Origin: Eubacterium maltosivorans
GTDB lineage: Bacteria > Bacillota > Clostridia > Eubacteriales > Eubacteriaceae
DNA: 64,000 nt
NCBI RefSeq assembly: GCF_002441855.2
Contig: NZ_CP029487.1
Span: forward strand, 4,204,349 to 4,268,348
Direction of reading: 5' to 3'
Part shown: one piece after another, positions 1-64,000 of the stretch
Position numbering within the stretch: the first letter of the stretch is position 1
Layout of the letters: each line of letters starts with the position of its first letter
Notes under the pieces: model-generated
Database searches by the model: none
What the model was told of the DNA's origin: nothing
The model's input: the letters and a program-made list of their open reading frames with translations, nothing else
Made by a program: the position numbers and the translations under genes

Positions 1-2478
1 CCGGGCGTAAGTGTCAAGCAGGCTGTCGATTTTCTCATGGTACATCGGGTCTACCCGTTGTTTCTGCCTTTCTGCAAGCTGTACGGCTTCATCTACATAG
101 TGCCTGTATTCAGCCGTCGCGCTGCCTTGCTTATAATCAGAAAAGCTGTTCATATCCTTTGCACGTTTGGCGGCAGCTTCATTGATTGTGTAATAAGGTG
201 CGGCGGGGGCTGCCTGTCCCGGCTGTGTAGTCTGCGGTGCTTCGCTGTTTGCGCCTGTATCAGCTTCCGGCTCGGTCTGTGCTTCTTTTTCCTGTACCGG
301 GGCTGTTTCTTCGGGAAGCTCCGGCGCGGCTGCTTCTGCTTCGGGCTGTATGGTAGCTTCCTGTGGGGTCTGTGCCTGTTCGGTGGTCTGTTCCTTATCC
401 TGTGCCTTTTGGATTTCTGCAAAATGTCCGTCTATGGTATCAATCAGACTTGCGGCGGTGCTGCGGATTGTTTCAAGAGAGCCTTTCAGTTCTGCAAGTT
501 CTTTTCCGCTGCTCCACCCGGCGATATACCCAAAAGAATAGTCGGACGTATCAAGCCCGTAATGTTGACAGACCGCATAGGCAACGCTTTCCGCCTGTAC
601 CTCGCGGGTGCGGCGGTCGGGACGTTCCGGCGCGTCTTTGTCTATGTCATGGAGTGTTGCATGGGCGATTTCATGGATTGCGGTCTTGATGTTCTGCAAT
701 TCGTCCATACCCTCGTTGATAGAGATACGCTTTTCCTCATAATTGCAGCGTCCTTTTACGCCGCCGCTTAGTGCTTCAAATCCCATAGCAAACGGGGAAG
801 TCCTTTCAAGGGCAGCGAAAAAATCCTGATACTGTTCCACGTCGCCCGTAAGCTCCTTTATCCCAAGGTCGGGCAACTCCTTACCCTCGGTCTGCGACAC
901 GTCAAAAACAGATACCACACGAAAGGCGGGGATTTGGATTTCCTTTTCCTCGGTAACGGCTTTCCCGTTCTTATCGAAAACAGGCTTTTGCGTGTCCGGG
1001 TCGATTTTTTCCACCTGTTTCTTAACGGTAAAGGGCGCGGGCGCAAGTATCTTGATAGCTTTTTCTCCCGGCTTTACATGGCGGTCAAATTCCTTTTCCC
1101 ATTGTTTATAGCCTTTTACAAGGTTGCCGCCCTGCATGGCGATAAGGATTGTATTGTTTAGGCTGTAATCATGGAATTTAGACATAGTACGCAGATAGTC
1201 GGCGTAACGGTCGCTTTCATAAATCCCCAAAATGCCCTGTTCCAGTCGGTCGGTAATCTCTTTCATTTTGTCGGCGGGCTTTTCGGAAGATAGGATAATC
1301 GGGAGAACCGGGGGCTGCTCTGTGGCAGTGGTCGGTATGGCTGCGGCAGCGTCAAGGTCTGCCTGTTCCTGCGGCTGCGGCGTTACCCGGTATTCCTCCG
1401 GCACGTCGCGCCCGTCATACCACTGTGTAAAGGTGTTGCGGTTGTTGTAGATATATCCCTGCTCGGTAAATCTGCCCCCGTCATTGATAGCAGCGTCCCG
1501 CCCGTATTCCTCATACATGAAATAATTTTTTGCTTCTTCCGGCAGCTCCAACTCGTCCAGTTCTTCAATCAGATAATGCCCGTAATCTTCCTCGGTTTTT
1601 ACGGACGGATAAATCCAGTAACAGTCAAGGTTTTGTGCAAGGTTTATAATGTCCTGCAAGTCCCTTGTATGGTCGCCGTATGTGATAGCCGCAGCAAATT
1701 TTTCCCGGTCGTCGTCAAACTGCATTTTCAAAAGTTCGCTCAAATAGTTCAGTTCGTCAAGGCTTTCAAGCTCGGTCAATTTCCCTGCCAGTCCTGCAAT
1801 AGAGGACTGGTATTCTGTGATATGCAGTTCCCCGTAGTTTTTGCCGTCTATCCCGATACGGTCAAAGACTTCTTTCAAATGCTCGGCAGTCGTGGGGAAT
1901 GATACCCATTCGCCCGCAGGTCTGCCCTCGGTGTACTTTCCAAGATTAGAAAGATACCCGCTTAAAATCGTTTCTGCCATGCGTTCACTCCTTTCGTTTT
2001 CAATCATGCGGTGCATAAGTTCGTAGTCCTCTATGCTCATGCTCCCGTCAAATAGATAGGGGTCGGGTTCTTCGCCGTCCCGGTAGGCTTTTTCAGAGAA
2101 AGGCAGCCCCGCAGCGTGGGCGGCGGCTCTTGCTTCCTCGATAAGCTCCGGCGGCAGCCTGTCGTCGTGGGCTTCGATAAATTCCCCGATATTGCTATAT
2201 CCGTTTTCGTAGTGGCGACGCACCCCGGCGGTCAGTTCGTCAAGGTTCCTGTCCTCGCCAAGATAGCCGGAATAATAGCCGTTTACCACAACGGCGGCAG
2301 GGTCAGCCTGCTTGATTTCTTCCATGCGGCTTCTGTCCTCCGGGTAAAGGTAGTCGCCCATTTCAAGGTGGAAATATTCGGCGTTCCAAGAACGTCCCGT
2401 TTTCCAAAACGTCACCCAAGCGATACCGTCCCGTAATTCTTCTTGATAGTCCTTTACGGTGTCCCGTAAACTTGCCAT
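1..2478 (-). CDS. ArdA-ArdC antirestriction fusion protein, 3' end cut by window
   Basis: Large ICE-encoded protein, open from an ATG at 2478 (preceded by GGAGG) to the window edge, at least 826 residues. After an N-terminal segment typical of Tn1549 elements comes an ArdA-like region (about residues 175-300) of the type that mimics DNA and blocks type I restriction. Next is an ArdC-type N-terminal ssDNA-binding domain (about 420-540), then a zincin-like part with HEIAH at about 602-606, the expected metal site of ArdC-type proteases. A Gln/Glu/Pro/Ala-rich linker leads to a C-terminal charged tail. The presumed role is protecting incoming single-stranded ICE DNA from restriction during conjugation. 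Domain limits are read by eye; the C terminus is unknown. Confidence 0.75.
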   Translation of the reverse strand, partial: MASLRDTVKDYQEELRDGIAWVTFWKTGRSWNAEYFHLEMGDYLYPEDRSRMEEIKQADPAAVVVNGYYSGYLGEDRNLDELTAGVRRHYENGYSNIGEFIEAHDDRLPPELIEEARAAAHAAGLPFSEKAYRDGEEPDPYLFDGSMSIEDYELMHRMIENERSERMAETILSGYLSNLGKYTEGRPAGEWVSFPTTAEHLKEVFDRIGIDGKNYGELHITEYQSSIAGLAGKLTELESLDELNYLSELLKMQFDDDREKFAAAITYGDHTRDLQDIINLAQNLDCYWIYPSVKTEEDYGHYLIEELDELELPEEAKNYFMYEEYGRDAAINDGGRFTEQGYIYNNRNTFTQWYDGRDVPEEYRVTPQPQEQADLDAAAAIPTTATEQPPVLPIILSSEKPADKMKEITDRLEQGILGIYESDRYADYLRTMSKFHDYSLNNTILIAMQGGNLVKGYKQWEKEFDRHVKPGEKAIKILAPAPFTVKKQVEKIDPDTQKPVFDKNGKAVTEEKEIQIPAFRVVSVFDVSQTEGKELPDLGIKELTGDVEQYQDFFAALERTSPFAMGFEALSGGVKGRCNYEEKRISINEGMDELQNIKTAIHEIAHATLHDIDKDAPERPDRRTREVQAESVAYAVCQHYGLDTSDYSFGYIAGWSSGKELAELKGSLETIRSTAASLIDTIDGHFAEIQKAQDKEQTTEQAQTPQEATIQPEAEAAAPELPEETAPVQEKEAQTEPEADTGANSEAPQTTQPGQAAPAAPYYTINEAAAKRAKDMNSFSDYKQGSATAEYRHYVDEAVQLAERQKQRVDPMYHEKIDSLLDTYAR

Positions 2479-2641
2479 GTGTAACCTCCTTTCCAAAGGG
2501 CAGCGCGGACGCTGCATGTTCCGGTTTCATCATTCAGTACCCCGCGCCCGCGTTTTTGCCAAAGATTTTATAGATTTTTTCAAGATTTCAGAGGGTAAAA
2601 CCCTCCACAAAACAGAGGGTTTGGGACACTTCCCAACAAGC

Positions 2642-2681
2642 AAAAATCCCCGCCGTTCTCGGTAGAGAAAGCAGGGATTTT
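2642..2681 (-). terminator. Intrinsic terminator after topB
   Basis: An inverted repeat with arms AAAATCCC and GGGATTTT plus an inner TTCTC/GAGAA pairing is followed on the minus strand by a run of T. It separates topB from the downstream ArdA-ArdC gene, so that gene may be read through or have its own promoter in the roughly 160-bp gap. Confidence 0.6.
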
Positions 2682-2719
2682 ACGGAAAAGGGTACTCTTT
2701 TCCTATGCTTGCTATTCAG

Positions 2720-4810
2720 TTATTTTTTCTTCGGTAGTTCAATGCGGTAGTTGACATATTTCCCGCCCGTATCAGCCAATACGATAGTTCCGTCGTAGGT
2801 TTTGCCCGTCTTTGGGGAATAGAGCTTTTTCACATTTACCTTGCCGGATTTTAAGAGTGCAGCGGCAATCTTTGGGGTAAAGGTTACTTTTCGTTCTTCA
2901 AAGAAACGGTCATTTTTCCACATGGTAAAGATACATTCCTTATTACTGCAATAGTAGTTTTTCTTTCCCTCATAGACAGGAGAACCGCAGCGGGGACATT
3001 TCCCAAGCTCCGGCTTTTCCTCTTTGAAACGCCCCTTGTCAGCTTCGGAAAGAAACGGATAGGTCTTTACCAATTCCCGCGCCATATCCTCGATACCCTC
3101 CATAAATGCGGCGGGTTCTGCCTTGCCTTTTGCAATCTGCGTCAGATTGTTTTCCCATTCTGCGGTAAGCTGCGGGCTTGTCAAGGTGTCCGGCAGGACG
3201 CACACAAGGTTGATACCGTCCTTTGTGGGAAGTAGCTGCTTGCCTTTTCGCTCCACAAAACCGCCCTTTACCAGTTTTTCAATGACGGCGGCGCGGGTGG
3301 CGGGAGTTCCAAGCCCTTTGCGTTCTGCGTCCGGGTCGGTGTCCTCGCTTCCGGCGCGCTCCATAGCAGAGAGCAGCGACGCTTCGTTGTGAGGTTTTGG
3401 CGGTGTTGTGTCATGCTCCGTTACCGTTGCCGCCGAATTTTCAAAGGTCTGTCCCTCGGTAAATGGCGGCAGGGTCTTTTCTGTGTCGCTGTCTGCGTCG
3501 TCCGTTTCGGGCTTGTTCTTTAAGGCTGCCCGATAGCGGCGGTCAAGTTCTTTCCACCCGTCGGACAGTACCCTTTTTCCCCTTGCGGTAAAGGACTGTC
3601 CGGCACATTCAAAGATTGCCGTAACCGCTTCAAAGGTATGCGGTGCGGCGGTCGCCATGAGCAGACGCGCCCCGGCAAGGGTAAGGATATTCCTTTCGCT
3701 TTCCGGCAGCGCAGCAAGGTCGGTCTTTGAAAGCTCCATAGTCGGGATAATGGCATGGTGGTCTGATACCTTTTTACTGTTCAGCACCTTTGCAAGCTCC
3801 GGCGTGAAGTCTTTTCCCGCCATAAAAGAAAATTTCCCACAAAGCAGCTTGATAATGCCCGCCGCTGTGTCGCCCATGTCGTCGGTTAGAAATGCGCTGT
3901 CGGTTCTCGGATAAGTAAGCAAACGCTTTTCATACAGGGCTTGTGCAAGGTCAAGGGTCTGCTTTGCGGTATAACCGAACAGGCGGTTTGCTTCCCTCTG
4001 TAAAGAAGTAAGGTCAAAGAGCTTCGGCGGGGCTGCGGTCTTTTTCTCTTTCACAAGGGAAGTACAGACTGTCCGCGATGCTTCGCAAGTCGTTTTTAAT
4101 GCGTCGGCTTCTGCCTTATCTGAAATTCTTTCACTTGCAGCTTCCGCGCCGGATAAGGCAAGGCGCACATGGTAGTATTTTTCTTTCTTGAAAGTGGTAA
4201 TCGCTGCGTCCCGGTCAACAAGCATTTTTAAGGTCGGGGTCTGTACGCGCCCCACGTTCAAGGTATGATTGTAAAGGACAGAGAAAAGGCGGGTGGCATT
4301 GATACCAATTAACCAGTCAGCCTTTGCCCTGCATAATGCGGAAGCAAAGAGCGCGTCGTATTCCTCGCCGTTCTTCAGACGGGAAAAGCCCTCTTTGATT
4401 GCGCTGTCCTCCATAGAGGAAATCCAAAGGCGGCGCATAGGTTTCTTGCAGCCCGCCATTTCATAAACAAAACGGAAAATGAGTTCACCCTCGCGCCCTG
4501 CGTCGCAGGCATTGACGACTTCGGAAACATCTGCCCGGTGTATAAGCTCCTTTAAGGTCTTGAATTGCTTTTCCTTGTCAGCCGCAACGGTGTACTTCCA
4601 TTCCTGCGGCAAAATCGGTAAGCTGTCATAGCTCCACTTTTTATACTGTTCCCCGTAGGCGGCAGCTTCCGCAAGCCCTACCAAATGTCCCACGCACCAA
4701 GAAACGATATAGCCGCTTCCTGTGAGAAATCCGTCTTTCTTTTCCTTTGCCCCAAGTACGGCAGCTATTGTCTGCGCTACACTGGGCTTTTCTGCGATAA
4801 CTAAAATCAA
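2720..4810 (-). CDS. topB: DNA topoisomerase III, ICE-type (TopB)
   Basis: Type IA topoisomerase that passes single strands to unlink DNA; in conjugative elements it probably resolves transfer or replication intermediates. The N-terminal Toprim domain begins ILVIAEKPSVAQ, and DAGREGE supplies the acidic metal-binding residues. LLTYPRTDS contains the catalytic tyrosine, and a C-terminal zinc ribbon starts CPRCGSPVYEGK. About 696 aa, normal for plasmid/ICE TopB. The open frame extends to 4846, but the better start is a TTG at 4810: it sits 5-7 bases after AAAGGAGG and gives the usual family N terminus MILVIAEKPS. It is transcribed after the TfoX-like gene, from which a terminator separates it. 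Confidence 0.93.
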   Translation of the reverse strand: MILVIAEKPSVAQTIAAVLGAKEKKDGFLTGSGYIVSWCVGHLVGLAEAAAYGEQYKKWSYDSLPILPQEWKYTVAADKEKQFKTLKELIHRADVSEVVNACDAGREGELIFRFVYEMAGCKKPMRRLWISSMEDSAIKEGFSRLKNGEEYDALFASALCRAKADWLIGINATRLFSVLYNHTLNVGRVQTPTLKMLVDRDAAITTFKKEKYYHVRLALSGAEAASERISDKAEADALKTTCEASRTVCTSLVKEKKTAAPPKLFDLTSLQREANRLFGYTAKQTLDLAQALYEKRLLTYPRTDSAFLTDDMGDTAAGIIKLLCGKFSFMAGKDFTPELAKVLNSKKVSDHHAIIPTMELSKTDLAALPESERNILTLAGARLLMATAAPHTFEAVTAIFECAGQSFTARGKRVLSDGWKELDRRYRAALKNKPETDDADSDTEKTLPPFTEGQTFENSAATVTEHDTTPPKPHNEASLLSAMERAGSEDTDPDAERKGLGTPATRAAVIEKLVKGGFVERKGKQLLPTKDGINLVCVLPDTLTSPQLTAEWENNLTQIAKGKAEPAAFMEGIEDMARELVKTYPFLSEADKGRFKEEKPELGKCPRCGSPVYEGKKNYYCSNKECIFTMWKNDRFFEERKVTFTPKIAAALLKSGKVNVKKLYSPKTGKTYDGTIVLADTGGKYVNYRIELPKKK

Positions 4811-4830
4811 TGATAAATCCTCCTTTCGGG

Positions 4831-4864
4831 TAAAAGAAAAGAGCAACCGATTTTTCGATTGCTC
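4831..4864 (-). terminator. Intrinsic terminator after TfoX-like gene
   Basis: On the minus strand GAGCAATCGA pairs with TCGGTTGCTC around an A-rich loop and is followed by TTTTCTTTT. It lies between the TfoX-like gene and the topB ribosome binding site. Confidence 0.7.
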
Positions 4865-4930
4865 CTACAAGTGATTGTATAAAATTGTGCGATATGAAAT
4901 AGTAAAATAATTTGACAAACCGGAAGTTGT

Positions 4931-5251
4931 TTATTTCTTCTTTTTCGGTTTTGGGGCTGGCAGTTCATCATACATTGCATGAAACAAGCCTGTCAAAAAT
5001 TCCTTATTATCAACTTCATCTACCAACAACATCTCTTTTGCTCCCTCATAGGGTAATTCATACGGAGCTGTCGGCATATAACTAATTGCCGATTTTACTG
5101 GTTTAACAAGTAATCTATCATCATAGATACCGCCTACAATCTTGCCACGATAATAAATAATAAATTCTCCTATCATAGCTCGATAAGTAATTTCTTCTAA
5201 CTCAGATAGCTGCCCTAAAATAAACTCTAAGTATTCCTTGCTTGATGCCAT
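4931..5251 (-). CDS. TfoX/Sxy N-terminal domain protein
   Basis: A 106-aa protein matching the TfoX_N domain: it begins MASSKEYLEFILGQL, has the typical IGEFIIYYRGKIVGGIYDDR strand-turn core, and ends in a lysine-rich tail. TfoX/Sxy proteins are competence regulators in gamma-proteobacteria; single-domain versions are common passengers in Firmicute mobile elements and their function there is unknown. The gene is noticeably more AT-rich than the surrounding transfer genes and has its own putative promoter and terminator, so it looks like a cargo cassette between the small Cys-rich protein gene and topB. Confidence 0.8.
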   Translation of the reverse strand: MASSKEYLEFILGQLSELEEITYRAMIGEFIIYYRGKIVGGIYDDRLLVKPVKSAISYMPTAPYELPYEGAKEMLLVDEVDNKEFLTGLFHAMYDELPAPKPKKKK

Positions 5252-5306
5252 ATTTCCACCTCAAATTCTTATTTGTTTAACTCTGTCATTTCCTATGGTT
5301 GGAACA

Positions 5307-5312
5307 ATTATA
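5307..5312 (-). promoter_or_regulatory. Putative -10 box for TfoX-like gene
   Basis: A perfect TATAAT on the minus strand, about 55 bases upstream of the TfoX-like start, in an AT-rich gap. No convincing -35 hexamer is visible at 17 bases. Confidence 0.4.
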
Positions 5313-5340
5313 TCATATTCCATATCGCAAGTACATCTTT

Positions 5341-5523
5341 TTATCGTTCCGTCTGTCGTTTGGTTTCCAGTTTTCTGATACAGTACCCCACACAAGGGGA
5401 CTGTCCCTTGTAAGGACAGGAAGTGCAAGCCGGGGGATAAGGAACAGGCGGCGCATTATCACGCCGCCCGTTCGGTTTCTGTATCATCATCTTTTCAAAG
5501 GGATTGTCGGTAAACAGGGTCAT
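5341..5523 (-). CDS. Small Cys-rich ICE protein
   Basis: A 60-residue protein that begins MTLFTDNPFEKMM and has a four-cysteine centre (CTSCPYKGQSPCVGYC), suggestive of a small metal-binding knuckle. Its ATG overlaps the stop codon of the DUF4366 gene as ATGA, so it is translationally coupled. Small proteins of this kind follow DUF4366 in Tn1549-type elements. The function is unknown. Confidence 0.6.
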   Translation of the reverse strand: MTLFTDNPFEKMMIQKPNGRRDNAPPVPYPPACTSCPYKGQSPCVGYCIRKLETKRQTER

Positions 5524-6248
5524 AGGGTTTCTTCCTCCGTTTCTTCATCTTCGGGAGTTTCCCCGGTATCTGTTTCCGGCTCGTCCTCGTCGTAATCCTC
5601 AAATTCAAAATCTTCAAGGTCGGTATCGCCCTTTACATTCTGCTTCGGCTTTAGAAACTTAAAGTAGTAGAACGCTGCGCCGCCACCAAGCAGGGCAAAG
5701 AGGACTAAGGCAAGCACTACACCGGGATTGCCACCTTTTTCTTTCGGTTCTTCTGGCTGCTCTGTTGGTGTTGGGGTGGGTTCTTTGCCTGTGCAGCCTG
5801 TCATACTGGTAACACATACCGGGCAGGACGTGTTTACCTTTCCGGCTTCGCATTTTTCCGTACAGTTACAGCTTTCCGGCTTTTTGGCAGCTTCGCCGTT
5901 TTCGGTCAGTGCCATAAGGTCGGCTTCGTCCACTTGATTTAGGAAATGTACGGTCTGTTCCCCCTCGGCGGCGCGGTCAATGAGGATATAGAAGTAGTTG
6001 CCGCTTTTGGTGGTAACAGTGATAAGCTGCTTATTGCCGCCGTAATCGTCAACCAGTGTTGCGTTTCCCTTTGGGGTAAGGGGCGGCGTTTCTTCTTTTT
6101 CCTCCACAATCACGCCGCTGTCATTAGTTGCGTCCTCTGCGGGCGGCTCTGTGGCTGCGCCCTGTGCATAGGCAGGGACAGAAAAACCGCCCATAAGGAT
6201 AAGGGCGGCACAAAGGGCAGTCAGGGTCTTTTTCAGTTTATTCTTCAT
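5520..6248 (-). CDS. DUF4366 family membrane-anchored conjugation protein
   Basis: Envelope protein of the ICE transfer region. It has an N-terminal signal peptide (MKNKLKKTLTALCAALILMG, ending near AYAQ), an extracellular domain with a cysteine cluster (CNCTEKCEAGK..CPVC) and a Pro/Thr/Glu-rich stalk. A single transmembrane helix (VVLALVLFALLGGGAAFYYF) precedes a very acidic cytoplasmic tail. The ATG at 6248 is preferred over 6254 because AGGAGG lies 9 bases upstream of it. It overlaps the end of DUF4315 and its stop overlaps the next start. It is probably a surface component of the conjugation machinery, but the molecular role is not established. Confidence 0.8.
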   Translation of the reverse strand: MKNKLKKTLTALCAALILMGGFSVPAYAQGAATEPPAEDATNDSGVIVEEKEETPPLTPKGNATLVDDYGGNKQLITVTTKSGNYFYILIDRAAEGEQTVHFLNQVDEADLMALTENGEAAKKPESCNCTEKCEAGKVNTSCPVCVTSMTGCTGKEPTPTPTEQPEEPKEKGGNPGVVLALVLFALLGGGAAFYYFKFLKPKQNVKGDTDLEDFEFEDYDEDEPETDTGETPEDEETEEETL

Positions 6249-6507
6249 CTGCATTTTCCTCCTGTTCTTCGTAGTCTGCGGCTTCGGTAGCGGGTGCGGC
6301 GTTCATGCCGGGAATACCGCCGCCGGACAGCATAGCGTTAAGTTCCTGCGGGGTCAGACGCATAGCTCGTACAAGCTGTACGATTTCAAGGTTTTCCGCT
6401 TCGGTTTTCTGCGCTTCCAGTCCTTTTAACTTGTTCTGATACTCTGTGATTTTCTCGCGGGTCTTTGCGATTTCCTTATTGATACGGTCGATTTTATTGT
6501 TTGCCAT
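6238..6507 (-). CDS. DUF4315 family protein
   Basis: An 89-aa protein whose first half is a highly charged coiled coil (IDRINKEIAKTREKITEYQN), followed by a LTPQELNAML motif and an acidic, alanine-rich tail. This architecture is that of DUF4315, a hallmark small protein of Tn1549/CTn elements. A GGAGA precedes the ATG at 6507. It sits between the CHAP hydrolase gene and DUF4366 and overlaps the latter by about 11 bases. Confidence 0.82.
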   Translation of the reverse strand: MANNKIDRINKEIAKTREKITEYQNKLKGLEAQKTEAENLEIVQLVRAMRLTPQELNAMLSGGGIPGMNAAPATEAADYEEQEENADEE

Positions 6508-6538
6508 AGGTCATTTCTCCTTTCTTTTTGGGGCTGCT

Positions 6539-8557
6539 TTACCAGTTCATCAGCCCGTAGCCTTTGATACATTGATAGTTAAGGTCATAGCTCTTTATCT
6601 TGCAGGCGTCGCCGGAATTGCCCTCAACGGTATAGACGCGGCTGCCGTCCCTGCCAAGCACAAGCCCCACATGGTCGGCAACGCCGTCTAAATCCCAATC
6701 GAAAAAGATAGCGTCGCCCGGTGCGATATTCTCATAGCCGCGTGCGCCCCATTGTCCCCTTGACTGAAACCAAGGGACACCCTGCCATTCGCAGCCCGCA
6801 AAGCGCGGTTCGCTTTTTCCGGCTTGATTGTAGCACCATGATACAAAACAGGCGCACCATTCCACGCGGCTGTTAAAGCCGTACCAAGACCAGTAAGGGT
6901 AGCCGCCCACATTTCCGACTTGCTGCTTTGCAAGCTCCATAAGTTCTTGATTTCCGGGGCGCGTACCGTTTACAAACTCCACGCCGCTTAAATCCTCGGA
7001 CGGGCTTCCGTCGGGAGAACCACCGCCGAAAATCAGCGGTTTGTTGCCGCTTGTTTCCAAGTAGACATGGAACATTTCAAGCTGCTGTGGCGTAAGAAGT
7101 TCCTCCGCAAGCTCGGAAATCGGCTTGTTTGTCAGTTTCACATTCAAGATGTAATACTCATAAGGGACTTCCTCGGTGGTGGTTTCCCCGGTTTCTGGGT
7201 CGGTGCTTGTTTCGGTGCGGTAACGTATTTCAACCTCCTCGGTCAGCGTCAAGGTGTACTGCATGGCAAAGATACGTTCAAGCTCTGCCTGTGCGCTCTG
7301 CGGGGTGTAGCTCTGCAAGAGGGCGGTCAAGTAAGACGCAAGTTCATGTGGGTTATGTCCGATACTGTCAAGGTCATAGCGGTATTCATCATAGCCGAGG
7401 TGGGTGTTTTCGATATTGTCAATCTCACTTTGCAGCCCGTTTTCCAATGCAGCATAGTTGTTTTCAACTGCCAAAAGGTCGCTGTCCTCGGACGTGTAGG
7501 AAGTGCCAAGCACGCCATTAGTCAAGCCCGAAAACATAGCCCCGCAAGAGGACAGCCCTGCGGAAATCATAATAAAGAGAAGCAGCGCGGCAACTGCAAT
7601 CAAAATGCCCGCCGGGTGTCTTGCCGCAAATGCGGCGGCTTTCCTCGTTTCCTCGGCGGTTTTCTTCGCCGTCTTTCTTGTGGCTTCCGCTGCGGCTTTT
7701 GCCCCTCCTTTCTTTGCCGCCTTTGCATACTGGCGTTTTATCTGCTGTTTCTGCATGAAACGGGAAAGCGGGTTAGAGGTAAGCTGCGGGTTGTCGTGCA
7801 GGGTCTTGTGATACTGGAAGTTGACGTTTGCCTTAAATGCTGCCTTTTCTGCCTTCGCTGCTTCCCGGTAGGGTTTCAGCTTATGGCTGCGGTAGCCCTG
7901 TTTTAACTTCCGCGCCCCGTATTTCGCGCCGCGCTCGGCAAGTTCCTCCGACTTATGCGCCCCCTCAACGCCGGAATTGTCTTTTTCAACCGAATGTATC
8001 TTGTTGTGGACGAAAATCCCCGCTTCCTGTGCAGGGCGGGACAGCGGGTTTCCCTTTTTGCCGCCGGGTATCGGTTTTTCCTGTTTTTCAAAGAGTAAGC
8101 GGGTCTTTGCTTTTCCTGTGGCTTCATCAAAGGTGCGCTCCTTAACCAGTTTCTTTTGCTTTGGGATAGCTGCCTTTGCCGCGTCCAGTCGGTCAGCGGC
8201 TTTGTTTGATTTCTCAATATAGCGTTCCAGTTCCGGGGCGGCAAGTTCTTCCTCGGTAAACTGCAAGCGGGAAGTGGAAGTACGCAAAGCAGTAGCTTCC
8301 TGCTCTTTTTTGACTGCCTTTTTGTTTGCCTTTCGGGTATGTGCTGCGTCAAGATGTTCTATGACGCGTTCCGCTGCGGCACTGTCCGGCTGTGAAAAGT
8401 CGCTGTCTGCTTCCCGGCTGCTGATACGCTCGGCGGTCTGCTGTGTTTCGTTGACTTCCACCACGCCGTCGCGGGTCATTTTCTGTGTGATTTTATCGCG
8501 TGGTTTTAATTGTTTGATAGTCCTGCACCTCCAATCCGCGCCCTCGCAAGGGCGCAA
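6539..8557 (-). CDS. CD1107-type mobile element protein with CHAP cell-wall hydrolase domain
   Basis: Long cytoplasmic, Lys/Ala/Glu-rich N-terminal half (about residues 1-310), then one transmembrane helix (ILIAVAALLLFIMISAGLSS). An extracellular linker region is followed by a C-terminal CHAP/NlpC-like amidase: catalytic Cys in WCACFVSWCY, His in VADHVGLVLG and a following VEGNSG. It should open peptidoglycan locally for the transfer channel. The start is unclear. A TTG at 8557 gives the longest frame, while the usual family N terminus (KQLKPRDKITQKM) begins at an ATC codon 9 bases after GGAGG, near 8517. The 5' end overlaps the methylase 3' end. Confidence 0.85.
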   Translation of the reverse strand: MRPCEGADWRCRTIKQLKPRDKITQKMTRDGVVEVNETQQTAERISSREADSDFSQPDSAAAERVIEHLDAAHTRKANKKAVKKEQEATALRTSTSRLQFTEEELAAPELERYIEKSNKAADRLDAAKAAIPKQKKLVKERTFDEATGKAKTRLLFEKQEKPIPGGKKGNPLSRPAQEAGIFVHNKIHSVEKDNSGVEGAHKSEELAERGAKYGARKLKQGYRSHKLKPYREAAKAEKAAFKANVNFQYHKTLHDNPQLTSNPLSRFMQKQQIKRQYAKAAKKGGAKAAAEATRKTAKKTAEETRKAAAFAARHPAGILIAVAALLLFIMISAGLSSCGAMFSGLTNGVLGTSYTSEDSDLLAVENNYAALENGLQSEIDNIENTHLGYDEYRYDLDSIGHNPHELASYLTALLQSYTPQSAQAELERIFAMQYTLTLTEEVEIRYRTETSTDPETGETTTEEVPYEYYILNVKLTNKPISELAEELLTPQQLEMFHVYLETSGNKPLIFGGGSPDGSPSEDLSGVEFVNGTRPGNQELMELAKQQVGNVGGYPYWSWYGFNSRVEWCACFVSWCYNQAGKSEPRFAGCEWQGVPWFQSRGQWGARGYENIAPGDAIFFDWDLDGVADHVGLVLGRDGSRVYTVEGNSGDACKIKSYDLNYQCIKGYGLMNW

Positions 8558-9452
8558 TACTCTGCATTTAATTCAATCCCGATATAATGGCGGTCAAGGC
8601 TTTTTGCTGCAAATCCTGTGGTTCCGCTTCCGAAAAACGGGTCTATGACAATCCCACCTTTGGGACAGCCCGCCAAGATACAGGTTTCCGCTAATTTTGG
8701 GGGAAAAGCTGCAAAATGCGCCCCTTTATATGGGACAGTGTTAATCAGCCACACGTCCCGCTTGTTCCGCGTGGTCGGCATGAGCGCGTCGTCATAGTAG
8801 CCACCGTCCCGCGGTCGGTTTAGTCCCTGCACCTTTCCTTGTCCGGGTATTTCCTGTGTGTATTTGCTGTTGGTGCTGCGCGCTCTGCGATAGTAGGTGC
8901 TAAGGGTTCCGCAATGGCGGCAGCGTCATAGTAATATTTCTTTTCCTTTGAAAGCAGAAAGATATGTTCATAGCAGCGGGTAGGGCGGTCTTTGCAGCTT
9001 TCCGGCATAGGATTTTGTTTTTGCCATATAATATCGCTCCGTAGATACCACCCCTGTTCACGCAGGGAAAACGCCAAGAGCCAGGGAATACCGATTAAGT
9101 CCTTTTGTTTGCAGCCGGTAACGCGGCTGTTCCTTGCAATCCGCTGTCCGGTGCGTCCCTTTGGGTTTTTTGGGTCAGCATAGCCGCCTTTATTTCCTGT
9201 GCCGCAATAGGTGTCTGCGATATTCAGCCATAACGTACCGTCCTTTCTAAGCACCCGGTAAAGCTCGCGAAAAACAGAGGTCAGCCTGTCAATATACTGT
9301 TCCGGCGTATCCTCCTGTCCGATTTGTGCGTCAAGCCCATAGTCCCGCAGCGCAAAGTACGGCGGGCTTGTAACGCAGCAATGGACGCTTTCAGAGGGCA
9401 GCTCTTTTAAGGCACAAAGCGCGTCCCTGTTGATAATCACGTCGGTTTTCAT
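8506..9452 (-). pseudogene. Frameshifted DNA (N4/N6) methyltransferase
   Basis: Two frames together make one beta-class DNA amino-methyltransferase. The first (9452 down to 8820) has the catalytic TSPPYF motif near residue 30 and ends prematurely after KYPDKERCRD. The second (from about 8832 down to 8506) carries DVWLINTVPYKGAHFAAFP and the SAM-binding DPFFGSGTTG. The combined length of 947 nt is one short of a multiple of three, which fits loss of one G in the GG run near 8835; the restored reading would be PDKGKVQGLNRPRDGG. Such methylases mask ICE DNA from host restriction. It overlaps virB4 by 4 bp. Sequencing error or programmed frameshift remain possible. Confidence 0.8.
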
Positions 9453-11878
9453 AGGCTGCTCACTTCCTCCGGCTTCGTCGTCATAATGCGGTAAAGCTCG
9501 GTGTCTTTCGGGAAATGGTCTACAAAGGGCAGCACCACATTCCCATAAAAGATAAGTCCCTCGCCTGCTTCGGTGTGGGTAACGTATTTCATCTGCTGCG
9601 GGGAAATATTAAGCTGCTTTGCAAGGATAGTACGGTCGCCCTGCGCTTGATTGAGCATAAGGACAAAATCACTGTTTTCAAAGATATTTTCCACCTCGCG
9701 GCTTGCCAAAAGGTCTTTGACGTTCTGCGTAATGGCTGTCGGTATGCCGCCCCATTTACGAAAACGCTTCCAAATCTCCACACTATAAGCGGCGGTCTGT
9801 TCCTCTTTTAAGAGCAGATGAAATTCGTCCATATAGTAGCGGGTAGATTTCTTTTCTGCCCGGTTAATGGTAACGCGGTTCCATATCTGGTCTTGCACAA
9901 TGAGCATACCTAACTTTTTAAGCTGTTTTCCAAGCTGCTTAATATCAAAGCAAACAAGGCGGTTATTCAGTTCCACGTTGGTTCTGTGGTTGAATACGTT
10001 AAGGCTACCGGAAACATACAGCTCCAATGCCGCCGCAATGCGGGCAGCTTCCGGCTCCGGCTGCTTCAACAGTTCGTCGTAAAGGTCGCCCAAGATAGGC
10101 ATTTTCTCCGGTACAGGGTCAGCAAGATAGTCCCGGTACACATTCCTTACGGCGCGGTCAATAACCGTCTTATCTACGGGCTGCAAGCCCTCTTTGCCGC
10201 CAATGACAAGCTCGCAGAGGGAAAGGATAAAATCGCTTTTCAGTGCAAGGGGGCTGTCGTCCTCGCTGTAATTAAGGTTCATATCCATAGGGTTCACATA
10301 CTGGGGCGTACCGTCCATGCCTTTTCCGGTTGGGGATAAGCGTATCACTTGCCCGCCAAGCCGTTTTACAAGGGCAAAATATTCCGCTTCCGGGTCGCAG
10401 ATAAAAATATCGTCGTCGGTAATGAGAAAGGCATTTGTGATTTCCCGCTTTGCTGCAAAGGATTTTCCACTGCCCGGTGTTCCCAAGATAAGCCCATTCG
10501 GGTTTTTAAGCTGCTTACGGTCGCAGAGTATCATGTTGTTTGACAGGGCATTTAAGCCATAATACAGGGCAGCCCCGGTCTGAAATAGCTCCTGCGTGAT
10601 GAACGGGATAAAAATAGCGGTGCTGCTCGTCGTCAACCCTCTCTGAATAGGGATAAGGTTCTCGCCCAAAGGGATAGAGGACATTAGTCCCGCTTCCTGC
10701 TGATAATCAAGACGGGTCAAGGCGCAGTTGTATTTCTGTGCAATGCCCGCCGCCGCGAAAATGTCATTTTCCAGTTTCCGTTTCGTGTCTGCCATGTTTA
10801 CCACAAGGAACGTAAGGAGAAACATTCGCTCGTTGCGGCTCTGTAAATCCTGCAATAAATTCTTTGCTTCATTTCCAAAAGTGGCAAGGTCGGACGGGAT
10901 TATATCCATGTCATAACCGCTTCTAACTGCTTTTTTCTGTTCCTCAATCTTCATCTTGTCAAGGTCAGTGATTTTGCGCTTAATGGTCTTGATTGCTTCC
11001 GACTGGTCGATACTGCGGATATGTAAGTTGACGATTACGCCTGTTTCCAAATCTAACATATCCGCTAAGATACGGTCGTTTAGCTCCGGGGCAAAGATTT
11101 CAAGGAACGATACCGCCCCCGTCTTTTTCCCCATAGCAAAGTAGCGTCCCTCCCCGAACTTGAAAGAGGACGGGGCGATAAAGTCCTTTGTAGTAAGCCC
11201 GGTCGGGGTCAGCCAGTCATAAGAGAATGAGAACGGCTCGCCTGCCGGGTGGAATACCCCATGCAGCACCTTTAAGCGTTCATAGCCGGATAAGGGGTGC
11301 GCCGATACCCCAAGCACCTTGAAGTTGTTGAGTACGTCCGTTTCAATACGGGAAAGGCGCGCCCTTGCTGCCGCCGGATTGTCCGCTTCAATGGAAAACG
11401 TGATGTACTTGTGCTTTACAAGCCCGTTGTTCCCTTTGGCAAGCTGCGATTTCAGCATATCGGAATACTCGGTGCGGATAGAATTAAAATCGTCATTTTG
11501 GGGCGGGATATGGATTGCCCTCGCTGCCTGTTCCTGCTGTGAGCCTTGATTGATGAAAGAAAGCTGCACGTTCACGCTTGCGTCAAAGTAGTTGAGAAAA
11601 TCGCACCAGTTTTCAAAAATGGCGGTCTTATCGTCTGCCTGTGCAAGCTGATAGTTGATGTCCTCAAAAGCAATGCTCTTTGAATACTTGTGCTGTGCCA
11701 CTTTGCAGATACCGTCCGGGTACATGGCAAGGTAGGGAATGGTCTGCTGTGCGGTGTGTGCTTTGCCGTCCCCCTTTGCCTGCCGGATAACCGCCGCTAT
11801 CTGTTTCTTTTCCGCGCGGGTCAGCTTACGCCTGTTTCCTGCGGCTTCCCGCGTCTTTTTTGTCTGTCCTTTTGACAA
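9449..11878 (-). CDS. virB4: VirB4/TrbE-like conjugation ATPase
   Basis: The 809-aa ATPase that powers the type IV secretion channel. The C-terminal half carries Walker A GTPGSGKSFAAKRE and downstream YYMDEFHLLL (Walker B region), followed by a GGIPTAITQNV segment typical of VirB4/CD1110 proteins of Tn1549 elements. The N-terminal half is the family's all-helical/CagE-like part. Its start lies within the 3' end of the PrgI gene (about 50 bp overlap) and its stop overlaps the methylase start by 4 bp, so the genes are co-translated. Confidence 0.95.
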   Translation of the reverse strand: MSKGQTKKTREAAGNRRKLTRAEKKQIAAVIRQAKGDGKAHTAQQTIPYLAMYPDGICKVAQHKYSKSIAFEDINYQLAQADDKTAIFENWCDFLNYFDASVNVQLSFINQGSQQEQAARAIHIPPQNDDFNSIRTEYSDMLKSQLAKGNNGLVKHKYITFSIEADNPAAARARLSRIETDVLNNFKVLGVSAHPLSGYERLKVLHGVFHPAGEPFSFSYDWLTPTGLTTKDFIAPSSFKFGEGRYFAMGKKTGAVSFLEIFAPELNDRILADMLDLETGVIVNLHIRSIDQSEAIKTIKRKITDLDKMKIEEQKKAVRSGYDMDIIPSDLATFGNEAKNLLQDLQSRNERMFLLTFLVVNMADTKRKLENDIFAAAGIAQKYNCALTRLDYQQEAGLMSSIPLGENLIPIQRGLTTSSTAIFIPFITQELFQTGAALYYGLNALSNNMILCDRKQLKNPNGLILGTPGSGKSFAAKREITNAFLITDDDIFICDPEAEYFALVKRLGGQVIRLSPTGKGMDGTPQYVNPMDMNLNYSEDDSPLALKSDFILSLCELVIGGKEGLQPVDKTVIDRAVRNVYRDYLADPVPEKMPILGDLYDELLKQPEPEAARIAAALELYVSGSLNVFNHRTNVELNNRLVCFDIKQLGKQLKKLGMLIVQDQIWNRVTINRAEKKSTRYYMDEFHLLLKEEQTAAYSVEIWKRFRKWGGIPTAITQNVKDLLASREVENIFENSDFVLMLNQAQGDRTILAKQLNISPQQMKYVTHTEAGEGLIFYGNVVLPFVDHFPKDTELYRIMTTKPEEVSSL

Positions 11879-12230
11879 TCGCTGATACCTCCTTTTCTAA
11901 TGCCCGCTGTTTCTCCAAGAGTGCATATAGGTTTTCCGTCTGATACGGTCGCACTTTGGGACGGGTAAATTTTGTCTGAATGATGTTCTTTACAACCACT
12001 TCAAGGGGCTGTCCATGCTTTTCATACATGGCAACCAAGAAGCAGGGAAGCATAACGACAATCATTGCCATTGCCGCAAGGCTCGTCCCTGCGCTGTCTT
12101 TGAGCAAAAAGAAAAGCGGCAGTCCCATAAGAAGTGCCACTGAAAAACAAAGGATTTGCCGCTTTGTCAGATTGAAAGCGACTTTTGTTTTGACTTTGGA
12201 TAAGTCTTTAGGTACAGGTACATACGCCAA
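11826..12230 (-). CDS. PrgI family conjugation membrane protein
   Basis: A 134-aa protein starting MAYVPVPKDLSKVKTKVAFN with two adjacent transmembrane helices at about residues 28-70, then a charged C-terminal helix. This is the PrgI/VirB3-like pattern found immediately upstream of VirB4 in Gram-positive conjugative elements. It is likely an inner-membrane partner of VirB4. It overlaps the virB4 start and lies 41 bp after the TrbL-like gene. Confidence 0.88.
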   Translation of the reverse strand: MAYVPVPKDLSKVKTKVAFNLTKRQILCFSVALLMGLPLFFLLKDSAGTSLAAMAMIVVMLPCFLVAMYEKHGQPLEVVVKNIIQTKFTRPKVRPYQTENLYALLEKQRALEKEVSAIVKRTDKKDAGSRRKQA

Positions 12231-12271
12231 GAAAAACCTCCTTTCTGCGGGGCTTGCCCGCGTGTGCTGTG

Positions 12272-13141
12272 TTAATGTGCATTAAAAATAGATTTTGCCA
12301 GTGCGCCGGATTTGAACAGGGAAAAACAGAGGATAACCGTATAGGCTGCAAGGGAAAAAATCGCGCTGTGCAGGTTATCCGCTAAGACCATTTCGCCTAC
12401 CAAAACTGCGTAAATGCCGACGCATATCATAATGAGGAAGCCTTGAAAGCCCAGTGCAAACAGCCCCTTTAGGTAGTTGTTCCCAATCTGTCCCCATTCC
12501 CGGTTTGTCATGGTGGCAAAGGGGATAGGGGAAACTGAACAGTAGGCGTATATCTCAATCATTCTGCCGTAGAGGATAACGGTTATCAGTACGGACATGA
12601 TTTTCATACAAAGGCTTACAAGGCTCGTTTCCATGACAAGTAACAGTAGTTCGGGGATTTCCATATCTTTTAGTCCCTCCTGCATGGCGGCAAGGGCTTC
12701 GGTTACGTCGATATTCGTATCGCCGCCGATTACCCCCGCCGCACCGGACACAATATGCTGCGCCATATCAAAGACTGCCATTGTTATATCAAAGGTATGC
12801 GTTACCAAGAAAACGGCAACAAAGGCTTTGAAAAACCACTTAAAGAACATGAATGTTTCTATGTCGTGCATATTGTTTTTTTCCGTTACCATGCTGATAA
12901 GCTCATAACAGAGGACATAGGTAATGACAAGCCCCGCAATGGGTACAATCACATTTTCCGACAGGTTTTGTATCATGCTGAAAATGTTTGCGTTCCACCC
13001 CTGCGGGGTCTTGCCTACCTCCGCGGCAATGGTGCCTACTTTTTCGTTTACGTCCCCGAACATAGTGGAAAGGTTGCCGTTAATGGCTCCGATAAGGATT
13101 TCTTTTATCCATTCGTTAATCGCTTCCAGTATGCTCTCCAT
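12272..13141 (-). CDS. VirB6/TrbL-like polytopic conjugation protein
   Basis: A 289-aa membrane protein with an N-terminal extracellular-type segment (MFGDVNEKVGTIAAEVGKTP) and about six transmembrane helices. It matches the CD1112-type TrbL/VirB6-like channel proteins of Tn1549 elements and probably forms part of the DNA-conducting pore. GGAGGG precedes the ATG at 13141. It lies between Maff2 and PrgI in the same operon. Confidence 0.85.
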   Translation of the reverse strand: MESILEAINEWIKEILIGAINGNLSTMFGDVNEKVGTIAAEVGKTPQGWNANIFSMIQNLSENVIVPIAGLVITYVLCYELISMVTEKNNMHDIETFMFFKWFFKAFVAVFLVTHTFDITMAVFDMAQHIVSGAAGVIGGDTNIDVTEALAAMQEGLKDMEIPELLLLVMETSLVSLCMKIMSVLITVILYGRMIEIYAYCSVSPIPFATMTNREWGQIGNNYLKGLFALGFQGFLIMICVGIYAVLVGEMVLADNLHSAIFSLAAYTVILCFSLFKSGALAKSIFNAH

Positions 13142-13159
13142 AGGCTACCCTCCGTAACT

Positions 13160-13375
13160 TTATCCGAACAGACCGGAAAGAAGCGGTACAAGGATAGTGC
13201 CGATAAGGGCAACGCCGCCGCCCGCCATGAGCTGCTTAATGCCTTGACTTTTCGCACCCGGATTGTCGTTTCCATATCCCTCCAAGAGATTGATAACGCC
13301 CCAAATGCCTAAGCCTGCGCCCAGTGCGATAACAAGGGTCTGTAATACGTCGATAGCAGAGTTAAAAAATTCCAT
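13160..13375 (-). CDS. Maff2 family small membrane protein
   Basis: A 71-aa protein with two hydrophobic helices separated by a Gly/Asn-rich, positively charged loop (GYGNDNPGAKSQGIKQLMAG) and ending LVPLLSGLFG. This is the Maff2 family, a small VirB2-like candidate pilin conserved at this position in Tn1549-type elements. AAAGGAG lies 5-6 bases before the ATG. Confidence 0.88.
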   Translation of the reverse strand: MEFFNSAIDVLQTLVIALGAGLGIWGVINLLEGYGNDNPGAKSQGIKQLMAGGGVALIGTILVPLLSGLFG

Positions 13376-13421
13376 AAAGCTCCTTTCTTCCGCAAATGCG
13401 GCTTGCCCTATAAAAGGGCAT

Positions 13422-13454
13422 AAAAAACGGCGGTCAGTTTTGTAACTGCCGCGG
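13422..13454 (-). terminator. Terminator or attenuator upstream of Maff2
   Basis: On the minus strand GCGGCAGTT pairs with AACTGACCGC around an ACAA loop, followed by CGTTTTTT. It lies about 50 bases before the Maff2 start, so it either ends the upstream small-gene transcript or attenuates the transfer operon. Confidence 0.5.
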
Positions 13455-13493
13455 TCATAAGCCCGCCGGATTGTGGCGGGTTCCCCGCGCTGC

Positions 13494-13601
13494 CTATGTG
13501 TCTGCCGCGCGGCGGTATTCAGTTTTGAGTGTGGGCGTTATGGATTTTCCAGTAGGGGCGCGTATTCTGTAAGTTGTCTGTTTCTTTGTTACTGCGTCAA
13601 T
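13494..13601 (-). CDS. Possible 32-35 aa ICE peptide, start unclear
   Basis: An open frame reading KKQTTYRIRAPTGKS and ending RRAADT follows a good AAGGAGG. The only in-frame initiators at suitable distance are the non-standard ATT at 13601 or GTA at 13592. The basic, Thr-rich composition is compatible with a small ICE protein. It may equally be chance. Confidence 0.25.
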   Translation of the reverse strand: MDAVTKKQTTYRIRAPTGKSITPTLKTEYRRAADT

Positions 13602-13638
13602 TCCTCCTTTCTTTTCAGCCGGGAACACACATTTTTCG

Positions 13639-13806
13639 TCATTCCAAAAGATAGCTCCTGCGCTGCATATACTCGGTAACGTAAAGGGTCTGTTCCCCTC
13701 CGCGTTCCTGCAAATCCTCCCGCAGAGCGTTTTCTGCATTTTCTATCATCTTTGTAAAATAATGTTCACGACGTATATCATCAGTTTTTGTTTTCTGTCT
13801 GCTCAT
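13639..13806 (-). CDS. Small hypothetical ICE protein
   Basis: A 55-aa, highly charged helical protein beginning MSRQKTKTDDIRREHYFTKM and ending MQRRSYLLE. The ATG at 13806 is chosen because GGGAGG is 8 bases upstream; the longer frame to 13869 overlaps the preceding gene. It lies between another 55-aa gene and the Maff2 leader. No known function. Confidence 0.5.
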   Translation of the reverse strand: MSRQKTKTDDIRREHYFTKMIENAENALREDLQERGGEQTLYVTEYMQRRSYLLE

Positions 13807-13825
13807 AGTGTAACCTCCCGTAAAA

Positions 13826-13993
13826 TCAAAGTTCCCGCCGCACCCGTTTCTGCTCATACAGGGCTTCACACCGTTTCACAAACTGCCGGATAGCTGCCTG
13901 CCGTTGCTGTTCCCGTCGCTCGGCAATGAAAACAAGCCCGTTTATGGCTTCTGTGATTTTCTTGTCCTTTTTCTTTCTGATACGTTTATTCAT
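13826..13993 (-). CDS. Small basic hypothetical ICE protein
   Basis: A 55-aa protein very rich in Lys/Arg (starts MNKRIRKKKDKKITEAI), probably one amphipathic helix. The ATG at 13993 lies inside the last codons of virD4 and has AGGAGG 9 bases upstream, so it is translationally coupled to virD4. No recognised domain. Confidence 0.55.
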   Translation of the reverse strand: MNKRIRKKKDKKITEAINGLVFIAERREQQRQAAIRQFVKRCEALYEQKRVRREL

Positions 13994-15776
13994 GGTCGGT
14001 GTCCTCCTGCAAATCGCTTTCGCTGATTTCGTAGTAGTCAAATACTTCGTCCGGCTTCACAAGGGCGGGTCTGCGCCTTAAATGCTTCTCCATATCAAAG
14101 GTATTTTTCTTGTCATAGTCAGACAGGTATTTATAGTTGGGGTGCTTTGTTATGTCGTACTTATCAGAGAAAAACGGGCGCACCCCTCGTAGCTGTAAAA
14201 TACATTTCCCGCCGTCCATGACCGCAATTTCATCTTCCGTCATAAGCTGCTTACCTAATTTTTGATAGTTCAGCCCATGCGATACCTCCCGCCCCCGGTT
14301 CTCGGAAGTGTTGAAGCTGTCAATGGTTTCTTTCCCCAAGATTTCGGACATTTCTTTGAGGGTGGTTTTCTCCTTGCCGCCCAAGAAAAGAGTGGTGTCG
14401 CAGTTGCCGACGATAGTATCAGCGTTATCTTTGTATATCGCCTTTAGCTGCGACTGGCTCTGCAAAATGATGGAAGCAGAGATTTCCCGGCTTCGGATAG
14501 TGGCTATGAGCTTTTCAAACTTCGGTATCTGCCCGATATTTGCAAACTCGTCTAACAGACAGCGCACATGGACGGGCAGCCTGCCGCCGTATTCATCATC
14601 TGCCTTGTCGCAAAGGAGATTGAAAAGCTGCGTGTAAAGGATTGATACTACAAAGTTAAAGGTATCGTCGGTATCGCTGATAATGACAAACAGGGCGGTC
14701 TTGCGGTCGCCTATGGTGTCAAGCTCCATTTCGTCGGTTTCCATAAGGTCGCGCAGCTCTTTAATGTCAAAGGGTGCAAGCCGCGCACCGCAGGAAATGA
14801 GGATAGAGCTTCTTGTCTTTCCCGCAGATAACAGGAATTTCTTATACTGCCGGACGGCAAAGTGTTCCGGGTCTTTTTCCTCCAACCGTTCAAACATGAG
14901 GTCAACGGGGGACTGAAATTCCGGGTCGTCCTCGCGGGCTTCACTGGCATTTATCATTTCAAGCAGCGTCGTGAAGTTCTTTTCTTCCTCCGGGGCTTCG
15001 TACCAAATGTAGCCGATAAGGGCGCAGTAAAAGAGCCGTTCCGATTTTACCCAAAAATCTTCCCCGGCTTTTTCCCCGTCCCCTTTGGTGTTGGCAATCA
15101 AAGTGTTTACCAGTTTCAAAATGTCTTTCTCGCTGCGGAGATAGGCAAAGGGATTGTATTTCATGCTTTTTTTGAAGTTAATCGTGTTCAGCACTTTTAT
15201 CCGGTAGCCGCCCCGCTGTAAGAGCTTCCCGCACTCGACTAAAACCGTACCTTTCGGGTCGGTTACAACGTAGCTTGAGTGCATTTGCATTAAATTCGGC
15301 TTCACAAAAAATCTCGTCTTGCCGCTGCCACTTCCCCCGATAACAAGGATATTTTTATTCCTTGCATACTTCGGCTGCTTCGGGCGGCTGTTCATGCTAA
15401 GCCGTTCCGTCTGTGTCAGCAGCACGTTATTTTGAAATACCGGGTCGGTGTAGGGCTTAATATCTTCGGCAGTCCCCCAACGGGCAGAGCCGTATTCCAC
15501 ACCTTTGCGATATTTCTTTGCGTTCTTGCCTTTGACATAGACAATCAGCCGGATAAGTACCGCGCCTAAAATTCCTATCAGTAAATCCATAGGGGCAAGG
15601 CTCGGAAGCGGGTTTGCAAAGGCAGCGGAAAAGCCCTCCCCAAGCGACAGCACCTTGCCGGACAGGTCAGCCCCCGGCGCAAGGTGTACCGCCTGCCCGA
15701 CTTTATCAAAGAGATACACAAAGAGCAGATAGGGAATGTTGGGAAGCAGCAGCTTTTTCCAGTTGATAGCGTTCAT
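13986..15776 (-). CDS. virD4: VirD4/TraG-type coupling ATPase
   Basis: A 596-aa type IV coupling protein that brings the relaxase-DNA complex to the secretion channel. Two N-terminal transmembrane helices occur at about residues 10-100. Walker A GGSGSGKTRFFVKPN and a VTDPKGT segment follow, then Walker B CLLDEFANIG and an ILQSQSQLKA motif, all typical of TraG/VirD4. Its start overlaps pcfB by 4 bp (ATGA-type coupling). Confidence 0.95.
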   Translation of the reverse strand: MNAINWKKLLLPNIPYLLFVYLFDKVGQAVHLAPGADLSGKVLSLGEGFSAAFANPLPSLAPMDLLIGILGAVLIRLIVYVKGKNAKKYRKGVEYGSARWGTAEDIKPYTDPVFQNNVLLTQTERLSMNSRPKQPKYARNKNILVIGGSGSGKTRFFVKPNLMQMHSSYVVTDPKGTVLVECGKLLQRGGYRIKVLNTINFKKSMKYNPFAYLRSEKDILKLVNTLIANTKGDGEKAGEDFWVKSERLFYCALIGYIWYEAPEEEKNFTTLLEMINASEAREDDPEFQSPVDLMFERLEEKDPEHFAVRQYKKFLLSAGKTRSSILISCGARLAPFDIKELRDLMETDEMELDTIGDRKTALFVIISDTDDTFNFVVSILYTQLFNLLCDKADDEYGGRLPVHVRCLLDEFANIGQIPKFEKLIATIRSREISASIILQSQSQLKAIYKDNADTIVGNCDTTLFLGGKEKTTLKEMSEILGKETIDSFNTSENRGREVSHGLNYQKLGKQLMTEDEIAVMDGGKCILQLRGVRPFFSDKYDITKHPNYKYLSDYDKKNTFDMEKHLRRRPALVKPDEVFDYYEISESDLQEDTDHE

Positions 15777-16255
15777 CTTGCAATCCCCCTGTCTTTGTTT
15801 TTTACTTTGTCCCGCTGTGCGTTCAGAGCCGCCGCCTTTTCTTTGAGGGAAACAATCAGTTTGCGGATAGAGGGATTTTGTTCCTGCGTCAGCTTCTTTG
15901 CGGAAAACTCCTTGAAAGCTGCGGTCAGTGCGTCCGCGTCCCGTCCCTTGAAAAACACCAAATAGCGGGGCGGGGTTTCGGTGCTGTCTTTCTTTAAGGC
16001 AAAGTCAATCCCGTATTTTTTCGCCGTACTCTCAAAGGCTTTGATATTGTCCTTTGTGATTTCAATGTTGGAAACGCCCGCGTTCTGCTTCATAAGCTGC
16101 TTTAGAGTCTGCTTTCCATGCGGGATTTTCTGTTTGTCATGCTGCTTTTTCATCTGTGCAAGCAGGGCTTTCATAGCCTTTTGGAGCTGCTGCGCCGTCA
16201 GCTTTCCGGTCTTGATGTAAAGGGCTATGGTCTTTTCGTTGGTTTCCTCCTGCAA
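15773..16255 (-). CDS. PcfB family protein (DUF3801)
   Basis: A 160-aa soluble protein with a helical N terminus (EKTIALYIKTGKLTAQQLQK), an alpha/beta core around FESTAKKYGIDFALKKD and RYLVFFKGRDADALTAAF, and a Lys/Arg-rich tail. This matches PcfB/DUF3801 of conjugative plasmids and ICEs; pCF10 PcfB is a relaxosome accessory protein that contacts the coupling protein. Here it is directly upstream of and overlapping virD4. Confidence 0.85.
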   Translation of the reverse strand: MQEETNEKTIALYIKTGKLTAQQLQKAMKALLAQMKKQHDKQKIPHGKQTLKQLMKQNAGVSNIEITKDNIKAFESTAKKYGIDFALKKDSTETPPRYLVFFKGRDADALTAAFKEFSAKKLTQEQNPSIRKLIVSLKEKAAALNAQRDKVKNKDRGIAR

Positions 16256-16317
16256 TGGGTTTCCTCCTTTCGTGTTCTATGGTGGTATGCCCGCCGCCGG
16301 GAAGTGGGGCGGGCATG

Positions 16318-16347
16318 AAAAAAAGAGCGTCCGTTTTCACGACGCCC
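16318..16347 (-). terminator. Intrinsic terminator after DUF5348 gene
   Basis: On the minus strand GGGCGTCGTG pairs with ACGGACGCTC, followed by seven T. It starts immediately after the DUF5348 stop, so the initiator/DUF5348 pair forms a unit separate from the pcfB-virD4 transfer operon. A second GC-rich hairpin (16288-16313) lies in the gap before pcfB. Confidence 0.7.
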
Positions 16348-16349
16348 TG

Positions 16350-16568
16350 TTAAATCCGTACCCGCAGCCCGGAAAGGTCTGCCGCCCGAATACCCACAAG
16401 ATACCAGTTGTCCCCATACTCCATACGGGTAGGCTTCCATTTGCCCCGCACAAAGACCTCCATGCAGTCGCCGCAATGCAAGCCCCCGTAATAGTCGTTT
16501 ACGTCAAAGCGAATGTCGTAGCGGTCAGCGGTTTCATCAAAAATCAAAGCTCCTGTTTTCTGTGTCAT
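16350..16568 (-). CDS. DUF5348 family protein
   Basis: A 72-aa all-beta protein (MTQKTGALIFDETADRYDIR, then LHCGDCMEVFVRGKWKPTRM and an LSGLRVRI end) with the DUF5348 pattern common in Firmicute ICEs and plasmids. AAAGGAGG precedes the ATG at 16568. It lies 24 bases after the initiator gene and ahead of a terminator. Function unknown. Confidence 0.8.
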   Translation of the reverse strand: MTQKTGALIFDETADRYDIRFDVNDYYGGLHCGDCMEVFVRGKWKPTRMEYGDNWYLVGIRAADLSGLRVRI

Positions 16569-16592
16569 TATAAAATCCTCCTTTGGGTTGGT

Positions 16593-17567
16593 TTACAGGC
16601 TTTCGCCCTCGTCGCAGGTGTAATCGGGTATGCCGGATTTTTTCGGTTTCCCATAAAATGTGCCGTCTGCCATATCGTGAGATACAAGGGACGTGTAATA
16701 GCTGCCAATCGTAGACGGGGCATTGAAAAGGGCAGCTTTCATGTACTGCTTGATGTTGCGGATTTTGGTGGTGTTTTCCTGCATACAGTCCAGTACAAAG
16801 CGGATATGTTCGCTGTTCAGTTTCATAAATTTTGCTTTTACAAGCTCTGCCGGGTGGTCGTCCCCGGCGATACGGATTGTTCTTCGTTTGGTGCAGACGG
16901 TTTCAAGAATAAGGGCAAGGATTTCCTCTATCCTGTCCCTGTCAAGGTATCTGTCCTGTATCAGATAGTCGTACTCGATATTGTCCTTGATGATTTCCTC
17001 ATACACGCTATATGCGTCTGTCGTTTCCTTTCGCTTCCGTTCCGGCGGCTGTGCCGCGTCCTCTAAGGGAGAGGGATTTAGGGAATGGAAAGGAATGGAA
17101 TGGGTACTTGATATATCTGTATTTAATTTTTCTTTGTTTGGTAAGTTAGTCTTTAATAGTTCTTTATTTAATTGCGTTGGATTTTCCGACGTCGGGTTAT
17201 CCGGTGTCGGATTTTCCAATATCGGCTTATCCGCTGTTGGATTTTCCAATATCGGACAATCCAATGCCGGGGGCTGTGGCTGTTCGTAAATGGTGTACTC
17301 GATAGCGGTCATTTTGCCTTTCTCGTCGCGTCCCTGCCGCCTTGTGATATATCCGGCTTTTTCAAGCTCCCATACAGCGGTGCGGATAGCGTCGATACTT
17401 TCCCGGTTGATAAGGGACAGCCCTGCAAGGGTGTAGTCCCAATCTTCGGGAAGTGAGAGCATTTGCGATAACAAGCCCTTTGCCTTTAGGGAAAGTTCCT
17501 TGTTGCGTAAATGGTGGTTGCTCATAACCGTATAACCTTTGTTCTTTTCCACGCGAAAAACTGCCAT
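16593..17567 (-). CDS. RepA N-terminal-type replication initiator
   Basis: A 324-aa protein with a winged-helix N-terminal domain: GYTVMSNHHLRNKELSLKAK, LLSQMLSLPEDWDYTLAGLS and WELEKAGYITRRQGRDEKG. This is typical of RepA_N/Tn1549 initiator-like proteins. A Pro/Asn-rich linker made of pentapeptide repeats (see 17179-17268) joins it to a helical C-terminal domain. It probably initiates replication of the excised ICE or regulates its genes. The ATG at 17567 is preferred over 17636 because AAAGGAGT lies before it and MAVFRVEKNKG is the usual family start. Confidence 0.8.
   Translation of the reverse strand: MAVFRVEKNKGYTVMSNHHLRNKELSLKAKGLLSQMLSLPEDWDYTLAGLSLINRESIDAIRTAVWELEKAGYITRRQGRDEKGKMTAIEYTIYEQPQPPALDCPILENPTADKPILENPTPDNPTSENPTQLNKELLKTNLPNKEKLNTDISSTHSIPFHSLNPSPLEDAAQPPERKRKETTDAYSVYEEIIKDNIEYDYLIQDRYLDRDRIEEILALILETVCTKRRTIRIAGDDHPAELVKAKFMKLNSEHIRFVLDCMQENTTKIRNIKQYMKAALFNAPSTIGSYYTSLVSHDMADGTFYGKPKKSGIPDYTCDEGESL
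17179..17268 (-). repeat. Six 15-bp tandem repeats in initiator linker
   Basis: Six head-to-tail 15-bp units of the type GGATTTTCCAATATC encode pentapeptides such as ILENP, TADKP, TPDNP and TSENP in the linker of the initiator. Two units are identical and alternate with a more divergent one, suggesting slippage or unequal exchange in 30-bp steps. Confidence 0.8.
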
Positions 17568-18000
17568 AGCTTCGTCACTCCTTTTCGTTGGATTTGTTAC
17601 GCAGTAGAAACGCGGTTTGGAGGGAAAAGGTATCAACCCTTGTCTTTCTTATCTCCGCGCTCTAAGAGCCACATAAATCAAGACTTCTTTTGCCCTTACT
17701 GCGTAACATGAGGGCATAAAAAAAGCAGCGTTCCTGTTCTCCTGTGTAGGAGTAAGAAACGCCGCCTTATAGGTGGTGCTTATTTTATTTTTTCTTATCG
17801 ACGTGCCGCGCAAGGTGGTGTAGCGGTCTATCCGGCAGCTTCGCAGGTGCTTTTGCATATCAAGGCGCAATCCGTTAAAAGTAGTAAATGAGTAGTAAAA
17901 TCAATCTGCAAACCTGCGAATATGCCCGTAAATCAAGCATTTTTCAAGACAATCAACTAATTTGATATAAATCTCAAAACCATATCGTAATTTCCCTTCA
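17568..18000 (-). other. Initiator leader region with inverted repeat and hairpin
   Basis: A roughly 430-bp gene-free stretch. Perfect 11-bp arms GTTACGCAGTA (17596-17606) and TACTGCGTAAC (17697-17707) enclose 90 bases just upstream of the initiator ribosome binding site. A terminator-like hairpin (17725-17766) with seven T on its minus-strand side (17718-17724) lies further upstream. These could form a transcription attenuator or a replication/transfer origin structure. Sequence beyond about 17.88 kb becomes AT-rich, probably marking the ICE end. No long ORF here looks real. Confidence 0.45.
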
Positions 18001-18007
18001 CAAGTGA

Positions 18008-18013
18008 TATAAT
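18008..18013 (+). promoter_or_regulatory. Putative -10 box of the 18035 ORF
   Basis: TATAAT 22 bases upstream of the small ORF at 18035, in an AT-rich stretch. The -35 region is poor. Confidence 0.4.
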
Positions 18014-18034
18014 CTATAGAAAAAGGAGATTAAT

Positions 18035-18259
18035 ATGCCATTATTTTTAATACCACTAACTATCATAGCAGTTTTACTACTGGTTGTGATACTTCAACAT
18101 CATAATAAAATTGACATAAAACCTCTAAGGGGAATAGATTATTACATTAGTACAAGCAGAGCAGTAAAACTTGTATATAGATGCCTAACTGCTGGCTACT
18201 TCGTTTTTTATTTGTATATACTATTAACAAGTTTAATGTTTATTGCTGTATTGCCATAG
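18035..18259 (+). CDS. Small two-helix membrane protein, unknown
   Basis: A 74-aa AT-rich ORF with a good AAAAAGGAG before the ATG, a -10 box upstream and a terminator immediately downstream, so it looks like a real monocistronic gene. Two hydrophobic segments (LFLIPLTIIAVLLLVVILQ near the N terminus, then FVFYLYILLTSLMFIAVLP at the end) flank a basic loop. It is the only plus-strand gene between the ICE and the inovirus-like block, and could belong to either or to the chromosome. No family recognised. Confidence 0.5.
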   Translation: MPLFLIPLTIIAVLLLVVILQHHNKIDIKPLRGIDYYISTSRAVKLVYRCLTAGYFVFYLYILLTSLMFIAVLP

Positions 18260-18271
18260 AAAACTAAAAAA

Positions 18272-18310
18272 CCTGTCTGCTAACCTAAAGAGGAAGGCCG
18301 ACAGGCTTTT
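18272..18310. terminator. Bidirectional terminator between 18035 ORF and coat gene
   Basis: CCTGTC (18272-18277) pairs with GACAGG, with A-run on one side and T-run on the other, so it can end both the plus-strand small ORF and the minus-strand coat-protein operon. In Ff phages a terminator also follows gene VIII. Confidence 0.7.
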
Positions 18311-18322
18311 TTAATGAGTGCG

Positions 18323-18496
18323 TTAAGATGTGGATTTGTTGAAGGCTTTCTTTGCGATTTTGTAGACAACGAAAACAACAGCAATGGCAATACCAGCAAT
18401 CAGGATACCCTGTACAGCGCCGGGTAACTGGCCGATCACTTCAGTAAATTTACCAGTCATAGCAGTGATCAAAGCAGTGGTTGCGTTTTCTTCCAT
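18323..18496 (-). CDS. Inovirus major coat protein-like (pVIII-like)
   Basis: A 57-aa protein with an acidic/amphipathic N terminus (MEENATTALITAMTGKFTEV), a 20-residue hydrophobic helix (AVQGILIAGIAIAVVFVVYK) and a basic Lys-rich C terminus (IAKKAFNKSTS). This is the layout of mature filamentous phage major coat protein, whose basic end contacts packaged DNA, and the closing residues resemble Ff pVIII (KLFKKFTSKAS). The ATG at 18496 follows AAAGGGGGTGA; a longer frame to 18529 overlaps the upstream gene. There is no cleavable signal peptide, unlike Ff pVIII. The identification rests on architecture and context. Confidence 0.65.
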   Translation of the reverse strand: MEENATTALITAMTGKFTEVIGQLPGAVQGILIAGIAIAVVFVVYKIAKKAFNKSTS

Positions 18497-18510
18497 GGTG
18501 TCACCCCCTT

Positions 18511-18639
18511 TCAGTGCGTGGAATTCCAAAAGGCTTTAAAGACCAGATAGCCACAGAATGCGAATATCCAGAGGAAAATACTTCCCAAAAAGCCTAAGAC
18601 GGCAAAGTGAATAAAGATTTCAAAAAATTGTAGCTCCAT
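18511..18639 (-). CDS. Small single-helix membrane protein of the phage block
   Basis: A 42-aa protein (MELQFFEIFIHFAVLGFLGS...) almost entirely one or two hydrophobic helices. The ATG at 18639 follows the stop of the preceding gene by one base, and the gene ends 14 bases before the coat gene, so it is tightly packed as in filamentous phages. It is a candidate minor coat protein. Confidence 0.5.
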   Translation of the reverse strand: MELQFFEIFIHFAVLGFLGSIFLWIFAFCGYLVFKAFWNSTH

Positions 18640-18640
18640 G

Positions 18641-18754
18641 TTAAAACCTGTCAAATATCTTTGAAAGCATGTGGGTCACGGGTACGGCGAGTACAGCACC
18701 GAAGATCAGGCCTGCCATGGTTGCTTCTATGGTCATTATCTGTAGGGTTGTCAT
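18641..18754 (-). CDS. Small hydrophobic protein, pIX/pVII-like candidate
   Basis: A 37-aa protein (MTTLQIMTIEATMAGLIFGA...) with one transmembrane helix and a C-terminal KIFDRF. CAGGAGGACAC lies directly before the ATG. Size, hydrophobicity and position match the minor tip proteins of filamentous phages. Sequence similarity cannot be claimed. Confidence 0.5.
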   Translation of the reverse strand: MTTLQIMTIEATMAGLIFGAVLAVPVTHMLSKIFDRF

Positions 18755-18769
18755 GTGTCCTCCTGTGGC

Positions 18770-18844
18770 TTAAAACCAGTCTTTATAGGCTAAAACAAGG
18801 CCTACGACCATTCCAAGCATAAGAAAAATTAATTGAATATTCAT
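18770..18844 (-). CDS. 24-aa hydrophobic peptide, pVII-like candidate
   Basis: A 24-residue single helix (MNIQLIFLMLGMVVGLVLAY, then KDWF) with an excellent CAGGAGGCACC before the ATG. The next gene uses a near-identical CCACAGGAGG ribosome binding site, indicating a deliberately translated minigene. A candidate tip protein of the phage block. Confidence 0.5.
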   Translation of the reverse strand: MNIQLIFLMLGMVVGLVLAYKDWF

Positions 18845-18928
18845 GGTGCCTCCTGTGGTTCCAATCCGGCCACGCCGACGGCGTGGGGCGAGCGAATAAA
18901 TCAGACAAGTACGCTTCGCCGAGCTTGC

Positions 18929-19099
18929 CTAATTTTTCGCCCGTTGCTGTATGGCCCTTGCGGGGTCAAGAAAGGGGTAGTCTTCCAGCATTTCTTCTAA
19001 GATGCCGTCACAGAGGTAGTACGTAGCAAAGGCTTCAAAGGCCATCTGTGAAATATCGTTGTAGCGTTCCTGTAACGCTTTCTTTTCTGCTTTGTCCAT
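18929..19099 (-). CDS. Small acidic hypothetical protein of the phage block
   Basis: A 56-aa soluble helical protein (MDKAEKKALQERYNDISQMA..., ending QQRAKN). It starts 8 bases after the ssDNA-binding-like gene and is followed by an 84-bp GC-rich gap containing a hairpin (CACGCCGACGGCGTG, 18872-18886). Function unknown. Confidence 0.45.
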   Translation of the reverse strand: MDKAEKKALQERYNDISQMAFEAFATYYLCDGILEEMLEDYPFLDPARAIQQRAKN

Positions 19100-19107
19100 G
19101 GCGGTCC

Positions 19108-19365
19108 TTATGCGGCGGTTTTGTGTTCCTGAATCAAAACGGGGTGGCCTTTGAGGTCACAGAAGATGGTGACGTTCTTGCCGACAAAGGTGTCGAAGTT
19201 GACGCGCATTCTGTCGTAGTCGGCGCGGGAGATGAATTTTTTTTCGGCTTTCTGGCCTTTGACGTTTTCGTCTTTGGACATCAGGAAGATGTTAAAGCCG
19301 TCAATGCGTCCTCCATCTTTGGTTTCAAAATTTAAAATCTGATATCCTGCGAAATAATAGTTCAT
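19108..19365 (-). CDS. ssDNA-binding protein-like (inovirus gene V analogue)
   Basis: An 85-aa, beta-rich protein (MNYYFAGYQILNFETKDGGR..., then FVGKNVTIFCDLKGHPVLI). Size and predicted strand pattern fit a small OB-fold ssDNA-binding protein such as Ff gene V protein (87 aa), and the gene sits where gene V does, upstream of the small membrane genes and the coat gene. AAGGAAACAAG lies before the ATG. The assignment is from length, fold impression and synteny, not from a known signature. Confidence 0.5.
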   Translation of the reverse strand: MNYYFAGYQILNFETKDGGRIDGFNIFLMSKDENVKGQKAEKKFISRADYDRMRVNFDTFVGKNVTIFCDLKGHPVLIQEHKTAA

Positions 19366-19389
19366 ATTTTTCTTGTTTCCTTTCTGCTC

Positions 19390-19413
19390 TATCAGCGACC
19401 CGGTAAGGCGCTA
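19390..19413. other. Perfect hairpin in phage block gap
   Basis: ACCCGGTA and TACCGGGT form a perfect 8-bp stem in the 90-bp gap upstream of the ssDNA-binding-like gene. It has no T-run on either side, so it is not a typical terminator. In an inovirus it could be a packaging or translational-control element. Confidence 0.4.
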
Positions 19414-19455
19414 CCGGGTTTCGTCTCAATTCTCAGAGACTCGTCAGGCTGATTT

Positions 19456-19632
19456 TTATTTTAAAGTAAGAAGGTATTGCTCCAAATCTAAATAACAAGT
19501 AGACTTAGGATTAATCTTCCCGGTATACTCATATCCGCATGATTCAACACCTGCCCGAAAACCAAGTTGATAATACTGATCTAAAGCTAAGTTGATTTTT
19601 GTTTTCAATTGTCTCTTCTCATCTTTCGTCAT
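19456..19632 (-). CDS. Small hypothetical protein of the phage block
   Basis: A 58-aa soluble protein (MTKDEKRQLKTKINLALDQY...) ending LEQYLLTLK, with AGGAGG before the ATG. Its ATG overlaps the stop of the upstream gene (ATGA), showing coupling. No recognised family. Confidence 0.5.
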   Translation of the reverse strand: MTKDEKRQLKTKINLALDQYYQLGFRAGVESCGYEYTGKINPKSTCYLDLEQYLLTLK

Positions 19633-19871
19633 TTTAAGTATCCTCCTGTAAAGATTTCGACAAAGACATATTCAATGGCTTCTTTGACTTTGTTCGTGGC
19701 TAAGCACTGGTTAAAGAGTAGCCGTAATTCCCGTTTACTGACCACGATATGGTCGGGAAAATCAAAGATTTCTTCATAGATACTGTTAATGATCTGCTCC
19801 GTTTCGTCCTTGGTGCCTTTGCATGAAAGAAGGGTCAGTTTGTAGGTTTCGTTTGTTTTGAGGTTTCTCAT
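19629..19871 (-). CDS. Hypothetical protein of the phage block
   Basis: An 80-aa charged protein (MRNLKTNETYKLTLLSCKGT..., then RELRLLFNQCLATNKVKEAI). Mixed alpha/beta, no transmembrane segment. It overlaps the next gene by 4 bp and starts 5 bases after the preceding one. Unknown function; early phage gene by position. Confidence 0.5.
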   Translation of the reverse strand: MRNLKTNETYKLTLLSCKGTKDETEQIINSIYEEIFDFPDHIVVSKRELRLLFNQCLATNKVKEAIEYVFVEIFTGGYLK

Positions 19872-19876
19872 GGTGC

Positions 19877-20083
19877 TTACCTCTGAACCAAAGCATTAAC
19901 ATAATCTTGAAATTCATTTAAAGCTTGTTGACGCTCGTCACAAGATTTGTAAAAAGCATCTACGTCCATGCCATAAGTCGTATCACAGCCAAAATGATAT
20001 TGTAATCGTGCATATTCAAAAGCACGTTTCATGATTTCGCCTGCCTGTTCTTCGGTTAATCCACATACTGCTTGTTGTTTCAT
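19877..20083 (-). CDS. First hypothetical gene of the phage block
   Basis: A 68-aa helical protein (MKQQAVCGLTEEQAGEIMKR..., ending FQDYVNALVQR). It is the most upstream gene of the minus-strand phage-like run; AAGAGGTAATAAT precedes the ATG. The roughly 100 AT-rich bases before it are shared with the divergent trp T-box promoter. No known domain. Confidence 0.45.
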   Translation of the reverse strand: MKQQAVCGLTEEQAGEIMKRAFEYARLQYHFGCDTTYGMDVDAFYKSCDERQQALNEFQDYVNALVQR

Positions 20084-20188
20084 TATTATTACCTCTTATA
20101 AGTTTATTCAAAGTAAAGAGCACAACCCCTTAAGTACTTTGTAATTTCATTATAAAACTTTTCAACGGCAAATAAGCCTAAATTTAGC

Positions 20189-20217
20189 TTGACAGAAGCT
20201 TGGATTTATTATAGAAT
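20189..20217 (+). promoter_or_regulatory. Promoter of the T-box leader
   Basis: TTGACA (20189-20194), 17-base spacer, TAGAAT (20212-20217): a near-consensus sigma-A promoter just ahead of the T-box RNA. Confidence 0.8.
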
Positions 20218-20224
20218 AGCACCA

Positions 20225-20510
20225 ATCCAGAATAATCAAAACGACGAACGAGAGAAGTAGGTAATGACGGGTGTATCCAGAGAGCCGCGGCAGGTGGAAA
20301 TGCGGCAGCACAGAAATTACTGAATGGACTTGGGAGTGCGGTCTGAAACCATGAGGGAGTAGGCGCCGACGGGAGCCCCATCCGTTATCAGCGGGGTGCA
20401 TATGATGGTATGTAAAATGAGTGGGTGTGCTGTAAGGCAGTGCATCAATTTGGGTGGTATCGCAGAAGTTACAGACTTTTGTCCCTTAGTATGGGACAAA
20501 AGTCTTTTTT
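20225..20510 (+). ncRNA. Tryptophan T-box riboswitch
   Basis: A roughly 285-nt leader with T-box landmarks: AGTAGGTAATGACGGG and GGTGGAAATGCGG elements of stem I, a TGG in ACTGAATGGACTT (20325-20327) as candidate tryptophan specifier, and the T-box bulge TGGGTGGTATCGC (20451-20463). The intrinsic terminator AGACTTTTGTCCC/GGGACAAAAGTCT with six T follows (20473-20510). Uncharged tRNA-Trp would stabilise the antiterminator and allow trpB2 transcription when tryptophan is scarce. The specifier is inferred from position and from the downstream gene. Confidence 0.9.
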
Positions 20511-20551
20511 GATTATTTGGGCAAAATTAACATACAGAAGGAGAAAGAACA

Positions 20552-21931
20552 ATGGCAAAAATACCTTACCGTTTCTATTTAAGTGAAGAGGACCTGCCAA
20601 AGCAGTGGTATAACCTGCGGGCAGATATGAAGGAGCAGCCAGACCCTCTGATCAACCCAGGCACCATGCAGCCCGCGGTGGAGTCCGACCTGTATCCTGT
20701 ATTCTGTGAAAAGCTGGCGCACCAGGAAATGGATGGTGAAACCCGGTACTTCGATATTCCAGAACCCGTTCAGGAAATGTATCGAATCTATCGTCCATCC
20801 CCGCTGATCCGGGCTTACAACCTGGAAAAAGCGTTGGATACTCCGGCCAAAATCTACTACAAATTTGAAGGCAACAATACCTCTGGTAGCCACAAGCTCA
20901 ACTCAGCCATCGCCCAGGTGTATTACGCCAAGGAGCAGGGCCTGACTAGCCTGACAACAGAAACCGGAGCCGGCCAGTGGGGAACAGCCCTCTCAGAGGC
21001 AAGCTCTTATTTCGATATCCCCCTGACCGTGTATATGGTAAAGGTTTCCTATGAACAAAAGCCCTTCAGGAAGGCTGTGATGCAGGTCTTTGACGGAAAA
21101 GTAATGCCGAGCCCCAGTGAAACCACCGACATCGGCCGAAAAATTTTAGCGGAAAACCCGGGAACAACCGGAAGCCTCGGCTGCGCCATCTCCGAGGCCG
21201 TGGAAACCGCAGTCAAAACCGAAGGCTGCCGCTATGTGCTTGGCTCTGTTCTCAATCAGGTGCTGCTGCATCAGTCCATCATCGGCCTCGAGAGCAAAAC
21301 GGCAATGGAGATCCTGGGAGAATATCCCGATATTGTCATTGGTTGCGCTGGCGGTGGTTCGAACCTCGGCGGTCTCATAGCGCCGTTTATGCAGGATAAG
21401 CTCACTGGAAAAGCCGATCCCAGAATCATTGCCGTCGAGCCCGCGTCCTGTCCGTCGCTGACCCGCGGCCGCTATGCCTATGATTTCTGCGATACAGGCA
21501 AGATCACCCCGATGGCGAAGATGTATACCCTGGGCAGCGGTTTTATTCCATCGGCCAATCATGCCGGCGGCCTGCGCTACCACGGGATGTCTCCGATTTT
21601 ATCCAAGCTGTACCACGACGGCTATATGGAAGCCACCTCTGTAGAGCAGACCCGAGTGTTTGAAGCAGCGGTTTATTTTGCAAAAAAAGAAACCATTCTG
21701 CCAGCGCCCGAATCTGCCCACGCCATCCGTGCCGCCATGGATGAAGCCCTGCGCTGCAAGGAAACCGGCGAAGCCAAGACCATTCTCTTCGGCCTGACCG
21801 GCACCGGCTATTTTGATATGACCGCCTACTCAGCCTACCTTGAAGGCAGAATGAACGACTATATCCCAAGCGATGAGGACCTGCAGAAAGGCTTTGACAG
21901 CCTGCCGAAAATCCCGGGGATTGAAGAGTAA
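20552..21931 (+). CDS. trpB2: Tryptophan synthase beta chain, TrpB2 type
   Basis: A 459-aa PLP-dependent enzyme that condenses indole with L-serine. The length and the N-terminal extension (about 60 residues before the family core) are those of TrpB2, the long, often stand-alone form, rather than the roughly 400-aa TrpB1. GSHKLNSAIAQ holds the PLP lysine, TETGAGQWG the catalytic glutamate region and CAGGGSNLGG the phosphate-binding loop. GGAGAAAG precedes the ATG. It is a single gene under a Trp T-box with no trpA or other trp genes beside it, so it may recycle free indole or serve as an accessory synthase. Confidence 0.93.
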   Translation: MAKIPYRFYLSEEDLPKQWYNLRADMKEQPDPLINPGTMQPAVESDLYPVFCEKLAHQEMDGETRYFDIPEPVQEMYRIYRPSPLIRAYNLEKALDTPAKIYYKFEGNNTSGSHKLNSAIAQVYYAKEQGLTSLTTETGAGQWGTALSEASSYFDIPLTVYMVKVSYEQKPFRKAVMQVFDGKVMPSPSETTDIGRKILAENPGTTGSLGCAISEAVETAVKTEGCRYVLGSVLNQVLLHQSIIGLESKTAMEILGEYPDIVIGCAGGGSNLGGLIAPFMQDKLTGKADPRIIAVEPASCPSLTRGRYAYDFCDTGKITPMAKMYTLGSGFIPSANHAGGLRYHGMSPILSKLYHDGYMEATSVEQTRVFEAAVYFAKKETILPAPESAHAIRAAMDEALRCKETGEAKTILFGLTGTGYFDMTAYSAYLEGRMNDYIPSDEDLQKGFDSLPKIPGIEE

Positions 21932-21942
21932 AGCAAAAAAAA

Positions 21943-21972
21943 AACAGAGACTGAAATCAGCCTCTGTTTTTT
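21943..21972. terminator. Bidirectional terminator, trpB2 / ABC permease
   Basis: AACAGAG and CTCTGTT arms with A-run upstream and T-run downstream, between convergent genes that end at 21931 and 21974. Confidence 0.85.
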
Positions 21973-21973
21973 C

Positions 21974-24481
21974 TTATTCTGCTTCGCGCAGACGTTCCAC
22001 AATACTCTGTTTGATGGTGCTCCGGTAAGAAATAACCGGAATCAGCACAGATAAGGCTAAAAGGATGGGGTAGGTGATGAGCAGCGGTGTAATGATAAAG
22101 TGGTAGGAGAAAAACCACAGGGACGCAGTAACTCCACGAAGGATAATGGCAGAGAAGAAAATGCCAAGAACCAGAGAGAACAGAATGGTTCCAAGGGCAT
22201 AGTAAAGCCCCTCCAGACAGAGCATTTTCGTCAGCTGGCTTCCAGTCATACCAATGCTCTGAAGCATGGCGAACTCCCGCCGTCTGGTAATAATACTGGT
22301 CAGAATGGAATTGACAAAGTTCAGGATACCAATGAGACCAATGATAAAAGTCAGAATACCGCCGATGACCAGAATCATCTGCCGCATACTCTCAAATTCG
22401 TTGATAATGAGCTCGCGGGATTCGTAGTCCATTGTGGGCTCGCTCTTTTCAGTATAATTTTTCAGGAAGGCTTCCATTTCACCCTCCAGGCTGTCAGACA
22501 CGTCAAAGGTGTACTCCATCAGAGGCTGGTCGGGGTCAAGACTGCTGTACACCTCGGATGGGAGATAAAAGTTGTAGCCCCAGCTGCTTCGGTCCGATGC
22601 CACGTTCAGGTTTACTTTGGATTTTGCCAGCACCTCGTAAGTATGCGGCGTACCATTCTTGTCATACAGGGTAACGGACTGGCCAAGGCTGAAAGGAGCA
22701 CTGTAAGGATAGGGATTGCCGTAATCGTCACACTCATAAGCGGCAATGATGTAGTTTCCGCTAGCAAGCTTTTCAGCGTCTGCAGTTCCCTCTAAGACCG
22801 TGAGTTTATCCAGCACGAAAGGGTCCACACCGTATACAGAGGCGAAGACCTGCTCACCATTTTTGCTGTATTCGGTTTCTCCGGGAGGATTGTCCATTTT
22901 GATGTTCTGACTTTTTCCGCCAAAGACCCGCCCGCCCGCTTCAAAGCCTGGATGAGATTCGACCAATTGGATAAAGCTGTCAGACAGAGTGTTCTCAGGG
23001 CCTGTATAGTCATAATTAAAATAATCAGCGTGGGCAATAACAAAGTCAGTGTTGGCCCATCGGCTTACGTATTTTTCCATGTCCAGCCCTCTGGACAGCG
23101 TGAACACCGTGTTCAGGAGCACGAGGCTCAGAGACAGTGAAATGATTACAAGGATCGTTCTACCCCGGCTGCGGCCGAGATTGGACAAGGCTATGCGGTA
23201 AAGCCTGCCGCCGTCTGTTGATTTTTTCTGTTTTTTTCGTTCTTTTCCACCTTCGGTATAACGAACCGCCTCAATGGGGGATACTCTGGAGGCAACACGC
23301 CCAGGCTTGCGCGTGCTGATGAAAACTGTCACAATGGCAAACAGGGCAGAGCCGACAAAAATCAGCGGGTTCAGTGAGACATAAACACCGTTATCCGCGC
23401 TGTAGTTACTGGCCGATAAAAGAATGGGAATCAGTGCTTTCCCGGTGAAAAAGCCAATAATCAGACCAATGGGAATACCGATGGCTGAAAGCAGAACAGC
23501 CTGCCGGTTAAGGATATGCCGAATCTGCCGCCCAGTCGTTCCAATGGTTTTTAACAGGCCATAAAAACGAATATCCCGGATAACAGATATCTGAAAAATA
23601 TTGTAAATAATCAGATAGCCTGTGAACACAATGAGGATAATGGCAGATGAAGCTGCCAGAACAGTGGCAGGGCTTAATGAGAAGTTTGAGGACAGGTAAG
23701 CCCAGTTGACATTGGAGGCAATGTAGTCAGGCGCTTCGGAATCCGAAGCGTTGAAGCCACTCTCGGTGATCACCTGATGAAGCTTGGCATCGAGATTAAA
23801 GCTGTTTCTAAACAGGATATAGGCATTTACCACTCCGGCCATCTGGCCGTCTCCCGGGTCATCCTGGCTGAGAATATCAGCATTTTCAGAGACAAAAGCC
23901 TGAGAGACATAAATCTGCCCGACATTAAAAACCGGGTCGCTTTCCCAGTAGCCAGAAAGAATAAAGTTACGGGTAAAAATCTGGTCCTGGATGGTGTAAG
24001 TCAGGGGAACAGTGACGCCAATCTCGTGAGGCAGGCCCAGCATGTCGAGGGTTTTAGTATCAGTGATGATCTCATTGGCAGACTGGGGCTTCTGTCCTTC
24101 TGTCAGGCGGATACCTGCGAATTTTAAGCCTGTATCGTCTTTATACCACATCTCAGACCGGCGTTTCAGCAGTTCTGGGTTGTCTACTGAGTCTGCCATC
24201 AGGCGGTCGTAGCTGATCTCCTTAATCAGAGGATGTTTTTTGATTTTGTCAAATTCTTCATCGTTCAGGTACTTTAAAACCGCGTGCCCGTCCCCGCCGG
24301 CCTGGCGGATGGTCTGTTGCTGAAAGGTTTCCACTACACCGGTGCCCATGGTGAAAAGCGTGGTGAACAGAATGGTGGTCAGGGCAATAGCCACAATGGC
24401 GATGAGGTTGCGGAGCTTATTGGCTTTAAAGCTCTTGAGGGCAATCCTGCCCACGGCTTTTTTATTTTTGACCTTAAGCAT
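21974..24481 (-). CDS. FtsX/MacB-type ABC transporter permease
   Basis: An 835-aa permease with two FtsX-like units. There is an N-terminal helix (NLIAIVAIALTTILFTTLFT), a large extracellular domain, three helices around residues 280-400, a second anchor helix near 440-470, another extracellular domain and three C-terminal helices. The ATG at 24481 has GGTGG upstream and overlaps the ATPase stop by 8 bp. With the ATPase and the upstream histidine kinase/response regulator it forms an antimicrobial-peptide sensing or export module of the BceAB/MacB kind. The substrate is unknown. Confidence 0.88.
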   Translation of the reverse strand: MLKVKNKKAVGRIALKSFKANKLRNLIAIVAIALTTILFTTLFTMGTGVVETFQQQTIRQAGGDGHAVLKYLNDEEFDKIKKHPLIKEISYDRLMADSVDNPELLKRRSEMWYKDDTGLKFAGIRLTEGQKPQSANEIITDTKTLDMLGLPHEIGVTVPLTYTIQDQIFTRNFILSGYWESDPVFNVGQIYVSQAFVSENADILSQDDPGDGQMAGVVNAYILFRNSFNLDAKLHQVITESGFNASDSEAPDYIASNVNWAYLSSNFSLSPATVLAASSAIILIVFTGYLIIYNIFQISVIRDIRFYGLLKTIGTTGRQIRHILNRQAVLLSAIGIPIGLIIGFFTGKALIPILLSASNYSADNGVYVSLNPLIFVGSALFAIVTVFISTRKPGRVASRVSPIEAVRYTEGGKERKKQKKSTDGGRLYRIALSNLGRSRGRTILVIISLSLSLVLLNTVFTLSRGLDMEKYVSRWANTDFVIAHADYFNYDYTGPENTLSDSFIQLVESHPGFEAGGRVFGGKSQNIKMDNPPGETEYSKNGEQVFASVYGVDPFVLDKLTVLEGTADAEKLASGNYIIAAYECDDYGNPYPYSAPFSLGQSVTLYDKNGTPHTYEVLAKSKVNLNVASDRSSWGYNFYLPSEVYSSLDPDQPLMEYTFDVSDSLEGEMEAFLKNYTEKSEPTMDYESRELIINEFESMRQMILVIGGILTFIIGLIGILNFVNSILTSIITRRREFAMLQSIGMTGSQLTKMLCLEGLYYALGTILFSLVLGIFFSAIILRGVTASLWFFSYHFIITPLLITYPILLALSVLIPVISYRSTIKQSIVERLREAE

Positions 24482-25154
24482 AGCGGCCACCACCTGTGAT
24501 CTGACCATCCTCGATGTGGATGATCCGGTCTGCCATCTGAGCGATTTCCTCATTGTGGGTGATCATCACAATGGTCTGATGAAAGTGCTCGCTGGTGATT
24601 TTTAAAAGACCCAGAACATCCAGACTGGTTTTGGAATCCAGATTACCGGTGGGTTCGTCGGCCAGGATAATGGCCGGCTTAGAGGCAAGGGCCCGGGCAA
24701 TGGCGACGCGCTGCTGCTGGCCGCCGGAAAGCTGGCTTGGAAGGCTGTAAAGCTTGCTTTTAAGCCCGAGGATATCAATGATTCTGCTTACGTATTTTTT
24801 GTCAACTGCATGGCCGTCCAGCTCGATGGGCAGGACGATATTTTCATAAACATTGAGGACTGGCACCAGGTTGTAGTTTTGAAACACAAATCCAATTTTG
24901 CGGCGTCTAAAAATGGTCAGGGCGTCATCCTTCAAATCAAAGATGTTTTTGCCATCCACCATTACGGAGCCTGATGTAGGGCGGTCCAGTCCGCCGAGCA
25001 TATGTAAAAGTGTGGATTTTCCACTGCCTGAGGTGCCGACAATGGCTGAAAATGAGCCTTCTTCTATCTCAAGGGACACATTGTCAAGAGCCTTTACAGT
25101 GGTTTCACCTGTACCGTAATATTTTTTTAGCTGTTTTGTCTGTAGAATGATCAT
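24474..25154 (-). CDS. ABC transporter ATP-binding protein (MacB/LolD type)
   Basis: A 226-aa nucleotide-binding subunit: Walker [10 protein letters not shown], signature [15 protein letters not shown], Walker [16 protein letters not shown] and the H-loop MITHNEE. The ATG at 25154 is used because GGAGG is 5 bases upstream; the longer frame starts at 25166. It partners the FtsX-type permease immediately downstream and probably drives mechanotransmission or export of peptides. Confidence 0.93.
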
Positions 25155-25265
25155 AATGACCTCCATAATTGATAGTCTGTACGGAGTAAGAACTCCATAA
25201 ACAAACTATAACAAAAACTTCTTTCCATGTTCTTTCCGGAATCTTACAGTTTTGACAGATTTCAT

Positions 25266-26204
25266 TTAAAAGGCAGAAGTTTCTTCCTTTTTTTGAAAAG
25301 AGCGTGGCAGAAAAACAGAGAAGCAGGAGCCTTTACCGGGTTCGGAGGAAACCTTGATATAGCCGCCCTGCAAGGTGATAATCTCCCGGGAGAGGTAAAG
25401 GCCAATGCCAACGCCTTCTTCCTGGCTGACTGCGGAGGAACGGTAGAAGCGGCTGAAAATCTTGGGTATTTCGTCTTCGGAAATACCAATTCCAGTGTCT
25501 GAGACATCGATTCGGCAGAATAATTCATAGGCCTGCGCGGTGACGTGGATTTCTCCGCCCGGCGGGGTGTATTTGAGTGCGTTGTCCAGAATATTATAAA
25601 GAGCCTCCGCTGTCCATTTGAGATCAAAACAGGCGGACAGGTTCTGCGGAACATCCATAATAAGCGTGACAGAACGGTTTTGAGCTTTTTTTAATACCCC
25701 CAGCGCGGCGCTTTCTAAAAGCACATCCATGGCGGAAGTCTCGGGTGAAACCTGAACAATGCCGTTTTCAAGCCGGGAGGCCTTGATCAGTGACTGGATC
25801 AGAAAATCAAGCTTTGCGCTTTGCCGGCCAATCTCATCTGCCAGCATCTGAGCAGATTCTGGCAGGCCTGACTGTTCTGCCAGCAAGTCAGAATAAAGCC
25901 TCAGGTTGGCAATGGGCGTTTTGGTCTGGTGGGAAATATCGCCGATAAGGGTCTGGACCTGATCCCGCTCAGATACAATGCGGCTGCTGCGGGCACGGCT
26001 GGCGCTCAAAAAATGATGAAGCTTGGTTTCAAGGGCTGAGAGGCGGCTTTCGTCAAAAGCATTTTCTTTAAAGGTGTTCTCAAGAGCGTTGTCAAGCATT
26101 TGGTCCAGACGGGTAAGCGTCCGGCTTAAGCGGAACAGGCAAAGGATAAAGAAGCCACCGAGAAGAATGGCCGATATTGAAATAAGGATAACGGCTGCGT
26201 TCAT
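25266..26204 (-). CDS. Sensor histidine kinase
   Basis: A 312-aa kinase with a single N-terminal transmembrane helix (about residues 3-24) and a short linker. The dimerisation motif IGDISHQTKTPIANLR carries the phospho-accepting His, and the HATPase domain has ILDNALKYTPPGG, DTGIGISEDEIPK and GVGIGLYLSREI. The lack of a sizeable extracellular sensor is typical of kinases that sense through a partner ABC transporter. It starts 2 bases after the response regulator gene. Confidence 0.93.
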   Translation of the reverse strand: MNAAVILISISAILLGGFFILCLFRLSRTLTRLDQMLDNALENTFKENAFDESRLSALETKLHHFLSASRARSSRIVSERDQVQTLIGDISHQTKTPIANLRLYSDLLAEQSGLPESAQMLADEIGRQSAKLDFLIQSLIKASRLENGIVQVSPETSAMDVLLESAALGVLKKAQNRSVTLIMDVPQNLSACFDLKWTAEALYNILDNALKYTPPGGEIHVTAQAYELFCRIDVSDTGIGISEDEIPKIFSRFYRSSAVSQEEGVGIGLYLSREIITLQGGYIKVSSEPGKGSCFSVFLPRSFQKKEETSAF

Positions 26205-26205
26205 T

Positions 26206-26895
26206 TTACTTCACCGCCCAGGTATACCCCAGGCCATAGACTGTCTGAATATACACAGGCTTTGAGGAATTGTCCTCGAGCTTGCTGCGCAGACGGCGTA
26301 TGGTCACAGAGAGGGCGTTTTCATCCACAAAGTCCATGCTGTCTCCCCAGACCTTTTCCAGCAGCAGCTCTCTGGTGACTGTGCTGCCGCGGTTTGCCAG
26401 CAGCAGCTTTAACAGCTTCTGCTCCGTTTTGCTGAGCGTCAGCTCATCTTCGCCTTTAAAAAAAACCATTTGGTCAAAATCAAAAGTAAAGGCGTCGATT
26501 TTTATGCAGTTTTGCCGTTCCTTCTGGCTTCGGCGAAGCAGCGCGGCGATGCGGGCACGCAGAATCGCCAGGCTGAAGGGCTTCGTGATATAGTCGTCTC
26601 CGCCGCTTTCAAGGCCGATGACCACGTCCATTTCCATATCGTTGGCGGTCAGAAAAATAATGGGAACAGCGGAACGGCGCCGTATCTCCTGGCACAGCTC
26701 CAGCCCATTGCCGTCAGGCAGATTTACATCCAGAACGATCAGGTCAAAGGTATTGTCTGTCAGTTTTTCTCTGGCCTCCTTAATGGAAAAGGCGGAAAGT
26801 GTGGTATAAGAATCGTTTTTTAAGGACAGTACAAGCCCCTGGTTCAGGGCGCGATCATCCTCAACGATGAGTATTTTTGATGGTTCGTCAGTCAT
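26206..26895 (-). CDS. OmpR/PhoB-family response regulator
   Basis: A 229-aa regulator. The receiver domain has the acidic pocket (IVEDD), phospho-acceptor Asp in LIVLDVNLPDGNG and Lys in ITKPFSLA. The C-terminal winged helix has ENALSVTIRRLRSKLE and ends VYGLGYTWAVK. It is first gene of the operon RR-HK-ATPase-permease and likely controls the transporter downstream. Confidence 0.93.
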   Translation of the reverse strand: MTDEPSKILIVEDDRALNQGLVLSLKNDSYTTLSAFSIKEAREKLTDNTFDLIVLDVNLPDGNGLELCQEIRRRSAVPIIFLTANDMEMDVVIGLESGGDDYITKPFSLAILRARIAALLRRSQKERQNCIKIDAFTFDFDQMVFFKGEDELTLSKTEQKLLKLLLANRGSTVTRELLLEKVWGDSMDFVDENALSVTIRRLRSKLEDNSSKPVYIQTVYGLGYTWAVK

Positions 26896-26970
26896 AGGTA
26901 CCTCCTTGTACGCAGTTCAGTATAACCAGAAAAGCAGCAAAATGCAAGAAGAAGCGCTGCTGTTCAAATA

Positions 26971-27003
26971 TGACACGACCTGTCAGATTCTGTCTGGTAT
27001 AAT
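26971..27003 (+). promoter_or_regulatory. Palindrome plus -10 of SPL-family gene
   Basis: TGACA-CGACC-TGTCA (26971-26985), then 12 bases, then TATAAT (26998-27003). There is no consensus -35, so the promoter is probably activator dependent. The same arrangement with nearly the same sequence occurs at 36248-36280. Confidence 0.65.
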
Positions 27004-27026
27004 AGAGACAGAAAAAGGAGATATCA

Positions 27027-27911
27027 ATGGAAACAATACCGGCCAAAATACTGGTCACCAAGAATAAAAATACCGCGTGGTTTGGAACAGAATACAGTAT
27101 GAATATTTACAGGGGCTGCTGCCACGGCTGCATTTATTGTGATAGCCGCAGCGAATGCTACCAGAATACGGATTTTGACACAGTAAAGAAAAAGAAGGAC
27201 GCCCTCAGGCTCATCGCCCGTGACCTTAAAAGTAAAAAGAAAAAAGGTGTGGTAAGTACGGGTGCCATGAGCGATCCCTACAATACCTTTGAGAGAAGGG
27301 AGTGCCTAACCAGGGAAGCGCTCAAGCTCATTGACCATTATGGCTTTGGCGTGGCCATCGCGACCAAGGGGAGCCTGGTCACACGGGATATTGATCTGCT
27401 GTCGCGTATACAGAGCCACTCCCCGGTTATCTGTAAGGTCACGATCACAGCGGCGGACGATGCGTTGAGCGGTATTGTCGAGCCTGGGGCCCCGCCAAGC
27501 AGCAAACGGTTTGAGGCAGTAAGGGCCCTCTCAGATGCAGGCATCTATACCGGTATTTTGCTGATGCCGGTTCTTCCCTTTATTGAGGACAACACAGACA
27601 ATATCCAGTCGATTGTGGAGCAGGGGGCAAAGTGCGGCGCACGTTTCATTTATCCCGGTTTTGGTGTTACCCTTAGAGATGTCCAGAGAGATTATTATTT
27701 TAGTCAGCTGGACCAGCATTTTCCAGGACTCCGGCAAAAGTATATGCGGCGATACGGCAATGATTATAGCTGCGGAGCTTCCAGAGCACATGAACTTTAC
27801 ACGTTTTTAGAAAATGTCTGCGGTCAGGCGGGCCTCAATTTCAGGATGAAAGATATTATCAAAGATTACAAAGGCCGGTATCAATGTGAACAGCTGTCAT
27901 TTCTGAGATGA
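27027..27911 (+). CDS. SPL-family radical SAM protein
   Basis: A 294-aa radical SAM enzyme of the spore-photoproduct-lyase-like group (COG1533 type). The CxxxCxxC cluster-binding motif lies in RGCCHGCIYCDSR (about residue 30-40), followed by GAMSDPYNTFERR and a VCKVTITAADD strand, as in these proteins. Relatives are annotated as DNA repair photolyase-like but most have no proven substrate. AAAAAGGAG precedes the ATG. Its promoter shares a palindrome with the glycosylase gene at 36303, supporting a DNA-damage role. It stands alone between two TCS/ABC modules. Confidence 0.85.
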   Translation: METIPAKILVTKNKNTAWFGTEYSMNIYRGCCHGCIYCDSRSECYQNTDFDTVKKKKDALRLIARDLKSKKKKGVVSTGAMSDPYNTFERRECLTREALKLIDHYGFGVAIATKGSLVTRDIDLLSRIQSHSPVICKVTITAADDALSGIVEPGAPPSSKRFEAVRALSDAGIYTGILLMPVLPFIEDNTDNIQSIVEQGAKCGARFIYPGFGVTLRDVQRDYYFSQLDQHFPGLRQKYMRRYGNDYSCGASRAHELYTFLENVCGQAGLNFRMKDIIKDYKGRYQCEQLSFLR

Positions 27912-28008
27912 CACGGCGTTTCGCGGCCTTCCCTTTTTTATTTTTTGTTCTTTTTTTCAGCGGAAGATGTTAGAATGAAAAGATAATCATGGACAAAAGG
28001 GGAACAAA

Positions 28009-28707
28009 ATGAAAAATAGAATTATAATCATTGACGATGATCCTAAGCTGTGCGCCCTGCTCGAAAAATGTGTCACCTGCGATGGCTTTGAAGCGGCCTG
28101 CGCCAGTGACGGCCACGAAGGGCTTGAAAAGTTGGAGGAGGGCAGCCCGGTGCTCGTGGTGTTGGATGTAATGATGCCCGGTCTGGACGGCTTTGAGGTG
28201 CTCAGGAAAATCCGTGAAACCAGTGCGGTACCAGTATTGATGCTGACAGCCCGGGACGATAATATCGACAAGGTATACGGGCTCCGGCTCGGGGCGGATG
28301 ATTATCTCACAAAGCCCTTTGATATTAATGAGTTCAGCGCCAGGGTTCATTCGCTGGTGAGGCGCTACACCATTCTCAACGGAAGCGGGGAGGAAATCTT
28401 TGGCAGGCTGAGCTTTAAAAATCTTGAAATCGACCCGGACAGGCGGCTGGTTACAGTTTGCGGCAGAGGGATTGAGCTTCAGGCAAAGGAGTTTGATATT
28501 TTGTATTATCTGGCCAAAAACAAAGGGCGCGCCCTGACAAAGAAGCAGATCTATGAGGAGGTCTGGAAGGAAGAATACCTGTATGATGACAGCAATATCA
28601 TGGCGCATATCAGCAAAATACGCAGACTTATTGAGCCGGATTCCAAAAAACCGACCTATATTCAGACCATCAAGGGTGTAGGTTACCGTTTTAACGCGGA
28701 GGTGTGA
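28009..28707 (+). CDS. OmpR-family response regulator
   Basis: A 232-aa regulator: IIDDDPKLCALLEK acidic pocket, VVLDVMMPGLDGFEV phospho-acceptor Asp, LTKPFDINE Lys and a winged-helix end (IMAHISKIRRLIE, IKGVGYRFN). Preceded by AAAAGGGGA. Its stop is within the kinase gene's ribosome binding site region. Heads the second TCS-ABC operon. Confidence 0.93.
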   Translation: MKNRIIIIDDDPKLCALLEKCVTCDGFEAACASDGHEGLEKLEEGSPVLVVLDVMMPGLDGFEVLRKIRETSAVPVLMLTARDDNIDKVYGLRLGADDYLTKPFDINEFSARVHSLVRRYTILNGSGEEIFGRLSFKNLEIDPDRRLVTVCGRGIELQAKEFDILYYLAKNKGRALTKKQIYEEVWKEEYLYDDSNIMAHISKIRRLIEPDSKKPTYIQTIKGVGYRFNAEV

Positions 28708-28709
28708 TC

Positions 28710-29633
28710 ATGGAAGGATTGGAAATACTGCTGTCAGCGCTTTTGTTCCTTGCCGGCAGCGCGGTTCTTGTTTTGGCAGGGAAACTCTATCAGGCACGCA
28801 AAAGCGTCCGGGATATGAATGAGGCACTTGAAGATATCCGAAACGGCAATCTGAACCGCCGTATGCTGGCAGTGCCGGATAATATTGTGGCGCCTTTTTT
28901 TTATAAAATCAACGCTATTATGGAGGGGTATCGCGATACAATCGCGGAGCTCAATGAGCGCGATCAGGCCAACCGGCAGATGATGACCAGCCTTTCCCAC
29001 GACGTCCGGACGCCGCTCACCACACTGATCGGCTATCTGGACGCTGTCCACAGCCATCTGGTTGAGGGAGGGGAGCGGGAAGAATACATCGAAACAGCCC
29101 GCGAGAAGGCCCACAGCCTCCAGATGTATGTGGATGATCTTTTTGAATGGTTTAAGCTGAATTCCAACGAGCGGGTGCTGGAAATCGCTCCGGTGAATGT
29201 GACGGAAATGACCCAGACCGTTCTGAGTGACTGGCTTCCGGTTTTTGAGCAAAATGAAATGAATTATGCTTTTTTTATCCCGGAAAAACGCATGACTGTC
29301 TCTCTGGACACAGCGGCTTACAGAAGGATTTTAAATAATCTGATACAAAACGCAGTGAGCCACAGCGGCGCTTCTGCGATTTCTGTTGGTGTAGAGGAAA
29401 AGAAAGACAGTGTGGAGATATGGGTAAAGGATAATGGAAGGGGGATACCAGCGGAGGAGCTGGACCATATTTTTGATCGTCTTTATAAATGTGACCCTGC
29501 CAGAATGGGCAAGGGCAGCGGCCTTGGGCTCTCCATTGTGGAGCAGCTGGTCCGGCTGCAGAATGGCGGTATCCGTGTAATGAGCGAAGTGGGAAAGGGG
29601 ACGCGTTTTCTCCTGGATTTTAAGCTGGTTTGA
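28710..29633 (+). CDS. Sensor histidine kinase
   Basis: A 307-aa kinase with one N-terminal transmembrane helix, a HAMP-like/linker coiled coil (VRDMNEALEDIRNGNLN), phospho-acceptor His in TSLSHDVRTPLTTLIG and an ATPase domain with NNLIQNAVSHSG, DNGRGIPAEELD and GSGLGLSIVEQLV. The ATG at 28710 has GGAGG 7 bases upstream. This kinase type without extracellular domain is usual for lantibiotic/bacitracin-responsive systems. Confidence 0.92.
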   Translation: MEGLEILLSALLFLAGSAVLVLAGKLYQARKSVRDMNEALEDIRNGNLNRRMLAVPDNIVAPFFYKINAIMEGYRDTIAELNERDQANRQMMTSLSHDVRTPLTTLIGYLDAVHSHLVEGGEREEYIETAREKAHSLQMYVDDLFEWFKLNSNERVLEIAPVNVTEMTQTVLSDWLPVFEQNEMNYAFFIPEKRMTVSLDTAAYRRILNNLIQNAVSHSGASAISVGVEEKKDSVEIWVKDNGRGIPAEELDHIFDRLYKCDPARMGKGSGLGLSIVEQLVRLQNGGIRVMSEVGKGTRFLLDFKLV

Positions 29634-29722
29634 TGAAAGACAAGGTTAAAGCAAGGTTGAGGCAAGGTTGGGGCAGGACACAGGTGGTATCATGGCAGTA
29701 TCAACAGAGGAGGAACTGAACT

Positions 29723-30646
29723 ATGAAGGAAAAATATGTTATCGCTACAAAAAATCTGACAAAGGTTTATGGCGATCAGGTCAGCGTTTCGTCTCTTGAT
29801 CTGCATGTGCGCAGGGGAAAGATATATGGCCTGCTGGGCCGCAACGGCGCAGGAAAAACCACCACCATGCGAATGCTCCTGGGATTAACTGAGCCCACTC
29901 AGGGCACTATCCGTATTTTTGGGAAAGACCCGCTTAAGGACGGTAAGGCCCTGTACCCGAGAATTGGAAGCCTGATCGAGTCGCCGGGCTTTTATCCCAA
30001 CCTGACGGGAACAGAGAATTTGAGTGTTTTTGCCACGCTTCGTGGCATTCCGAGGAAGGATGCAGTCAAAGAATCCCTTGAGCTTGTGGGGCTTCCATAC
30101 AAGGATAAAAAGCTTTTTTCCAAGTATTCGCTGGGTATGAAACAGCGCCTGGCCATTGCCCTGGCTGTCATGCACGACCCCGAGCTTTTAATTCTGGATG
30201 AGCCCATCAATGGCCTGGACCCCATCGGCATCGCAGAGATCCGTGATCTGCTCAAAGCCTTTGCGAAAAAGGGAAAAACCATTCTGGTATCCAGCCACAT
30301 TCTTTCAGAAATTGAGCTTTTGGCCGATGATGTGGGCATTATTAATAACGGTGTGCTCTTGGAGGAGGAGCGTATGTCTGTGCTCAGGGATAAAAACCAG
30401 ATGTATATTCGTTTTGTTTTATCCGATACGGCTAAAGCAGCGCGGATTCTGGAAAAGGTCTTTAAAACCAATGATTTCAGTATTGACGACGGACACACGC
30501 TGCGGCTCTTTGACACCAGCCTGCGGGTCGGTACGCTGACCAAGTGCTTTGTGGAGAATGAGCTGGTGGTAGACGACGCCCACACCTGTGAGGATACCCT
30601 GGAGGATTATTTCAAAAAGGTTACGGGGGGTGTCGGCATTGCTTAA
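29723..30646 (+). CDS. ABC transporter ATP-binding protein, BcrA type
   Basis: A 307-aa nucleotide-binding subunit: Walker A GRNGAGKTTT, signature YSLGMKQRLAIALA, Walker B LLILDEPINGLDP and SSHILSEIE. A C-terminal extension of about 80 residues is typical of bacitracin/lantibiotic-immunity ATPases (BcrA, LanF). GAGGAGG precedes the ATG. Its 3' end overlaps the first permease start. Confidence 0.93.
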   Translation: MKEKYVIATKNLTKVYGDQVSVSSLDLHVRRGKIYGLLGRNGAGKTTTMRMLLGLTEPTQGTIRIFGKDPLKDGKALYPRIGSLIESPGFYPNLTGTENLSVFATLRGIPRKDAVKESLELVGLPYKDKKLFSKYSLGMKQRLAIALAVMHDPELLILDEPINGLDPIGIAEIRDLLKAFAKKGKTILVSSHILSEIELLADDVGIINNGVLLEEERMSVLRDKNQMYIRFVLSDTAKAARILEKVFKTNDFSIDDGHTLRLFDTSLRVGTLTKCFVENELVVDDAHTCEDTLEDYFKKVTGGVGIA

Positions 30647-31433
30647 GCTTGTGCGCTGTGAGTTCTTAAAGCTGAAACGCAAAAAATTTGTGATTTTTAT
30701 CGTTTTGGCGGCCTGTATCATGCCTATTCCGCTTACGGCCATTGTCCTGAAAACCGGCATCGGGCAGAGCGCGGACAATGTGATGCCGCCCGCGGAAATG
30801 TACGACGGCCTGTTTGGTATGATTGTGGGCTTTGGAAATTTTATCTCCATGCCCTGCATTATCGGGATCGTGGCAGCCATGCTGTTTTACATGGAAAGGG
30901 ATAACGACACGCTAAAAAATCTGCGAACTATTCCCTTAAGCAGTAATCAGATTATCGCGGCCAAGATCATTACATTGTTCATATTAGGCATTTTTTATTC
31001 CGTTGCGCTCATGGCCTCATCCATGGTGGGCGGACTGATCGGCGGCGGTATCAATGGGGTGGGCTATAAGCTGTGGATCAGCATTATGACAGGTATTCTC
31101 CTGACCGCCGGAACCCTGCCGGTGGTCATTGCCATTGTCTTTTTCAATCGGAGCTATATTTTTTCGATTCTTCTGTCCCTGATTTATGCGGTAGGGGGCT
31201 TTGGTGTCGCGAGTACCAGCTTTACAAGCGGCAACTTCACCAATCCGCTGCTCACCATTCTGCCTGTCCCGCTCATCTGGCGCTGGCAGGTGCTGGCCAT
31301 CCAGGGCGACGCGGCCGCGGCGGCGGTCAAAGAAACGGCGGTTTCCCTGCCTTTGGCGGCCGGGGTTGTCGGTCTGATCGCGGTGCTGTCCATCGTGGGT
31401 ATTCTGTTTATCTACGGAAAACGTGAAAGCTGA
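30639..31433 (+). CDS. ABC-2 type permease (BcrB/LanE-like)
   Basis: A 264-aa integral membrane protein with about six helices. The TTG at 30639, 7 bases after GGGGGG and overlapping the ATPase end, is preferred: it gives MLKLVRCEFLKLKRKKF, which mirrors the start MLKLIKTELLKLKRYP of the second permease. GTG at 30630 is an alternative. It forms the membrane half of an immunity-type transporter that removes antimicrobial peptides from the membrane. Confidence 0.87.
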   Translation: MLKLVRCEFLKLKRKKFVIFIVLAACIMPIPLTAIVLKTGIGQSADNVMPPAEMYDGLFGMIVGFGNFISMPCIIGIVAAMLFYMERDNDTLKNLRTIPLSSNQIIAAKIITLFILGIFYSVALMASSMVGGLIGGGINGVGYKLWISIMTGILLTAGTLPVVIAIVFFNRSYIFSILLSLIYAVGGFGVASTSFTSGNFTNPLLTILPVPLIWRWQVLAIQGDAAAAAVKETAVSLPLAAGVVGLIAVLSIVGILFIYGKRES

Positions 31434-31441
31434 GGTGCGCT

Positions 31442-31537
31442 GTGAGAAAACTAAAGTGGATTTTGTGTGTTGCGGCGGTTTTTATTTTTATTTATTTGAC
31501 CGGCGGGAGGGAGAAGAAAAATGCTGAAATTGATTAA
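31442..31537 (+). CDS. Possible 31-aa membrane peptide
   Basis: GTG-started frame (MRKLKWILCVAAVFIFIYLT...) with a positively charged start and one hydrophobic helix, lying between the two permease genes and overlapping the second one's start. It could be a small transporter subunit or just a translational bridge. Confidence 0.35.
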   Translation: MRKLKWILCVAAVFIFIYLTGGREKKNAEID

Positions 31538-32321
31538 GACAGAATTACTGAAGCTCAAGCGCTACCCCATTGTCTGGGTGGCGGCAGCCGCCATGCTCTG
31601 CGGCCCGCTGCTTTCCTGGTTTACCATCTCCATGGATACCAGCGGAACCTATGCCTTTCCGGATTTCTCAGACAATGTTATCTGGACAAATTTTGACGCG
31701 GTCAATCCTCTGGTTTTTACGCTGTTGGCAGGTTATATCATCTCCAGAGAGTGGGCAGATGATACCCTTAAAAACCTACTGACCATACCCGTTCCCTTCA
31801 GTAAGCTGCTGACCGCTAAGCTTTTGGTTATCGCGGCTCTGGTGGCGCTGTCGGGAATCGGCAGCTTCCTGGCAACCGTACTGTTTGCCGGAATATCCGA
31901 GCTGGAAGGCTTTACGGCAAATCTGGCAGTGCAGTCGCTTGTGCAGATGGTGGTCATGAACCTGTGCGTGTATATTGCGGTACTGCCCATCATTGTTTTT
32001 ACCAGTAAAAAGCCGGGCGGCTTTGTCGCGGGCGTGGGCTTTGCCTTCTTTTACGGGGTTTGCGGGGGTCTTGTGGCAGGCCACGGACTTGGAAATGTGT
32101 ATCCGCTCACAGCGGGCTTTGCCCTTATCAATTACAGAATTGATCCAGGCGCCTTTTCAGAAGGCTTTGCCTATAACCTGCCCCTGTGCTGTACGGTGCT
32201 GGCGCTGACACTGGTTCTATCCATTGTGCTGGTGTTGAGAACTGATAAGTATGTGCAGAAAAACGGTCATCGGCAGAGGGATGCTGCTGCGGCAGCCGGT
32301 TCAAAAAGCAAAAAGAGATGA
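31521..32321 (+). CDS. ABC-2 type permease (LanG-like)
   Basis: A 266-aa membrane protein paralogous to the preceding permease (both begin with the LKL..E..KLKR motif), with about six helices including LVMNLCVYIAVLPIIVFT-type segments and a basic C terminus (GSKSKKR). GGGAGGGAG lies before the ATG. Completes an ATPase plus two permease immunity-type transporter. Confidence 0.87.
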   Translation: MLKLIKTELLKLKRYPIVWVAAAAMLCGPLLSWFTISMDTSGTYAFPDFSDNVIWTNFDAVNPLVFTLLAGYIISREWADDTLKNLLTIPVPFSKLLTAKLLVIAALVALSGIGSFLATVLFAGISELEGFTANLAVQSLVQMVVMNLCVYIAVLPIIVFTSKKPGGFVAGVGFAFFYGVCGGLVAGHGLGNVYPLTAGFALINYRIDPGAFSEGFAYNLPLCCTVLALTLVLSIVLVLRTDKYVQKNGHRQRDAAAAAGSKSKKR

Positions 32322-32352
32322 CACGGCGTTTTGCCGCATCATCTCTTTTATT
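32311..32352. terminator. Bidirectional terminator after permease operon
   Basis: AAAGAGATGA..GGC and GCC..TCATCTCTTT arms around a GTTTT loop; it includes the permease stop codon and ends both this operon and the convergent methyltransferase-like gene. The first 17 bases recur at 27905-27921. Confidence 0.85.
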
Positions 32353-32842
32353 ATTTTCTGGTGATCTTTGTGCGGGACAGATTTTCACGAATGGTGCTGC
32401 GGGTTATTTCAAATTGCTCTTTTGGCAGAATATCCTCAATATAGGGGAGGGAAGGGGCGTAAATAAAGGAGCCGCCCTTTTTAAGTGCTGTCAGAATAGA
32501 TTTATAGCATTTTACCCATTCCAGGTCACTGCCGTCCTGTGCGGACATGGCCGCAGACATTTCTTTAATAAAGGCAAGAGGGGAGAGAATACTGCCCCAG
32601 TAGTCCTTACCGTAATCGACGTGTAAAAAATCGGATGCGCGCGTAACATCTGTATCCTCGGCGCTGGGGTCAATGCCGCAGGCGCGGTGGCCCTGTGCGT
32701 TTAAAAAGAAGACGAGATTCCCTGTAGCGCCGGAACCCACAACTAAAATTGGGTCTTCCAGCTTATCCATATCTAAATCCAGGAGTTCAATCTGAAAGCC
32801 TGCGGAGTATTCAGAGTTTAAATTGATGGTATTGTTATCCAT
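32351..32842 (-). CDS. Class I SAM-methyltransferase-like protein
   Basis: A 163-aa protein with a Rossmann-like glycine motif (DPILVVGSGATGNLVFFL), an acidic strand end (ACGIDPSAED) and LKKGGSFIYAPSLPYIED, which resembles the post-motif region of small methyltransferases. The substrate is unknown and the protein is shorter than most members. AGAAAGGAAA precedes the ATG. Monocistronic. Confidence 0.55.
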   Translation of the reverse strand: MDNNTINLNSEYSAGFQIELLDLDMDKLEDPILVVGSGATGNLVFFLNAQGHRACGIDPSAEDTDVTRASDFLHVDYGKDYWGSILSPLAFIKEMSAAMSAQDGSDLEWVKCYKSILTALKKGGSFIYAPSLPYIEDILPKEQFEITRSTIRENLSRTKITRK

Positions 32843-32989
32843 GATCTTTCCTTTCTGAAATTGATGATGTAAAGCTTATACCCATTATAACGAATTTAGG
32901 ACGGAATGCCCAGATAAAAATTAAATTTACCATTTGCGGTACAGTTGGTGTATAATAAAGCCATTATCAAAAAAATAAAAGGATAAAAA

Positions 32990-33496
32990 ATGAAAACTTT
33001 ATTTGAAAACACAACCATTTACAGCAAAAAAATTTATCTTGAGGCACAGGGAAAATGGTATCAGAAAAACGCTCTGAAAAAACGCTGGTTCTATTTACTC
33101 ATGGCTGCTTTTTGTTTTGTTTGCGCCTACTATTATCTGTCGAGAGCGTCCTGGCCGGCAGGCGTGATATTTATAGTGATGGGAATACTGCTGGTGCTTG
33201 TCTATTTTCAGGGATACCGCTTTTCGGCAGAGAGAGCCTACAATGAGCAAAAAGATATTTTTCCGGCCAGTGGCTTTAAATGGATTATTACCAAGGATAA
33301 GATGGTTTGGAAAACGGATGAGGCAGAACGGCCTGTTTTTTACAAACAGATTGAAAAAATCTATGAAACAGGGCATGCTTTTGTGATCGTGGTTGGCGGA
33401 AAAATGCATATTCTTGATAAGGATGGCTTTACGGCCGGCAGTGCCGCTGATTTCAAAAGCTTTTTAATGAAAAAATGTCCTCAGGCTTTTAAATAA
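32990..33496 (+). CDS. YcxB-like membrane protein
   Basis: A 168-aa protein with a basic N terminus, two closely spaced transmembrane helices (about residues 34-72) and a C-terminal domain (FKWIITKDKMVWKTDEAERP..., HAFVIVVGGKMHILDKDGF) of the YcxB-like/PH-like kind seen in many Firmicute membrane proteins. TATAAT lies at 32951-32956. Function unknown. Confidence 0.6.
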   Translation: MKTLFENTTIYSKKIYLEAQGKWYQKNALKKRWFYLLMAAFCFVCAYYYLSRASWPAGVIFIVMGILLVLVYFQGYRFSAERAYNEQKDIFPASGFKWIITKDKMVWKTDEAERPVFYKQIEKIYETGHAFVIVVGGKMHILDKDGFTAGSAADFKSFLMKKCPQAFK

Positions 33497-33499
33497 AGC

Positions 33500-33530
33500 T
33501 TGACCCTTACGTGGCGTTATCCCTTAAACT
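33500..33530 (+). promoter_or_regulatory. MerR-type promoter with 19-bp spacer
   Basis: TTGACC (33500-33505), a 19-base spacer that starts CTTACGT, then TAAACT (33525-33530). The long spacer and the TTGACCCTTACGT start are characteristic of promoters twisted open by MerR/TipA-type activators, although the second arm of the usual dyad is degenerate here. Confidence 0.5.
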
Positions 33531-33561
33531 GAGATTAAGACACGAAAGGAGATGACGTTTT

Positions 33562-34473
33562 ATGAAAATCAATGCCATTTATTCTGGAAAAATTTATGAA
33601 AAGATGATGAACGCTTCTGCCGGAAAAAGAGATGACCTTTACCGTTATGAGATGATGAAGCCTTTTGAGTACAAGTGGGCATGTATCAATGTGCCGATTA
33701 AGGCTGCCCGGAAAGGCGGCTACGATGTGGTGATGGCCTCTGAAATGATGGGGCTTTTTCCACCAGAAAGGGTGGATCATTCACAGAAAGAAGCGGTGGA
33801 GTGGCTTAAAGAAGAAAGTCTTTGGTCTGCCAGTGAGGCAGCGATAAAGAAATCGCTGGATTGTTTTGTAAAGGCGGGTATCGAACTGCCGGTTCAGGAA
33901 TACTTTTTTACCCTTCTTCTGGCCAATCCGGATAATCCATATACACAGATGAGTGAGGGGTACTGCGGGGATGGCGGCATTCCAGGCTATATTTTGGGCT
34001 CATTGGTGCCGAGTGAAACGACGGTCGCCAGGATGCCTGCGGCCCTGGCCCATGAGTGCAACCACAATGTGCGGTTTCAATTCCAGAAATGGCGGCCGGA
34101 TATTACGCTGGCCGAAATGATGGTAAGTGAGGGACTGGCCGAAAATTTTGTCGCGGCTCTCTACGGCGAAAAAGCTGTTGGTCCATGGGTAACTAAAACA
34201 GATGCGTCAGTTTTGGAAGAGGTTATAAAACCAAAGATTGTTGAAGCTTTTGATGTAACCGGCTTTGACGGTATTACACCCTGGCTTTACGGTGACGAGA
34301 TAGCAGAGATACAGCATTTCTTTCCGGTGGGGATGCCCTATTGCGCGGGGTATGCCTGCGGTTATCATATGATCCGCCATTATCTCAAAAAAACGGGCGT
34401 CCCTATTGTAGAAGCAACCCTGAAGCCAGCCGCTGAGATTATGGCAGAGTGTTCAGAATTTTGGGGGCATTGA
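33562..34473 (+). CDS. DUF2268 putative zinc protease
   Basis: A 303-aa protein with the zincin motif in ALAHECNHNVRFQF (about residue 171) and a downstream MMVSEGLAENFVAALYGE, which would supply the third ligand, as in the DUF2268 family of predicted Zn-dependent proteases. YAGYACGYHMIRHYLKKTG near the C terminus is also typical. No signal peptide, so cytoplasmic. AAAGGAGATGACG precedes the ATG. Preceded by a MerR-like promoter, hinting at induction by a small molecule or drug. Confidence 0.82.
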   Translation: MKINAIYSGKIYEKMMNASAGKRDDLYRYEMMKPFEYKWACINVPIKAARKGGYDVVMASEMMGLFPPERVDHSQKEAVEWLKEESLWSASEAAIKKSLDCFVKAGIELPVQEYFFTLLLANPDNPYTQMSEGYCGDGGIPGYILGSLVPSETTVARMPAALAHECNHNVRFQFQKWRPDITLAEMMVSEGLAENFVAALYGEKAVGPWVTKTDASVLEEVIKPKIVEAFDVTGFDGITPWLYGDEIAEIQHFFPVGMPYCAGYACGYHMIRHYLKKTGVPIVEATLKPAAEIMAECSEFWGH

Positions 34474-34498
34474 CAAGGGAGCTTGGCCTTGTTACAAT
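34470..34498 (+). promoter_or_regulatory. Strong promoter of 34.5-kb transcript
   Basis: TTGACA (34470-34475), 17-base spacer, TACAAT (34493-34498), overlapping the stop of the DUF2268 gene. Confidence 0.75.
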
Positions 34499-34504
34499 AA
34501 GAGC

Positions 34505-34733
34505 AGAAAAAGGAAAGGAATTTGTACAATGTTAGAAACACTATATGGCAGGAATTGTATTGCAGAAGGCTCCAAGCAAGCTGATTTTCAGAACATTGTG
34601 CGGAGCCTGGCCAAATGACTGTATCGAAAGGGTAAAAAAGCCTTTAAGGCTTTATTTGTATACCTTTGTACAGATTGAGTCCAAAATAAAAGTGTTATAA
34701 GGCTACGGACATTGTCTGTCCGGAGCCTTTTTT
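34505..34733 (+). ncRNA. Candidate structured RNA / leader with minigene
   Basis: A strong promoter is followed by a 29-codon ORF and a long nested hairpin (34617-34675: CTGTA/TACAG, AAAGG/CCTTT, AAGCC/GGCTT arms). A clear intrinsic terminator follows (AAGGCT-CGGACA/TGTCCG-AGCCTT then six T, 34698-34733). A second terminator-like hairpin AAACAGAG/CTCTGTTT lies at 34742-34771. This looks like a short independent transcript of about 230 nt or an attenuator leader for the (now broken) MATE gene at 34926. No known RNA family recognised. Confidence 0.45.
34529..34618 (+). CDS. 29-aa minigene in candidate leader
   Basis: ATG preceded by AAAGGAAAGG encodes MLETLYGRNCIAEGSKQADF followed by QNIVRSLAK. 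It ends where the long hairpin begins. It may be a leader peptide, a small protein, or the remnant of a larger gene. Confidence 0.4.
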   Translation: MLETLYGRNCIAEGSKQADFQNIVRSLAK

Positions 34734-34925
34734 AAATAGTTTAAAACAGAGGCCGTAAATGTTGGTGCTCTGTTTTTTTATTTTGAACAGGAGGTGGATG
34801 CAGTGGTCATTGGAATTGTAAAAATCGATGCAGAGTCTGGATCAGGCAGTGGTTTTCATCGATTATAAAACTGCCGCAGGCTTTGCAGACTTAAGATCAA
34901 AAAAATAATAAGGGGCAAAGTCAAA
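34734..34925 (+). other. Gap before MATE pseudogene
   Basis: About 190 bases with a terminator-like hairpin (34742-34771), an AGGAGGTGGATG motif near 34790-34801 that starts only a 7-codon or GTG 21-codon frame, and an inverted repeat ATCGATG/CATCGAT (about 34826-34864). No convincing gene. Confidence 0.4.
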
Positions 34926-36243
34926 ATGAAATTAAATAATTTAACAAGTGGAAATATTACAAGACAGTTGGTGGGGTTCAGCTTTCTTCTATTTCTGGCA
35001 AACCCGCTGCAGTCTGTCTATGAAATGGTTGATATGGTTTTTGTTGGCCAGTTCACCGGCAGCGCGGCCTTAGCGGCGATCAGCAGCTCTGCCATGATCT
35101 GTTTTGTTTTAAATGCGGTTTGTATGGGAGTGACCATGGGGGGGAAGTGTGGTTGCGGCTCAGTTTAAAGGAGCGGGAGATGAAGAAGGGCAGAAACGTG
35201 CTATTGGAACCTTATTCAGCTTTGGCGGCGGCCCTTACGATGATCAGCCTCTGCCTGTACCGCCCGATTTTATACATGATGCGGGTTCCGCCAGAAGCGA
35301 TGCGTTACGCCTGCGAATATATGAGCATTATGAGCATTGGGGTATTCTTTGTTTTTGGGTACAATGCAGTTTGTGCAATAGTCCGGGGATTGGGCGATGC
35401 CAAAAGTCCGTTACTGTTTGTAGCGGCTGCCAGTGTAATCAATATTATTCTGGATGCTTTACTTGTAGGTAGTTTTAAGCTGGCGACACAGGGCGCTGTG
35501 TCGGCGACAGTTATAGCCCAGGGAAGTGCATTTATCATTGCGGTCATTTATCTCAGAAAACGTGATTTTGTTTTTGATTTCAAGCCCAGGCATTTCAGGA
35601 TATCCTCTGAGATGTTGATCCCTATTTTAAAAATAGGACTGCCATCAGCACTTCAGCTAGCGGTTGTAAATCTTTTATACCTTATGGTGACCTCAATGCT
35701 TAATGTTTATGGTGTTGCCAATGCGACTGCTGCAGGAATTGGTTTGAAAATCAATACTTTTTTAGCTATGCCATGCTGGGCCATTGGAACGGGGGTAACC
35801 ACTATGGTCGGGCAAAATATGGGGGCACAGAAGCCGGACAGGGTCAGAAAGATATTAAAAAACGGGCTTCAATTAAATTTGATCATTGTAATGCTGGGAA
35901 CACTTTTTATTCAGTGTACGGCGCCTTAAGTTGTGGGAATATTCAATACAGATCCCGAAGTGCTGAGTGAAGGCGTGCTTTACCTAAGAATCTGTGCTTC
36001 GATTAACGGCTTATTTTACACGGTTATGTACACCTGCAATGCTTTTGCCACTGGAACGGGCCACGCCACCTTTGCCAGGCTAATTCACTGTTGGATTCTG
36101 TGGTGATGCGGCTGGGGGTTAGTGCCTTTCTGGGGTTTAGCTTAAGCCTTGGCTTTGTGGGAATTTATATGGGAGAGGCTCTGTCGCCGTTAATTTCAGC
36201 GGTTTTGGGGATTGTTTACTGCAAAAAAAGCAAGTGGCAGTAA
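34926..36243 (+). pseudogene. Broken MATE-family efflux transporter
   Basis: The pieces together encode a full-length MATE pump of about 439 residues starting MKLNNLTSGNITRQLVGFSF. Breaks seen: an extra base in the G run near 35138-35144 (restores TMGG-SVVAAQFKGAG), a second frameshift near 35205-35215 (SFGG to ALAAALTMIS), an in-frame TAA at 35927-35929 (CTAP*VVGIFNTDPEVL), and another frameshift near 36083 (ARLIH to NSLLDSVVMRLG). The final frame ends with TAA at 36243. Loss of several frames means it is almost certainly non-functional unless sequence errors are extensive. Confidence 0.85.
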
Positions 36244-36247
36244 AATA

Positions 36248-36280
36248 TGACAAAACCTGTCAGTGTTTATAGGGTATAAT
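36248..36280 (+). promoter_or_regulatory. Palindrome plus -10 of Nei-like gene
   Basis: TGACA-AAACC-TGTCA (36248-36262), 12 bases, TATAAT (36275-36280). No consensus -35. Layout and much of the sequence are identical to 26971-27003 in front of the SPL-family gene. Confidence 0.65.
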
Positions 36281-36302
36281 ACGGGAAAAGAGGAGGTGCA
36301 AC

Positions 36303-37136
36303 ATGCTGGAATTACCAGAAAGCTATACCATAGCTGGACAATTAGATGAGATCATTAGAGGGAAACAGATCGAACAGGTGGTTGCGGGAGCGTCGCCACA
36401 TAAATTTGCTTTTTTCAATGGCGAGCCAGAGGCCTGCCGCGAGCTGCTTTTAGGAATGCGTGTAGACAAAGCCATATCGTATGGCGGCTATGTGGAAATT
36501 GAATTTGGAGATAAGCGTCTATTGCTGGGGGACGGTGTCAATATACGTTACCTAGAGGCAAAGGAAAAGCAGCCCAAGAAGCATCAACTCCTGCTGACCT
36601 TTGAGGATGAGACCGCCTTAGTATTTTCAGTAGCTATGTACGGCGCGATCTGGGCATATGTAGAAGGTGAAAATGATAATTATTACCATCAGGTTGCCAG
36701 AGAAAAGCCATCGCCCTTAAGTGGAAAATTTGATCGGGAATGGTTCGACGCTATTGTAGCTGCGGCTAAACAAAATACAAGTGCTAAGGCCCTTCTAGCG
36801 ACGGAGCAGCGAATTCCAGGCCTGGGCAATGGCTGCCTGCAGGATATTCTTTTTAACGCTCGAGTCAACCCCAGAACAAAGCTGGAATATCTGACGGCGG
36901 AGGAACTTAGGCACCTGTTTGGCTCCGTTAAATCCACCTTACATCAGATGACTATAAAAGGAGGGCGGGATACCGAGAAGGATATTTTTGGTATGAAGGG
37001 CGGATATAAAAGTATATTATCTAAAAATACCTATAAAGTGCCCTGTCCGGTTTGCGGCGGCGCCATTGTTAAGGAAACCTATCTTGGCGGCAGCATTTAT
37101 TACTGTCCAAATTGCCAGCCTATTAAAAATAGTTAA
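36303..37136 (+). CDS. Fpg/Nei family DNA glycosylase-like protein
   Basis: A 277-aa member of the formamidopyrimidine/endonuclease VIII family. It starts MLELPESYTI, has the helix-two-turn-helix RIPGLGNGCLQDILFNARVN and ends in a four-cysteine zinc finger (CPVCGG...YYCPNCQ). In classical Fpg/Nei the base is attacked by Pro2 followed by Glu3; here residue 2 is Leu and the zinc-finger Arg is replaced (LGGSIYYC), so the chemistry may differ or be lost. Many clostridial relatives are thought to share this MLE-PE start. AGGAGG precedes the ATG. Confidence 0.85.
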   Translation: MLELPESYTIAGQLDEIIRGKQIEQVVAGASPHKFAFFNGEPEACRELLLGMRVDKAISYGGYVEIEFGDKRLLLGDGVNIRYLEAKEKQPKKHQLLLTFEDETALVFSVAMYGAIWAYVEGENDNYYHQVAREKPSPLSGKFDREWFDAIVAAAKQNTSAKALLATEQRIPGLGNGCLQDILFNARVNPRTKLEYLTAEELRHLFGSVKSTLHQMTIKGGRDTEKDIFGMKGGYKSILSKNTYKVPCPVCGGAIVKETYLGGSIYYCPNCQPIKNS

Positions 37137-37139
37137 AGC

Positions 37140-37167
37140 AAAAGACCGGTTGTTCCGGTCTTTTTTA
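37140..37167 (+). terminator. Intrinsic terminator after Nei-like gene
   Basis: AAAGACCGG and CCGGTCTTT arms followed by a T-run; a TATAAT for the next gene follows at 37171-37176. Confidence 0.85.
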
Positions 37168-37216
37168 TGCTATAATATTTTTACCAGATCAGGAAGACTG
37201 AACTTTGGGAGGTAAA

Positions 37217-37834
37217 ATGAAACTCATACCGAAAAGCAAAAATTTGGAAGATTATTTAAAGGAGAGCCCATATGTTGATTACAGTGACCATACCGTTGTG
37301 GATAAGTCAGAAAGCCTGTATAGGCTTTCTGAAAACAAACTGGATTATACAGAACGGGCGTTTCTTTTTGTGCGGGATGCCATCGATCATTCCTGGGATA
37401 TACAGAGCCACAGGGTAATACGAACGGCTTCTGAGGTGCTAAAGGCCGGCGAGGGTATCTGTTATGCTAAAGCTATGTTGCTGGCGGCCCTGCTGAGACG
37501 AAAAGGGATACCGGCAGGCTTTTGTTATCAGCGCCTGACCATTGGGGATACACCGGATACAGGTTATTGTATACACTGTCTGAACGGTGTTTACCTGGAA
37601 ACTGAAAAGCTGTGGATACGTATTGACGCACGGGGAAATACCCTTGGAAAGAACGCTCAGTTTAATAAAGCGCATCCAGAACGAGAGCATCTGGCTTTTC
37701 CGGTCCGTCCAGAGTATGACGAGAGGGACTATCCGGAAATTTATGTAAGCTCGGTGCCTGCTACAATAAAGGCTCTGGTAAGAAATCAGGACGCTCTCGA
37801 TATGATTTTACATGGCCTGCCAGAATCTTTATAA
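37217..37834 (+). CDS. Transglutaminase-like cysteine hydrolase
   Basis: A 205-aa protein with the transglutaminase-core triad pattern: Cys in AGEGICYAKAMLLAALLRRK, His in YCIHCLNGVYL and Asp in KLWIRIDARGN. Bacterial single-domain members are usually predicted cysteine proteases/peptidases; substrate unknown. The ATG at 37217 follows GGGAGG by 4-5 bases and is preferred over the TTG at 37205. It is followed 13 bases later by the alcohol dehydrogenase, probably co-transcribed. Confidence 0.82.
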   Translation: MKLIPKSKNLEDYLKESPYVDYSDHTVVDKSESLYRLSENKLDYTERAFLFVRDAIDHSWDIQSHRVIRTASEVLKAGEGICYAKAMLLAALLRRKGIPAGFCYQRLTIGDTPDTGYCIHCLNGVYLETEKLWIRIDARGNTLGKNAQFNKAHPEREHLAFPVRPEYDERDYPEIYVSSVPATIKALVRNQDALDMILHGLPESL

Positions 37835-37847
37835 GGGAGGAATAAAA

Positions 37848-38909
37848 ATGAAATCAGAAAAAATGATGAAAGGGCTTGTCTGCCATAAGGACGGCACCAT
37901 CGAGCTTTTGGATGTGCCGGTTCCGGGGCTTGTGGAAGATACAGACGCCATTGTCCGCGTATCACTCTCAACAATTTGTACCAGCGATCTTCATATCATG
38001 CATGGAGCAGTTCCGAGAGCCATACCAGAAAAAGTGCTCGGCCACGAATTTGTAGGTGAAGTCATCGAAGTGGGAAAGGGCGTTAAAAAGCTAAAGTCGG
38101 GAGTGCGCGTTGCCGCCAATTGTATTACCTTTTGTGGCGAATGTGGGTACTGCCGGTGGGGCTTTATCAATAACTGTGAAAAAGGAGGCTGGGAGCTTGG
38201 ATGTCGGATTGATGGCTGCCAGGCAGAATATGTAAGAGTCCCCTTTGCGGATATGGGACTGACTAAAATACCAGATTCTGTCACTGACAAAGAGGCACTG
38301 CTGTTGGGGGATATTTTATCAAGCGGCTACTTTGGCGCAGAGCTCTGCGAGATTAAACCTGGTGATACCATTGCTGTTATCGGAGCCGGACCAGTGGGGC
38401 TCTGTGCTATGAGCTGCGCGCGCCTGTTTGGCGCGGCCCGGATTATCGCATTGGATATTCAGGATGAACGTCTGAAATTAGCGGTAGAGCAGGGATTAGC
38501 AGACGAAACAGTCAACCCATCAGCAGAAGATGCCGAGATGGCGGTCAAGGGCTTAACGGATGGCCGTGGTGCAGACGGCGTGGTTGAGGCGGCTGGCGGT
38601 GAGAACACCTTTGAGCTGGCCTGGAAACTCGCGAGGCCTAACGGTGTTGTCGCCCTGGTTGCCATGTACGGAAAGGCCCAGACACTTCCACTTGAAAAAA
38701 TGTATGGAAAGAATCTGATTTTTAAAACCGGCGGTGTGGACGCTGTCCACTGTGAGCGCATTATGAAGCTTATTGAGGCGGGGCGCATCAATACAGAATT
38801 TCTCATAACGCACGAGGCTCCTCTTAATGATATTTTAGAGGGCTACCGTATATTTGAGAATAAGCTGGATCACTGCATTAAATGGGCAGTAACACCTTAT
38901 CAACGATAG
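37848..38909 (+). CDS. Zinc-dependent alcohol dehydrogenase (MDR family)
   Basis: A 353-aa medium-chain dehydrogenase. The catalytic zinc ligands are Cys in STICTSDLHIMHG and His-Glu in LGHEFVGEV; a structural-zinc cysteine cluster is CGECGYCRWGFINNC. The Rossmann motif is AVIGAGPVGLCAM, followed by IIALDIQDERLK (Asp end, suggesting NAD+). It resembles threonine/sorbitol or secondary alcohol dehydrogenases of Clostridia. The ATG at 37848 has GGGAGG 8 bases upstream. The substrate cannot be read from sequence. Confidence 0.9.
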   Translation: MKSEKMMKGLVCHKDGTIELLDVPVPGLVEDTDAIVRVSLSTICTSDLHIMHGAVPRAIPEKVLGHEFVGEVIEVGKGVKKLKSGVRVAANCITFCGECGYCRWGFINNCEKGGWELGCRIDGCQAEYVRVPFADMGLTKIPDSVTDKEALLLGDILSSGYFGAELCEIKPGDTIAVIGAGPVGLCAMSCARLFGAARIIALDIQDERLKLAVEQGLADETVNPSAEDAEMAVKGLTDGRGADGVVEAAGGENTFELAWKLARPNGVVALVAMYGKAQTLPLEKMYGKNLIFKTGGVDAVHCERIMKLIEAGRINTEFLITHEAPLNDILEGYRIFENKLDHCIKWAVTPYQR

Positions 38910-38918
38910 CTTTGGGTA

Positions 38919-39179
38919 TTAAAGGTATTCGAGTATACCATAGGGAGTAACAACGATGGCGCCGGCAGCGATAAGCTGTTCGGTTCCCTTTTGTAAAGCG
39001 CTGAGAGAGTCACAGCCGCCGTCTTCCTCCAGCATCAGGGCGTAGCCTTCTTTTTTCATGTCAGGATAGAGCATAAAATCAACACCTTCCTGTTGCAGTG
39101 TAAGCTTGGGATCAACCGCGACGATGATTTTTTCTTTAAGTGCATTTTGGTCATTAGGAGATAAAATAGAAGTTTTCAT
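38919..39179 (-). CDS. Small hypothetical protein
   Basis: An 86-aa soluble protein (MKTSILSPNDQNALKEKIIV..., VDFMLYPDMKKEGYALMLEE, ending TPYGILEYL). The ATG at 39179 with AAAGGAG upstream is preferred to 39230. A separate minus-strand gene convergent with the dehydrogenase. No family recognised. Confidence 0.55.
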   Translation of the reverse strand: MKTSILSPNDQNALKEKIIVAVDPKLTLQQEGVDFMLYPDMKKEGYALMLEEDGGCDSLSALQKGTEQLIAAGAIVVTPYGILEYL

Positions 39180-39272
39180 TAAAGGACTCCTTTCGCAATG
39201 AGAAGACAGTGTGTCGTTACGCCGTCTCATCTTCTGTAACTATAACATCTGTGGAACAAAAATACAAGAAAG

Positions 39273-39306
39273 CACGGACCGCTTATTGCAATATCCGTGC
39301 CCTCTT
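39273..39306. terminator. Terminator after branching enzyme gene
   Basis: GCACGGA and TCCGTGC arms; T-rich on both sides. On the minus strand it follows the branching enzyme stop at 39308. Confidence 0.7.
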
Positions 39307-39307
39307 T

Positions 39308-41302
39308 TTAGCACACAGAGGAGTAGACCACAGCTGAACGCTTTGGAATATACAGGGTGGTAAGCATACCGGGGCAATCGGATTTTGAAGCAATTGGGGC
39401 AGGCTCTGTGTCTATCCATCCTCCAAAATGATGGGACTCTGTGTTAAGAACGGGTTGATAACCACTGTTGCCAGGAAGCGGGATAAATCCGTTGAAGTCT
39501 CTTGTCGGATGAAAATTAAAGGCAAAGAGGTAAGGGCCTTTTGAATAAAGTAGCAGTTTTGCCCAGGTATCGATGAGTAAAAGCTCTGAAGGATATTCAA
39601 GCAGCTTTGTATCTCTTGCAAAATGGATCATGGCGCTGTCGAAATCCTGAAGATAGCGGTATCGAAGATTGGTGTCCTCTGCCAGATGCCACTGTCGGCG
39701 GGCGTACTGGTAGCTCCAGCCGTTATCCTCACGGGGGAAATCGATCCATTCGGGATGACCAAACTCGTTACCCATAAAATTCATATAGCCTTCGCCGGCG
39801 CAGGTACAGGTGATCAGCCGGATCATTTTATGTAAAGCCATGGCGCGCTCAATGACAGGGTTTTGGTTAAAGACATTCATATCGTTATACATATCCTGAC
39901 CGGCCAGCCAGAACATGATAGTTTTATCGCCGACAATCGCCTGATCATGGGATTCGGCATAACCAATGACTTTTTCGCCTGGCCGGCGCTGTGTAAGCTC
40001 ATGCCAGAGAGTTTTTAGGTCCCAGTCCTCATCGTTTACATCTCTTAAAGTGTGGATCCAGAAATCGGGAAGACCCATGCCCAGCCGGTAATCAAAGCCA
40101 AGACCGCCCAAAGAGACTGGAAGCGCCATCCCAGGAAAGCCACTCATATCCTCAGCAATTAGAAAACAATCAGGCTTTATTTCTTTTGCAAGGCTGGAAG
40201 CCATCTGGAGATAGGTGAGGCCTGCCATGTCCGTGTTGGGTGAAAAATACTGATCGTATGAATCAAAGTTTATGCCAAGCCCATGGTTATGGTATAGCAT
40301 AGAGGTAACACCATCAAAACGGAAGCCGTCAAAATGGTATTCGTCCAGCCAGAATTTTATATTGGATAAAAGAAAGTGGAGAACCTCGGGCTTATCATAA
40401 TTAAAAACCTTAGAACCCCAAGCGGGGTGATCACCCTCCAAACCAGCGTGAAAAAACTGATAGTCTGTTCCGTCAAATTCTCCGATACCGTCCAGAACAT
40501 TGCGGGAGGCATGAGAGTGTACCAAATCGAGGATGACTGCGATGCCCAGACGGTGTGCTGTATCGATGAGCGCCTTTAAATCCTCAGGAGTACCAAAACG
40601 GGAGGAAACCGCAAAGAAATTAGAAACCTGGTAGCCAAAGGAAGCATAGTAAGGGTGCTCCATAATCGCCATGAGCTGGATGGCATTGTAGCCAAGTCCG
40701 GCAATGTGCGGCAGTATATTTTGTGTGAATTCATTGAAGGTTGAAACCTCTGGGGCTTCTCCGGCGATGCCGATGTGAGCTTCGTAGATGAGCGGAGGTA
40801 CGGACTGGTCGGGATGAAAGGTTTTTTCACGCCATCTGTAGGGCTGCGCAGGATTCCAAACCTGTCCGTCAAATGCAAAGGTATTCTTATCCTGAACCAC
40901 ACGTTTACAATAAAGCGGTACGCGGTCAAAGGACCGTCCCTCAGTCTTAATATGCACCTTAACACGTGAGCCGTGTGTTAGGGATTTTTCGCCAGGGAGA
41001 AAAACTTCCCAATTGCCGCTGCCCAAAGGCTTCAAGGGGGTAGCGGTTCTATCCCATCCGTTAAAATCACCAATGAGAAAAACAGATTGGGCGTTCGGAG
41101 CCCACTCACGGTAAACCCATCCGTCAGCCTTTTTGTGAAAGCCAAAATAAAGGTAACCGTCCGCAAAATCAGAAAGGCCCTTTTTATTTTTTAAAAGAGC
41201 CTTTTTTTTCATGTTAAATCGCTTTACCTGCCATTCGATCGCGGATGTGTAAGATTTTAAATAAGGATCTATTTTTAAAATTTCTAAATTAACTGAAGAC
41301 AT
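39308..41302 (-). CDS. glgB: 1,4-alpha-glucan branching enzyme (GH13)
   Basis: A 664-aa amylase-family enzyme. The N-terminal CBM48-type domain (VYREWAPNAQSVFLIGDFNG) is followed by the GH13 barrel: DLVHSHAS, DGFRFDGVTSMLYHNHG (nucleophile Asp), LIAEDMSGFP (acid/base Glu) and YAESHDQAIVGDKT (third acidic residue region). A C-terminal beta domain ends the protein. GDFNGW and the LYHNHG segment fit glycogen branching enzymes more than amylases. AAGGAGT precedes the ATG. No other glycogen gene is adjacent, so this is an orphan copy; it resembles the eukaryotic/short branching-enzyme type in length and start. Confidence 0.88.
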   Translation of the reverse strand: MSSVNLEILKIDPYLKSYTSAIEWQVKRFNMKKKALLKNKKGLSDFADGYLYFGFHKKADGWVYREWAPNAQSVFLIGDFNGWDRTATPLKPLGSGNWEVFLPGEKSLTHGSRVKVHIKTEGRSFDRVPLYCKRVVQDKNTFAFDGQVWNPAQPYRWREKTFHPDQSVPPLIYEAHIGIAGEAPEVSTFNEFTQNILPHIAGLGYNAIQLMAIMEHPYYASFGYQVSNFFAVSSRFGTPEDLKALIDTAHRLGIAVILDLVHSHASRNVLDGIGEFDGTDYQFFHAGLEGDHPAWGSKVFNYDKPEVLHFLLSNIKFWLDEYHFDGFRFDGVTSMLYHNHGLGINFDSYDQYFSPNTDMAGLTYLQMASSLAKEIKPDCFLIAEDMSGFPGMALPVSLGGLGFDYRLGMGLPDFWIHTLRDVNDEDWDLKTLWHELTQRRPGEKVIGYAESHDQAIVGDKTIMFWLAGQDMYNDMNVFNQNPVIERAMALHKMIRLITCTCAGEGYMNFMGNEFGHPEWIDFPREDNGWSYQYARRQWHLAEDTNLRYRYLQDFDSAMIHFARDTKLLEYPSELLLIDTWAKLLLYSKGPYLFAFNFHPTRDFNGFIPLPGNSGYQPVLNTESHHFGGWIDTEPAPIASKSDCPGMLTTLYIPKRSAVVYSSVC

Positions 41303-41383
41303 TTAATCAACTCCTTAACTTGTTTTATAAATACCCTTTTAAGTAAAAGATAAAACAACTGGGAGAAGAATTATAGTTTGAAA

Positions 41384-41863
41384 TTATGGTATAATAGGGA
41401 GAAGCCAGCCATAACCTTCTGCTTCCATTTGCTCTTTTGGGATAAACCTCAGAGCTGCACTGTTAATGCAGTAGCGTTCTCCGCCAAAGGCAGCAGGTCC
41501 GTCATCAAAGACATGGCCGAGATGTGCGTCGCCGCTCCGGCTGCGTACCTCTGTCCGGACCATGCCGTAGCTGGTATCTTTGTGTTCCCGGATCGTATCC
41601 GGATCAATGGGTTTCGAAAAGGAAGGCCATCCGCATCCGGCATCAAATTTATCAGATGAGGAAAAAAGAGGTTCACCGGTAGTGATATCCACATAGATCC
41701 CCGGCTCAAATTGATCCCAGTATTCACCGGTAAAGGCGCACTCAGTCATACTATTTTGTGTTACCTCGTAGGCTTCTGGCGATAGTGTCTTTTTTAAGGA
41801 TTGGCCGTCAGGCTTTTTGTACGTATCTGGTACCTTGGTTGATTTTGGGGTATATTGTTTCAT
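41384..41863 (-). CDS. msrB: Peptide-methionine (R)-S-oxide reductase
   Basis: A 159-aa MsrB that repairs methionine-R-sulfoxide. [37 protein letters not shown] and the catalytic [13 protein letters not shown] are all present. The two CxxC zinc motifs of many MsrBs are absent, so this is the zinc-free form. The ATG at 41863 follows AAGGAGGTTTC. Single gene. Confidence 0.95.
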
Positions 41864-41986
41864 AATGAAACCTCCTTCATAAGATGGTTTGATTATACCC
41901 AATTCAACACAAAGCATGCTTAAATAAACCAATAGATGTATCGGAGGGGAGTTTCTGGTTATAAGCTTAAGAAATTAGTAAGTGGC

Positions 41987-42015
41987 TTGACAAATTGAAA
42001 CAAAGGAAGTAAAAT
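41987..42015 (+). promoter_or_regulatory. Promoter of the mgtA leader
   Basis: TTGACA (41987-41992), exact 17-base spacer, TAAAAT (42010-42015), about 20 bases before the M-box. Confidence 0.8.
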
Positions 42016-42033
42016 AGCAAAGAAATAAATATT

Positions 42034-42247
42034 TCGGTAGGTGAGGCTACCACAGGGATATGGATTACTGCCGCGAACTAGTGGAGACACTACAAGTTGG
42101 TCAACAGTTTATGTCGAATACAAGGCATTGACTAATGTAATTTCACCGCCCTGTGAAGCTAAAGCTTGAACGGTGAACTGATAAAAGACGATTTTTTTGA
42201 TATGTTGTCCTCTGTCATTGCTTGAGCTTTGGCAGAGGTTTTTTATT
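42034..42247 (+). ncRNA. M-box (ykoK) Mg2+ riboswitch with terminator
   Basis: The conserved M-box core is visible: CGGTAGGTGAGGCTACC, ATGGATTACTGCCGC, GTGGAGACACTACAAGTTGG and GGTCAACAG. An intrinsic terminator follows: CCTCTG (42209-42214)/CAGAGG (42233-42238) then six T. Mg2+ binding should favour the terminator and shut off the Mg2+ transporter gene downstream, with read-through when Mg2+ is low. Confidence 0.9.
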
Positions 42248-42275
42248 TCAGCAAACAGAGAGGCAGGTGAGAAAA

Positions 42276-42392
42276 ATGGACGTTGGACGAGAGAAAGGCA
42301 TAAGCCCCAAAAGGGTGGAGGAACCACAGGAAGAAGGATACAGACAGGCGAAGCACGCCCGTTTTTCCCCTTCCGGTAACAGCCTTTACTGA
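42276..42392 (+). CDS. 38-aa leader ORF between M-box and mgtA
   Basis: ATG with AGGCAGGTGAG upstream encodes MDVGREKGISPKRVEEPQEE followed by GYRQAKHARFSPSGNSLY. It lies after the riboswitch terminator and ends 50 bases before the transporter ATG. It is rich in charged residues and has three prolines. It may be a regulatory leader peptide or fortuitous. Confidence 0.4.
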   Translation: MDVGREKGISPKRVEEPQEEGYRQAKHARFSPSGNSLY

Positions 42393-42442
42393 GGCTTGTG
42401 TCTTAACAGAAAGGATTAAATAAAATTCAGGAGGTTAAGACA

Positions 42443-45094
42443 ATGAAAGTGATTTCAAATAATGCAAAAGACAGACTGCTGGAAGCTGCTGTTACAGAAG
42501 AAAAGGCTTTAATTAAAGTCTATGGCGCCGGCAGCTACAATGAAGAAAAGGCTTCAGAAATGCGAGAAGCTTATGGCGAAAATAAATTAAGCCGTCATCA
42601 GAGTGATTCCGTCCTGAAACGGATTTTTGACGCTTTTGTCAATCCCTTTACGATTATTTTGATCGTGCTTGCACTGGTTTCGTTTGTTACAGATGTAGCG
42701 ATGGCACCGCCGGGAGAAAAGGATCCTGTATTCGTAATAATTGTCGGAGTCATGGTACTGATCAGTGGATCACTGCGCTTTTTTCAGGAACAGAAATCTG
42801 ACCGTGCCGCCGAGAGGCTTGGCGAGATGGTCGAAACAACCGCTGCGGTCGACAGGAGCCCTGCTGGAAAAGCAGAGATTCCTCTGGATGAAATTGTGGT
42901 GGGGGATATTATCTACCTGGCGGCTGGCGATATGGTCCCAGCAGATGTGAGAATTCTGAACGCGCGTGATCTTTTTATCAGCCAGTCTTCACTGACCGGA
43001 GAAAGTGAAGCGGTTGAAAAGTATGGAAGCCCGGTAGAAAATGCGGAGGATGATCCGTTGTCCTGCAACAATCTGGCTTTTATGGGAACGAATGTGGTCA
43101 GCGGATCAGCCAAAGCGCTGGTGCTGGCAGTGGGCGATGATACTATTTTTGGTTCTATAGCCAGCCAGCTGAGCCCAAAGCAGCAGAATACAAGCTTTGA
43201 TAAAGGGGTCAATTCTGTTTCATGGGTTTTGATCCGTTTTATGCTGGTTATGGTACCTTTGGTATTTTTTGCCAATGGATTAACAAAAGGCGACTGGACT
43301 GAAGCCTTTTTATTCGCAATTTCAGTGGCTGTTGGGTTGACTCCTGAAATGCTGCCGATGATCGTCTCGGCGAATCTCGCGAAAAGCGCTGTGGCCATGT
43401 CAAAGAAAAAGGTCATTGTCAAAAATCTGAGCGCCATTCAGAATTTTGGTGCTATGGATGTCTTGTGCACGGATAAAACCGGGACTCTTACGCAGGATAA
43501 GGTGGTTCTGGAATACCCGCTGGACATTCACGGCAATGAGGACGACCGCGTTATGCGCCACGCTTTTCTGAACAGCTGGCATCAGACAGGCCTTAAAAAT
43601 TTAATGGATCAGGCTGTTATCAATCATGTGAATATGGGAACAGCCACTGTTTTAAAAGAAGAATACCAGAAAGTGGATGAAATCCCCTTTGATTTTAACC
43701 GCCGCCGTATGAGTGTAGTGGTAACTGACCGTACCGGTAAAACTCAGATGATCACAAAAGGTGCCATTGAAGAAATGCTGAGTGTATGCAGCTTTGCAGA
43801 ATATAAGGGAAAGGTTGAGCCCATCACCGAGGAGGTTCAGAATGAAATCTTAGAGCAGGTACGGCGTTATAATGATTCCGGTATGCGGGTTTTGGGTGTG
43901 GCGCAGAAGACAAATCCAGCGCCGGTCGGCGTGTTCTCGGTAGCGGATGAATCCGATATGGTACTTATCGGGTACCTGGCTTTTCTGGATCCGCCGAAAG
44001 AAAGCACTGCAGCAGCTTTGAAGGTTCTCAAAGAATATGGCGTGGGTGTTAAGGTGCTGACAGGTGACAATGAAGTGGTGACAAAAGCGATCTGCCGCCA
44101 GGTAGGTATGCCCGCCCAGAAGATACTGTTAGGCTCAGATATTGAAAAAATGGATGATAACACACTGGAAAAAGTTGTGGAGAAGACAGACATCTTTGCC
44201 AAACTTTCTCCGCTGCAAAAAGTGCGGATTGTAAAGGCCTTAAAGAGCAACGGGCACACCACAGGATTTCTGGGAGACGGGATCAATGACGCTGGCGCCA
44301 TGAAAGCATCTGACGTAGGGATTTCGGTTGATACAGCTGTGGATATTGCGAGGGAATCTGCGGATATCATTCTGCTGGAAAAAGATCTGATGGTGCTGGA
44401 AGAAGGTGTGGTAGAGGGCCGCAAGACCTATGCCAACATTATAAAATATATTAAAATGACCGCAAGCTCTAATTTTGGCAATATGTTTTCTGTTTTGGCC
44501 GCCAGTATTTTTCTGCCTATGTTGCCCATGTTGCCCATGCAGCTTTTGGTGCTCAATCTGATTTATGATATTTCCTGCACGGCCATCCCGTGGGATAATG
44601 TCGATCCAGAATACTTGAAAACGCCAAGAAAATGGGACGCTTCCTCCATTGTCAAGTTTATGCTGTGGATGGGGCCTGTGAGCTCAGTATTTGATATTAC
44701 AACCTATTTATTCCTGTTTTTCTACCTCTGTCCTATGGTTTTTGGCGGTGCGTTCCATACCCTCGGTCAAACGGCTCAAATAGGATTTATTGCACTGTTC
44801 CACGCAGGATGGTTTATAGAGTCACTCTGGACTCAAACACTGGTCATTCATATGATCCGTTCGCCAAAGCTGCCTTTTATCGGAAGTCATGCTTCATGGC
44901 AGCTGACAGGGTTAACCACTCTGGGGATTGCAGTCGGTACGATTTTGCCCTTTACCTTCATCGGGGCGGCGCTCGATATGGTACCGCTTCCGGGAATGTA
45001 TTTTCCATTTCTCGTTATCACGGTGCTGTTGTATATGGCTCTGGTAACAATGTTGAAAAAAATATTTATACGTCGTTATGGCGAACTGCTTTGA
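42443..45094 (+). CDS. mgtA: Magnesium-translocating P-type ATPase
   Basis: An 883-aa P3B-type ATPase that imports Mg2+ driven by ATP. The phosphorylation motif [12 protein letters not shown] is near residue 345; other motifs are LTGES (actuator), KGAIEEML (nucleotide site), [13 protein letters not shown] and [19 protein letters not shown]. About ten transmembrane helices, with [16 protein letters not shown] in helix 4 characteristic of MgtA/MgtB. AGGAGG precedes the ATG. It is the only gene under the M-box and is followed by its own terminator. Confidence 0.96.
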
Positions 45095-45104
45095 CCATAT
45101 TGGG

Positions 45105-45140
45105 AACCTGTGTATGTGAAATAGCCTGCACAGGTTTTTT
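45105..45140 (+). terminator. Intrinsic terminator after mgtA
   Basis: AACCTGTG and CACAGGTT arms followed by a T-run. Confidence 0.8.
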
Positions 45141-45300
45141 ATATCAGGAAGACAGCCATTGTCTCCAGGCATATTAAATGATAAAATGTCCAGAAACAGG
45201 CCGAAAATAGAGAATGCAACCATTGGTTGACAAAATGTAAAGAAAGGTTGGTAGCTTAATAAACCATGCGTTTTCTAAAAGAAACAATGGAGGTGGAAAA

Positions 45301-46107
45301 ATGACATTTCAAGAAAGGCTACTTCAGCTTAGAAGGCAAAAAGGGTTTTCTCAGGAGGCACTCGCGGAGCGTATGGGAGTTTCCAGACAGGCCGTTTCTA
45401 AATGGGAATCAGGATTAGCCAATCCAGATATCAATAATCTCGTTCTTTGAAGTGAAATTTTTGAAGTTTCTTTAGATGAACTCATAAAAGGTGAGGTGCC
45501 GCCGGCTTTAGAGAAAGAGGCGACGATAAAAACAGTGAAAGTTCCTAGGCGCCGCCATTATGAATACAAAAGCAAGAGTCATATTGGAGGACTTCCTTTG
45601 ATTCATATAAATATTGGATGGTATGACAGACGGTTCAAGACGAACTTCAAGGCGAGGGGAATCATTGCTGTTGGTAACATTGCGACAGGTCTTATTTCAA
45701 TAGGTTTGATTTCAGTGGGGATTTTTTCTTTTGGCGCGCTGAGCTTTGGTCTGCTGGTGCTTGGAGGATTAGCCCTGGGACTGGCTCTCGCCTGTGGCGG
45801 TGTGGCCGCAGGAGGAATCGCAATCGGCGGTGTGGCTCTGGGGATTTTTGCGCTCGGCGGACTGGCGGTGGGGATGTTTGCCAGCGGAGGCTGTGCCATC
45901 GCTTCCCATATAGCAGTGGGGGGGTATGCAAGAGGACATATTGCCTGTGGAGAGATAACCAGCGGCGCGCGGATTGCGGAGCGGTATATCGGCGGCAGCG
46001 GCAAAGTTATTGACAGTGAGATGATGGTACTGGCCATCAAGCAGGAATTTACAGAAATGTGGTTGCGGTTCCGGGAGCTTTTGATAAAGCTTTATGGCGG
46101 GTGGTAA
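45301..46107 (+). pseudogene. XRE-regulator/glycine-rich membrane protein broken by TGA
   Basis: One continuous frame of 269 codons interrupted by a single TGA at 45448-45450. The N-terminal part is an XRE helix-turn-helix (FQERLLQLRRQKGFSQEALA, VSRQAVSKWESG). After the stop come the usual closing of that domain (SEIFEVSLDELIKGE), a basic linker and a long run of Gly/Ile/Ala-rich pseudo-repeats (GGVAAGGIAIGGVALGIFAL), as in membrane proteins of this HTH-linked family. Leu to TGA needs one substitution (TTA). GGAGG precedes the ATG. CAACCATTGGTTG at 45219-45231 is a possible operator. Confidence 0.75.
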
Positions 46108-46117
46108 GGAGTTAAAA

Positions 46118-46984
46118 ATGAAAATATACATTGTTGATTCATTCACAGAAAAGCGTTTTTGTGGTAATCAGGCAGGAGTTGTTCTTCTCGAAAGCGGAAA
46201 GGATTTTCCCGAGCCGGACTATATGCGGCAGTTGGCCGCAGAGTTACGTTATTCTGAAACAGCCTTTATAAAGAAACTGGAAAAAGAAGTTTTTAAGCTG
46301 AGGTATTTTACACCGATGCAGGAGGTAGAACTTTGCGGACATGCAACAATCGCGGCCTTTACTGTTTTGCATAAGGAGGGAGTTATTAAAGCCGGAAGCT
46401 GCAGAGCAGAGACAATGGCCGGCGACCTTGAGGTTAAAGTGTCTGAAAAAGATATCTGGATGGAAATGGCGGTGCCGAGAATCATTAAAATTTTTGATCA
46501 GGAAGAGAGTGAAGCCCTTTATACCTCACTGTCACTCGATAAATACGACGCGCCAGAAGCGATGATCCCTCAGATTATAAACACTGGCCTCAGTGATATT
46601 ATGCTCCCAGTCAAAAATCAAAAGGCATTGGAAGCAGCGGTTTTAAAGGCTCAGGAAGTTTCACTGTTATCTGCGGCCTATAGCGTGACGGGGATACATC
46701 TTTTCTGTCTGGAAAAGGATATCGAAATCACTGCCCGGTGCCGCAATTTTGCCCCCGTCTGCGGAATTGACGAGGAATCTGCTACAGGCACCTCCAATGG
46801 CGCGCTGACCTGGTATCTCAGGCAGTATGGCATTGTAAAGCCCAATGAGATCAATCGTTTTGTTCAGGGAGAAGCTATGGGAAAGCCTTCGGTGATTAAA
46901 ACAATTTTTGATGAAAAAGAAGGAAAACCACGCATTCGGGTTGGCGGCGCAGCGGTCATTGTACTTAAAGGAGCGCTTGTTTAG
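46118..46984 (+). CDS. PhzF family isomerase-like protein
   Basis: A 288-aa protein of the PhzF/diaminopimelate epimerase-like fold: MKIYIVDSFTEKRFCGNQAG start, LRYSETAFIKK with the catalytic Glu position, FTPMQEVELCGHATIAAF and ATGTSNGALTWYLRQYG. PhzF in phenazine synthesis isomerises DHHA; most homologues have unknown substrates. The ATG at 46118 with TAAGGAG upstream is preferred to 46094, which overlaps the broken gene before it. Confidence 0.9.
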   Translation: MKIYIVDSFTEKRFCGNQAGVVLLESGKDFPEPDYMRQLAAELRYSETAFIKKLEKEVFKLRYFTPMQEVELCGHATIAAFTVLHKEGVIKAGSCRAETMAGDLEVKVSEKDIWMEMAVPRIIKIFDQEESEALYTSLSLDKYDAPEAMIPQIINTGLSDIMLPVKNQKALEAAVLKAQEVSLLSAAYSVTGIHLFCLEKDIEITARCRNFAPVCGIDEESATGTSNGALTWYLRQYGIVKPNEINRFVQGEAMGKPSVIKTIFDEKEGKPRIRVGGAAVIVLKGALV

Positions 46985-47000
46985 ATTAATAATAAAGAGA

Positions 47001-47039
47001 AAAAGAGATGATGTGCTGTTTTGCCACATCATCTCTTTT
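47001..47039. terminator. Bidirectional terminator PhzF / MFS
   Basis: AAAAGAGATGATGTG and CACATCATCTCTTTT arms, T-rich on both sides, between convergent genes. It is a relative of the hairpin at 32311-32352. Confidence 0.9.
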
Positions 47040-48290
47040 TTAATCTGCCGGAATCAGTTCAATACTTTGAAAAATTTTACGCGAAGCCAGCGTGATGGCA
47101 ATGGCAATAAGACCGGTACCAAAAATAACAGTCCAGGGAGCTCTGCCGAATATTTTAAACAGAAAACCGTAGAGAGCCTGCCCGATTGGTTGTGAACAGA
47201 CTGAAATTGCCATGATAAAAGACATTACCTTTCCAATTAAGTTTTCCGGTGTAATGATCTGCACATAAGACATCATCATCACCGTAAAAATGGAGGCCAG
47301 AGCCATGAGTGACATTCCAAAAAAGGTGATGACCGCGTAGCTGACCATCGACGGCAGTCCGAGCAGAAGTACCAGACCCATCGGGAGAACACAAAGCGCA
47401 GAACCGGCTAGAATGAGGTGGGCCTTGTCTTGGGTGAGCTTATCCGAGAGAAGACTGACAAGAATACCGCCGAGCAGCGCTCCGGCCATCATGATTCCTT
47501 GAGCGATACCGTAAAGCTGGCTGGAGAGGCCAAGATTAATGGTGATGACTGTGGGCATCCCTATTATGAACATGGAGGTGATAAAAAGGTTAAAGGCACA
47601 GACGACAAGCAGAGCTTTAAAAATAACAGGCTGTCGATACAGAATAAAGTTTAGACTATCTCGCATATCGCCTTTGACAATCGACAAAACAGAGCTTTCG
47701 GCCGGACGCTTTTTATAGGGCATATGAATAAAAACTTCCATAACCGCAGAGAGGAAGAAGCTGATGCCGCCGATAAAAATAATAGGTGTCAGACCAAAAA
47801 AACCATAGAGCATACCGCCAAAGACAGGGCCCAGAAGCGAAGAGAGAGACTGCACCTGATTGACAACAGCATTGGATTTCATAAGGTTTTCTGAGGAAGA
47901 AAGCAGAGGAATGCTGGACTGGACGGAGGGGCTGTAAAACGACTGAATAATGGAGAGCAGTACCATCATAACGCCAATCAAAACCACCGCTTGATCAGGA
48001 ATAAAAACAAGGCCAAAGATAATGACAATTCCTGAGGTGATAAAATCTAAAACGACCATAATATTCCGGCGGTTTACACGGTCTGCGATAATACCGCCGA
48101 TGGGGGACAGCAGGGCCATCGGGATCATTGATATGGCCATGATCGAGCCGAAAACAGCCGATGAGCCTGTAAGGTTAAGCAGATAAAGCGGCAGGGCAAA
48201 GCGCAAAATTGCGTTTCCGAACAGTGAAATAATCTGTCCGATAACAACCAAGGTAAAATCCCGGTTAAAAAGTTTTGATTTAGTATTCAA
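47040..48290 (-). CDS. MFS efflux transporter
   Basis: A 416-aa major facilitator with 12 predicted helices. It has the loop 2-3 motif IGGIIADRVNRRNIMVVLD and resembles the MdtG/macrolide-efflux (Mef-like) group. The start is a TTG at 48290, 8 bases after TTTGGAGG, giving MNTKSKLFNRDFTLVVIGQI; the open frame runs up to 48488 but lacks a better site. The TetR gene lies immediately upstream on the same strand, with an operator-like palindrome between them. Confidence 0.88.
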   Translation of the reverse strand: MNTKSKLFNRDFTLVVIGQIISLFGNAILRFALPLYLLNLTGSSAVFGSIMAISMIPMALLSPIGGIIADRVNRRNIMVVLDFITSGIVIIFGLVFIPDQAVVLIGVMMVLLSIIQSFYSPSVQSSIPLLSSSENLMKSNAVVNQVQSLSSLLGPVFGGMLYGFFGLTPIIFIGGISFFLSAVMEVFIHMPYKKRPAESSVLSIVKGDMRDSLNFILYRQPVIFKALLVVCAFNLFITSMFIIGMPTVITINLGLSSQLYGIAQGIMMAGALLGGILVSLLSDKLTQDKAHLILAGSALCVLPMGLVLLLGLPSMVSYAVITFFGMSLMALASIFTVMMMSYVQIITPENLIGKVMSFIMAISVCSQPIGQALYGFLFKIFGRAPWTVIFGTGLIAIAITLASRKIFQSIELIPAD

Positions 48291-48315
48291 GGTAATGACC
48301 TCCAAAATAATTTTA

Positions 48316-48332
48316 ATACCGACCGATGGTAT
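48316..48332 (-). promoter_or_regulatory. Putative TetR operator before MFS gene
   Basis: ATACCGACCGATGGTAT, an imperfect palindrome of the ACCGACCGGT kind common for TetR-family regulators, 26-42 bases upstream of the MFS start. A related half-site is found upstream of the TetR gene. Confidence 0.55.
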
Positions 48333-48429
48333 GTAAATGAGATTAAAAAATGGCTCCTCTTGAGGAGCGGTATCAATGCCGCATATCCAATGCATTAACC
48401 GGGCACTGGGTATGCGGTGATGTTTAAAT

Positions 48430-49080
48430 TTATTTTTCTGAATAAACAGCGTCTGCAAATACGTCGATGGCTTTTTTAACAGCCTCATTAATAAGGTTCA
48501 ATCCCTGGGAAGAAAGAAGGGCGTCAAGAAATTTGATTTTTTCATAAAACTCTTCCCGCGTTTTGGTAAACAGCGCAGGCGTAATCCAGAGATTTGACAG
48601 TAAAATCAGGGTCTCTGCTAGTTCTTTAGGATATTTGGTATGGATTGACCCATCTGCTACTCCCTGTTCAATCAGGACCTGAATGGAAGGCGCAGTATCC
48701 TCCATCGATGTTTTAACCTGCATGACCAGCATCCGCGCGTTTTTTAACAAGTCGGGGACCATATGATAAACAGCGTGGTTAAAGGGGCTTTCCAGTGATA
48801 TGATCATACACTGCTGCAGGCGTTCTAACCCGGTTTTATTTTTCGGATTCTGAGTCAGCACATCCAAAAGCCCTTGTTCTTTATAAAACCTGTCGGTGAC
48901 GGCGTCGAGAATTTCTTCTTTGCTTTTGAAATGGTGGTAGATCGCGCCCTTGCTCAGGTCGCCGAGCGCATTGACAATGTCTTGAATTGTGGTGGCTTCA
49001 TAGCCCTTTTCCATAAATAATTCCCATGAGGTATCCAGAATACGGTTAATTGTTACCTCGGGATGTTTGTTTCTTGCCAT
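48430..49080 (-). CDS. TetR family transcriptional regulator
   Basis: A 216-aa repressor. The N-terminal helix-turn-helix is ILDTSWELFMEKGYEATTIQ, IVNALGDLSKGAIYHHFKSK; the C-terminal ligand-binding domain is helical. The ATG at 49080 follows GAAGGAAG. Arranged head-to-tail with the MFS pump it probably controls. Its own promoter has an operator-like element at the start point, suggesting autoregulation. Confidence 0.92.
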   Translation of the reverse strand: MARNKHPEVTINRILDTSWELFMEKGYEATTIQDIVNALGDLSKGAIYHHFKSKEEILDAVTDRFYKEQGLLDVLTQNPKNKTGLERLQQCMIISLESPFNHAVYHMVPDLLKNARMLVMQVKTSMEDTAPSIQVLIEQGVADGSIHTKYPKELAETLILLSNLWITPALFTKTREEFYEKIKFLDALLSSQGLNLINEAVKKAIDVFADAVYSEK

Positions 49081-49103
49081 AGATACTTCCTTCTTTAAAT
49101 ACA

Positions 49104-49150
49104 TTCGGTTGGTATGTAAAAATAATACCACTGTGTTTTTTTGTTGTCAA
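49104..49150 (-). promoter_or_regulatory. tetR promoter and operator half-site
   Basis: Minus-strand TTGACA (49145-49150), 17-base spacer and TATTAT (49122-49127) form a consensus promoter. ACATACCAACCGA (49104-49116) overlaps the likely start point and matches the ATACC-ACCG half of the operator before the MFS gene. Confidence 0.6.
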
Positions 49151-49165
49151 GTCAAGAGCTGTAAT

Positions 49166-49797
49166 TTAAGCATTCTTCATAAAGGCATCAATATTTCCAG
49201 ATGTAATATCTTCCAGGTGTTTCTGAACTTTTTCGGCAGGCCAATCCCACCAGCTTATTTCAAGCAGTTTATCAATGGTCTTTTCATCAAAACGTTTTTT
49301 TATCGGTTTAGCTGCAATACCGCCAACAATAGTGAAGGGCTCTATATCTTTTGAAACCAAGGCTCTGGAAGCCACAATGGCGCCGTGGCGGATCTGGACA
49401 CCTGGAAAAATGACAGCCTCATAGCCAATCCATACGTCACTTCCGATAACTGTGTCTCCTTTGTTTTCCCAGCTATCCTGCATTTGAAGCTGAGTGCTCC
49501 AATCATCAGCAAGAGAGGAAAAACAAAGGTAGACAGTGAGCTCATTGCGTGGTTGGCTCCGTTCATAATAAACCTGGCACCACAGGCGATCGACCCGTAT
49601 TTCCCGATAATTAAGCGGTCATGGTTAATGGGATAGTGATAAAGGATATTATTCTTTTCAAAATCACGGGGATCATTGACAAAATCATTATAAACAGTAA
49701 AATCACCTACTTCAATTGCAGGGTCTGTTATGGCGTTTTTGAGATAAATACTATTGGTATCGCCGTTTCTGGGATACATTCTATTCGCGTTTGGCAT
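49166..49797 (-). pseudogene. Frameshifted Vat-like xenobiotic acetyltransferase
   Basis: Left-handed beta-helix acetyltransferase of the streptogramin A/chloramphenicol (Vat/CatB) family. The first frame starts MPNANRMYPRNGDTNSIYLK and runs through CGARFIMNGANHAMSSLSTF (catalytic His region). The second continues SLADDWSTQLQMQDSWENKG and IGSDVWIGYEAVIFPGVQIR. The total of 632 nt is one short of a full frame, placing a single-base deletion near 49518-49524 in a T/C-rich run. If the sequence is right the enzyme is truncated. Confidence 0.82.
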
Positions 49798-49936
49798 TTT
49801 AGTTCCTTCTTGAAGTCTTTTAATGATTATACCATAGCGAAGAAGATTTAACTGGGGGTGGAGTATAAAAAAGCTTTTCTTTTTTTGAAAAAGGTGGTAA
49901 TATTAAAGACCTCTTTTATGGGATTGGAGGATAGGT

Positions 49937-50491
49937 ATGATTGAAAAAATGCTTTTTACTAACAGATTAGTGCTCAGGCGGTCAGAGACAGCACTCTCGG
50001 AACTGGTGACCGATTATTTTATACGAAACGCCGATTTTTTGAAAGCCTGGGATGCAGCGCATGATTCAGCGTTTTATACAGAGGCTTATCAGCAAAAAGC
50101 TTTGAAGCAGGATGAAAGAGATTTTTTACAGGGGCATGGCTTAAGATATTGGCTGATGCCAGAAAATGAAAGGAGGATTATCGGTAACATTTCTTTTAAT
50201 AATATCGTTATGGGGCCATTTTGCTCGTGTTTTCTGGGTTACCGGCTGGATGAAAAGAGGCAGGGCAGAGGGCTCATGACAGAAGCGTTGAAGAAGGGAA
50301 TTGAAACGGCCTTTGGACCGCTAGGGCTTCATCGAATTGAAGCCAATATTATGCCCAAAAACAAGGCGTCTTTGCGGGTGGCCGAAAAGCTTGATTTTAA
50401 GAATGAGGGCTTATCCACTAAATATTTAAAGATTAACGGTGTATGGGAGGACCACATCCATATGGTTTTATTGAATGAGGAGATAGAATAA
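49937..50491 (+). CDS. GNAT acetyltransferase, RimJ/RimL type
   Basis: A 184-aa N-acetyltransferase: starts with FTNRLVLRRS, carries a GYRLDEKRQGRGLMTEALKK acetyl-CoA loop and LHRIEANIMPKNKASLRVAE, typical of ribosomal-protein/spermidine-like RimJ/RimL acetyltransferases. GGAGG precedes the ATG. Its stop is 2 bases before the next GNAT, so they form an operon. Confidence 0.9.
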   Translation: MIEKMLFTNRLVLRRSETALSELVTDYFIRNADFLKAWDAAHDSAFYTEAYQQKALKQDERDFLQGHGLRYWLMPENERRIIGNISFNNIVMGPFCSCFLGYRLDEKRQGRGLMTEALKKGIETAFGPLGLHRIEANIMPKNKASLRVAEKLDFKNEGLSTKYLKINGVWEDHIHMVLLNEEIE

Positions 50492-50493
50492 AT

Positions 50494-51006
50494 ATGATTT
50501 TAAAAACAAAAAGATTATCCCTTAGAGAAATGAGCGATTATGATTTTAAAGATCTCTGCGAGATGCTTCAGGATCCTGTTGTTATGACAGCTTATGAGCA
50601 TGCTTTTGAGGATGAGGAAGTAAGACAGTGGCTGGAGAATCAGAAAAGACGCTACAGCGAAGACGGCTTTGGCTTATGGGCAGTGCTTCTTAAAGAAACA
50701 GGAGAAATGATCGGACAGTGCGGCCTGACCTGGCAAAATGTGGGGGAAGAGAAAGTTTTAGAGGTGGGCTATTTGTTTAAGAAGGCTTTCTGGCATAAAG
50801 GATACGCAATTGAGGCGGCCAAAGCTTGTAAGCAGTACGCCTTTGAGATTTTAGGCGTTAAGGAGGTCTACTCCATTATCCGTGATACAAACATCGCCTC
50901 ACAGGCTGTTGCAAAACGTAATGGGATGACATTGAAAGGCGAAATCGTCAAGCACTACTACGAAATGGATATGCCGCATTTGCTTTATTCAGCTGTTAGA
51001 AAATAA
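50494..51006 (+). CDS. GNAT acetyltransferase
   Basis: A 170-aa GNAT: ILKTKRLSLREMSDYDF start, FKKAFWHKGYAIEAAKACKQ CoA-binding loop and IRDTNIASQAVAKRNGMTLK. RimJ/RimL-like; the substrate is unknown. Coupled to the upstream acetyltransferase gene. Confidence 0.88.
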   Translation: MILKTKRLSLREMSDYDFKDLCEMLQDPVVMTAYEHAFEDEEVRQWLENQKRRYSEDGFGLWAVLLKETGEMIGQCGLTWQNVGEEKVLEVGYLFKKAFWHKGYAIEAAKACKQYAFEILGVKEVYSIIRDTNIASQAVAKRNGMTLKGEIVKHYYEMDMPHLLYSAVRK

Positions 51007-51027
51007 AAAACTCCCCTTTTGGGGAGA
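51005..51027. terminator. Terminator between GNAT and XRE genes
   Basis: CTCCCC-TTTT-GGGGAG hairpin; on the minus strand it is followed by six T and ends the XRE gene. Confidence 0.7.
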
Positions 51028-51036
51028 GGTCAGCAT

Positions 51037-51393
51037 CTAAGTTTCTTTATTAAGGGCAATCCGGTGCTTTTCATAGGTCTTTATCATGTCCAGCACATAG
51101 ATTTGTTCTTCAGGGCGGAGATCAACCAGAATTTCATGAATCTGTGTTAAAATCTCATTGGCGTTCCATTCAGGAAGCGGATAGGCCATTGGACCCTCAT
51201 CCCGGAGCAGCCACTCTTTGCTGATTTCCAGTGTTTTACAGATGGTATCGACATAAGAGACACGCGGGTGCTCTGTTTTGTCGCGCTCGATATCTGTAAT
51301 GACCGTACGTGAGGTGCCTATTGCTTCAGCCAGTTTATCCTGAGAAAATCCTTTCGCTTTGCGCGCTTCTTTCAACCGTTCTCCGATACTCAA
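51037..51393 (-). CDS. XRE family transcriptional regulator
   Basis: A 118-aa regulator with an N-terminal HTH (IGERLKEARKAKGFSQDKLA, GTSRTVITDIERDK) and a helical C-terminal part with LEISKEWLLRDEGPMAYPLP, a phage-repressor-like pattern. Divergent from the small genes that start at 51603, about 210 bases away. Confidence 0.85.
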   Translation of the reverse strand: MSIGERLKEARKAKGFSQDKLAEAIGTSRTVITDIERDKTEHPRVSYVDTICKTLEISKEWLLRDEGPMAYPLPEWNANEILTQIHEILVDLRPEEQIYVLDMIKTYEKHRIALNKET

Positions 51394-51602
51394 TAGTCAA
51401 CCCCCTTTTATCGTATTTGTTTTTTAATTTACCATACTTGAGACCCGCTGTCAATCAGGGAATTGGAAGATATAAACTCCTCTGTTACCATTGTTTTAAA
51501 TACTTAGTTGACATTCAGAGTGAATTAATATAAAATGAATTTAATAAACGAAAAAGAATATAAAATACATATACTTAGACCTGATGAATGGAGGAGATTC
51601 CA

Positions 51603-51770
51603 GTGAGTAAAGAAAATGCAGTTGTTGAGGAAATTCTCGAGCATTTAAGTCAGGCCACACCTGAATTTCAAAAGGAAATTCTTTCGGTGGTAACAGCGCT
51701 AAAGGCGACCTCGGATCCCGATGATACAGCTTCTAAGGAAAGAAAGGAGCCCAGAAATGAAGGAACTTGA
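51603..51770 (+). CDS. Small hypothetical protein before XRE gene
   Basis: A 55-aa acidic protein with GTG start at 51603 (GGAGGAG 6 bases upstream), beginning MSKENAVVEEILEHLSQATP. It overlaps the following HTH gene by 14 bases, so they are co-translated. Possibly an antitoxin-like or regulator partner; no signature. Confidence 0.5.
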   Translation: MSKENAVVEEILEHLSQATPEFQKEILSVVTALKATSDPDDTASKERKEPRNEGT

Positions 51771-52089
51771 TCACAAAGCCATTGGTTTAAGAATCCGAAA
51801 GCAGCGGATACTTCTAAAATTGAGCCGTGAAGAGCTGGCGCAGAAAATAGGAGTTTCCACCACATTTTTGACAGATATCGAATTGGGAACGAAAGGATTT
51901 TCACTTAAGAGTCTAAACCGTTTTTCGCAGGTGCTTAAAATGTCCGCGGAGACCATTTTATACGGATCGGAAGGTGCCGGTAAAAAAACAAGTCTGCTGG
52001 ATGTATTGGCTCAATGCCCCAAAGAGAAGATCAACTACGCTGAAGAGATCATCCGTCTCTTTCTTGTAAGTCACCAACATGAACAATAA
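51757..52089 (+). CDS. XRE family transcriptional regulator
   Basis: A 110-aa protein with HTH in IGLRIRKQRILLKLSREELA, GVSTTFLTDIELGTKGFSLK and a C-terminal helix (YAEEIIRLFLVSHQHEQ). AAAGGAG lies before the ATG. Forms a two-gene unit with the 51603 gene. The divergent XRE protein at 51037 has a similar HTH, so the two may cross-regulate. Confidence 0.82.
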   Translation: MKELDHKAIGLRIRKQRILLKLSREELAQKIGVSTTFLTDIELGTKGFSLKSLNRFSQVLKMSAETILYGSEGAGKKTSLLDVLAQCPKEKINYAEEIIRLFLVSHQHEQ

Positions 52090-52107
52090 ATAAAACAGCA
52101 CGATAAC

Positions 52108-52152
52108 AAAAGCAAATAGGGGGTCCCCAGTAAGGGCCTTCATTTGCTTTTT
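52108..52152. terminator. Terminator after XRE gene
   Basis: AGCAAATAG..CATTTGCT arms followed by six T. Confidence 0.65.
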
Positions 52153-52161
52153 TATTTTATG

Positions 52162-52377
52162 TCAGTATTCTATTTTGTGAGGCGCAATGGCGGACAGGTC
52201 AGATTCATCTAAATAAATTGAGACTTCGCCACATTTTGGACAGACCGCAACCTTTGGCTTTCCGATCACTTCACCAAATGTGCCCTCTTTTGTAACTTTT
52301 AGGCCATTTCCTGTGCTGTCAATTTTAATGTCAAAGCTTTCGCGCATTTCATATTGACAATGTGGACAGATCCGCAT
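52162..52377 (-). CDS. Small zinc-ribbon protein
   Basis: A 71-aa protein with two CxxC pairs (MRICPHCQYEMRE and VAVCPKCGEVSIYLDESDL) that would bind one zinc. Typical of small nucleic-acid-binding-like ribbon proteins of unknown function in Clostridia. GGAGGTGTAG precedes the ATG. Confidence 0.65.
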   Translation of the reverse strand: MRICPHCQYEMRESFDIKIDSTGNGLKVTKEGTFGEVIGKPKVAVCPKCGEVSIYLDESDLSAIAPHKIEY

Positions 52378-52446
52378 TTGCTACACCTCCGATTACATTT
52401 TATGGTCTTATTATAACACAATGTATGAAATTGGTGAAGCTATTTA

Positions 52447-52839
52447 AGTATATTTGTAAAAGGCGCGTTCTGAATCAGGTATTGACTTTTGTAAAGGGAT
52501 CATGGGAATTTCGGCAACGGGCATTATGATTATTCCCGTGATGATGACACTGTTGATTGCCAGTAACTTTACAGGTAGAATGATTTTGAAATACGGAAAA
52601 GCGCCAAGACTTTCGGTTGTGTCTTTTATCATTCTCTTGCGCAGATGCAGTCGATCATATTTGTGTCGTCATGCCGGCATCCCTTGTTGACAGTTTTAAC
52701 ACGTTGTTGGAGCAAAGCAGTCATTGCATTATCGATAGATCATGTTTTTCTGATCTGTGCAGCAGCGGGTGTTCCTGGGATTATATCCTCTTTCCTTAGG
52801 AAGGAAGCCCCCCTGATTTGGAAAATAAGGACGTAAAAA
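52447..52839 (+). pseudogene. Decayed MFS (DHA2/EmrB-like) remnant
   Basis: Fragments in two frames resemble the C-terminal third of a drug-H+ antiporter: MGISATGIMIIPVMMTLLIA and SNFTGRMILKYGK, then in another frame FVSSCRHP and KAVIALSIDHVFLICAAAGV with a closing SSFLRKEAP. No start, promoter or intact frame. The roughly 170 bases after it, up to the OLE promoter, hold no gene. Confidence 0.5.
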
Positions 52840-53011
52840 AATATGCCGCCTTTGTTGCGTTATTAATCTTTTATAAAAAGTTAATGATAAAAATGGAGAG
52901 CCGAATGTGATTTTAGTGGATACTTTGGGACATATTCACTCAATATTCATGATTTTTGGTAAAAGCAGCTTAAATATTGTTTAATCTTTACATATTTATA
53001 CAGTTTTTCGC

Positions 53012-53040
53012 TTGTGATAAAGAAAGGAAGGTGATATAAT
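53012..53040 (+). promoter_or_regulatory. OLE RNA promoter
   Basis: TTGTGA (53012-53017), 17-base spacer, TATAAT (53035-53040), placing the transcript start near 53047. Confidence 0.75.
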
Positions 53041-53046
53041 CTTATA

Positions 53047-53668
53047 CAGGTGGTGCAGTATTCTAGTCGGCACTGTTGATCACCAGGGCGGGCCTAAAAA
53101 TCCGTCGAAGGGCATATCGATGAAGTCCCTTGTGAATGCTTTTGACGCCCAGTTGGGGGTGTTCACTGGGGGTTAAGGAAGATGGGGCAACCTGCAATGG
53201 CATGCGGGCTTCTGACCCTGCTTCCGTGGAGACCTGTCTAATGATAGGGAAAACCTGTGAATGTGTTTCATTCTGTAGTGGAATGGAGTGCTGAAACAGT
53301 GTAGCCTGCCTTGAGTGGCTTAGGTGGATGGGCTGACAGTTTTATAATTTCCAGGGCCCGGAGAGTATAAAATATTGCGTTCGAAACCTAATCTGCAAAA
53401 GAGGCTAAGGATCAATGGGTGTTGTCGAGGAAAACTCCTAGACTGCTCGCAAGAGGTATAGTGGGGATTATAGTGCACACTTAGTGGTAATTCAGTCCTG
53501 CATTCGGTGACGCTGCAGACTACATGTAAAGGGAAACCGCTTTGACGGCGACGTCTTAGTCATGTTTTGGGAAATCCTACTGAACCTATGTCGCAAAGTT
53601 TACTCATTATGCTACCACCCCATGAAAGAATGTGAAGGAATTATGCGTCGCATAATTCCTTTCTTTTT
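53047..53668 (+). ncRNA. ole: OLE RNA (ornate, large, extremophilic)
   Basis: About 620 gene-free, highly structured bases lie directly upstream of an OapA-like gene and the tlyA-nadK-argR-recN operon, exactly the published OLE context. Length fits OLE (about 600 nt). Recognisable conserved-looking blocks include GGGCGGGCCTAAAAATCCGTCGAAGG-type text near 53089-53112, TGGGGCAACCTGCAATGG, GTCGAGGAAAACTCC and a GGGAAACCGC segment. OLE forms a membrane-associated ribonucleoprotein with OapA and is linked to ethanol, cold and Mg2+ stress. The match was made by eye, not by covariance search. Confidence 0.88.
53634..53668 (+). terminator. Terminator at 3' end of OLE RNA
   Basis: AAGGAATTATG and CATAATTCCTT arms with a CGTCG loop, followed by TTCTTTTTAG. 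The oapA ribosome binding site begins 10 bases later, so some read-through must feed oapA unless it has its own promoter. Confidence 0.85.
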
Positions 53669-53687
53669 AGTTTAAAATGGAGAATTG

Positions 53688-54269
53688 ATGAAAACAAACA
53701 AGAAAAATTTGTCTAAAAAGGAATTAAAAGAGCGCAAGCACCGCCATTGGGTGATTGGAGTTTCCATTGGAACCTTCTTTTCGACCATGCTGGTCACTTA
53801 TATTTCAGATACGCTTTTAGCTCATACGGGCCTTCTGATTTCTTTTCTTATTTTATTTGCCATTATTGCCTTTGGGATACTGGCGGACATTGTGGGCGTG
53901 GCTGTGACTGCAGTCAATATTGAGCCATTTAACGCCATGGCAGCTAAGAAGTTAAAGGGCGCTAAGACCGCGGTCTCGCTGGTCAGGAATGCCCCAAGGG
54001 TATCCAATGTCTGCAACGATGTTATCGGAGATATCTGCGGTATTGTCAGTGGCGCTACTGGTGTCAGCATTGCCACACAGCTTCTGCGGTTTTATCCGCT
54101 CTTTAACGCGGTTGTTTTGAGCCTGGTAATGAGCGGCTGTATCGCCTGCCTGACGGTCGGGGGTAAGGCCCTTGGAAAGGACCTTGCAATGAAAAACAGT
54201 ACATCCATTATCCACGGCTTTTCGCTGCCTGTGGCAACCGTTAAAATTTTATTCAAGGGCTGCGAATAG
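53688..54269 (+). CDS. oapA: OLE-associated protein OapA
   Basis: A 193-aa membrane protein with a strongly basic N terminus (MKTNKKNLSKKELKERKHRH) and four predicted helices (about residues 20-45, 50-75, and two near 125-160). A DUF21-like segment around ADIVGVAVTAVNIEPFNAMA is present. OapA binds OLE RNA at the membrane as a dimer. The ATG at 53688 with GGAG upstream is preferred over the adjacent TTG. The immediate OLE RNA upstream and tlyA downstream support the call. Confidence 0.88.
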   Translation: MKTNKKNLSKKELKERKHRHWVIGVSIGTFFSTMLVTYISDTLLAHTGLLISFLILFAIIAFGILADIVGVAVTAVNIEPFNAMAAKKLKGAKTAVSLVRNAPRVSNVCNDVIGDICGIVSGATGVSIATQLLRFYPLFNAVVLSLVMSGCIACLTVGGKALGKDLAMKNSTSIIHGFSLPVATVKILFKGCE

Positions 54270-54337
54270 CAGCCTGGCTTTGCTGGGCTTATTATGTCGG
54301 AAGACCGGTATCATCTTATAAAGAGAAAGTAGAATGT

Positions 54338-55189
54338 ATGAAAAAAGAACGATTTGATAAATATCTCGTTGATCACGGCTTTTTTGATTCTCGGGAAAAG
54401 GCTAAAAAAGCAATTATGGCTGGGTTGGTCATGGTGAGCGGCCAGGTCAAGGATAAAGCGGGGGATCAGCTGGTGGTGGATTTGGACCCATCCGTTATCG
54501 AGATCAAGGGCAATCCTATCCCTTATGTAAGCCGGGGAGGGCTCAAGCTGGAAAAAGGGCTTGAGGTTTTTCCATTTCCAGTGCAGGGTGGTATTTTCCT
54601 TGATATCGGTGCGTCGACTGGTGGTTTTACAGACTGCCTGCTGCAAAACGGGGCCGCAAAAGTATACTCGGTGGATGTGGGATATGGGCAGCTTGACTGG
54701 CGTCTCCGCGGAGATGAACGGGTAGTGTCCATGGAACGGACTAATTTCAGAAATCTGGAAAAGGGCGCTATCCCGGATATTGTAGACGGAACAGTTATGG
54801 ATGTTTCCTTTATTTCGATCACAAAACTGCTGGACGCGATTCGCTTGTTTTTAAAGGATGGGGGAAAAGGAATCTGGCTCATCAAACCCCAGTTTGAGGC
54901 GGGACGTGATAAGGTGGGCAAGAATGGCGTTGTTCGGGATAAAAAAACTCACAGAGAGGTATTGGACCAGACACTTTCGCAGATTATGGAAAAGCATTTT
55001 AAAGTTTTTGGCTTGGATTATTCACCCATACAGGGCCCTAAGGGAAATATAGAGTTTCTTTGCTTTGTTGAGAAGCTGCCGGAGTGTAAGACAGCAAGGT
55101 TTGAAAACCGGGAACAAATGATTGAACAGGTGGTTAATGCAGCCCATAGCGCCTACAGTAAAAAGGATGGGGAAAACAATGATGAATGA
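54338..55189 (+). CDS. tlyA: TlyA-type 2'-O-methyltransferase (YqxC)
   Basis: A 283-aa rRNA methyltransferase/hemolysin-like protein. An N-terminal S4 RNA-binding domain (ERFDKYLVDHGFFDSREKAK, GLVMVSGQVKDKAGD) is followed by an FtsJ-like domain with YVSRGGLKLEKGLEVF, the SAM site FLDIGASTGGFTDCLLQNGA and LIKPQFEAGRDKVGKNGVVR. In other bacteria it methylates 16S/23S rRNA. Part of the OLE operon; overlaps nadK by 11 bases. Confidence 0.94.
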   Translation: MKKERFDKYLVDHGFFDSREKAKKAIMAGLVMVSGQVKDKAGDQLVVDLDPSVIEIKGNPIPYVSRGGLKLEKGLEVFPFPVQGGIFLDIGASTGGFTDCLLQNGAAKVYSVDVGYGQLDWRLRGDERVVSMERTNFRNLEKGAIPDIVDGTVMDVSFISITKLLDAIRLFLKDGGKGIWLIKPQFEAGRDKVGKNGVVRDKKTHREVLDQTLSQIMEKHFKVFGLDYSPIQGPKGNIEFLCFVEKLPECKTARFENREQMIEQVVNAAHSAYSKKDGENNDE

Positions 55190-56075
55190 AGTCGGCATCT
55201 ATCTCAACTGCGATAAAAGCGACAGTGTGGAAATGGCCGCGAAGTGCATCCGCTATCTAAGAGGGCGGGGAATACAGGTCGCTTTGCTCAATAATCAGAT
55301 GGAGCCAGACGGGGACCCTGGGGTGCATATATACCCTAAGGATGAATTTTATAAAAAGCCGGACTGCATTGTGGTATTGGGCGGAGACGGAACACTGCTG
55401 TCTGTTGCCAGGGCTTCTTGCATTTACGATATGCCCCTTTTTGGCATTAACCTTGGAAAGCTGGGCTTTCTGACAGAAGGTGAAGCCTCTAACTATGAGC
55501 ACCTGTTAAAGGCGCTGTGCAACGGGGAGTTCTTCCTCGAGAAACGGATGATGCTGTCCTCCTGCATTAACCGGCCGAATGGTGAGAGCGAGACCTTTCT
55601 GGCTCTTAATGACGTTCTGGTAAAAAATACCGGATTCCGCATGATGGATATTAAAGCTTACGCGGGTAAAGAAGGGGAGAACATGATCGATTTTTTCAGA
55701 GCGGACGGGCTGATCATTGCCAGTCCGACGGGATCGACGGCTTATTCGCTGGCGGCTGGTGGTCCGGTGGTGGCGCCAGGAACAGATGTTATGATTGTCA
55801 ATCCCATCTGCCCGCATCGGCTTCATGACCGTGCCTATGTAATTGCCGCAGAGGAAAATATCACCATTCGTTTTGATGAGCGCGAACGGGACATTATCGT
55901 GAGCTTTGATGGACAAAACATTATCCCCATTGGGGCGAGAGATGAGGTCGTGGTGAAAAAAGCACCCTATACTGCCAATTTAGTTCGGCTCAATAATGTG
56001 AATTTCTACGATCGTCTGAGGAAAAAGCTTTCTGACGATGTGCTCAGCAATATCAGCAATAAAGACAGGAGGTAG
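55179..56075 (+). CDS. nadK: NAD kinase
   Basis: A 298-aa ATP-NAD kinase that makes NADP+. IVVLGGDGTLLSVARA is the GGDG motif, followed by GINLGKLGFLTEGE and ADGLIIASPTGSTAYSLAAG. ATG at 55179 (or 55182) lies 7 bases after GGATGGGG inside the end of tlyA. Co-transcribed with argR, 5 bases downstream. Confidence 0.94.
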   Translation: MMNEVGIYLNCDKSDSVEMAAKCIRYLRGRGIQVALLNNQMEPDGDPGVHIYPKDEFYKKPDCIVVLGGDGTLLSVARASCIYDMPLFGINLGKLGFLTEGEASNYEHLLKALCNGEFFLEKRMMLSSCINRPNGESETFLALNDVLVKNTGFRMMDIKAYAGKEGENMIDFFRADGLIIASPTGSTAYSLAAGGPVVAPGTDVMIVNPICPHRLHDRAYVIAAEENITIRFDERERDIIVSFDGQNIIPIGARDEVVVKKAPYTANLVRLNNVNFYDRLRKKLSDDVLSNISNKDRR

Positions 56076-56080
56076 CTGCC

Positions 56081-56533
56081 GTGAAAGTAGCGAGACAGAC
56101 TAAAATCATTGAAATTATTGAAAATAATCAGATTGAAACCCAGGAAGAACTAGCCGAGCACCTAAAGCAGAGTGGCTACAAGGTGACACAGGCCACGATT
56201 TCAAGGGATATTAAGGAGCTTAAGCTCATTAAGGTTATGGGGCAGGACGGACGTCAGTATTATTCTTCCTTAAAGGATATGGGCACCATATACGATGAGC
56301 GAGTGGTGGCTGTTTTCAGAGAATCCGTTTTAACGGTAGATACTGCTACCTTTTTGGTAGTGCTCCATACACTGCCAGCCATGGCTCAGGCGGCGGCTCT
56401 GGCTATTGACTCTATGGAGTGGAATGAGGTGGTTGGTACTGTGGCAGGCGACGACACTATTTTTGTCGCTGTCCGGGAACAAGATGACGTCAACGAAATT
56501 GTAAGCCGCTTTAAAAAATTGATGAAGCCCTGA
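56081..56533 (+). CDS. argR: Arginine repressor ArgR/AhrC
   Basis: A 150-aa regulator. The N-terminal winged helix contains SGYKVTQATISRDIKELKLI; the C-terminal domain with LVVLHTLPAMAQAAALAIDS and GTVAGDDTIFVAVRE binds arginine and hexamerises. GTG start with AGGAGG upstream. Its place between nadK and recN is conserved in Firmicutes. Confidence 0.95.
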   Translation: MKVARQTKIIEIIENNQIETQEELAEHLKQSGYKVTQATISRDIKELKLIKVMGQDGRQYYSSLKDMGTIYDERVVAVFRESVLTVDTATFLVVLHTLPAMAQAAALAIDSMEWNEVVGTVAGDDTIFVAVREQDDVNEIVSRFKKLMKP

Positions 56534-56582
56534 CGGCATCGGGTAAAAATAGCCGACAGATTAAAGCACAGGAGAGGTTTTT

Positions 56583-58286
56583 ATGCTGTTAAATATCGTC
56601 ATTAAAAATTACGCCCTGATCGAGGCCTTAAATATCGACCTGGATCCAGGACTCAACGTGATTACTGGGGAAACTGGAGCCGGTAAGTCCATTGTCATCG
56701 ATGCGCTTACATTGCTGCTGGGACAGCGGGGCAATAAGTCTAATATTCGCCACGGAGCGGATAAAATGGTGGTGCAGGGGTTGTTTGATATTGACGGAAA
56801 TCAGGCAGTATCCGCTAAACTGGCCGAATTTGGTATTGAGCCAGAGGATGGGCGCCTCATACTAACCCGTGAGATTGATACCAAGGGGAAAAATGTGTGT
56901 CGGGCAGATGGGATTATCATTACCGTAACACAGCTCCGGGCCATCGGTGATAACCTGATTGATATTCACGGGCAGCATGAGCACCAGTCGCTGTTTCAGC
57001 GGGAGAACCACCGTCATTTTTTGGATGATTTTGGAGGTGACCCGGCCAGGGAGCTGCTGAACGATGTGGCGGGAGACGCTGCGAGGCTCAAAGAGCTTAG
57101 TCAGAAAATCCGCGGTCTTGAAAAGGACGAGCGGGAAATGGAACGCCAGAAGGAAATGTTCTTGTATGAGCTCAAGGAGATCCGGGCAGCCAAGCTGATC
57201 GACGGTGAGGAAGAAAGTCTGGAGAGCGACAAAAAGATTCTCGTCAACAGCGAGCAGCTTTTCAGAAGTGCTAATGAGGCCTACCAGGTCTTGAACGGGG
57301 ACGAAAATGCTTACCAGACCGCCCTCCTGGCATTGCTGACCGAGCTGGGCGACCGCATAAGGGATATTTCGGAGATCGACAGCGGTTTTAAAGCCTATGA
57401 TGCCGTAGTGGAATCGGCCTATCAGGAGCTTGAGAATTTGTCCTTTGAAATTCGCAGCTATATAGACGGCATTGACTTTGACATGAATAATCTAGATGAA
57501 GTGGAAAAACGCCTGGGTGTGATCACTGGGCTCAAACGAAAATATGGAAGCTCGATCAGTGAAATTCTGGAATATGGCGCGCTTTTGGAAGAACGGCTTT
57601 CAGGGCTCATAAACCGCGATGAACAGATCGAGAAATTTCAGAAACAGTATAAAAAGATTCTGAGAGACTATGAAAGCCGGGCAAATGCGCTGCATGAAAT
57701 GCGCAAAAAATCCGGTCAAGTCTTTAAGGAAGCCCTTGAACGTGAATTGAAAGACCTGGCTATGGAAAAAACTGTGGTGCAGGTACAAATCAGCCAGGAA
57801 AAGAAGCTGATCTCACCGAAGGGGCAGGATCAGGTTGAATTTTTGATCTCGGTCAACCCCGGGGTGCCGCCGAAGCCGTTGCGCAAAATTGCTTCGGGAG
57901 GGGAGATTTCCCGCATCATGCTCAGCATCAAAAGTATATTCGGCGACCGCGACCGGATCCAGACAATGATTTTTGACGAAATTGACACCGGTATCAGTGG
58001 GAGGACAGCTCAGGCAGTGGCTGAGAAGGTTTTTGAGCTTAGCAAGACCCACCAGATTATCTGTATTACCCATCTGCCACAGATTGCCTCGATGGCGGAT
58101 AAGCATTTTCTGGTCGAGAAAAAATCGGACGACGACAGTGTGGAGGTGAATTTTGGGCCGCTTGGAGAGCGGGAACGCCAGAACGAGCTGGCCCGGATGC
58201 TCAGCGGTGCAGAGGTGACTCAAACGACCCTTGACCATGCTGCCGAAATGCTGGAAATGACCAAAAAACTAAAAAAGACAAAATAG
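56583..58286 (+). CDS. recN: DNA repair protein RecN
   Basis: A 567-aa SMC-like ATPase for double-strand break repair. Walker A in GETGAGKSIVIDALTLLLG, long coiled coil in the middle, ABC signature IASGGEISRIMLSIK and Walker B MIFDEIDTGISG, then ICITHLPQIASMADKHFLV. AGGAGAGG precedes the ATG. Last gene of the OLE-linked operon. Confidence 0.96.
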   Translation: MLLNIVIKNYALIEALNIDLDPGLNVITGETGAGKSIVIDALTLLLGQRGNKSNIRHGADKMVVQGLFDIDGNQAVSAKLAEFGIEPEDGRLILTREIDTKGKNVCRADGIIITVTQLRAIGDNLIDIHGQHEHQSLFQRENHRHFLDDFGGDPARELLNDVAGDAARLKELSQKIRGLEKDEREMERQKEMFLYELKEIRAAKLIDGEEESLESDKKILVNSEQLFRSANEAYQVLNGDENAYQTALLALLTELGDRIRDISEIDSGFKAYDAVVESAYQELENLSFEIRSYIDGIDFDMNNLDEVEKRLGVITGLKRKYGSSISEILEYGALLEERLSGLINRDEQIEKFQKQYKKILRDYESRANALHEMRKKSGQVFKEALERELKDLAMEKTVVQVQISQEKKLISPKGQDQVEFLISVNPGVPPKPLRKIASGGEISRIMLSIKSIFGDRDRIQTMIFDEIDTGISGRTAQAVAEKVFELSKTHQIICITHLPQIASMADKHFLVEKKSDDDSVEVNFGPLGERERQNELARMLSGAEVTQTTLDHAAEMLEMTKKLKKTK

Positions 58287-58417
58287 TAGCAGTCCTCAAA
58301 ATGCGAAATGCGCAAAATGAACAAAATAGTGCATTAACAAGTGAATAATTTTTAGGTAGAATAAAGCAAGGTAGAGAAACTTAAAATTAATGGTTAATGA
58401 AAAGGAGATTAGTAATT

Positions 58418-59077
58418 ATGGAACGCAGAGTACCATTGGGATTATCAAACAAACACATTCATCTGTCCCAGGAGGATTTAGAAGCTTTATTCGGTGAAGG
58501 CTATGAATTGACACCGAAAAAATTTCTGGTTCAGCCTGGACAGTTTGCAGCGGTTGAAAAGGTCGATATTGTAGGACCAAAGAACACATTGGCAGGGGTA
58601 CGTGTTTTAGGTCCGGTTCGTCCGGAAACACAGCTGGAATTAAACATCGCAGACGGCGTTAAGTTAGGTATCCATCAGGTTCCGATTCGTTTATCAGGTG
58701 ACCTGGAGGGTACACCGGGCTTTACCATTATCGGGCCAAAGGGGAAAGTAGTTAAGGAAAAAGGGATGATCGTCGCTGAAAGACATATCCACTTATCCAC
58801 CGAAGAAGGCGCTAACTATAATCTGAAGGACGGCGATATTGTTTCGGTTCGTCTGAAGGGACCTCGCGGCCTGATTTTTAATAATGTGCTGGTGCGTGTT
58901 GGGGATAAACACAAAATGGAAATGCACATTGATATTGAAGAAGGCAACGCAGCCGGTGCGCGCAACGGACAGCTGGCCTGTATCGTTGATAAGGAAACCG
59001 CTACGATTGATTACCTGACCATCTGCGACGATGGAAGTCCGCTTCCGATGGTTGGAGACCTGCCGGAAAAAGAATAA
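58418..59077 (+). CDS. pduL: Phosphate propanoyltransferase PduL
   Basis: A 219-aa phosphotransacylase that interconverts acyl-CoA and acyl-phosphate, feeding ATP formation through acetate/propionate kinase. Two PduL repeats each carry a zinc-binding HIHLS (SNKHIHLSQEDLE and AERHIHLSTEEGA). It lacks the extra N-terminal encapsulation helix of microcompartment PduLs, so it is probably cytosolic, as in acetogens that use PduL as phosphotransacetylase. AAAGGAG precedes the ATG at 58418. Single gene upstream of lgt. Confidence 0.94.
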   Translation: MERRVPLGLSNKHIHLSQEDLEALFGEGYELTPKKFLVQPGQFAAVEKVDIVGPKNTLAGVRVLGPVRPETQLELNIADGVKLGIHQVPIRLSGDLEGTPGFTIIGPKGKVVKEKGMIVAERHIHLSTEEGANYNLKDGDIVSVRLKGPRGLIFNNVLVRVGDKHKMEMHIDIEEGNAAGARNGQLACIVDKETATIDYLTICDDGSPLPMVGDLPEKE

Positions 59078-59100
59078 ATTAAAATAATTGGAGGAATACC

Positions 59101-59880
59101 ATGCCAACACCGAACCCTACAGCGTTTACGATTTTCAATATTGAGGTGAAATGGTACGGAATCCTCATTGCTGCTGCCCTGGTAATCGGGATGCTGATTG
59201 CGGTCAAGCGTAGTGCGAAATACGGGATTAAGAGCGATGATATCATGGATTTTTTTCTGTTTCTGGTTCCGTCCATTATTGTAGGCGCGCGGCTTTATTA
59301 CGTTATTTTTGAATGGGGCTACTATTCAAAACACCTTAATGAGATTATTATGACGCGCTCCGGCGGTCTGGCCATACACGGCGGGATTATTGCCGGAGTG
59401 ATTGTCGGGATTATCCTGTGTCGGGTAAAGAAGATCAATTTCTTTGCGTTGGCAGATACGGTGATCCCGGCATTGCCGCTGGGGCAGGCCATTGGGCGCT
59501 GGGGGAATTACTTTAATCAGGAAGCTCATGGTACCATTACGGATCTGCCTTGGGCCATTACAGTAAGCGATCCGATTCTGGGGATGATACGTGTTCATCC
59601 TACATTTTTATATGAATCTATCTGGGATTTGCTCGTTTTTGGATTCCTGTTCTTTTATGAAAAGAAATTCAAAAAAGTTAACGGTGAGTTGCTATTTTTG
59701 TACCTCGCATTGTATTCTGTAGGCCGCTTCTTTATTGAAGAACTGCGGACGGACAGCCTGATGTTTATGAATATTCGGGTGGCCCAGCTCATCAGTCTGG
59801 CCCTTGTGATCGTCGGATTTGGTGGTATCATTGTCCTGAGGAAAAAATTTGGCGGCGAGCATTTAAATGGTGGCGAATAG
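59101..59880 (+). CDS. lgt: Prolipoprotein diacylglyceryl transferase
   Basis: A 259-aa membrane enzyme that attaches diacylglycerol to the lipobox cysteine of prolipoproteins. About seven helices; SGGLAIHGGIIAG and the Lgt signature GRWGNYFNQEAHG are present, as is a C-terminal RFFIEELRTD. TTGGAGG precedes the ATG. 23 bases after pduL, probably co-transcribed. Confidence 0.96.
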   Translation: MPTPNPTAFTIFNIEVKWYGILIAAALVIGMLIAVKRSAKYGIKSDDIMDFFLFLVPSIIVGARLYYVIFEWGYYSKHLNEIIMTRSGGLAIHGGIIAGVIVGIILCRVKKINFFALADTVIPALPLGQAIGRWGNYFNQEAHGTITDLPWAITVSDPILGMIRVHPTFLYESIWDLLVFGFLFFYEKKFKKVNGELLFLYLALYSVGRFFIEELRTDSLMFMNIRVAQLISLALVIVGFGGIIVLRKKFGGEHLNGGE

Positions 59881-59886
59881 GACTTT

Positions 59887-59915
59887 AAAACACTCCTGAT
59901 CTGGAGTGTTTTTTT
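59887..59915 (+). terminator. Intrinsic terminator after lgt
   Basis: AACACTCC-TGATCT-GGAGTGTT hairpin followed by a T-run. Confidence 0.85.
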
Positions 59916-59924
59916 GTTTATAAA

Positions 59925-60596
59925 GAAAACCACTTGCTATGCAAGTGGTCCGGAAAAGCTTAAAGCGAGGGTACAAAAAACCTCCTATCAAGGGGAAAAT
60001 AAGGTAAGGTTTGGCAGCCATACTTAAAATCCAAATAGGAGGTAAGTTTTTATGAAAGACAAAAATAATTTATCACATACGGTATATCAATGCAAATATC
60101 ACATCATTATGATCCCCAAATATAGGAGAATGATAATCTACAACAAATTAAAAAGAGATATTGGGCAAATATTAAGAACTTTAATCGAAAGGAAGCCAGG
60201 GATTGAAATCATTGAAGCAGAAGCGTGTCCGGATCATATTCATATGTTGGTGGAGATACCACCGAAATACAGCATATCGAGCTTTATGGGATACTTAAAA
60301 AGCAAATCGACCTTAATGATTTTTGATCGACATGCGCATTTGAAATACAAATATGGAAACCGCAAATTTTGGGCGAGAGGATATTATGTGGATGCTGTTG
60401 GAAAAAATGAGAAAAGAATCAAAGAGTACATACAGCAGCAATTATGGGAAGATAAATTAAGCGACCAAATAAGCATGAAGGAATATATTGACCCGTTTAC
60501 GGGTGAATCGGTGAAATAGGCAAATAGAAAAAAGCCCCTTTGAGGGGCCGCCTGTAAAAGCGCTATGGTTGTCAAATCTTCAGAGCCCGGAAGGGT
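59925..60596 (+). mobile_element. IS200/IS605-type insertion sequence
   Basis: A single-transposase element. A perfect 9-bp hairpin ACCACTTGC-TAT-GCAAGTGGT (59929-59949) marks the left subterminal end, and GCCCCT-TTG-AGGGGC (60534-60548) lies just after the transposase. The exact right cleavage site is not clear and may be masked by the neighbouring IS3 element. Confidence 0.7.
60052..60519 (+). CDS. tnpA: IS200/IS605 family transposase TnpA
   Basis: A 155-aa HUH-type Y1 transposase. The HUH motif is in ACPDHIHMLVEIPPK, and the catalytic tyrosine is likely in KRIKEYIQQQ near the C terminus; KFWARGYYVDAVGKN is the usual family segment. TAGGAGG precedes the ATG. Full length for IS200-type enzymes, so the copy may be active. 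Confidence 0.93.
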   Translation: MKDKNNLSHTVYQCKYHIIMIPKYRRMIIYNKLKRDIGQILRTLIERKPGIEIIEAEACPDHIHMLVEIPPKYSISSFMGYLKSKSTLMIFDRHAHLKYKYGNRKFWARGYYVDAVGKNEKRIKEYIQQQLWEDKLSDQISMKEYIDPFTGESVK

Positions 60597-60688
60597 GATC
60601 AGCCCCTTGTCAAGTAGACAAGTAAAATATCTAAAATAAGACGATAGGTATCCGCCATATCAGAACACAGATATGGCGGATATTTATG

Positions 60689-61654
60689 TTATGCACACCA
60701 TTTGGCTTTGTAGGCTTCTAGCCGTTTGTTTTCAGAAATCGGGTACTGAATAGCTGCTTCTGAAGCCAGTGCCTCCTGCCTTACCTCAGATGGTGTTTTA
60801 CAATGAAATCTGTCCTGTGGTCTTTCATTGGCATAAAATTTCATATATCCATGGATGGCAGAATACAGAGAGCCTTCGTCGGTGATCTTATACATACAGT
60901 ACATGTCAGACTTGATAATTCCCCACAAGCCTTCTGTGGGTCCATTATCAATACAGTGTCCGACACGTGACATGGATTGAGCCATTCCCTGTTCTTGAAG
61001 CTTTGTCTGGAATACCTTGCTCGTATACTGATAGCCTCTGTCGCTGTGAAAGAGTGGTCTGGCTTCCGGATTCTGTTCCACTGCTTTGTCATATGTATCA
61101 AATACAAGCTTGTTGTCATTTCTCCGGCTGATAACATAAGCTACTGGATAACGGTCATAAAGGTCAAATATGGCGCTGAGATACAACTTCTTTCCGGTTT
61201 CGGGAATTTTAAATTCTGTTACATCCGTAGCCCATTTTTCATTAGGTTTTCCTGCATTGAAATCTCTTTTGAGCTTATTTTCAGCAGTAGCTTCCGGCTT
61301 GGAAGAATGGTATGTTTTCTTCTTTTTTCTAATAACAGAATGTATTCCAAGTTTCTTCATAATCCTATGAATCCGGTTCTTGCTATAGTTCGTATGATTG
61401 AAATGGTTTATCCAACTTGTCATTCTCCGGTAGCCTAAGATGCGGCAAAAACGTTCATCGTACTCTTTTATCAATTCTGCCAGCTTTAAATTCTCTGCCT
61501 CCCGTTCAGGAACTGAGCGGTGCAGCCATTTGTAATAAGCTGCGCGTGAAATTTCCAACTGTCTGCACATCCAGTTGATGCTCCATTGTTTTTTTTCAAT
61601 AAAATATTGAATCGCCATATATTTCGATTCGAAGCGTTGTTTTCCAAATCTCAC
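60689..61654 (-). CDS. IS3 family transposase OrfB (DDE integrase)
   Basis: A 321-aa rve-type integrase. N-terminal HTH_21 part (LEISRAAYYKWLHRS, CRILGYRRMTSWI), then the DDE domain: WATDVTEF, LFHSDRGYQYTS and NGPTEGLWGIIKSD. GTG start overlaps the OrfA stop. Probably made mainly as an OrfAB fusion by -1 frameshifting upstream. Confidence 0.94.
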   Translation of the reverse strand: MRFGKQRFESKYMAIQYFIEKKQWSINWMCRQLEISRAAYYKWLHRSVPEREAENLKLAELIKEYDERFCRILGYRRMTSWINHFNHTNYSKNRIHRIMKKLGIHSVIRKKKKTYHSSKPEATAENKLKRDFNAGKPNEKWATDVTEFKIPETGKKLYLSAIFDLYDRYPVAYVISRRNDNKLVFDTYDKAVEQNPEARPLFHSDRGYQYTSKVFQTKLQEQGMAQSMSRVGHCIDNGPTEGLWGIIKSDMYCMYKITDEGSLYSAIHGYMKFYANERPQDRFHCKTPSEVRQEALASEAAIQYPISENKRLEAYKAKWCA

Positions 61655-62331
61655 ATCCTTTCGAATTCTTTCGCTTTTTTTAACAGTTCCACTGCCATAT
61701 CCTTTTCTTCAAGCTGGCTTTTGAGCCGTATATTTTCTCGGCGCAGCCGTTCCAGTTCATCCACTTCGTCATCTGCTTTATGGTGCCCGCGCCGATCAAC
61801 CAAACCAGTTTCACCATTAGCATCATATTTTTTCACCCAGGAGTAAACCTGGCTGTATGAAACATCAAACAAAGAAGCGGTTTCTTTGTAATCTCTATCA
61901 TGGGCAATGCAATATTTAACAATTGCTTCTCGTTCTTCCAAAGTTGTTTTTCTCCGTGCTTCTGCCATATAGACCTCCCTCTTAGGATTATAATCCTTAA
62001 GCTTTCTATTGGCATTATACAACGAAACCCAATGCAACAAAACATCTGCTGTACTAATTTTGTGTTTTGCGGCAAGTTCAACTGCGGAGCCTTTTCCAGA
62101 AAGATACTCTTCAACCACCATTGTTTTGAATTCTGCTGTATAAGATTTATTACCTGCCGAACACAAGAGTCCCTCTGCTCCTTGCTCTTGATACTGCTGT
62201 ACCCATCGTTTAAAGCACCCCGGTGCTGACTTATATCCTAACTCATGGGCTTTTTCTTCCAAGGAAAAAAGCCCATTCAGATATCCCTCCACAATATTCA
62301 ATTTTTCTTCAGATGTATATTTTCTATACAT
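61651..62331 (-). CDS. IS3 family transposase OrfA
   Basis: A 226-aa protein with two helix-turn-helix units (LNIVEGYLNGLFSLEEKAHE..., REAIVKYCIAHDRDYKETAS, VSYSQVYSWVKKYD) and a C-terminal leucine-zipper-like coil (VDELERLRRENIRLKSQLEE), longer than the typical OrfA. It binds the ends and multimerises. An A7G slippery run near its 3' end leads into OrfB. Confidence 0.9.
   Translation of the reverse strand: MYRKYTSEEKLNIVEGYLNGLFSLEEKAHELGYKSAPGCFKRWVQQYQEQGAEGLLCSAGNKSYTAEFKTMVVEEYLSGKGSAVELAAKHKISTADVLLHWVSLYNANRKLKDYNPKREVYMAEARRKTTLEEREAIVKYCIAHDRDYKETASLFDVSYSQVYSWVKKYDANGETGLVDRRGHHKADDEVDELERLRRENIRLKSQLEEKDMAVELLKKAKEFERM
61674..61681 (-). other. A7G programmed -1 frameshift site
   Basis: On the minus strand AAAAAAAG occurs 20 bases before the OrfA stop, and OrfB lies in the -1 frame, as needed for OrfAB fusion synthesis in IS3 elements. 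Confidence 0.65.
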
Positions 62332-62386
62332 AAAATCCCCCCTAAGTAGATTTTGGTTATTTACCTTGTCTACTTAAGGGGGATCA

Positions 62387-62584
62387 TATCAGGGCACCAT
62401 AGCAAAATGCACTTTCAGGGCCGGTTCATACCACCGAATTTTCCGATGGTTAATGATTTAAAATACAAAAAATAGCTTTATCAAACAAGTATTTCCATGT
62501 TTTGCTTAAAGATTAAATGTTACAATACATAATAATACAATAATAAAAAATGAAAAGTTATGGGGATTTTTAGGAGGGACTTCA
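62387..62584 (+). other. Upstream region of eutS
   Basis: About 200 AT-rich bases between the IS3 element and eutS. AGGAGGG (62571-62577) is the eutS ribosome binding site; TACAAT near 62520 and several ATAATA stretches could serve as promoter, but no clear -35 is seen. No gene. Confidence 0.4.
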
Positions 62585-62965
62585 ATGGATGTGAACAATA
62601 TATTGGGATCAAACGAAGGCAAGCTTCGTATCATACAGGAAACCGTACCGGGCAAACAGGTTACATTGGCCCATATTATCGCTGGTCCGGACCCGATCGT
62701 TTACCAGAAGCTGGGCTTAAACCCAAGCGTGGATTATAATAAGGCGGCCATTGGTATTTTGAGCATGACGCCAGCGGAAATTGCTGTTATCGCAGGGGAT
62801 ATGGCCATCAAGACTGCCCCGATCGATATGGGCTTTATTGACCGTTTCAGCGGCACCTTAATTTTTACAGGTCGTATTTCCGATGTTAAGTCAGCGGTCA
62901 ATGCAATTTTGAGCTACCTTCAGGGGACATTGGGCTTTACCATCTGCGAAATTACAACAACATAG
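62585..62965 (+). CDS. eutS: Bacterial microcompartment shell protein EutS/PduU-like
   Basis: A 126-aa circularly permuted BMC-domain protein. LRIIQETVPGKQVTLAHIIA, IGILSMTPAEIAVIAGDMAI and LIFTGRISDVKSAVNAILSY are typical of EutS/PduU hexamers with a beta-barrel lid. AGGAGG precedes the ATG. Followed 15 bases later by eutP, with no enzymes or other shell genes before the terminator. Confidence 0.93.
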   Translation: MDVNNILGSNEGKLRIIQETVPGKQVTLAHIIAGPDPIVYQKLGLNPSVDYNKAAIGILSMTPAEIAVIAGDMAIKTAPIDMGFIDRFSGTLIFTGRISDVKSAVNAILSYLQGTLGFTICEITTT

Positions 62966-62980
62966 GATGAAGGCGACTTT

Positions 62981-63517
62981 ATGAAAAAGATGATTTTGGT
63001 TGGCAGGAGTGAATGCGGAAAAACTACGCTGCGTCAGGCGCTGAAGGGTGATACCATTCAGTATGAAAAAACGCAGTATGTCAATCACTTCGATGTAATT
63101 ATTGATACACCGGGCGAATACGCCGAAACCAATACACTGGCGCGGGCGCTGGCCCTCTATTCTTACGAGGCGGACGTGGTGGCACTTTTGATTAATGCGA
63201 CTGAGCCCTATTCCTTATATCCGCCAAACGTTGCTCCTGTGGCAAACAGGCCGGTGATTGGGATTGTTACGCAGATCGACCATCCCTGTGCCAATACAGA
63301 GCAGGCCATCGAATGGCTTAAACTGACTGGTGCTGATCCGATCTTTCCGGTGAGCTCTTATACCGGAGAAGGGATCTGGCAGCTTTTAGAATACCTGAAG
63401 GAGCCAGGAGATGTTCTTCCCTGGGAGAGCCAGGAGGAGGCCGAACAGGAAAGAAACGTAAAATCCACAAAATACGAGATCCAGGAATTTGGACAAAAGG
63501 ATTTTGAATTTATTTAA
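62981..63517 (+). CDS. eutP: EutP/PduV-like GTPase-fold protein
   Basis: A 178-aa P-loop protein: Walker A GRSECGKTTLRQAL, DVIIDTPGEYAE (switch II region) and IGIVTQIDHPCA in place of the GTPase NKxD. EutP/PduV proteins associate with ethanolamine/propanediol microcompartments; some have acetate kinase or positioning roles. Extra C-terminal acidic tail. Operon partner of eutS. Confidence 0.92.
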   Translation: MKKMILVGRSECGKTTLRQALKGDTIQYEKTQYVNHFDVIIDTPGEYAETNTLARALALYSYEADVVALLINATEPYSLYPPNVAPVANRPVIGIVTQIDHPCANTEQAIEWLKLTGADPIFPVSSYTGEGIWQLLEYLKEPGDVLPWESQEEAEQERNVKSTKYEIQEFGQKDFEFI

Positions 63518-63520
63518 AAC

Positions 63521-63597
63521 AAACCCCTCCGCATAAATTGCGGAGGGGTTTGTATCTAAAAAAGATGGGATGCCTAAACGGTACCCCATCTTTTTTT
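63521..63597. terminator. Double terminator after eutP
   Basis: First hairpin AAACCCCTCCGC/GCGGAGGGGTTT (63520-63552), then AAAGATGGG/CCCATCTTT with T-run (63560-63597). Together they end eutP and the convergent minus-strand gene. Confidence 0.85.
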
Positions 63598-64000
63598 AGA
63601 GATCCTTTAAAATTTCATCCCACACATCACCGATCCGGGTCGTGCCGAAATAGTTGAGACAGGTTGAAACTGTTGGAAGATTTTTGTTTGCATCTATTTC
63701 CTTACGGGTTGGCTTTTTGCCAAGGCGTTTAAACTCATCCAGCAGCATCTGAGTGATGATGCTCTTGGAGTAACGGCGGCGTCCCTGGGGAGCAGTTTCT
63801 TCGACGGGTTCAGGATCATTGGCGACTGCTTCGGCAGGTTCAGCAATTTCGGAAACAACAGGAGCGTCCTCCCTGACCAGTGTCAGATTAAGGGCAGAAG
63901 CGCTGATGCCGGCAGCTTTGACCGCCTTTTCCCATTTCTTGAAAAAGCCAAGATAAGCCTTTGCCGGTGGATCGATCATATCTTCAGGACCTGGTATGCG
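63596..64000 (-). CDS. Homing-endonuclease-repeat protein, 5' end beyond window
   Basis: The frame is open to the right edge (upstream residues read PEDMIDPPAK), so the start may be outside the window; ATG at 63979 is the first internal option. The C terminus (MLLDEFKRLGKKPTRKEIDA..., STCLNYFGTTRIGDVWDEIL) matches the short homing-endonuclease-associated repeat, a DNA-binding helical unit. A low-complexity Ala/Glu/Pro linker precedes a basic RRRYSK. No nuclease domain is visible, so a DNA-binding role is inferred. Confidence 0.6.
   Translation of the reverse strand, partial: RIPGPEDMIDPPAKAYLGFFKKWEKAVKAAGISASALNLTLVREDAPVVSEIAEPAEAVANDPEPVEETAPQGRRRYSKSIITQMLLDEFKRLGKKPTRKEIDANKNLPTVSTCLNYFGTTRIGDVWDEILKDL

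Follow-up and report, generated by a model that had tools for sequence, protein, structure and literature searches.

OLE RNAs are membrane-associated and among the largest structured RNAs of bacteria; the genetics drawn on here come from a single alkaliphile, H. halodurans. In that organism the OLE-associated membrane protein OapA has been likened to CNNM/CorC transporters (PMC11332333), and the double change D100A + D104A in OapA is reported to give a severe phenotype (PMC9723947). Two further partners, OapB and OapC, are described as having other roles besides OLE (PMC11332333, PMC9723947). A GTDB survey of OLE RNAs gave 2,822 hits in Bacillota (PMC11332333), and the family genomes compared below are probably already among them.

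The occurrence of OLE in mesophilic anaerobes is already known, and the RNA considered here belongs to a well-known class. Clostridium acetobutylicum is a mesophile. The cryo-EM work on its OLE RNA (PMC12286853) is grounds for rejecting OLE as a feature of extremophiles only. A literature search found no paper in which OLE RNA is named alongside Eubacterium limosum, Acetobacterium or xseB, and the main text of the E. limosum primary-transcriptome paper, which used dRNA-seq on strain ATCC 8486, does not mention OLE (PMC5651825).

The OLE RNA and its flanking signals

The DNA analysed is a stretch of 64,000 nucleotides from Eubacterium maltosivorans (hereafter the window, and the host). It occupies positions 4204349-4268348 of the host genome (one contig, 4,337,501 bases) and holds the only OLE copy of that genome. 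The features at and around it are listed below.

52487-52830, + strand: decayed DHA2-type MFS transporter gene, in two pieces in different frames
53012-53040, + strand: predicted sigma-A-type promoter of ole, TTGTGA, 17-nt spacer, TATAAT, TG-extended -10
53034-53634, + strand: OLE RNA (match to RF01071); predicted transcript ~53047-53668
53634-53662, + strand: predicted intrinsic terminator of ole, 13-bp stem, T-run to ~53668
53688-54269, + strand: oapA, OLE-associated membrane protein A, 193 aa (DxxxD motif, CNNM-like fold, co-occurrence with OLE)
54338-55189, + strand: tlyA, S4 and FtsJ-type rRNA methyltransferase (NCBIfam TIGR00478, 238.3 bits, cut-off 185.8)
55122-56075, + strand: nadK (PF20143, PF01513); longest ORF, probable start near 55180
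56081-56533, + strand: argR, arginine repressor (PF01316, PF02863)
56583-58286, + strand: presumed recN (Pfam RecF/RecN/SMC N-terminal domain), named from synteny

The Rfam OLE covariance model, RF01071, matches 53034-53634 on the + strand with 450.4 bits (E 5.6e-129; gathering score 50), and the match covers the full model, positions 1-616, untruncated, with 29 model positions of one arm skipped. The OLE RNA in the window is confirmed as a genuine member of its class. A protein-coding reading of 53034-53634 is rejected, as every ORF that overlaps it is shorter than 60 aa. The match opens with the -10 box, so the RNA probably starts near 53047; the first ~13 positions of the match are probably -10 box and spacer and hence not RNA. 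Taken from the promoter to the T-run, the predicted transcript likely extends from ~53047 to ~53668, near 620 nt.

The Rfam helices are conserved, with covariation behind them, across the 23 OLE RNAs found in the family. These were aligned, the Rfam pairs were counted, and the counts were set against 500 shuffles and against slid pairings. Standard pairs fill 87.0% of cells, compared with 77.1% in shuffles and 39.2-47.3% in slid pairings; both sides have changed in 77 of the 146 pairs, with 381 such cells against 138.7 in shuffles, and the covariation score is 0.374 against 0.191. None of the 500 shuffles reached any of the five helix measures. Helices 6, 7 and 10 are weaker, pairing in 63.9, 60.0 and 71.7% of cells across the 23, and in the window OLE itself 131 of 146 mapped pairs are standard and 15 are non-standard. 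For the first 101 nt, folding shows no advantage over shuffled sequence (z +0.82, 162/200 as good). The original prediction, made from the sequence alone, had proposed an OLE RNA here, in a gene-free structured transcript of about 620 nt, to be checked by covariance model; the search returned a significant match, the OLE helices hold in 23 RNAs, and the predicted transcript has the proposed length.

The RNA varies across the family in two places. An arm at 53236-53250, which we take to lie near P7/P8 in the literature numbering, is short in genera g1, g2, g3, g4 and g9 and long in g6, g7 and g8. The CCUCC segment of P6 (anti-Shine-Dalgarno) is missing from the OLE of all four OLE-positive members of the host genus; CCTCC was not found in 14 of the 23 family OLEs, and the nine that carry it are those of five Acetobacterium and two g4 genomes, in one context, and two g8 genomes, in another. 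In H. halodurans this segment has been linked to bS21 binding, and mutants that preserve pairing are reported still to bind bS21 (PMC12054373), so its absence weighs little against the OLE reading. The CCUCC segment is a non-defining feature of the class.

The putative ole promoter has a -35 box matching at four of six bases, and its 2.1-kb region holds 11 promoter-like sites where 4.0 are expected; by itself the promoter call in the window is weak. Across the family, 21 of 22 loci have an exact TATAAT in the 30 nt that precede the conserved OLE start, against 2 of 261 control windows, these loci, like all others counted here for promoters and terminators, being related and so not independent events. 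The remaining locus has TAAAAT instead, and one genome (G037) is left out of both family counts at a contig end. The -35 boxes are weaker across the family, with 3 to 5 of 6 bases matching.

For comparison outside the family, the best 80 of at least 547 relatives' named oapA loci were taken, with L086-L089 set aside as copies from family genomes. A motif placed OLE in 65 of the remaining 76 loci, the other 11 being left out of the promoter count, and among these 65 an exact TATAAT occurs at 37 (14/780 in controls) and an extended -10 (TGnTAnnnT) within 45 nt at 55 (56/520 in controls), including 18/18 loci where ispA ends within 300 nt. By these counts, an own promoter is thus common for OLE. 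It cannot be counted as a new feature, because one has already been reported for ole of H. halodurans (PMC9723947).

The predicted terminator folds with -15.4 kcal/mol (z -5.95), and 0 of 200 shuffles are as good. In the family, OLE is followed by a stem of at least 7 bp with a T-run at 20 of 22 loci, whereas control windows show such a stem in 24 of 317 cases; of the two exceptions, G022 has a 6-bp stem and in G036 none was found. Among 61 outside-family loci (four more had no 3' motif), again from the best 80 of at least 547, 16 have a terminator after OLE, compared with 53 of 1319 controls, and in 11 of these 16 the stem contains CTATCAGC on its 3' strand. The TTGTGA/TATAAT promoter and the strong terminator originally proposed are both present in the window, and their use is to be expected from these signals.

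A side observation concerns the form of the hairpin outside the family. The arrangement GCTGATAGC...GCTATCAGC, or a close form of it, follows OLE in L094, L098, L100, L105, L109, L119, L123, L129, L135, L140, L146, L152 and L164, with near variants in L093 and L159. Within the best 80 of at least 547 relatives it spans several clostridial genera, and its likeness exceeds what an ordinary terminator needs; it may represent a conserved 3' part of OLE.

oapA starts about 25 nt past the terminator. As no promoter-like site was found on the + strand between 53041 and 53688, oapA in this genus probably needs read-through. A TATAAT-like box after the terminator was seen by eye at 4 of 5 loci in Acetobacterium and 4 of 4 in genus g7, where oapA could be expressed apart from OLE.

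OapA and the other OLE-associated proteins

The protein encoded after OLE reaches no Pfam or NCBIfam model at its cut-off, and its CNNM match is sub-threshold (16.7 bits; cut-off 28.4). It carries DVIGD at residues 111-115, that is, a DxxxD motif at D111/D115, and both aspartates are invariant in alignments of 13 rows (with at least two repeats) and of 24 rows. The AlphaFold2 model has a pLDDT of 87.6 and a pTM of 0.76, and its top five Foldseek matches are chains of CNNM/CorC Mg2+ transporters; the best has E 4.4e-3 at probability 1.00, and no match reaches E 0.001. With moderate confidence, the model points to a CNNM-like helical membrane fold, in agreement with what has been published for H. 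halodurans OapA (PMC11332333). Of the 40 family genomes, 23 have the gene, exactly those with OLE, and it adjoins the 3' side of OLE in the window and in 22 of the 23, the two lying on separate contigs in G022. The proposal of an OapA-like membrane protein is borne out by motif, fold and shared distribution; in the suggested HMM check no family cut-off was reached.

Candidates for the other partners lie elsewhere in the host genome than the OLE locus. The OapB candidate has OLE-associated protein B (7k9b) as its best PDB match (E 1.2e-11), without a Pfam match at 1e-5, and its gene is just upstream of infA. The best PDB match of the OapC candidate, a YbxF/L7Ae homologue encoded just upstream of rpsL, is YbxF (4lck, E 6e-10). 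These homology tests belong to the host genome; in relatives the genes were recognised by position and by eye, OapB-like genes at 30 of 30 family loci with an infA anchor (found in 30 of 36; a short ORF in G031) and OapC-like genes at 34 of 35 rpsL loci. Readable OLE-negative genomes keep the OapB-like gene in 12 of 12 cases and the OapC-like gene in 14 of 14, by eye, which is as expected because the literature gives both proteins other roles. A gene for bS21 was found in 36 of the 40 family genomes, that of the host among them.

Gene neighbourhood and loss of OLE in relatives

The OLE unit stands ahead of tlyA-nadK-argR-recN, as first proposed, with TIGR00478 and Pfam matches downstream. The same proposal held that the partners xseB and ispA were missing and replaced by a decayed MFS gene. 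They are indeed absent beside OLE but not lost from the family, as xseB is found in 37 of 40 genomes; it lies upstream of OLE by ~134.9 kb in the host, 116.6 kb in G024 and 118.3 kb in G025, and on a different contig in G023. Displacement of xseB-ispA is a genus trait, seen at ~117-135 kb in all three measurable genomes, and its reading as a peculiarity of the host is rejected accordingly.

The decayed MFS gene is as originally described. Its pieces, 52487-52639 and 52711-52830, match residues 288-340 and 473-512 of an intact transporter (513 aa) from a sister species. In three sister species (G023, G024 and G025) the intact gene, with an open frame of 513-520 aa, lies directly upstream of OLE, and the G024 copy is assigned to the DHA2 efflux family by TIGR00711 (251 bits; cut-off 230.2). 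The gene is decayed solely in the host among the genomes of the genus compared. Since the three sister species keep it intact at this place, its decay postdates the displacement, and as the cause of displacement it is rejected.

All five OLE-positive Acetobacterium genomes have the order xseA-xseB-ispA-OLE-oapA-tlyA-nadK-argR-recN. In the fetched stretches of the other seven OLE-positive genera, ispA and xseB gave no matches (the stretch of G020 reaching 308 bases upstream), and the genes upstream of OLE differ among genera g3, g4, g6, g7, g8 and g9, compared by one row each (six of eight OLE-positive rows; G038 and G031 omitted). The OLE unit thus heads its operon as predicted, with no xseB-ispA in front, but this is not special to the host; in the family, Acetobacterium alone keeps xseB-ispA in front.

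Other elements of the window were observed in passing. An M-box Mg2+ riboswitch (42026-42184, 113.6 bits) lies 11 kb upstream of OLE and precedes an 883-aa P-type cation ATPase (42443-45094); both concern Mg2+ handling, and the linkage is possibly chance. A T-box leader at 20235-20489 scores 96.5 bits, barely over the gathering score of 93. Downstream, 60052-62331 holds genes that by eye resemble insertion sequences (a short IS200-like transposase and a two-ORF IS3-like transposase), and 62585-63517 holds two microcompartment-like genes, also by eye (a shell protein and a small GTPase), with a phosphate propanoyltransferase near them at 58397-59077.

OLE is found in 30 of 67 genomes of the order under stricter filters and in 5 of 19 Acetobacterium genomes. 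In all 11 readable OLE-negative Acetobacterium genomes (of 14), ispA and tlyA are direct neighbours, ~26-99 bp apart by match ends, without ole-oapA between them. Genome G029 of genus g5 is also OLE-negative and has other genes between ispA and tlyA, and no OLE match was found in the fifth member of the host genus (G026, 80% complete). On a FastTree tree of tlyA, nadK, recN and argR (39 rows), Acetobacterium genomes without OLE fall into two groups, G012/G013 (support 1.0) and G018 to G017 (support 0.899). OLE-positive species are placed between these groups, with support of 0.978 at the node that parts G012/G013 from the rest. The tree leaves out G008, G009, G011, G022, G026, G032 and G037, nadK is missing for four outgroup rows, and the outgroup rows are taken as OLE-positive by label, OLE not having been located in L091. 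Because of this split, and because OLE lies beside tlyA in other genera, two losses are favoured over gains, and the pattern is best read as two separate losses of the OLE-oapA pair in Acetobacterium.

Of the family genomes without OLE, 16 of 17 have a CNNM gene over the Pfam cut-off, compared with 9 of the 23 that have OLE (Fisher p 0.0006, uncorrected for shared ancestry); matches are taken as MpfA-type from the CNNM domain alone. This distribution agrees with the published anticorrelation of OLE and MpfA. OLE and a CNNM gene coexist in all four OLE-positive members of the host genus, the host included, which suggests that the transporter was there before OLE was lost, and part of the OLE function may be redundant with the CNNM gene of the host.

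A working model and its alternatives

We favour, at a probability of roughly 0.8, the reading that this is a true OLE RNA of the Eubacterium limosum group which, with its partner OapA, passes through transcription, read-through and assembly of a membrane particle with a role in stress. RNA polymerase would most likely start at the extended -10 promoter (53012-53040), copy ~620 nt and stop mostly at the terminator (53634-53668), giving free OLE RNA, and OapA would most likely come from transcripts that read through. The RNA would fold into its conserved structure and bind an OapA dimer, presumably at the membrane, if binding follows H. halodurans. OapB and OapC, encoded beside ribosomal-protein or translation-factor genes, would join the particle, again as in H. 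halodurans, and by the same analogy the particle may help the cell against Mg2+, alcohol, cold or carbon stress. The direct basis in the sequences compared here consists of the RNA identity, the conserved helices, the promoter and terminator sequences, the oapA linkage and the OapB and OapC genes.

Two alternatives concern how the RNA is made. The region might be just a long structured leader on the oapA-tlyA mRNA, acting in cis to regulate oapA, and no free OLE particle would then form. Such a leader would fit an RNA lying directly 5' of oapA, a terminator so close to the oapA start and an oapA with no promoter-like site of its own, but the covariance match is to a class shown to work as free RNA (PMC9723947), a class in which about 25% of nucleotides are more than 97% conserved (PMC12265935, Table 1), and the boxes seen by eye past the terminator in two other genera leave oapA possibly expressed separately there; we regard this explanation as improbable. 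OLE might also arise mainly by processing of a longer polycistronic transcript that starts upstream, as ole of H. halodurans is reported to be transcribed inside a large operon as well (PMC9723947, PMC12265935). To this we give low odds, given the decayed gene in front, the upstream neighbours that vary by genus and the -10 box that stays with OLE.

A third alternative accepts the RNA but takes it as a relic, made redundant by an MpfA-type transporter and heading for loss as in many Acetobacterium. The CNNM gene of the host, the excess of such genes in OLE-negative genomes and the repeated loss of OLE-oapA on the favoured tree are what this reading would lead one to expect. It is nevertheless very improbable, for the four OLE-positive genus members all carry an intact, nearly identical RNA, the three besides the host encode an OapA with 95-99% identity to that of the host, and promoter and terminator have been kept while the adjoining MFS gene decayed. 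The OLE particle of the working model remains the favoured reading.

Within it, the terminator between ole and oapA in Eubacterium might act as an attenuator: with oapA made by read-through only, termination, perhaps under feedback from the OLE particle (e.g. with Mg2+ or stress), would set the ratio of RNA to OapA. This is a speculative and rather unlikely extension; if true, it would make OLE both a particle and a cis-regulator of its partner OapA. For specialists, a genus in which OLE and CNNM genes coexist, and in which a terminator lies between ole and oapA, is potentially useful. So is the sister genus Acetobacterium, where the unchanged site holds ole-oapA in some species and is cleanly empty in others, which offers a natural experiment. 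Comparisons of, and deletions in, these acetogens could reveal the task of the particle and whether MpfA, thought to replace OLE elsewhere, makes OLE dispensable.

Set beside the OLE ribonucleoprotein of H. halodurans, taken here from its description, the unit in the window is alike in its full-length covariance match, in having oapA directly downstream, OapB and OapC genes and a putative promoter of its own. It differs in the predicted terminator between ole and oapA, in the OLE unit standing at the operon head, in an RNA without the CCUCC segment and in the CNNM gene of the host, mpfA being absent from H. halodurans according to PMC11332333; relative to the Rfam consensus, one arm is short. 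The OLE RNA of Clostridium acetobutylicum, described by cryo-EM as a dimer (PMC12286853), likewise comes from an anaerobic clostridium and, at 577 nt, is close in size, the feature on which the two are compared. With the MpfA/CorC (CNNM) transporters, the OapA model shares a likeness to the CNNM membrane domain and a weak sequence match, but OapA is without the further domains of MpfA (PMC11332333), carries DxxxD and is tied to OLE RNA.
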